Source: a virus
Length of the DNA: 21,339 nt
Strand: one strand, 5' to 3'
IMG/VR virus record: IMGVR_UViG_3300021960_000618
Coordinates: 1 to 21,339 of that record
Position 1 is the stretch's first letter. The number at the start of each line of letters is the position of its first letter. Both the position numbers and the translations under genes were made by a program. Positions 1 to 21,339 of this stretch are shown one piece after another. The notes beneath the pieces are model-generated. The model was not told the DNA's origin. It was given only the letters and a program-made list of their open reading frames with translations, and made no database searches.

Positions 1-106
1 ACAAAAACACTACTCTGATCTACTTAACAAAGAACTTCCAGAGGAAGAAAAAACTACCTCTGAAATGTTAAAAGAAGGATTCGATCAAGAACAAAAAGGA
101 GCCTAG
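1..106 (+). CDS. C-terminal end of an upstream phage gene (partial)
   Basis: An open frame enters from the left edge (first whole codon at base 2) and stops at TAG 104-106, giving 34 visible residues. The tail is acidic and hydrophilic, with a Glu/Lys-rich stretch (PEEEKTTSEMLKEG) that is probably helical. It ends three bases before the next ATG and the same strand continues, so it is probably the last part of another virion or morphogenesis gene. The upstream sequence is missing, so no function can be given. There is no competing frame here, and an AAAGGAG Shine-Dalgarno sequence for the next gene lies inside its last codons. Confidence 0.7.
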   Translation, partial: QKHYSDLLNKELPEEEKTTSEMLKEGFDQEQKGA

Positions 107-109
107 TCT

Positions 110-1222
110 ATGGCTTTTGGTAATACCGCATATTCTGAGGCGGCCTTTTCAGCAGAAGATAATAACGCCATTGCTTATCCTCAAGGAAGTGTCCTTACAG
201 GATCAATGGGTGAAGAGTCTAATACAGGTACTGCTAATGTAGATGTTACAGGTATTCAAGCAACTTTAAGCAATGGAGGATCTGTTGCAGGTTCTTCTGT
301 ATTATTCAGTGTAACAGGATCTGAATTAACAACTTCTATTGGCGAAGAAGGAATTAATATTGGAGTTCCTGTAACCGGTCAACAATTATCTATATCTAAT
401 AAAGAAACTACGCAAGATACCTTGACTGCTTTTGGAGAAGCTCCTTTTGCTTCTCAAAGTCCTGCTACTTTCTTCATACCTTCTGTTGAAGTATTTACGA
501 CAACAGGTGCTGGAACTCTTCCAAGTTTCTTATTACAAACATCTGTTGGAGAGGAAATTGTTACAGCAGATGCTAATGTTTCAGTAACAGGATCTGAGCT
601 AACACTATCAACTAATGATGTAACATTTGAAATAACTGCTGATATAAATGTAACAGGATCTCAAGCAAACATTTCACTTGGAACTTATTCTGTTTCTGCT
701 GATGGTAATGTAAGCGTTATAGTTACAGAGCACGATATAGTTACATCGATTGGTTCGGTAACTACAACTGCAAATGCTGATGTTTCTGTATCAGGATCAC
801 AATTAACAGGTTCTGTTGGAGATGTGTCTTTCACAATTAATGGTAATGTATCTGTTACAGGACAGCAATTAACTTTAACATTAGGGGATGAGTCTGCATT
901 TACAGATGTGAGTGTTGAAGTTACTGGTCAAGAGTTAACAATGTCTATGGGAGAAGAAACTCCTACAGCAGACGCTAACGTTGAATTAACAGGTATTCAA
1001 CTAACTAGTTCAACTGGAACAGTAGATGCTGTAGCTGTAGCTGAGGTCACGGGTGTTCAAATGTCCACTTCTATAGGATCTGTTACAATAACAGCCAACG
1101 CTGATATAGATGTTACTGGAATTGAGTTACAATCTAGTGCTGGAAATGCAGATGTTACAGCATGGGCTGAAATTGATCCAGGTGTGTCTAATGTTTGGAC
1201 TGAGGTTGATAAAGCAGCATAG
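110..1222 (+). CDS. VTG-repeat virion/tail-associated protein
   Basis: A 370-residue protein built mostly from a short degenerate repeat with the core V-x-V-T-G-x-(Q/E)-L-(T/S), usually followed by S-(I/M/V)-G-(E/D/S). Cores lie near residues 47, 68, 88, 159, 181, 227, 249, 271, 293, 313 and 335, with a weaker copy near 205; in the second half the period is close to 22 residues. Each unit is rich in Thr, Ser and Val with one Gly turn, which suggests a regular beta repeat such as a solenoid or fibre. The N-terminal motif AFGNTAYSEAAFS has a partial echo near residue 107 (AFGEAPFAS), so two blocks may have been joined. There are no Cys residues, no signal peptide and no enzyme motif. Similar repeat proteins occur in marine phage structural regions, and the position next to fibre genes supports a virion role. 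The start is ATG with an AAAGGAG site upstream. The exact virion part is unknown. Confidence 0.8.
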   Translation: MAFGNTAYSEAAFSAEDNNAIAYPQGSVLTGSMGEESNTGTANVDVTGIQATLSNGGSVAGSSVLFSVTGSELTTSIGEEGINIGVPVTGQQLSISNKETTQDTLTAFGEAPFASQSPATFFIPSVEVFTTTGAGTLPSFLLQTSVGEEIVTADANVSVTGSELTLSTNDVTFEITADINVTGSQANISLGTYSVSADGNVSVIVTEHDIVTSIGSVTTTANADVSVSGSQLTGSVGDVSFTINGNVSVTGQQLTLTLGDESAFTDVSVEVTGQELTMSMGEETPTADANVELTGIQLTSSTGTVDAVAVAEVTGVQMSTSIGSVTITANADIDVTGIELQSSAGNADVTAWAEIDPGVSNVWTEVDKAA

Positions 1223-1239
1223 AGAGGATATAATAAAGT

Positions 1240-1923
1240 ATGGCATCAAGTTACACAGATTTAGGAGTAGAATTAATCACTACTGGTGAAAAAGCTGGTT
1301 TGTGGGGACAAATTACAAATACAAATCTTCAGATTATGGAACAAGAGTCTGGAGGATTTTTAGCTAAGTCAATTGCCGGTGGTGCACAAACAACTCCTTT
1401 AGGTATTACTGATGGAGCAACAACAGGCTCTGATGCTAGAAATGCAATCATAGAACTTACAGGAACTATAACAGGAAATCAGATAGTTACTGTTCCAGAT
1501 TCAATTCAAAAAAATTATGTTGTATTTAATAACACTTCAGGAGCCTTTACAGTTCAGTTTAAAACGGTTTCAGGAACTGGTCCAACATTTTCAACTACAA
1601 ACAAATCAACAAAAATACTTTATTCAAATGGAACTAATATTATTGATGTTACTGCAAATTTAGGAGATTTAGCAGTAGGTGCCGTTACTGCTACAGGGCA
1701 TGTTTTACCTGGAGCCAATGATACTTACGATTTAGGCGCTGTAGGAAATGTATGGAGAAACGTATATACAGGGGATTTACACCTAAATAACGAGCATAAA
1801 ACAGAAGGTAATATAATAGACGGATCTAAAGGTAGTTGGACTTTACAGGAAGGTGCTAAAGATATATACTTAATTAATAATAAATCTAATGAAAAATTTA
1901 GATTGAAATTAGAAAAAATTTAA
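1240..1923 (+). CDS. Putative tail fibre-like protein
   Basis: A 227-residue protein. The N-terminal 40 residues (SSYTDLGVELITTGEKAGLW, then N-x-N-x-x-I) form a block I recognise from many uncultured marine phages, where it starts fibre or virion-associated proteins. Residues 55-150 are Thr/Gly/Val-rich and look all-beta. Residues 156-184 contain a D-x-Y-D-L-G-x-x-x-x-x-W-R-N-V-Y-T-G pattern, the strand-turn motif common in phage tail fibres before the distal tip. The C-terminal 35 residues are more basic (EKFRLKLEKI). No catalytic motif is visible. It sits 17 bases after the repeat protein and 10 bases before the glycine-rich protein, in the same orientation, so the three are probably co-expressed. 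A GAGAGGA site precedes the ATG. The assignment to a fibre or its base is inferred from motif and neighbours. Confidence 0.8.
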   Translation: MASSYTDLGVELITTGEKAGLWGQITNTNLQIMEQESGGFLAKSIAGGAQTTPLGITDGATTGSDARNAIIELTGTITGNQIVTVPDSIQKNYVVFNNTSGAFTVQFKTVSGTGPTFSTTNKSTKILYSNGTNIIDVTANLGDLAVGAVTATGHVLPGANDTYDLGAVGNVWRNVYTGDLHLNNEHKTEGNIIDGSKGSWTLQEGAKDIYLINNKSNEKFRLKLEKI

Positions 1924-1933
1924 GGAGATACTA

Positions 1934-2683
1934 ATGGGTATTATTTCAAATGGAAATACAGTAATCGATAATGGCGCAATTGATGCAAACGAAGTAGACA
2001 CTACTCAAATTGCTAATGATGCGGTAACTGCTGACAAGTTAGCAAATACTGCAGTTACTGCGGGATCTTACACAACAGCTGACATTACGGTTGATGCTCA
2101 AGGTAGAGTTACTGCTGCTTCATCTGGACAAGCTGGTGGTGGAAATATGCTTTTTAATTTTTATGCTACTAGCAGTGGTACTTATACTGCGCCTGCTAAT
2201 ACAAACAAAGCACATGTATACATACAAGGGGGAGGCGGAGGTGGTGCCGGTGCAAACCAACAACGTTCTGCTGGACCGGGAGGAGCCGGAGGCTACGGAG
2301 TGTTTCCATTAGATGTAACACCAAATACAGCTTACCCTTACTCGATTGGAAATGGTGGAAGCGGTGGAAACGGATCAACTAACTCATCTAATCCAGGTAA
2401 CCCAGGCAATGCATCTAATTTTTCTAACTTAGCAACTTCAAACGGAGGTGGCGGAAGAGCTGCTGTGCCTTACAACAATAATGCAGGACCAGGTACTGAT
2501 GGTACTGTTCCAGGAGGTATTCCTTTTGCACCTATTGGATACGCACCGTATCCACCAGGATCAAGGAATTTTTATGGTATGCTAGGAAGAGGCCATGGAG
2601 GAGCCGCAGGGAATACACCAGGTGGAAGCGGTGGAAGCGGTGAAGGTGGTGGTATATTTATTTTTGACAACAGTGACGTATAG
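1934..2683 (+). CDS. Glycine-rich tail adhesin-like protein
   Basis: A 249-residue protein in three zones. Residues 1-70 contain a fibre linker motif (AIDANEVDTTQIANDAVTAD, then T-V-D-A-Q-G-R-V-T-A-A). Residues 72-115 form a short beta segment (LFNFYATSSGTYTAPANTNK, then V-Y-I-Q) leading into runs of glycine. Residues 95-240 are dominated by Gly, Asn, Ser and Pro, with GGGGGGAG, GPGGAGGYG, NPGNPGN and GGSGGSGEGGG. Such glycine-rich domains are known at the tips of T4-like and Salmonella phage S16-like adhesins, where polyglycine helices pack together and connecting loops bind the receptor. A host-recognition role is therefore likely but not proven. It ends in a hydrophobic tail (IFIFDNSDV). 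The start is ATG with GGAG at 1924-1927. It is followed at once by the unknown 144-residue gene. Confidence 0.8.
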   Translation: MGIISNGNTVIDNGAIDANEVDTTQIANDAVTADKLANTAVTAGSYTTADITVDAQGRVTAASSGQAGGGNMLFNFYATSSGTYTAPANTNKAHVYIQGGGGGGAGANQQRSAGPGGAGGYGVFPLDVTPNTAYPYSIGNGGSGGNGSTNSSNPGNPGNASNFSNLATSNGGGGRAAVPYNNNAGPGTDGTVPGGIPFAPIGYAPYPPGSRNFYGMLGRGHGGAAGNTPGGSGGSGEGGGIFIFDNSDV

Positions 2684-2691
2684 GAAAAATT

Positions 2692-3126
2692 ATGGCATAT
2701 ATTATAACTTCAGATGACATAAAAACAAATGTATCAGGAATAGCAGCAACTGAATCTGCTAGAGATAACATGGATATGGCACTACAATGTGTTGCTCACG
2801 AGATAGGTGAGGCTGAGTTTAATAATTTAAAAAATAACACTAAAAGAGTAAGTGATCATGATGGCACTAATTTTGTTTATGTAGATATGATAACAGAATT
2901 TACAGAAGAGAATAATTTAAAAACGTATCTAGATATAAAAAGTAAAGCTATATCTCAAATTATAAAAAAATATCCAGATCATCCAGATATGACTATTTGG
3001 ACAACGTACAAAAATTTAGTAGACAATTACGATACGTCAACAGTAACTTTTCCTTTAACCACAAGTTGGGAAAAATATTGTGAAGATAATTCAATAGATT
3101 ATTTTAATTTATTAGAACTACCTTAA
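2692..3126 (+). CDS. Hypothetical protein, 144 residues
   Basis: I do not recognise this protein. It is mixed helix and strand, acidic overall, with no signal peptide or membrane segment. Visible patches are an N-terminal AYIITSDDIKTNVSGIA, a central helical region with A-L-Q-C-V-A-H-E-I-G-E-A-E-F, and a C-terminal W-E-K-Y-C-E-D-N-S-I-D-Y-F. It follows the glycine-rich adhesin by eight bases, with an AGGA site overlapping the previous stop codon, and is the last gene before the largest gap in this part of the window. A fibre assembly or attachment role would suit the position, but this is only a guess from neighbours. A. T content rises sharply after this gene. Confidence 0.75.
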   Translation: MAYIITSDDIKTNVSGIAATESARDNMDMALQCVAHEIGEAEFNNLKNNTKRVSDHDGTNFVYVDMITEFTEENNLKTYLDIKSKAISQIIKKYPDHPDMTIWTTYKNLVDNYDTSTVTFPLTTSWEKYCEDNSIDYFNLLELP

Positions 3127-3150
3127 AACTTTCTTGCTTGTTAATATAAT
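3123..3150 (+). promoter_or_regulatory. Possible promoter before the oxygenase block
   Basis: The 44-base gap after the 144-residue gene holds a perfect TATAAT at 3145-3150, preceded 16 bases upstream by TTAAAA at 3123-3128, a weak -35 match that overlaps the end of the previous gene. Transcription from here would give a leader of about 13 bases before ATG 3171. No clear Shine-Dalgarno sequence is visible. In DNA this AT-rich a TATAAT can arise by chance, so support comes mainly from its position at the boundary between the fibre genes and the accessory block. Confidence 0.3.
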
Positions 3151-3170
3151 ATAGTATATATATATTTTTA

Positions 3171-3911
3171 ATGCATGAGAAAATAATTAAGTTTAGTGCG
3201 CATAAAGGTTATCTTAAATTTAACGAAGAATTACCAAAGTTAATTAAATTAAATATACCTGATTGGTTTAAAAAACTAGAGCATAATATAGAGAAAAAAA
3301 CTGTTAAAGGTTGTATTCCTTTTTTACAAACTTTAACTTATGGTTATGTTCTTACCCTACCTCAAGATTTTTATCTAAAACATAATAGTTTTAATAAAGA
3401 TGAGATAAAAACTACGTTAACAGCTTCTTTTGAAAGTGATTTTGGTTACAATTTAAATGTAAAAGATAGACAGGAACAGCATACCACAATACAAACAGAA
3501 GGGTCTTCTTATAATAAAAAGAATAGCAATTTGCCTATTAATAAATTTTTAAATCCTTGGTTGATTAAAACACCTCCAGGATATTCTTGTCTTTTTGTTC
3601 CTCCGTTAAATAACACAGATGACAGGTTTTCAATAATACCTGGTATTGTAGATACAGACACTTTTCCACTATACATTAATTTTCCATTTATTGTAAACGG
3701 AGATAAGCATCCTGTTTTAGATACTCAATTAAAAAAAGGAACTCCTTATGTTCAAATAATTCCTTTTAAAAGAGATTCATGGAAAATGGATATAGGTGAA
3801 ATAAAAGAAAATGATGAAAGTAATCTTTGGTGGAAAAAAGGTAAATATTTTTTAAATATGTTACATAATTACAAAAATTTATTTTGGAATAAAAAAACAA
3901 CTTGGAAATAA
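3171..3911 (+). CDS. DUF6065-like phage protein
   Basis: A 246-residue soluble protein. Its pattern resembles a family I know from cyanophages and other marine phages (DUF6065): an early P-D-W-F-K segment, then T-V-K-G-C-I-P-F with a following G-Y-V-L-T-L-P-Q-D-F near residues 44-66, then N-P-W-L-I-K-T-P-P-G-Y-S-C-L-F-V-P-P near 128-145, a D-R-F-S-I-I-P-G-I-V-D-T-D-T segment and an I-N-F-P-F-I-V strand near 168-174. No biochemical activity is established for the family as far as I know. It commonly occurs beside 2OG oxygenase genes, as here, where it leads a block of five more genes spaced by 1 to 12 bases or overlapping. A partner or substrate-related role for those enzymes is inference. The start is the first ATG after the gap and has no strong Shine-Dalgarno site. 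Confidence 0.75.
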   Translation: MHEKIIKFSAHKGYLKFNEELPKLIKLNIPDWFKKLEHNIEKKTVKGCIPFLQTLTYGYVLTLPQDFYLKHNSFNKDEIKTTLTASFESDFGYNLNVKDRQEQHTTIQTEGSSYNKKNSNLPINKFLNPWLIKTPPGYSCLFVPPLNNTDDRFSIIPGIVDTDTFPLYINFPFIVNGDKHPVLDTQLKKGTPYVQIIPFKRDSWKMDIGEIKENDESNLWWKKGKYFLNMLHNYKNLFWNKKTTWK

Positions 3912-3912
3912 A

Positions 3913-4455
3913 ATGCAAACAGATTTACTACCAGAAAATATTGAAAGCATTAAAAATAACAAAGTAACTTTTGTTAAAAATTTTGCTACTATAGAAAATA
4001 CATATGACCTTAATTTATTGTTTTCTTTTTTAGAAAAATTAGACATACCCGTTCATTATAAAAAAAATAATTTTGAACCAGAAAAAGAAAAAGAAAAAGA
4101 ATTTAATTTTTTAGAAAAAGTTTTTCAAATATCTAATGTAAGTCATTTTTTTCCAGACTTTCAGTTTTTAAAAAGTTTTTTAGAACAAGTCTTTAAATAC
4201 CCTGCTCATCCTAGAGATGGAACTGACATTTTTTTTAGTTTAAAAAGTATTGCTGGAATAAGTCATGAAGATATAGAGGATGTTTTTATAATTGGTCTAA
4301 GTGGTACTGTGGTATATAACGTATTTCAAGAAGAAACAAATCACTATGAAATTAATAAGGGAGACTTGATATATATACCAAAAGGTATTAGACATAAAGT
4401 AATTGGGTTGTCACCAAGAATAACTCTTTCAATAGGTTTTTACAATGAAAAATAA
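3913..4455 (+). CDS. JmjC/ribosomal-oxygenase-like cupin, putative Fe(II)/2OG enzyme
   Basis: A 180-residue protein whose C-terminal 70 residues form a cupin. Residues 117-136 (SHEDIEDVFIIGLSGTVVYN) carry H118-x-D120 followed by D-V-F-I-I-x-x-L-S-G, the pattern of the Fe-binding strand in JmjC-type ribosomal oxygenases such as YcfD/RoxA. Residues 150-161 match cupin motif 2 exactly: G-D-L-I-Y-I-P-K-G-I-R-H, with H161 as the distal iron ligand. The N-terminal half has a Lys/Glu-rich linker (near 55-63) and predicted helices. YcfD has about 370 residues, so this is a very short version without the dimerisation and winged-helix parts. It starts one base after the DUF6065-like stop and overlaps the next gene by 11 bases. 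Hydroxylase activity and substrate are inferred; a non-2OG cupin is possible. Confidence 0.75.
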   Translation: MQTDLLPENIESIKNNKVTFVKNFATIENTYDLNLLFSFLEKLDIPVHYKKNNFEPEKEKEKEFNFLEKVFQISNVSHFFPDFQFLKSFLEQVFKYPAHPRDGTDIFFSLKSIAGISHEDIEDVFIIGLSGTVVYNVFQEETNHYEINKGDLIYIPKGIRHKVIGLSPRITLSIGFYNEK

Positions 4456-5026
4456 ACTTTCTGATTATATTTGTATATATGATAATGTTCTTGGTAATAA
4501 AAAAAATAATGTTTTAAGTAGATTGTTGACACAAAATATTTTCCCATTTAAACCAGCTGGAGTTTTTTCAGAGGGTGGTGGCCAACTAGTAGATAAAACA
4601 ATTAGAAACACAGAAAAATTTTCTTTAGATAATATTACTGAAAAAAGTAATACTATAATTCATTACACAAATCTTTTTTGTTCTTGTTTACATCATTATA
4701 TAAAAATATATGCTAAAGATATTAATATGATTTTAGATTGTAATGTAAGTGATATGCAAATTTTAAAGTATAAAGTTGGAGGTTTTTACAAAGAACATAT
4801 TGATTCAGGACGTTATTCTCCTAGAACATTAAGTTTTATCTACTTAGTTAATGAAGATTACAAAGGAGGAGAATTAGTTATGGAATTGCCAAAAATAAAA
4901 GAAACCATACCAATAGAAGTTAAAAAAGATAGATTAATTATTTGGCCTAGTAATTTTATGTATCCACATAAAGTTTTACCTGTAACAAAAGGAATAAAAT
5001 ATTCGGTGGTAGCATGGGCATTATAG
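4445..5026 (+). CDS. 2OG-Fe(II) oxygenase, prolyl 4-hydroxylase type
   Basis: A 193-residue protein covering a complete single-domain P4H-like double-stranded beta helix. The iron triad is visible: H118 and D120 in Y-K-E-H-I-D-S-G, and H175 in Y-P-H-K-V-L-P-V. The 2OG-binding basic residue is K185, ten residues after the distal His, as in prolyl hydroxylases. The intervening T-L-S-F-I-Y-L-V-N-E-D-Y-K-G-G-E-L (128-144) and R-L-I-I-W-P-S-N (163-170) match the family strands well. The family uses O2 and 2-oxoglutarate to hydroxylate prolines or other side chains of proteins and occasionally other molecules. It overlaps the cupin gene by 11 bases and the next oxygenase by 13, so translation is probably coupled. 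Fold and chemistry are well supported; the substrate is not known. Confidence 0.88.
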   Translation: MKNKLSDYICIYDNVLGNKKNNVLSRLLTQNIFPFKPAGVFSEGGGQLVDKTIRNTEKFSLDNITEKSNTIIHYTNLFCSCLHHYIKIYAKDINMILDCNVSDMQILKYKVGGFYKEHIDSGRYSPRTLSFIYLVNEDYKGGELVMELPKIKETIPIEVKKDRLIIWPSNFMYPHKVLPVTKGIKYSVVAWAL

Positions 5027-5595
5027 GCAAAGATTTTAAATACATAGCAGTAAAAAATTTTATTGATGATAGTGTAATAAAAATTTTAGAGACTTATACT
5101 AATATGAATCACAGACTTAATTTAAGACCTTATCCCCAAGACCATAAAATGAATAATTATGAAACAGGTATTTATGGAGATAGGTTAATGGAATCAATTA
5201 TGTTAAATAAACAATCTCATGTAGAAAAAATAACTGGTAAAAAACTATTACCAACTTATTCTTATTGGAGAATGTATACAAATTTAGGAACTTTACCAAA
5301 ACATCATGATAGAGAGTCTTGTGAAATATCTGTATCATTTAATATAGCAACTAAAGGAGAAGATTGGCCAATATATATGGATGGAAAGCCTGTTTACACT
5401 AAACCAGGTGATGCTGTTATATATTTAGGTGAAAAAATTAAACACTACAGAAAAGAATTTAAAGGAGACTATTCTACACAATGCTTTCTACATTATGTAG
5501 ATAAAGATGGTCCTTATGTTGAGTTTGCTAAAGATAAAAGAGCTTATTATGGGTTAAATAAAACAAATCATTTAAAAGTAAAAATAAATAGATAG
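5014..5595 (+). CDS. 2OG-Fe(II) oxygenase-like protein, second type
   Basis: A 193-residue protein resembling another 2OG oxygenase group common in marine phages. Residues 82-110 contain Y-S-Y-W-R-M-Y followed by L-P-K-H-H-D-R-E-S-C-E-I-S-V-S-F-N, with H97-x-D99 as the first two iron ligands. G-D-A-V-I-Y-L-G (132-139) leads into the distal H144 in K-H-Y-R-K-E-F, and Q-C-F-L-H-Y-V-D (156-163) closes the core. The conserved Arg two residues after the distal His and the Q-x-F-L-H-Y strand are typical of this group. It differs clearly from the upstream P4H-type enzyme, so the two are not a recent duplication. It overlaps the previous gene by 13 bases and is 8 bases from the next. Substrate unknown; the ligand set looks intact. 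Confidence 0.8.
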   Translation: MGIIGKDFKYIAVKNFIDDSVIKILETYTNMNHRLNLRPYPQDHKMNNYETGIYGDRLMESIMLNKQSHVEKITGKKLLPTYSYWRMYTNLGTLPKHHDRESCEISVSFNIATKGEDWPIYMDGKPVYTKPGDAVIYLGEKIKHYRKEFKGDYSTQCFLHYVDKDGPYVEFAKDKRAYYGLNKTNHLKVKINR

Positions 5596-5603
5596 GAGAC
5601 AAA

Positions 5604-5804
5604 ATGAAATTTATTCAGAAACAAGATGGAAGTTGTGACTTAACTTTTTCTGAAACCGAAATTAAAACATTAAATGAAACAAAAAAAATATCTTTTACTG
5701 CAGAAGGATTAAAATATTTTAGTAATGATTTAGTGAGAATGGTTGTGAATTTTAATGAATTGTTTAGTGAAGAAATTCAAAAAAAAACTAACTCGGATGA
5801 TTGA
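5604..5804 (+). CDS. Small phage protein, 66 residues
   Basis: A 66-residue protein with no known function. The pattern L-T-F-S-E-T-E-I, L-N-E-T-K-K-I-S-F-T and L-K-Y-F-S-N-D-L-V-R-M-V-V-N-F suggests a short beta hairpin followed by an amphipathic helix. I have a general recollection of similar proteins in marine phages near oxygenase genes, but no name for them. The start is supported by a strong AGGAGA site (5595-5600) four to nine bases upstream. Its stop overlaps the next start in a TGATG, so both genes are probably translated as a coupled pair. It may be an accessory subunit of the oxygenase block; this is inference from position only. Confidence 0.75.
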   Translation: MKFIQKQDGSCDLTFSETEIKTLNETKKISFTAEGLKYFSNDLVRMVVNFNELFSEEIQKKTNSDD

Positions 5805-6265
5805 TGTATTCTTGTGAAAATAATTATTTAAATAACATAGAGAATAAACAAATACTTAGTGTTCTAAAAAATAAATTTCCTTGGTATCTATCTGAAAGGG
5901 ATAGTTTTTTAAGTCATATTGTAGTTTTTGATGATAAAATGGTAAGTACTTTTTATGGTTTAATAGAACCTTTTCAAAAGAAAATTAAAAAACAAATAAA
6001 TCAAGCTGTTTTTTATATGATACTAAATGATAGTACTAGTAAAAAAGTTATAGATAATTCAGAAAATATGTATAAGGAAAATAATTTTTTAAAACTTATA
6101 TATCATATTGATAGCTCTGACGGATACACTGAGATTTGTTCACAAGAGAAAATACCTCACACACAAAACAGATCAATTATAATAGATAATCAACTTAATA
6201 CAGGTGAGTTTAACCCAATAAAATCAAGAACCAGTCTTATACTCAAGCTACTATTCAAAAAATAG
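5804..6265 (+). CDS. Degenerate 2OG-oxygenase-fold protein, probable pseudoenzyme
   Basis: A 153-residue protein. I start it at ATG 5804, which overlaps the previous TGA by one base (TGATG); a TTG three bases upstream is possible but less likely. The second half follows the layout of a phage 2OG oxygenase group with strands of the type I-Y-Y-V-N-T-N-N-G-Y-T, a turn, V-E-N-R-x-x-I-F, then a distal H-S-G and an R-x-V-I-N-F. Here the strands are I-Y-H-I-D-S-S-D-G-Y-T-E-I (99-111), T-Q-N-R-S-I-I-I (120-127), then N132-T-G where the His is expected, and S-R142-T-S-L-I-L. The expected HxD loop (about 88-95) reads E-N-M-Y-K-E-N-N, without His. H101-x-D103 exists but lies in a different strand by this alignment. 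So the fold and Arg are kept while the metal ligands appear lost. The frame is intact, which argues for selection. Homology is judged by eye. Confidence 0.65.
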   Translation: MYSCENNYLNNIENKQILSVLKNKFPWYLSERDSFLSHIVVFDDKMVSTFYGLIEPFQKKIKKQINQAVFYMILNDSTSKKVIDNSENMYKENNFLKLIYHIDSSDGYTEICSQEKIPHTQNRSIIIDNQLNTGEFNPIKSRTSLILKLLFKK

Positions 6266-6282
6266 TTTGTATAAGGTATAAT
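6254..6282 (+). promoter_or_regulatory. Weak possible promoter before the 713-residue virion gene
   Basis: TTCAAA at 6254-6259 and TATAAT at 6277-6282 are separated by 17 bases and sit directly before ATG 6288, with AAGG at 6273-6276 between them. A transcript from here would begin almost at the start codon, which would remove the Shine-Dalgarno site, so the elements may simply reflect AT-rich ribosome-binding sequence. It marks a boundary where transcription could restart for virion genes after the accessory block. Confidence 0.2.
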
Positions 6283-6287
6283 GCAAT

Positions 6288-8429
6288 ATGCCTTTAACAA
6301 ATATACAAATAGCACCAGGCTTTAATAAACAAGTAACTGAAACAGGCGCAAAAGGTCAATGGACTGATGGCGATTTTGTTAGGTTTAGATATGGCCTTCC
6401 TGAAAAAATTGGTGGTTGGGAACAGATAACAGATAAAACATTGTTAGGAAAAGTAACAGAACAAATGATTTGGGCTGACTTAGATGGTAATAAATATGTA
6501 GCATTAGGGACAAACAGAACTTTAATCATTTATTATGAAGGTGCTTTTTATGATATTACTCCACTAGATACTGCAATTACTGGATGTACTTTTACTACGG
6601 TTAATACATCAGCTACAGTTACCGTAAATAAAGTAGGACATGGATTATCTGCAGGAGATTTATTTACTTTTACATCTGTAACTCCTCCGGTAGGAGCAGG
6701 TTATACAGCAGCAAATTTTACTGACAATTCTTTTGAAGTGGTTACTGCACCAACTATAGACACTTTTACTATTACTATGGCATCTAACGCAGGAACCTCT
6801 GTTGCTGCAAGTGGGTCTGCAACAGTTAATCCTTACATTAAACCAGGACCATTAACTCAGAGTTATGGTTATGGTTGGGGAACTTCTTCATGGGGAGGAG
6901 CTTCAGGATTAATAAATACCTTAAATGGTTTACTACAAGATGATACAGCAGGTACTGGAGGATCTGGAACCTCAATTACTCTAACCTCCACTGCAGGTTT
7001 TCCTACAACTGGAACAATAAAAGTAGGTGCAGAATTTATTTCTTACACTGGGGTATCGAGCAATGATTTAACTGGAATTACTAGAGGAGCAGGTGGCACA
7101 AGATCTGCACACGCAAGTGGAGCTAGTGTAGAATATTATACATCATGGGGACAAGCATCTCTTTCTTCTTCAGTAACACTAGATCCAGCAACATGGTCTC
7201 TTGATCATTTTGGACAAAAACTAGTTTGCACTATTAAAAATGGTAAAATTTTTAATTGGGATCCTATTACAGTAACTCCTACAGCCTTACAAACAAGAGC
7301 TACAGTTATATCAAATGCACCTACAACTTCTGTTATGTCTATTATTTCAGAAAGAGACAGACATTTAATTGTTCTTGGAACTGAAACAACAGTTGGTGAT
7401 GCATCAACACAAGATAAAATGTTTATAAGATTTTCAGATCAAGAAACATTAAATGATTTTCAACCTACTTCAGTAAATACTGCGGGTACTTTTAGAATTG
7501 ATTCTGGAGTTAAAATAGTAGGTGCAGCAAAAGCTAAAGATTATATTTTAATTGTAACAGACACTTCTGCATATGTTATGCAGTTTGTTGGTCCTCCTTT
7601 TATTTTTTCTATAAGACAGGTTGGAAGTAATTGTGGATTAATTGGTCAACATGCAATCAAGTATATCAATGGTAGAGTTTGGTGGATGGGACAAGCAGGT
7701 GGTTTTTTTGTGTACGATGGTACAGTTAAATCTGTTCCATGTTTAGTTGAAGATTTTGTATTTACAAATAACGGAGATAACTTAGGTATTAATTATAATG
7801 CAGGTGAAACAGTATATGCTGGTCTTAACCATTTGTATGAAGAGGTAATGTGGTTCTATCCTAAAGCAGGTTCTGATGAACCAGATAGAGTAGTGACTTA
7901 CAATTATGGTGAGAACACTTGGGCAACAGGTTCTTTAGCTAGAACTTCTTGGCATGATTCAACTCTTTTTGATAATCCTTATGCTTCTGAATATGCTCCT
8001 ACAGGATTACCTACTTTCCCTGTTATTCAAGGTGTAACAAATGCAAATGGTTCATCGACATATTACGCACACGAAATTGGAAACAATGAAGTAGACTCTG
8101 CAGGTAATAAAACAGTTATACCTGCTTTTATACAATCTGGAGATTTTGATTTAAGTGAGGGTGATGTATTTATTAGTATGAGAAGATTTATACCTGATTT
8201 TAAATTACTTACAGGCAATGCACAGATTACTATTAACCTTAGAAACTATTCTAATGATACCTCTGCATCCTCTCCTTTAGGACCTTTTACAGTTACGACT
8301 TCCACAGACAAAGTAGATACAAGAGCTAGAGGGCGATCAGCTAGTCTAAAGATAGCTAATACAGCTACTGATGAAAGCTGGAGATATGGTACCTTTAGAG
8401 CAGATATACAACCTGATGGACGTAGATAA
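6288..8429 (+). CDS. Large phage virion protein, probably tail/neck structural
   Basis: A 713-residue protein. The N-terminus has P-L-T-N-I-Q-I-A-P-G-F-N-K-Q and then G-Q-W-T-D-G-D-F-V-R-F-R-Y-G-L-P-E-K-I-G-G-W (24-45), a block shared by many marine and podovirus-type phages in structural regions. It is followed by a Thr/Gly-rich insert (about 110-290), where A-G-F-P-T-T-G-T-I-K-V-G-x-E-F-I-S-Y-T-G (about 235-256) is a small beta module seen in virion proteins. Recurrent segments such as R-D-R-H-L-I-V-L-G (356-364), W-W-M-G-Q-A-G-G-F-F-V-Y-D-G (464-477) and V-M-W-F-Y-P are blade-like strands suggesting a beta-propeller, as in tail stabilisation or needle-adaptor proteins of the P22 gp10 kind. 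The propeller reading is inference. It ends in a TAATG overlap with the next small gene. There are no enzyme motifs. Confidence 0.75.
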   Translation: MPLTNIQIAPGFNKQVTETGAKGQWTDGDFVRFRYGLPEKIGGWEQITDKTLLGKVTEQMIWADLDGNKYVALGTNRTLIIYYEGAFYDITPLDTAITGCTFTTVNTSATVTVNKVGHGLSAGDLFTFTSVTPPVGAGYTAANFTDNSFEVVTAPTIDTFTITMASNAGTSVAASGSATVNPYIKPGPLTQSYGYGWGTSSWGGASGLINTLNGLLQDDTAGTGGSGTSITLTSTAGFPTTGTIKVGAEFISYTGVSSNDLTGITRGAGGTRSAHASGASVEYYTSWGQASLSSSVTLDPATWSLDHFGQKLVCTIKNGKIFNWDPITVTPTALQTRATVISNAPTTSVMSIISERDRHLIVLGTETTVGDASTQDKMFIRFSDQETLNDFQPTSVNTAGTFRIDSGVKIVGAAKAKDYILIVTDTSAYVMQFVGPPFIFSIRQVGSNCGLIGQHAIKYINGRVWWMGQAGGFFVYDGTVKSVPCLVEDFVFTNNGDNLGINYNAGETVYAGLNHLYEEVMWFYPKAGSDEPDRVVTYNYGENTWATGSLARTSWHDSTLFDNPYASEYAPTGLPTFPVIQGVTNANGSSTYYAHEIGNNEVDSAGNKTVIPAFIQSGDFDLSEGDVFISMRRFIPDFKLLTGNAQITINLRNYSNDTSASSPLGPFTVTTSTDKVDTRARGRSASLKIANTATDESWRYGTFRADIQPDGRR

Positions 8430-8593
8430 TGGCTAAAGTAGATATATTAATACCAGAACCCACACCCGATTATACTGAAGAAAACCAAAGACAGGTAACT
8501 CAGTCTTTACGAACGATGCAAGATAAGTTAAACACTTCTTATCAACAAGAAATAAAAAATGAACAAGATACTTTTACTTGGTTTATATCATGA
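8429..8593 (+). CDS. Small phage protein, 54 residues
   Basis: A 54-residue protein between two virion genes. Its ATG overlaps the previous stop (TAATG) and its TGA overlaps the next ATG (ATGA at 8590-8593), which is strong positional evidence for a real, coupled gene. The sequence begins MAKVDILIPEPTPDYTEENQ, goes on with a helical Gln/Ser/Leu stretch and ends in D-T-F-T-W-F-I-S. The short Pro-rich N-terminus followed by an amphipathic helix suggests a linker or oligomerisation segment. I recall similar small proteins after the large virion gene in marine phages but know no function. No membrane segment is seen. Confidence 0.7.
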   Translation: MAKVDILIPEPTPDYTEENQRQVTQSLRTMQDKLNTSYQQEIKNEQDTFTWFIS

Positions 8594-8928
8594 CAATTAG
8601 ATACAAAAGCGATACATTTTATTTAGATACAACTAATATTACAACTGTTTTGACTTGTCCTGCAGATGCAACAATACTTGTTAAAAATATTGAAGCAGTT
8701 CACAATACAGCAAGTAACGTTGATACTGATTTACTTATTAGAAAATCTGGTGCAGGTGCAGATGTACAAGTTGCACATAAACAAATGAATAAAGAAACTT
8801 TTAATTTTGCACTAGAGACTATAAATTTAGAAGCAAATGATATTTTAAAAATGCAAGCAGATACTGCTAATGAAATTACAGGATTAGTAAGTTATGCTTT
8901 AATAGATAGATCTCAAGAGAATGGCTAG
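8590..8928 (+). CDS. Small beta-rich putative virion protein
   Basis: A 112-residue protein. I start it at ATG 8590 in an ATGA overlap; a TTG at 8578 would add four residues but is less likely. The sequence D-T-F-Y-L-D-T-T-N-I-T-T-V-L-T-C-P-A-D-A-T-I-L-V-K-N-I-E-A-V-H-N-T resembles small phage virion proteins with a beta-sandwich that begin with a repeated T-T/L-T-x-x-Y/C-P motif and carry a later L-L-I-R-K-S-G hairpin. The remaining part (L-E-A-N-D-I-L-K-M-Q-A-D) fits a jelly-roll-like edge. A small decoration, head-tail or fibre-attachment subunit is possible. Its last codons (aat ggc tag) are shared with the next start, ATG 8921. Confidence 0.75.
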   Translation: MTIRYKSDTFYLDTTNITTVLTCPADATILVKNIEAVHNTASNVDTDLLIRKSGAGADVQVAHKQMNKETFNFALETINLEANDILKMQADTANEITGLVSYALIDRSQENG

Positions 8929-8934
8929 AAAATT
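8920..8934 (+). repeat. 15-base junction repeat, copy 1
   Basis: AATGGCTAGAAAATT spans the end of the 112-residue gene (codons aat ggc tag) and the start of the 45-residue basic gene (ATG GCT AGA AAA TT). An identical copy lies at 18811-18825 at another gene-to-gene junction, with the same reading-frame arrangement. Confidence 0.75.
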
Positions 8935-9058
8935 TAAAGATTTTGTTGAAAGGGATAAGCCTAGAAAAAGGCCACGGAGACATTGTAAGAATCCCAACAA
9001 AAAAAAGAAGTTGCAAAATAATAAAAAATATAATAGACAAGGAAGGAGAAAAAAATGA
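8921..9058 (+). CDS. Very basic small protein, 45 residues
   Basis: A 45-residue protein with an exceptional charge: the sequence after residue 10 is mostly Lys, Arg, Asn and Gln (for example D-K-P-R-K-R-P-R-R-H-C-K-N and K-K-K-K-L-Q-N-N-K-K-Y). Its ATG lies inside the last codons of the previous gene and its TGA overlaps the next ATG (9055-9058), so it sits in an unbroken coupled chain. Low-complexity basic peptides of this kind could bind nucleic acid or negatively charged virion parts. The single Cys (residue 22) and one His do not make a zinc site. A similar small MARK-starting protein occurs near 18812. Function unknown. Confidence 0.7.
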   Translation: MARKFKDFVERDKPRKRPRRHCKNPNKKKKLQNNKKYNRQGRRKK

Positions 9059-9252
9059 GTGAACCAATTAAAATACCCGCAACAGCGACCGAAATTGTCA
9101 AACATAAAAGAACAGGAAAAGTATATGCTGATAAAGCTGAGTTTGATGCTGATGTTGCTGACCCCAACACTGACACTACTGTGGATGATTTTAGGCAAGA
9201 CCTTGAAATCAAAGTTACTAAGGTTTCTATGGGTGCGCAAACCAAAAAATAA
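9055..9252 (+). CDS. Small phage protein, 65 residues
   Basis: A 65-residue protein beginning MSEPIKIPATATEIVKHKRT with the central G-K-V-Y-A-D-K-A-E-F-D-A-D-V-A-D-P-N-T-D-T-T-x-x-D-F-R-Q-D, and ending in a beta strand (L-E-I-K-V-T-K-V). This sequence, with H-K-R-T-G-K-x-Y directly before an acidic stretch, is one I know from many marine phages, usually without a function. It is charge-segregated: a basic N-terminal third, an acidic middle and a basic end. The start has a strong AAGGAG site at 9043-9048 and overlaps the previous stop (ATGA); the stop overlaps the next start (TAATG, 9250-9254). Three minus-strand readings and one alternative plus frame across this segment have no such support. 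Confidence 0.8.
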   Translation: MSEPIKIPATATEIVKHKRTGKVYADKAEFDADVADPNTDTTVDDFRQDLEIKVTKVSMGAQTKK

Positions 9253-10187
9253 TGAAACCTAGAGGGGCCACTGAGCTACAAATGGAAATGCTTCAAAAGC
9301 ATGTTTCCAAAGAACTACTAGATCAAGTACAGATATGCACATCTATACCTGGTAAAGTCCCAATAGACCCAAATAAATTAAATATTCTTTGGCAAAAAAA
9401 TTCATATGATCAACCTAATCTACAAGAGTTCTTTACTAATAAAGAAAGACATAAAGAATATGATTGGTATGTATTTAACAGTCATTGGAATTATGAAAAA
9501 TTTAGAATGGTGTTTGATATACCAACTGAAAAATCTATAGTAATTAAAAATGGTATTGATAATTTTCCAATTAGAAAGATATACAAAAGGGGAGATCCTA
9601 TTAAGTTAATACACCATTGTACTCCTTGGAGAGGTTTAAATGTTTTATTACGTGCTATGCAAGAAATTGAAAATCCAAATATAAAACTGGATGTATATAG
9701 TTCTTGTAAGGTTTATGGCTCTGAGTTTGCAAAGAATACTGACAAAGACTTTGAAGCGTTGTACGAACAAGCTAAAAAATTACCTAATGTAAATTACATT
9801 GGTTATAAACCTAATGAATATATTACAGAAGTAATGCCTAATTATGATATGTTTGTTTACCCATCTATATTTGAAGAAACATCATGTGCATCTGCTTTAG
9901 AGGCTTTAGCTTCTGGTGTTCATGTAATTACTAATAATTTTGGAGCTTTGTATGAAACATGTGCAGAGTGGCCAGTATACGTTAACTATTCAAAAAACTA
10001 CGAACAAATGGCACAGGACACTGCGGGAGCAATTAATATAGCTGCTAATTATTTACATGAAGATTATATACAAGAACATTTAGAAGAACAACAAAAGTTT
10101 TATAAAAGATTTTACAATTGGCAAAAAAAAGGTATAGAGTGGACAAACTTTTTGAAAGGAGCTTTAAATGAAAGAAACAGTAAATGA
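9252..10187 (+). CDS. Glycosyltransferase, GT-B fold (GT4-like)
   Basis: A 311-residue protein. The C-terminal Rossmann domain is clear: I-K-L-I-H-H-C-T-P-W-R-G-L-N-V-L-L-R-A (117-135), where GT4 enzymes have the nucleotide-sugar binding loop, then I-K-L-D-V-Y-S-S (144-151), N-V-N-Y-I-G-Y-K (179-186), and Y-D-M-F-V-Y-P-S-I-F-E-E-T-S-C-A-S-A-L-E-A-L-A-S-G-V. The last holds the E-x7-E motif (E209, E217) that contacts the sugar nucleotide. The N-terminal domain is short compared with the 360-400 residues usual for GT4, but keeps a shortened R-G-A-T-E start and a W-Y-V-F-N-S-H-W-N strand. It probably transfers a sugar from an NDP-sugar in the host cytoplasm. It overlaps the next glycosyltransferase by 20 bases. 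Acceptor unknown: phage DNA, virion protein or host glycan are all possible. Confidence 0.88.
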   Translation: MKPRGATELQMEMLQKHVSKELLDQVQICTSIPGKVPIDPNKLNILWQKNSYDQPNLQEFFTNKERHKEYDWYVFNSHWNYEKFRMVFDIPTEKSIVIKNGIDNFPIRKIYKRGDPIKLIHHCTPWRGLNVLLRAMQEIENPNIKLDVYSSCKVYGSEFAKNTDKDFEALYEQAKKLPNVNYIGYKPNEYITEVMPNYDMFVYPSIFEETSCASALEALASGVHVITNNFGALYETCAEWPVYVNYSKNYEQMAQDTAGAINIAANYLHEDYIQEHLEEQQKFYKRFYNWQKKGIEWTNFLKGALNERNSK

Positions 10188-11046
10188 GGATACTTATCAA
10201 ACTTTAAAAGAAGTTGAGGTAACATCATATGAAAAAGCTTCTACTCCTATGTGGAAACCGGCCACCGAAAAGAAAGAAAAAAAAATAGTTAAATCACCTT
10301 ACAGCATTATGATTTGTACCCCTTGTCATAGTGAGGTAACTATGCATTACACACAAGCTCTTTTAGAATTACAACAACTTTGTATAAAAAAAGGAATAAG
10401 GATTACTTTTACTTTGTTAAAATCTTCTTTAGTAACTCAAGGAAGAAATTTATGTACTTCAGCTTTTTTAGAATCTAGTTGTACACATATGGTTTTTATA
10501 GATTCAGATATCTATTTTAGAGCAGAGTCTATTATTAAAATGCTAGATTTAGATAAAGAATTAATATCTATTCCATATCCTCTTAAAACAATGATGTGGG
10601 ATAAACTTTATAAAAAATGGAGTGAAGGTGAAGTAAAAAACCCTAGGGATATTCATAGATTCTTAAATACTTATCCAATGAAAGTACAAGACGTTAATAA
10701 CATAACTTTAGATAGTGGTGTTATGGAAGTTACACACAGTCCTACAGGATGTATGATGATTAAAAGAAGTGTATTTGACAAAATGATAGACAAGTATCCA
10801 GATAAAAACATAGTACAAAAGACAATAATAAATGGTGAGTATGTAGATAGACCTAATTTATGGAACTTTTTTGATTGTATACATGACCCTGATACTAAGA
10901 CTTATATGGGTGAAGACTTTTCCTTCTGTAAGCTTTGGAAGGACATTGGGGGGAAATGTTATGCTTATGTTAATGACCCTATTATACATGTTGGAGAACA
11001 CCAATATGAAGGTCGTTTTCTTGATGAGTTGAAACTAGCCAAGTAA
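10168..11046 (+). CDS. Glycosyltransferase-like protein, GT-A fold
   Basis: A 292-residue protein with GT-A features. After a charged 45-residue N-terminal extension comes Y-S-I-M-I-C-T-P-C-H-S-E-V (45-57), the nucleotide-binding strand, then Q-G-R-N-L-C-T-S-A-F-L (91-101), a strand with M-V-F-I-D-S-D-I-Y-F (108-117) giving a D112-x-D114 metal-binding motif, P-T-G-C-M-M-I-K-R-S-V-F (192-203), and G-E-D-F-S-F-C (248-254), where the Glu/Asp pair is expected to act in catalysis. H-V-G near 274 is a usual metal-ligand position. The group resembles GT2-like and Anp1-type phage enzymes. The start at ATG 10168 is supported by AAGGAG at 10156-10161, inside the end of the preceding gene. The two enzymes probably act in sequence or on the same acceptor; this is inference. 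Confidence 0.8.
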   Translation: MKETVNEDTYQTLKEVEVTSYEKASTPMWKPATEKKEKKIVKSPYSIMICTPCHSEVTMHYTQALLELQQLCIKKGIRITFTLLKSSLVTQGRNLCTSAFLESSCTHMVFIDSDIYFRAESIIKMLDLDKELISIPYPLKTMMWDKLYKKWSEGEVKNPRDIHRFLNTYPMKVQDVNNITLDSGVMEVTHSPTGCMMIKRSVFDKMIDKYPDKNIVQKTIINGEYVDRPNLWNFFDCIHDPDTKTYMGEDFSFCKLWKDIGGKCYAYVNDPIIHVGEHQYEGRFLDELKLAK

Positions 11047-11081
11047 AATGATATTATTATCCATATTTAAAAGAATAAATT

Positions 11082-12029
11082 ATGGATCCATTTACACTAG
11101 CACTAGCCACTTTTGGCGTACAAAAACTTCGAGGAAAATCAACTAAAAGATCTTTAAGAGATGCTTTAATGATTGGTGGAGCTGGCCAATTAGGTGGTAT
11201 GGCAGGTGTTGGTGGGTTACAAGCATTTGGATCAGCTCCTGGAGCTATTCAAGGTATAGGACAAACTGCAGTGGGTAGAGGAGTAACAAGTTTATTTCCA
11301 CAATTTGCAGGACAAAACGCAGCAACAAATGCAGCACAAATTGCAAGTGCTGGAGGAGATCCTGGAAATGCAATGGGTATGGTTGGTGATGGAGGAAGTT
11401 TTTTCTCTCAGCTTATTCCTAAAACTACTGGAGGTAAAATTGCACTAGGTTCAGCAATTCTTCCTTTTCTAGATTCAGGTGAAGAAATGACAAATGAAAA
11501 ACCAGGTTATAATAAAAATTTACAAAAACTTTACGAAAGTGGTTACGCAGGTGGACCTACAGGTTTCATGAGAAGAAAATATAATGAAGATGGAACATAC
11601 ACGGACACTCCACTAGAAGATAAAGATACTTATCAATCAGTAGAAGCAATATTAGACGAAGAGCAACAACCTGAAGGACTAAGAGAAGGTGGTATTGCCA
11701 ACGTTGCAAAATTTAATACAGGTGGACAAGCACTACCTTCTAAATTTAGTCATGATGAAAAAGATTACAATAACTACGTAAGAGCTCATGGTTTTGTTGA
11801 AGACGGAGCAGGTATGGGTAATGATAACGAAGATACAATGTTAGCTCAATTAGCTGATGGTGAATTTGTTTCTAGATCTGCTGCTGTAAGAGGAGCTGGT
11901 ATTATTGCCGGGGCAAGTATTTCAGACAAAGAAGACCAAAGAAAAAAAGGTGCTGAGTTTTTTTACGAACAACAAAAACGTTTTAAAAGAATTATGGATA
12001 TTTTAGATGCAAGTAGAAAAGACAATTAA
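11082..12029 (+). CDS. Putative internal virion/ejection protein
   Basis: A 315-residue protein. Residues 1-130 are rich in Gly, Ala and Gln (G-G-A-G-Q-L-G-G-M-A-G-V-G-G-L) with moderately hydrophobic helices; residues 100-125 (G-K-I-A-L-G-S-A-I-L-P-F-L) form a likely membrane-associating helix. A G-Y-A-G-G-P-T-G-F-M-R-R-K-Y-N-E-D-G segment follows, then L-R-E-G-G-I-A-N-V-A-K-F-N-T-G-G, D-T-M-L-A-Q-L-A-D-G-E-F-V-S-R-S-A-A-V-R-G-A-G (about 251-273), a motif widely found in phage virion proteins, and a basic coiled tail. I recognise the layout from marine phages but not a named family. It opens the cassette that includes the T7 gp13-16-like order. A weak AAAGAA site precedes the ATG. Confidence 0.7.
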   Translation: MDPFTLALATFGVQKLRGKSTKRSLRDALMIGGAGQLGGMAGVGGLQAFGSAPGAIQGIGQTAVGRGVTSLFPQFAGQNAATNAAQIASAGGDPGNAMGMVGDGGSFFSQLIPKTTGGKIALGSAILPFLDSGEEMTNEKPGYNKNLQKLYESGYAGGPTGFMRRKYNEDGTYTDTPLEDKDTYQSVEAILDEEQQPEGLREGGIANVAKFNTGGQALPSKFSHDEKDYNNYVRAHGFVEDGAGMGNDNEDTMLAQLADGEFVSRSAAVRGAGIIAGASISDKEDQRKKGAEFFYEQQKRFKRIMDILDASRKDN

Positions 12030-12468
12030 ATCTAATGTAGAAGTACTTACTATTAAGCCATCAGAGGTAGACACTTTTTGGCCTTTAGTAGAGTTTCTTA
12101 TTGCAGAAGCATTAAAGTTTAGTGGTCAATACGCTGATGCTAAACATATTAAAAAACTATTAAAACAAAACGTAATGCATTTATGGGTTATGTTTGGAAC
12201 AGACGATGATGGAGAAAACAAAGTATTTGGTTGTTGCACTAGTAGATTTTTTGACAATCCTAATTTTAAAGAACTACAAGGATTAATATGTACAGGTAAA
12301 AAAATGCATTTATGGTCTGACAAATTAGTAGAGACATTAGAAGAATTTGCTAAAGTAAATAATTGTAAAAGAGTAACAGCACTAATGAGACCTGGATATA
12401 AAAAAGTTATGAATAAATATGATTGGAAAATTAAACATTACGAATTTCAAAAGGAGTTAAGTAAATGA
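12007..12468 (+). CDS. GNAT-like protein, T7 gp13-type (DUF2833-like)
   Basis: A 153-residue protein with a GNAT-like layout: L-T-I-K-P-S-E-V-D-T-F-W-P-L-V (14-28), a helix-rich segment with A-K-H-I-K-K-L-L, then M-H-L-W-V-M-F (56-62), a K-V-F-G-C-C-T-S-R-F-F strand pair (71-81), L-V-E-T-L-E-E-F-A-K-V-N-N-C-K-R-V-T-A-L-M-R-P-G-Y (106-130), and a final Y-D-W-K-I-K-H-Y-E-F-Q-K strand. There is no clear R/Q-x-x-G-x-G/A acetyl-CoA loop, so catalysis may be lost, as thought for T7 gp13, an internal head protein in the DUF2833 group. It overlaps the upstream gene by 23 bases and the next by an ATGA. Position before a gp14-15-16-like run supports the assignment, which is nevertheless inference. Confidence 0.6.
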   Translation: MQVEKTIKSNVEVLTIKPSEVDTFWPLVEFLIAEALKFSGQYADAKHIKKLLKQNVMHLWVMFGTDDDGENKVFGCCTSRFFDNPNFKELQGLICTGKKMHLWSDKLVETLEEFAKVNNCKRVTALMRPGYKKVMNKYDWKIKHYEFQKELSK

Positions 12469-13328
12469 GTATATTTGGCGGAGGTGGAGGTGGTTCATCA
12501 GGACCCTCAACTACTACACAATACATAAGGGAAGCACCAGGTATAGAAGAAAGAAAACTTGGTTTAATGGATGTAGCAGCAAGTCTTGCTAAAAAACCAA
12601 CTAATATTCCTACTATGCAAGTAGCAGGTTTAGGTAATCTAGAACAACAAGGTATAACAGCATCTGGAGTTACAGGTGTTGGTCAACCAACTGTTGGCTC
12701 TGCAGTATCTGGAGTACAAGGAGCAATGGCTCCGATAGGTGCTCAACAAATTAGTCAATATTTAAATCCTTATCAATCATATGTAACTGATGAAATTGCT
12801 AGACAAGGACAAATGATGCAAAATCAATTAGGAGCTCAAGCAGTTAATGCAGGAGCTTTTGGTGGTGGTAGAGAAGGAGTACAACAAGCAGAACTTCAAG
12901 GAAGAACTTTATCTGAAATGGGCAGAGCACAAGCACAAGGTTTTCAAACTGCATTAGGTGCAGCTCAACAACAGCAACAAGTAGGATTACAAGGTGGTCA
13001 ATTATTAGGTCAGCTAGGTGCACAACAACAACAAATGGCTCAAGGTGACATTAATCAGTTAATGGCTGCAGGTGGCTTACAAAGACAGTTAGCACAACAA
13101 GCATTGGATGCACAAAGACAAACAGCATTACAAAGAGAGTACGAACCGTACCAAAGAGCTGAGTTCTTAAAAAATATTTACGCTGCAGGACCTACATCTC
13201 AGTCTTCATTAACACAGACCACAACACCAGGTGGTGGAAATCCTTTAGCACAAGCTGCAGGAGCTGGACTTGGAGCTTATGCCACATACTCACTATTAAA
13301 TAAAAATCAAGCACCAGCTAAGGTTTAA
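12465..13328 (+). CDS. Gln/Gly/Ala-rich putative DNA ejection protein (T7 gp14-like position)
   Basis: A 287-residue protein beginning with G-G-G-G-G-G-S-S-G-P-S-T-T-T-Q-Y (5-20). The centre (95-230) is a long helical stretch rich in Gln, Ala and Gly: N-P-Y-Q-S-Y-V-T-D-E-I-A-R-Q-G, A-V-N-A-G-A-F-G-G-G-R-E-G-V-Q-Q-A-E, and runs of Gln. The N-P-Y-x-x-x-V-x-x-x-I and G-A-F-G-G-x-R pattern is widespread in marine phage internal or tail proteins. The C-terminus (262-279) is a small Ala/Gly-rich hydrophobic helix (A-G-A-G-L-G-A-Y-A-T-Y-S-L-L). Ejection proteins that form a channel across the host envelope often have such amphipathic composition. AAGGAG at 12451-12456 and an ATGA overlap with the upstream gene support the start. 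Confidence 0.75.
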   Translation: MSIFGGGGGGSSGPSTTTQYIREAPGIEERKLGLMDVAASLAKKPTNIPTMQVAGLGNLEQQGITASGVTGVGQPTVGSAVSGVQGAMAPIGAQQISQYLNPYQSYVTDEIARQGQMMQNQLGAQAVNAGAFGGGREGVQQAELQGRTLSEMGRAQAQGFQTALGAAQQQQQVGLQGGQLLGQLGAQQQQMAQGDINQLMAAGGLQRQLAQQALDAQRQTALQREYEPYQRAEFLKNIYAAGPTSQSSLTQTTTPGGGNPLAQAAGAGLGAYATYSLLNKNQAPAKV

Positions 13329-13333
13329 GTCTA

Positions 13334-15595
13334 ATGGATAAAACATTAAACAGACCTCTATTTAAAAAAAGAGCACAACAGATTCATCAACAAGTGAATC
13401 CTAAACAAGTACCTAAATTTTTTCTTGGTGGAATAATGCAAGCAGGTAATATGATTAGAGCAGGTGCTGCTCCGGTCTATAGATATCTTGCTCCTAAAGT
13501 TTCTTCATTTATGAATAAACCTGCAACACAAACAGGTATAGTTGGTTTAGAAGGTTATGGTATAGGTGTTGGATCTCGAGATATGGCAGAAGGTGTTGCT
13601 GAAGGAGATACAGGTAAATTTTTACAAGGTGCTGCTTTAGCTGTGCCTGGTGCTGCTTTCTTACCATCATCTGCAAAACGATCTGGTATACAAGCTTTAA
13701 GAGAAACAGGAGAATATTTATCTCCTAGAATGACAGGAGCTGCACAAGCTTTAGTTAGAAATCCTGGAAAGACTGCGATAGGTTCTATTGGTACAGGTGT
13801 TACAGGAGCTTACATATCTCCAGATGCTATTGCTCAAGCAAAACCTGCGGAAATGTCTAATGAAGATTACGCAAAAGATATTCAAGAAAGATTAATATAC
13901 AAAGAGAAGCCTGAATATAAACCTGATCCTAAAAAGAAAGTTACAGAAAATTTAAAAGAGTATAAAGAAAGTACAAAAGATTTTAAACCATATGCTGTTG
14001 GTATTGAAAACCCACTAACAGAAGGTGAGAAAGCATTAGATGCACAGTTAAAAACTGTAGCTAAGGTAAGAGAAGTTGCAAATAAATTAGGTGTAAATCC
14101 TATTGAAGCAACTGATGAACAATTAAAACAAATATCTATTGAGTCTAATATAGATCTAAGCACTTTAAAAAGTATGGTTGGACAAAAAGATGAAGGAGCA
14201 GTAATTGCAGATAACATGCCAGCACCTAATAATGATGGTGTTCCTGTAATAACAGGAAATGAAGGAGCAGCAGAAACACAATACTTAGTAGATAAAAGAA
14301 AAAGAGATGTTGCGGCAGGTAATGAAATAGCAGGCACAGATGCTTTGTCAGGTCAATTTTTAGAATTTAAAAATCAAATAAACAAAATGACTGGTTCAGA
14401 TAATTCTAATTTAAATAATTTATTGATGATGAGAGCAGCAGGTCAAATGTTATCAGGTAAGTCTCCTGAAAAAGGGGTTAGAGGATTCTTAGATATTACA
14501 GGTCAGACTTTAGCTTCTAGTGCTGACGCTATGATTGGTCTTAAATTAAAACAACAAGATTCAGATATGAAGTTAGCTACAGCTTTCTTAAAAATGAAAT
14601 CAGATAAAGCTAAAGGTGCCGGAATGTTAACGGGCGGAGATAAAACAGTTAGAGTATCTGACCCAAGTGTACCAGGTGGTTTTAGAAACGTTAGAGTGTC
14701 TTTAGGTAAGGATAATAAATTTTATGAAAGAATTATGAATCCTGATGGTTCACAAGGTTTTGTACAAGCAAATTTTACTGGAACTGATGTAAAAAGAAAT
14801 GATGAGAAACTTAACAAAGCTCTTATGGGATTAGAAGATAATAGACGTGGTGGTAAAATGGTTGAGTTTGTAATTAAAAACGCAGGAGAAGGTGGAACTA
14901 AAGCTGCTTTAGGACTATTAACTGAAGATGCTTTTGGTACATTAGACTTTTTTGCAGGTGGTAATGTAGGCGCAGACAGTTCTGTTATTGATGATCAAAT
15001 TAGAGCAGAGATGGCACAGACCACAGGAAGAGAAGGTTTTGATATAAGCGGAGGTAAAGTAAATATTTTTGCAAAAGAATCTGATAATATGACTAAAAGA
15101 TTTAATTCAGATCTAGAAGATGCTAGAGAAAATGGAGCAGAACGAGTTGAAAAACAATTAAAGAAAGCTGGAATCATTGCTAAAAACTACCGACCAACGG
15201 AAGACGAATTAAGAAATTACACTAGACTTGCTTTGATTGAACAACGTATGAAATACATTGTTGCAAACGCAAACAAATCAGAAGATAGATTAACACAAAA
15301 AGATATTGACAACGCTGCTAAGCGTACACAGATTATTAAATACATTACTTCACCTAGAACTATTAGATTAAACTATGAACAATTAAGAGAAGAGTTTGCA
15401 GAAAAAGCAGGTAGTTATCTAACTCAATACAAATTAAATGGTGGAGACGAACTATTTATTCAAGAAAACTTTATGGATATCCCTGGTGTTGCTTTACAAT
15501 ATAACAGAAAAAATAAAGAATTTATGAAAAGTCAAAAAGTCAACAACCAAGTAAGTAGACAAGATATTTTAAATACAATACCAATTGGAGGTTAA
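13334..15595 (+). CDS. Putative internal virion protein (T7 gp15-like position)
   Basis: A 753-residue protein. Residues 30-165 contain several Ala/Gly-rich hydrophobic helices (A-G-N-M-I-R-A-G-A-A-P-V, L-Q-G-A-A-L-A-V-P-G-A-A-F-L, G-S-I-G-T-G-V-T-G-A-Y-I), typical of proteins that pass through or along membranes during ejection. Residues 185-350 are charged and helical; I-E-A-T-D-E-Q-L-K-Q-I (257-267) may be a short repeat-type unit. Residues 355-430 hold a motif seen in marine phages (M-M-R-A-A-G-Q-M-L-S-G-K-S, then R-G-F-L-D-I-T-G-Q). The C-terminal 200 residues are mixed charge and end near L-N-T-I-P-I-G-G. I see no lysozyme or transglycosylase motif. It is two bases from the next, larger gene. 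Function is inferred from length, order and composition. Confidence 0.7.
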   Translation: MDKTLNRPLFKKRAQQIHQQVNPKQVPKFFLGGIMQAGNMIRAGAAPVYRYLAPKVSSFMNKPATQTGIVGLEGYGIGVGSRDMAEGVAEGDTGKFLQGAALAVPGAAFLPSSAKRSGIQALRETGEYLSPRMTGAAQALVRNPGKTAIGSIGTGVTGAYISPDAIAQAKPAEMSNEDYAKDIQERLIYKEKPEYKPDPKKKVTENLKEYKESTKDFKPYAVGIENPLTEGEKALDAQLKTVAKVREVANKLGVNPIEATDEQLKQISIESNIDLSTLKSMVGQKDEGAVIADNMPAPNNDGVPVITGNEGAAETQYLVDKRKRDVAAGNEIAGTDALSGQFLEFKNQINKMTGSDNSNLNNLLMMRAAGQMLSGKSPEKGVRGFLDITGQTLASSADAMIGLKLKQQDSDMKLATAFLKMKSDKAKGAGMLTGGDKTVRVSDPSVPGGFRNVRVSLGKDNKFYERIMNPDGSQGFVQANFTGTDVKRNDEKLNKALMGLEDNRRGGKMVEFVIKNAGEGGTKAALGLLTEDAFGTLDFFAGGNVGADSSVIDDQIRAEMAQTTGREGFDISGGKVNIFAKESDNMTKRFNSDLEDARENGAERVEKQLKKAGIIAKNYRPTEDELRNYTRLALIEQRMKYIVANANKSEDRLTQKDIDNAAKRTQIIKYITSPRTIRLNYEQLREEFAEKAGSYLTQYKLNGGDELFIQENFMDIPGVALQYNRKNKEFMKSQKVNNQVSRQDILNTIPIGG

Positions 15596-15597
15596 TA

Positions 15598-18500
15598 GTG
15601 CCTACTATTAAAGAATTACAAACTGCTATTAACGAAAAAAACTTAGATACTAGAAAGTTAAACACAGAACAGATGCAAGCTCTTGATGCTGCTTTTGATA
15701 GTGGTGAGCTTACAGGCTACGATAGTATTCAAGATTACGATAGACTAATTAACTTAGGTGCAAAGAGTGTAGCTATTGGTAAAGAACAAAAATTAGAACC
15801 ATTAAAAACATCAACAGGATTAGAAAGAGGTGATCTTGTATTTGCAGGAGCTGCCTCTATGTCTATGGTTCCTTACTATATGAACAGAGATCAACTAATG
15901 AAAGCTTTTGTACAAAGCGGATTTAAAGATCAATACGGTGTAGATATGCGTAATGCAGATATGTTTGGTATGTATCAAAAAAGATTTACAGCATTAAGTG
16001 ATGCAGTTAAAAAATTACCTAATGTTAGAGGAAGAGCAGGATTACCTGTAAGAATGTTAGGAAGTTTAGCGGGTATGGCAGATAACACAATAGATTTTTT
16101 TAAAAAATTAAAAAAGTTTGGAGCAACACCAGCATTAGCTACTGAATCACAATCAATATTAATGGCTGCAGGGGGAGCAGGTGCAGGTTCTGTTTTATAT
16201 GATATAGGTAATCTAGGTTCTGATTACGTAGGAGCTACTTCTCAAGATTTAGCTAACCTTACTGATAATGATATTAGAAAACTACCTTTTGCACAAAGAG
16301 CTTTATATAATGGATTAAATGAAACATATAATGATCTGCTTTGGGCAGGTGGTGCTATGTCTTTAATACCTTTGGTTAGATTTGCAGGAAGAGAAGGATT
16401 AAAACAATCATTAGGATTAAACTCAGATCAATCAAAAGCCATTGCACAATCGTTTGAGAGAATGGGAGAAAAACCTACTGTTGCAGCTTTAATACCAGGA
16501 CAAAATGCTTTTCAAAACTTTTTTAAAAAATTCTTTACTACTATTGGTGTATACCCACTTGTCAGTGGTCCTTTAGTTAAGTTTAACACAGAGTTTAATC
16601 AAAGATTATCTCAAGAAGAGTTTTTAAATACTGCAGATAATTTAAATATGGCGCCTGGAAGCAATCAAAGTATTATGAACTATGCAGGTATTAATGAAAT
16701 TAAAAAAGAATGGAAAAATGTTTGGAAAACAGTAGACACTGAATATGGTAAAGTTAGAAAACATTGGGAAGAAATAGGTAACCCTAAAATGATTCCAACA
16801 GCAACTATCAAACAAGAAACAGAAAGACTAATGACTCAAATGAAAAATGAGTACCCTAGTACTTATTCTTACAGTAGTGCTTTTGATAACATGCAGAAAG
16901 GTGCAAGAGATCTAACACCTGCTGATGATCCTTTAGTACAGTATATACAATTCCTTAATGATATAACAAGAAATAGTAATTATATTAGAATGAGTGATTG
17001 GTCTGGTTTGTCTAGAATGCAAACTGCAGCATACACAGGAACTAAATTTAAAAATGTTAAACCTCAAATATTAGTTATTAGAAATGCTATGGAAAAAGAT
17101 CTAAACAGTATGGGGGAAGCAACTGTTAGAACTAATTTAAAAGATAAAATATTTGCGGATGAATATAAAAATATACTAGACAGTGAAGGACCACAAGCAG
17201 CAGAAGCGTTTATTGATAAACAAATTAGAGTAGCTAATTCTGGTTTTAATCAATTAAAAGAAGCAAATGCTTACTACTCATTGGTTCTTAGACCTTTTAG
17301 TACAAACAAAGTAGCCAGACAATTATCTGCGGTAGATGCAAAAATATTTGCAGACAAAGGCATTGAAATGCAAGGTAATGCGGGTATATACCCTGATCAA
17401 GTATTCGATAAAGTTATTAGAAGAGTATTAGATTCAGATAGTCCTGACGCTATTAGACAATTAAAACAAGTATTAGGAGTAACTAAATCTAGTTATGAAG
17501 TATTAGGTAAAGATGGCCAAGTTAAAAGAACTATACAGATACCTAAAAGTAAAGAGTCTCAAGAAATATACGATAGATATGTAAGAACTTTTTTCTGGGA
17601 TTCTTGGAATGAAGCAATGACTAATCCTCTTAGAGATCATAGATCTTTATCTGCACAAGCGATAGCTGCTCAGGCGGTTAAAAAAGGTTTTGTTAATAAA
17701 AGATTGTTTGCTCTTGATGATGTGACTGAACAAAGAGTTAGAGCTAAAACAAAATTAAATGAAACAATAGATGTTACTGAAGTAGATGGAAGAGTATTTA
17801 CTCAAGGAGATGGTATAGCTAATTTAAATGATGGTGTAATTAGAAATCATGACTTTGGAGAATTTGATACAAATCAATTTGTAAAAAATTTAGGATTAGA
17901 TAAACCTCAAGGTAAAGATAAAATAAGAGAAATGTTTGGTGGTGGAGCTCAAGGAGAAAAAGCATTAAAAAGAATTGAAGATATCATAATAATGAAAAGA
18001 GCTTTAGATTTAGTAGAATATACAGATCCTTCTAAATTCGTACAAAGATCTATTACACTAAGAGCTGGTTCTTCTGGTGGTATTATGGCAGGAGCAACAA
18101 GTGCTGCATTTGGTTTTGGTAATACAATAAAATTAATTTTAGGAAGTAGATTACTTGGTAGTGTATTAACAAGTCCTAAAGTAGCTGAAAACTTAATGGA
18201 TATGAATAAGACTATGAGATTTATGTCTGATGATCCTAACGTATATAAATTATCTCCACAGTTAGTTCCTAGAACATCTAGAACATTTGCTAGATTTATT
18301 AATAGTTTAATGGAAGCAGAAGGTGATGACTTTAGAGTAGATCCTGATAATATTGATTTTGAAGAAGTAAGAGAAAAACTACAAAGTTTAGATCCTAATA
18401 TACCTTTAACAGTGAGCTATGATTTTGGTTCTATGCCTAAATTTACTAGAGACAGAATATACCCTGAATTTGAAATGATGAAAAAACTACCTGCATCAGC

Positions 18501-18819
18501 ACAAAGAGCAGGTAACGAATTTTTACAAGGAGCTAATTTAATGGCATTGCAAGAACAAAAGTTTGAAGAGATGGCTGAAGGTAAAGAAATGTTACCGCAA
18601 AGCACACAACCACAAAACATGGGTGTGCCTCCTACAAATACTCAACCACAAGCGATGACACCACCACCGCCACAGAACACCCAGATGCAGACAGCACAAC
18701 AATATGCATCATTATTTCCACAAGACACATTGGGTCAAGCTGTTGCAACTAGACAGTTTAGCGAAGGTGGTTTTGTTGAGGATATATACAACCAGGTAGA
18801 CGAGGTTCTAAATGGCTAG
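15598..18819 (+). CDS. Very large putative internal virion protein (T7 gp16-like position)
   Basis: A 1073-residue protein, the longest in the window. It starts with GTG at 15598, preceded by GGAGG at 15587-15591 and placed two bases after the upstream stop; in-frame alternatives are weaker. The N-terminus has P-T-I-K-E-L-Q-T-A-I-N, followed by long helical regions. Hydrophobic segments lie near 187-205 (M-A-A-G-G-A-G-A-G-S-V-L-Y) and 830-850 (G-G-I-M-A-G-A-T-S-A-A-F-G-F-G). The C-terminal 75 residues are Pro/Gln-rich (T-P-P-P-P-Q-N-T-Q) and contain S-L-F-P-Q-D-T-L-G-Q-A-V-A, an ending recurrent in marine phage ejection proteins. T7 gp16 carries an N-terminal lytic transglycosylase; no catalytic Glu motif is evident here. 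Its last codons overlap a new start at 18812. Confidence 0.75.
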   Translation: MPTIKELQTAINEKNLDTRKLNTEQMQALDAAFDSGELTGYDSIQDYDRLINLGAKSVAIGKEQKLEPLKTSTGLERGDLVFAGAASMSMVPYYMNRDQLMKAFVQSGFKDQYGVDMRNADMFGMYQKRFTALSDAVKKLPNVRGRAGLPVRMLGSLAGMADNTIDFFKKLKKFGATPALATESQSILMAAGGAGAGSVLYDIGNLGSDYVGATSQDLANLTDNDIRKLPFAQRALYNGLNETYNDLLWAGGAMSLIPLVRFAGREGLKQSLGLNSDQSKAIAQSFERMGEKPTVAALIPGQNAFQNFFKKFFTTIGVYPLVSGPLVKFNTEFNQRLSQEEFLNTADNLNMAPGSNQSIMNYAGINEIKKEWKNVWKTVDTEYGKVRKHWEEIGNPKMIPTATIKQETERLMTQMKNEYPSTYSYSSAFDNMQKGARDLTPADDPLVQYIQFLNDITRNSNYIRMSDWSGLSRMQTAAYTGTKFKNVKPQILVIRNAMEKDLNSMGEATVRTNLKDKIFADEYKNILDSEGPQAAEAFIDKQIRVANSGFNQLKEANAYYSLVLRPFSTNKVARQLSAVDAKIFADKGIEMQGNAGIYPDQVFDKVIRRVLDSDSPDAIRQLKQVLGVTKSSYEVLGKDGQVKRTIQIPKSKESQEIYDRYVRTFFWDSWNEAMTNPLRDHRSLSAQAIAAQAVKKGFVNKRLFALDDVTEQRVRAKTKLNETIDVTEVDGRVFTQGDGIANLNDGVIRNHDFGEFDTNQFVKNLGLDKPQGKDKIREMFGGGAQGEKALKRIEDIIIMKRALDLVEYTDPSKFVQRSITLRAGSSGGIMAGATSAAFGFGNTIKLILGSRLLGSVLTSPKVAENLMDMNKTMRFMSDDPNVYKLSPQLVPRTSRTFARFINSLMEAEGDDFRVDPDNIDFEEVREKLQSLDPNIPLTVSYDFGSMPKFTRDRIYPEFEMMKKLPASAQRAGNEFLQGANLMALQEQKFEEMAEGKEMLPQSTQPQNMGVPPTNTQPQAMTPPPPQNTQMQTAQQYASLFPQDTLGQAVATRQFSEGGFVEDIYNQVDEVLNG

Positions 18820-18825
18820 AAAATT
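18811..18825 (+). repeat. 15-base junction repeat, copy 2
   Basis: Identical to 8920-8934 and in the same arrangement: the last codons of the 1073-residue gene (aat ggc tag) overlap ATG of the 42-residue basic gene, which also begins M-A-R-K. Confidence 0.75.
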
Positions 18826-18940
18826 AACACCTTCAGAGAAATACCAACAATTAAAAAAGCATACGGAAGATGCAGGAATGGTAGTGAAAGAAAAAGATGG
18901 TAAAATAATTGTAAAAAGAAAGAAAAAGAAAAATGCCTAA
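18812..18940 (+). CDS. Small basic protein, 42 residues
   Basis: A 42-residue protein beginning MARKLTPSEKYQQLKKHTED, followed by A-G-M-V-V-K-E-K-D-G-K-I-I-V-K-R and a Lys-rich end. It resembles the 45-residue protein at 8921 in its start and basic character, and both begin inside an identical junction (aat ggc tag) at the end of the preceding gene. It overlaps the upstream gene by 8 bases and the next by 8 bases. The helix-then-hairpin pattern suggests a tiny nucleic-acid-binding or virion-associated peptide. Function is unknown. Its reality rests on the tight coupling on both sides and an open frame through strongly AT-rich DNA. Confidence 0.65.
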   Translation: MARKLTPSEKYQQLKKHTEDAGMVVKEKDGKIIVKRKKKKNA

Positions 18941-19112
18941 AGCTAAATCAGCATTAGAAAAAATTGAATATCATGAAAAGATCTGCAGAATTATGCAGAA
19001 ACAAACATTTGATAAAATAGAGAAAATGGAAGCTAGAATACTTAGAATAGAAAAATGGATTATTGGTGGACTAGGAGCTATTCTTTTAGCTGTACTTTCT
19101 CAGCATTTTTAG
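18933..19112 (+). CDS. Coiled-coil plus membrane-anchor protein, XhlA-like layout
   Basis: A 59-residue protein. Residues 3-41 are a charged amphipathic helix (A-L-E-K-I-E-Y-H-E-K-I, then M-E-A-R-I-L-R-I-E) with a heptad-like spacing of Ile and Leu. Residues 42-56 are a single hydrophobic segment (I-I-G-G-L-G-A-I-L-L-A-V-L) preceded by K-W, and only three residues follow. This layout is that of XhlA/hemolysin-type small phage proteins, which assist holins in lysis, and of some spanin- or anchor-type peptides. The length and single segment would also fit a pinholin-like role. No endolysin is in the window, so the lysis assignment is not confirmed. It overlaps the preceding gene by 8 bases and ends 12 bases before the nuclease gene. 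Confidence 0.65.
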   Translation: MPKAKSALEKIEYHEKICRIMQKQTFDKIEKMEARILRIEKWIIGGLGAILLAVLSQHF

Positions 19113-19124
19113 TAAACATATTAC

Positions 19125-19850
19125 ATGAAATTTATAGAAAATGACAATACTTTTTCATTAACCGAATTTGAATTAATACAAAAATATCCTTATAAAAAAT
19201 ACTCAAGAGCAGCAGATCCTGAAACAGGTAAACGTATGTACTCTGTAGATGGTAAAAAATTACCTAGTGTAACAACTATATTAGGAGCTACTAAAGACCA
19301 AGAATCGATAGATGCTTTGGCCAGGTGGAGAGAAAAAGTTGGTGAAGAAGGTGCAGAAAGAATAAAGAATGAAGCCTCTGCTATGGGAACTGAAATGCAT
19401 TTAGTTATAGAAAAATATATTGAAGGAGAAGGTTATCTAAACCTTACAGAAAAAGGTAATCGTGCAAGAAAAATGGCGCACACTATATTAAAAAACTTAG
19501 ATCCATTATCACAAGTTTGGGGTAATGAAATAAGTTTAGCCTATCCAGAAAAATATGCGGGAGCTACAGACTGCGTGGGGGTCATGAATGATAAGCCCAC
19601 TATCTTTGATTGGAAACAAACTAATAAACCCAAGAGGAGAGAGTGGAGCGCAGTCCAAGATTACTTTACACAGTTAGGTGCTTATAGTTTAGCACATGAA
19701 TCTATGTATGGAGAAATAGAACAGGCTAAGATATGTATGTGTTCTAGAGATTTTAATTATCAAGAATTTACTATTGAAGGCCAAGAACTAAAAGACTACC
19801 AAGGTAAATGGTGGGAAAGATATGATAAGTATTTAGAAACTATAAAATAG
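19125..19850 (+). CDS. PD-(D/E)XK exonuclease, RecB/Cas4-like
   Basis: A 241-residue protein with the ordered motifs of phage RecB-like exonucleases: P-S-V-T-T-I-L-G-A-T (47-56); G-T-E-M-H-L-V-I-E-K-Y (88-98), with H92 as in Cas4/RecB nucleases; N-E-I-S-L (134-138); A-G-A-T-D-C-V-G (145-152), with D149 of motif II; T-I-F-D-W-K-Q-T-N-K (159-168), with D162-x-K164 of motif III; and V-Q-D-Y-F-T-Q-L-G-A-Y (177-187), matching the Q-x-x-x-Y element. It probably degrades linear or damaged DNA, or takes part in phage recombination or replication, in the host cytoplasm. The catalytic set appears complete. It lacks the Cys cluster of classical iron-sulfur Cas4 proteins. It lies beside the - strand helicase with a 2OG oxygenase gene between. 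Confidence 0.85.
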   Translation: MKFIENDNTFSLTEFELIQKYPYKKYSRAADPETGKRMYSVDGKKLPSVTTILGATKDQESIDALARWREKVGEEGAERIKNEASAMGTEMHLVIEKYIEGEGYLNLTEKGNRARKMAHTILKNLDPLSQVWGNEISLAYPEKYAGATDCVGVMNDKPTIFDWKQTNKPKRREWSAVQDYFTQLGAYSLAHESMYGEIEQAKICMCSRDFNYQEFTIEGQELKDYQGKWWERYDKYLETIK

Positions 19851-19855
19851 TTTTT

Positions 19856-20371
19856 ATGTTTTTTCTTGAAGATAAAAATTTTTTAAATGATGCTCAAAAA
19901 AAATATATAGATGAGTTATTGTTATATGAAAACATGTCTTTTAAGTTAGCAACTCAAGCTGCAGAAGTTGGAGATAACGGGTTTCATTTTATTAATCATA
20001 TACTAAAACTTGAAGAAAAAGAAAAAAATACTTTAAAACAACATGAAAAATTAATTGATATCTTTAGATTTTTTTTACAAAAAAATAAAATTAAATTAAA
20101 TACTCTTTTTAGAGTTGCTATTAATATAACTTTTAATAACGGATTTGTTTATAAATGTCCTATGCATACTGACCATGATTTTGAACACAGACAAGTTATA
20201 CTTTATTTAAATGATGCTGTTGGAGATACAATTATTTGTAATAAAAATAAGGAACCAGTTATAATATCAAAACCAGAAAAGTATAAAGCTATTGTTTTTA
20301 ATAAACAACCTCACTATCATTACTTTCCTAATTATGGTTTACGAGCTATAGCTGTATTTACATTTAATTAA
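19856..20371 (+). CDS. 2OG-Fe(II) oxygenase-like protein, isolated copy
   Basis: A 171-residue protein. Residues 84-121 carry L-F-R-V-A-I-N-I-T-F-N-N-G-F-V-Y-K-C-P-M-H-T-D-H-D-F-E-H-R-Q-V-I-L-Y-L-N-D, with H104-x-D106 as the first iron ligands. A-V-G-D-T-I-I-C (121-128) is the next strand, and K-A-I-V-F-N-K-Q-P-H-Y-H-Y-F-P-N-Y-G-L-R-A-I-A-V-F-T-F (144-170) includes the distal H153 and R163, ten residues later, the 2OG-binding Arg. The ligands look intact. It is distinct from the four oxygenase-fold proteins of the 3.9-6.3 kb block. It follows the nuclease by 5 bases and converges on the helicase, with both stop codons supplied by the 8-base palindrome TTAATTAA (20364-20371). Substrate unknown. 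Confidence 0.8.
   Translation: MFFLEDKNFLNDAQKKYIDELLLYENMSFKLATQAAEVGDNGFHFINHILKLEEKEKNTLKQHEKLIDIFRFFLQKNKIKLNTLFRVAINITFNNGFVYKCPMHTDHDFEHRQVILYLNDAVGDTIICNKNKEPVIISKPEKYKAIVFNKQPHYHYFPNYGLRAIAVFTFN
20364..20371. other. Shared palindromic stop site of convergent genes
   Basis: TTAATTAA is its own reverse complement. Its last three bases are the TAA of the + strand oxygenase-like gene and its first three, read on the - strand, are the TAA of the helicase. The genes therefore overlap by eight bases, and there is no space for a separate bidirectional terminator. Confidence 0.9.
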
Positions 20372-21339
20372 GCCATTCTTTAAACTCATCACCTAAAGTT
20401 TTAATAGCTAATTTATTTTTATTAGATAAAGAAGAAATAATTCTTTCATCAATTGTACCTTTACATATTAAATCTGTGTATAACACTCTGTGTTTTAATC
20501 CTGATCTATGTGCTCTATCTTCTGATTGTCTTCTATGTTCAAAGTTAAAACTATTAGAGAAATAAATAATATTCTTAGCCTCTGTAAGAGTAAGACCAAA
20601 ACCACCTGTTGCAGGATTACCTACAAAGAATCTACAAGTATCATCTTCTTGAAACTTCTTTACTGCTTCAGCACGTTTAAGAGTATCTACAGCTCCATAG
20701 TTAGATACAACAGAATACGCTCCATATTTTTCCTGTAAAAATTTTATTATAGATTCTATATTATATATGTAGTTGGCCCATATAATTACCTTACCTTCTG
20801 ATTCTTCTATAATATCTGATAGTGCATGTAGTTTAGGATTCTTAAACTCTTTAAGTTCTCCATCATTTGTTTTGACAAAACCATTACAGACCTGGTGTAA
20901 TTTTATTATCTCAGTTAATTTATTATTATATGACACAGCTTCATCTTCTATAATAGCTATTGCAGCTATTCTTAATCTTTCATAAAAATCTTTCTGTTCA
21001 TCATTCATATCTATATATCTTTTAGAGTATAGTTTAGGTGGTAGATCTAGACATTCATCTTTAGTTACTCTGTAAGAGAACTTACTTAATTTATCTTCTA
21101 GTTCATCAAGATGCACATAGTATTTAGGTATCTCTGTGTATTTACCATTACCAAGATCTAATCTGTGAGTTACACAATATCTGTTTCTAAAAGTAAAATA
21201 AGAAGAAAATCCTAGATGTGTACCATCTAAAAAATTACATTGTGTATATAAATCTAACGGTGATTTAGTTACTGGTGAACCTGTAAGTATTCTTTTGTAT
21301 TTAGAATAATCAGATAATTTTAAAACGTTTCTAGTACGA
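20364..21339 (-). CDS. SNF2-type DNA helicase, C-terminal part (runs off the edge)
   Basis: The reverse strand is open from the right edge to TAA at 20364-20366, giving 324 visible residues; the N-terminal part with Walker A and B motifs lies outside. A GTG at 21116 is not the true start: the upstream frame encodes R-I-L-T-G-S-P-V-T-K-S-P-L-D-L-Y-T-Q, helicase motif III (LTGSP at 21273-21287). Then come K-V-I-I-W-A-N-Y (motif IV region), C-R-F-F-V-G-N-P-A-T-G-G-F-G-L-T-L-T-E-A (motif V) and Q-S-E-D-R-A-H-R-S-G (motif VI with the arginine finger). Phage SNF2-like helicases act on DNA in replication or recombination, using ATP; this part looks complete. It is the only - strand gene seen here and converges on the oxygenase gene. 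Confidence 0.88.
   Translation of the reverse strand, partial: RTRNVLKLSDYSKYKRILTGSPVTKSPLDLYTQCNFLDGTHLGFSSYFTFRNRYCVTHRLDLGNGKYTEIPKYYVHLDELEDKLSKFSYRVTKDECLDLPPKLYSKRYIDMNDEQKDFYERLRIAAIAIIEDEAVSYNNKLTEIIKLHQVCNGFVKTNDGELKEFKNPKLHALSDIIEESEGKVIIWANYIYNIESIIKFLQEKYGAYSVVSNYGAVDTLKRAEAVKKFQEDDTCRFFVGNPATGGFGLTLTEAKNIIYFSNSFNFEHRRQSEDRAHRSGLKHRVLYTDLICKGTIDERIISSLSNKNKLAIKTLGDEFKEWLN

Follow-up and report, generated by a model that had tools for sequence, protein, structure and literature searches.

A glycine-rich tail-fibre tip and a matched set of predicted oxygenases form an exchanged unit in marine phages

Genes at the locus

The window analysed here is the whole stretch of 21,339 nucleotides of the viral IMG/VR record IMGVR_UViG_3300021960_000618. 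Six open reading frames, g1 to g6, occupy 3171-6265, exactly where the first-pass annotation had placed them, between a tail-fibre gene with its small partner and a virion structural gene (Table 1). The spacings from g1 to g6 are, in order, a gap of 1 base, overlaps of 11 and 13, a gap of 8 and an overlap of 4, so that the genes are indeed tightly packed, although the longest overlap exceeds the limit of 1-12 bases given before. The order g1-g3-g4-g5(-g6) and its overlaps are kept in about 58 distinct loci, with overlaps of 10, 13, 4 and 11 bases conserved across them. Dozens of distinct loci repeat this order and these overlaps, so that chance does not account for the arrangement. In one locus (L076) a copy of g1-g3-g4-g5 is inverted while the genes on either side keep their usual orientation.

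Table 1. Features of the fibre-tip and oxygenase region, in window positions
Feature	Coordinates	Strand	Description
Fibre gene up2, residues 1-79 (N-terminal part)	1934..2170	+	lies on the backbone side of the boundary
up2, glycine-rich fibre tip (residues 80-249)	2171..2683	+	PF21722 Gly_rich_2; probable substrate
up1	2692..3126	+	144-aa tip partner; chaperone-like, by position only
g1	3171..3911	+	DUF6065/phrog_7084 protein; predicted dUTPase fold
g2	3913..4455	+	predicted JmjC_2/cupin oxygenase, H118/D120/H161; optional member
g3	4445..5026	+	predicted prolyl-4-hydroxylase-type 2OG oxygenase, H118/D120/H175/K185
g4	5014..5595	+	phrog_2954 ('ferrochelatase' label); predicted 2OG-oxygenase fold, H97/D99/H144
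g5	5604..5804	+	conserved 66-aa protein
g6	5801..6265	+	ligand-less phrog_274-like oxygenase family member; start perhaps 5804
gene 6288	6288..8429	+	virion structural protein (phrog_3287, 7.7e-86); backbone; downstream limit of the module

The three iron ligand sets noticed earlier in g2-g4 (3913-5595) are present, and their residues are invariant in relatives: in 8/8 for g2, which keeps R169 in addition, 46/46 for g3 and 50/50 for g4. g2 matches Pfam JmjC_2 at 28.9 bits (cutoff 22) and, with its HxD...H motif, is a predicted JmjC/cupin oxygenase; its presence is patchy among loci, and it is also found elsewhere, near glycosyltransferases. g3 matches 2OG-FeII_Oxy_3 (PF13640) at 63.4 bits (cutoff 27), has R or K at position 185, the +10 position, in all 46 sequences and weakly matches PHD2/Egl nine chains, which assigns it by sequence to the Fe(II)/2OG oxygenases of the broad P4H type.

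g4 belongs to phrog_2954 (4.7e-47), for which the database label is 'ferrochelatase'. Its AF2 model (pLDDT 91.8) gave, by VIA-align, a Z of 14.9 to SnoN and of 14.x to PHD2, P4H and vCPH among the matches listed, which were 2OG oxygenases and their relatives only, with no chelatase. The closest folds include peptidyl-prolyl hydroxylases. This model indicates that g4 has a 2OG-oxygenase fold with HxD...H. A phmmer search against PDB had fluoroacetate dehalogenase as its top match (E 0.002), and this candidate was dropped given the modelled fold. In a comparison of 50 sequences the basic 2OG anchor usual at about +10 from the distal His was absent, residues 154-155 being variable and non-basic; R146, Q156 and H160 are conserved instead, and g4 could possibly use another 2OG anchor.

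g6 had been taken for a ligand-less version of an oxygenase family, and this is confirmed by its homologues: the HxD...H triad is absent in the window protein, its loss is graded over 45 homologues, and it is intact in homologues such as L096, L050 (second copy), L069 and L097. The relatives begin one codon downstream, at 5804, and the TTG start is therefore doubtful. No convincing match was found between the g6 profile and the g3 and g4 profiles; the intact homologues were more informative for the assignment than this comparison. The 66-residue g5 is conserved, as an alignment of 32 sequences shows.

The name 'oxygenase block' suits g2-g4 and their ligands, but not g1. Its match to DUF6065 (PF19541) is 21.9 bits, below the gathering cutoff of 26.6, and the tie runs via phrog_7084 (4.5e-43) and bacterial relatives. 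The AF2 model of g1 (pLDDT 84.8) is best matched by VIA-align to the dUTPase 2y8c (Z 10.3, rmsd 2.3 over 119), and the best 50 matches listed are all dUTPases. g1 is thus modelled as a dUTPase-fold protein and not an oxygenase, which rules out DUF6065 as a fifth oxygenase. The DUF6065 profile itself, searched against PDB sequences, gave no dUTPase match and nothing useful. When g1 was compared by eye with the dUTPase/dCTP deaminase superfamily, to which its modelled fold belongs, the stretches GIVDTD and GTPYVQ appeared motif-III-like and motif-IV-like; the canonical motif residues are partly lost, and the context here is not nucleotide metabolism.

Co-inheritance of the fibre tip with the oxygenase genes

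The fibre gene up2 is divided between two blocks of co-variation. Genes 110, 1240 and 6288 form a backbone block (r 0.73-0.85), and up1, g1, g3, g4, g5 and g6 form a cassette block (r 0.37-0.70), while correlations between the blocks are mostly about 0 (about 0-0.3 for g1 and g3 to g6 with flanking backbone genes). The first 80 residues of up2 co-vary with genes 110, 1240 and 6288 (r 0.64, 0.86 and 0.55) and not with the cassette. Its last 100 residues, in the glycine-rich part that matches Gly_rich_2 at 38.1 bits (cutoff 24.3), vary together with the cassette genes (Mantel r 0.42-0.59, p 0.005) and with the backbone at only 0.10-0.13. Likewise up1 follows the cassette genes (r 0.48-0.63) and not the flanks. 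Thus a recombination boundary lies inside the fibre gene: its N-terminus follows the backbone and its C-terminal tip, which probably contacts the host, follows the oxygenase block. This linkage is not mere proximity, because g5 and g6 touch gene 6288 without co-varying with it (0.05 and -0.13; gene 6288 goes with the backbone genes), whereas both follow the tip (0.49 and 0.50) over a distance of about 3 kb. The exchanged unit runs from the C-terminal tip of the fibre gene (1934-2683) through the 144-aa partner to the end of g6 and, with a boundary within the fibre gene and a downstream limit, is a phage host-recognition exchange module. Consistent with the first proposal, different families are held together as one functional unit and are not duplicates, as g1, g3, g4, g5 and g6 co-vary and keep their overlaps. 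The set of six is not fixed, since g2 is optional, g1 is absent in some loci and the unit extends upstream into the fibre-tip gene.

We compared tip class and oxygenase set in 76 distinct loci sharing one backbone, 51 with tip class A and 25 with other tips; this scoring is the original one, in which L282 and L300 count as 'no tip' but have divergent glycine-rich tips on inspection. All 51 class A loci carry g3 and g4, 41 carry g1 and one carries PF13759. Among the other tips g4 is found in 10/25, g1 in 3/25, PF13759 in 18/25 and inverted oxygenases, also seen in HTVC027P, in 17/25. g5 was seen only alongside tip class A (35/51 against 0/25), counts that are lower bounds, as an overlapping antisense ORF masked g5 in three loci. 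Tip class and gene set are associated with Fisher p values of 1e-8 to 6e-11 over the 76 loci, and for g4, g5 and PF13759 these are about 1e-9 or lower. On the tree of gene 6288 tip type changes 9 times, giving 9 independent pairs, 2 of them with mis-scored tips; in the 7 usable switches g5 switches in 7/7 and PF13759 in 6/7, with 0 in the opposite direction. The oxygenase set is therefore matched to tip class and predictable across independent switches. Glycine-richness itself is not the rule, because class B tips, which have a collar domain, are much less glycine-rich. A general rule that a glycine-rich tip means a g1/g5 set was ruled out, as a second glycine-rich class (L167, L182, L226 and L324) has PF13759 sets.

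Related arrangements in other phages

A glycine-rich gene also precedes the cluster in S-SM1, S-CREM1, syn9, S-RIM44, P-RSM4, S-SSM5, S-CAM8, ACG-2014g and Mosig, and in HTVC023P, HTVC033P and 023Pt_psg01; S-CREM1 and syn9 additionally keep the partner, a g1-like protein and a 73-aa gene. Carriers of this layout include several cyanomyoviruses and a Pelagibacter myovirus. Independent occurrence of the genes in related phages had been named as a finding that would count against the first proposal, and it was found at larger distance: other tips go with other oxygenase mixes, and lone g4 homologues stand beside DNA-metabolism genes in four cyanophages (P-SSM7, Syn30, S-T4 and ACG-2014f), so the g4 family has other uses.

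The S16 gp38 of T-even-like phages is a glycine-rich adhesin with a polyglycine-sandwich tip. The tip described here is likewise a glycine-rich distal fibre tip adjoining the fibre gene. S16-type adhesins are not known to be accompanied by oxygenases, and modification is therefore not generally needed. In the Alteromonas phages A5 and V22, a tail-fibre tip and a small neighbouring partner, its cognate chaperone, have been swapped between unrelated phages (PMC10579305). In both cases the tip and the neighbouring small partner are exchanged as a unit, but only here does the unit come with oxygenases specific to the tip and with a protein of dUTPase fold; the term 'oxygenase' is absent from that paper. 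A virus-encoded 2OG peptidyl hydroxylase, vCPH, is known from Paramecium bursaria Chlorella virus-1. The g4 model matches it with Z 14.1 and g3 is of the same broad P4H type, whereas that virus is eukaryotic and has neither a tail fibre nor a tip-matched gene set.

2OG oxygenases are abundant in marine phages, with ten in S-CREM1 and 24 in S-SCSM1 (PMC9964418). In HTVC023P-type pelagiphages '2OG-Fe(II) oxygenase plus ferrochelatase' genes were recognised as co-located, with g4 read as a haem enzyme and the oxygenases judged unsuitable for phylogeny (PMC9599517). These partner genes are almost certainly the same cluster as the block or sister clusters of it; the available portion of that paper does not discuss tip linkage, g1, g5 or g6.

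Possible functions of the module

From the joint swapping of tip and oxygenase set we suggest that the host-recognition tip undergoes chemical finishing by the phage itself. In the best explanation, to which we give a probability of about 0.6, the block forms the enzymatic half of a module centred on the tail-fibre tip, with its own matched oxidative-maturation enzymes. The module passes as one piece between marine phages of the kind infecting SAR11, and its proteins would be produced late, alongside virion proteins, from the overlapping operon. The Fe(II)/2-oxoglutarate oxygenases g3, g4 and, where present, g2 would then most likely act on the fibre tip by hydroxylating its side chains. g1 and g5 would be non-oxygenase accessories, and the pseudo-oxygenase g6 may keep the substrate in place or have an activating effect on its partners. 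A single multi-step pathway or a physical complex, as first proposed, may be involved. Against tip finishing it counts that co-inheritance alone is no proof of the tip as substrate and that g4 is without the conventional anchor; the other uses of the g4 family, the less glycine-rich class B tips, the S16-type phages and the large share of metagenomic fragments in the data weigh on the same side.

The slot after the tip might instead be a recombination hot spot, where oxygenases acting on unrelated targets (host ribosome, EF-Tu or metabolites) share breakpoints with the tip. Receptor-binding regions are known hot spots of exchange (PMC10579305), oxygenase sets vary, g4 homologues stand alone elsewhere, and the JmjC_2 type of g2, in a weak match, includes a ribosomal arginine hydroxylase. 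We regard such hitchhiking as unlikely, however, since tip class predicts the sets over independent switches, order and overlaps are conserved and other phage groups show a comparable layout of tip plus oxygenases. Modification of a tip-matched host surface molecule, for superinfection exclusion or progeny release as in phage O-antigen modification, seems a little less probable again. It would also entail tip-specific co-inheritance, and it could draw on the carbamoyltransferases and the sulfotransferase that some loci carry within the slot or close to it and on nearby glycosyltransferase genes, yet the block lies within a virion-gene region, the family matches point to neither membranes nor glycans, and g3 and g4 resemble peptidyl hydroxylases.

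It is very improbable that the genes serve metabolic takeover, whether by drawing down 2OG for nitrogen signalling, through DNA repair, or in an iron/haem partnership between 2OG oxygenase and ferrochelatase. This was proposed for cyanophages (PMC3037559) and for pelagiphages (PMC9599517), but it predicts neither co-inheritance with half a fibre gene nor tip-specific sets, and the modelled fold of g4 is that of a 2OG oxygenase. Equally small is the chance of a nucleotide or DNA modification pathway, with g1 as a dUTPase-like enzyme, oxygenases acting on bases and phage glycosyltransferases following. The dUTPase fold of the g1 model, its conserved D161/D163 and a halovirus in which g1 adjoins thymidylate synthase would fit; against this, the families matched by the oxygenases are of P4H/PHD-like and cupin type, g1 is co-inherited with the fibre tip, several of its bacterial relatives adjoin secreted repeat proteins, and glycosyltransferases hardly co-vary with the block.

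In the literature searched on tail-fibre hydroxylation we found nothing relevant, and no role of oxygenases in finishing a phage's own tip was met there. Since 2010 accounts of the 2OG oxygenases of marine phages have invoked nitrogen signalling, the repair of DNA or haem, none of which predicts the matching to tips. This matching offers a different answer that can be tested directly, namely that the receptor-binding tip is finished post-translationally. We give about even odds to the wider idea that oxidative maturation of the phage's own receptor-binding tip is common among marine phages, each tip class having its own oxygenase set and some phages a halogenase or carbamoyltransferase in addition, so that phages exchange the chemistry of the tip as well as its sequence and this chemistry may play a part in host range. 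If true, the widespread 'ferrochelatase' label would be corrected and DUF6065 would gain a fold, as modelled, and a context, and a chemical layer would be added to phage host recognition.

Content of the oxygenase block

The window, 21,339 bases long, is a virus record from IMG/VR. All six open reading frames (ORFs) of the block, called mechanically, lie where the first-pass annotation had placed them. The structural protein encoded by down is closest to those of Pelagibacter phages HTVC023P and HTVC027P, and SAR11 is therefore the likely host group.

Genes of the window considered here
Gene	Position	Product
up2	1934-2683	fibre protein with glycine-rich tip (PF21722, Gly_rich_2)
up1	2692-3126	tip partner, 144 aa
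g1	3171-3911	DUF6065 relative
g2	3913-4455	JmjC_2
g3	4445-5026	2OG-FeII_Oxy_3
g4	5014-5595	phrog_2954
g5	5604-5804	conserved small protein
g6	5801-6265	relative of gX
down	6288-8429	virion structural protein, 713 aa
glycosyltransferases (two)	9252-11046
gX	19856-20371	2OG-type, phrog_274, HTD...H...R

Viral contigs (fragments) with relatives of g1 and g4 gave 58 loci with distinct g4, ranked by g4 similarity; the figures hold for close relatives, and counts are limited to loci with enough flank. g3 was present in 49/49 g4 loci, g1 in 46/49, g5 in 49/52 (in the other three an antisense ORF hides it) and g6 in 34/52, with median overlaps of 10, 13, 4 and 11 bases in the cassette. The six genes had been proposed to form one coupled block; this holds for the near-constant g1, g3, g4 and g5 and partly for g6, but g2 is optional. 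Relatives of g2 are also found near glycosyltransferases. In L076, the g1-g3-g4-g5 quartet is inverted between otherwise normal flanks. NodU/TobZ-type carbamoyltransferases (L072, L073, L085, L144, L163, L124) and a sulfotransferase (L005/L085) occur in the same slot or nearby.

Pfam searches matched g2 to JmjC_2 over the cutoff and g3 to 2OG-FeII_Oxy_3 far over it. The proposed iron ligands are conserved without exception in the alignments of g2 (8 sequences), g3 (46) and g4 (50). g4 matches no Pfam family and its phrog is labelled 'ferrochelatase'. Its AlphaFold model (pLDDT 91.8) matches 2OG oxygenases over the whole length (Foldseek E 4e-7; VIA-align Z 14.9, 172 residues, 3.3 A). The usual basic 2OG anchor is absent from the aligned g4 sequences, in which R146, Q156 and H160 are conserved instead. 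The 'ferrochelatase' labels of this family in marine phages (phrog_2954, phrog_3531) appear to be wrong, the modelled fold being that of a 2OG oxygenase. The g6 family ranges from intact HxD...H members to ligand-less ones, and g6 of the window was correctly recognized as ligand-less; its intact relative gX lies far outside the block. phrog_274, labelled 'DNA endonuclease V', likewise contains proteins with the HxD...H pattern.

g1 is a clear relative of DUF6065, as suggested, but scores under the Pfam cutoff. The g1 model (pLDDT 84.8) folds like a dUTPase (Z 10.3, rmsd 2.3 over 119), although a sequence profile search of PDB retrieved no dUTPase; the protein may act as an enzyme or else serve as a trimeric scaffold. 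In L042:1512-2256, g1 is broken into two overlapping reading frames (frameshift or sequencing error). g5 is conserved among relatives, at lengths from 66 to about 82 aa.

Linkage of the cassette to the fibre tip

Matrices of pairwise identity showed that the backbone genes (down and the upstream genes 110 and 1240) co-vary (r 0.73-0.85), as do the cassette genes up1, g1, g3, g4, g5 and g6 (r 0.37-0.70), with cross correlations mostly near zero (<= 0.29). Whole up2 gave a signal mixed between the two; therefore it was predicted to be chimeric and was split. The N-terminal 80 residues of up2 correlate with the backbone (r 0.55-0.86) but not with the cassette (-0.05 to 0.19). The glycine-rich last 100 residues correlate with the cassette (r 0.42-0.59; Mantel p 0.005, 199 permutations), at r 0.10-0.13 with 110, the 1240 N-terminus and down, and at an intermediate 0.45 with the 1240 C-terminus. 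The correlations share loci, and their counts cannot be taken as independent. Proximity is not enough to explain the link between tip and cassette, because g5 and g6 adjoin down without co-varying with it. The two glycosyltransferase genes, in few loci, correlate with each other (r 0.60) and hardly with tip or backbone.

Tip class predicts the oxygenase set. Loci were fetched with down queries to avoid selection on the block; two of the three queries came from loci already known to lack tip class A, the class of the window, and the tip frequencies therefore do not reflect those in the population. Among 76 distinct loci that span the whole stretch between 110 and down, the 51 with tip A had g3 in 51, g4 in 51, g1 in 41, g5 in 35, the PF13759 2OG-oxygenase c1 in 1 and an inversion in 1. 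The 25 others, mainly collar-domain tips with a partner of ~125 aa (as in HTVC027P) plus a second glycine-rich class, had g3 in 21, g4 in 10, g1 in 3, g5 in 0, c1 in 18 and inversions in 17. Fisher p values were 1.1e-8 (g1), 1.2e-9 (g4), 1.5e-9 (g5), 6.5e-11 (c1) and 4.4e-10 (inversion). Since relatedness among loci makes such tests look more significant than they are, changes of tip type were also traced along the tree of down, giving nine. Two of the nine independent pairs have tip-negative members (L282, L300) that are in fact glycine-rich. In the remaining seven, g5 switches with the tip in 7/7, g4 and c1 in 6/7 each and g1 in 5/7, never in the opposite direction.

Relatives in other genomes and proposed function

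Among named phages chosen from g4 matches, which are no random sample, a glycine-rich gene lies upstream of g4-type oxygenase clusters in S-SM1, P-RSM4, S-SSM5, S-CAM8, ACG-2014g, S-CREM1, syn9, S-RIM44, Pelagibacter myovirus Mosig, HTVC023P, HTVC033P and 023Pt_psg01; Pfam confirmed Gly_rich_2 in S-CREM1, syn9, S-SM1 and HTVC023P. However, lone g4 homologues in P-SSM7, Syn30, S-T4 and ACG-2014f adjoin DNA-metabolism genes. In S-CREM1 and syn9, the oxygenases are preceded by a partner gene, a gene for tryptophan halogenase, a homologue of g1 (profile E 6e-10 and 6e-12) and a small gene of 73 aa. The halogenase lies between tip partner and g1 homologue in these cyanophages and S-RIM44 (L334, L335, L342); given this position, it may modify the fibre tip instead of serving antibiotic synthesis.

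In Devosia, Paracoccus, Rhodobacteraceae and Variovorax, the chromosomal DUF6065 gene often has a gene for a secreted (NSSS)n repeat protein at a distance of 12-126 bases (L101, L103, L104, L105, L106, L112; also L100, at a contig edge). Several of these proteins have a poly-Asp end, and subtilase or sigma/anti-sigma genes lie near some pairs. The pairs resemble a RiPP-like or surface-peptide operon of an undescribed kind, and this adjacency hints that low-complexity polypeptides are targets of the g1 family. Haloviruses also carry a DUF6065 homologue; in Halorubrum virus HRTV-2 (L094) it adjoins thymidylate synthase at the tail-module edge, without annotated oxygenases.

Earlier work on pelagiphages had already recorded that genes for 2OG oxygenases and 'ferrochelatases' lie together, and tied this to iron/haem (PMC9599517). 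No paper proposing tip modification was found in the literature searched, mostly outside subscription journals. G, A, S, N, T and P abound in the tips, where 240 PG dipeptides were observed and 152 expected; this excess fits prolyl hydroxylation without demonstrating the reaction. The data best support reading the unit as a host-recognition module that carries matching modification enzymes; in the simplest form of this reading, the oxygenases of the module would hydroxylate the tip before or during assembly.
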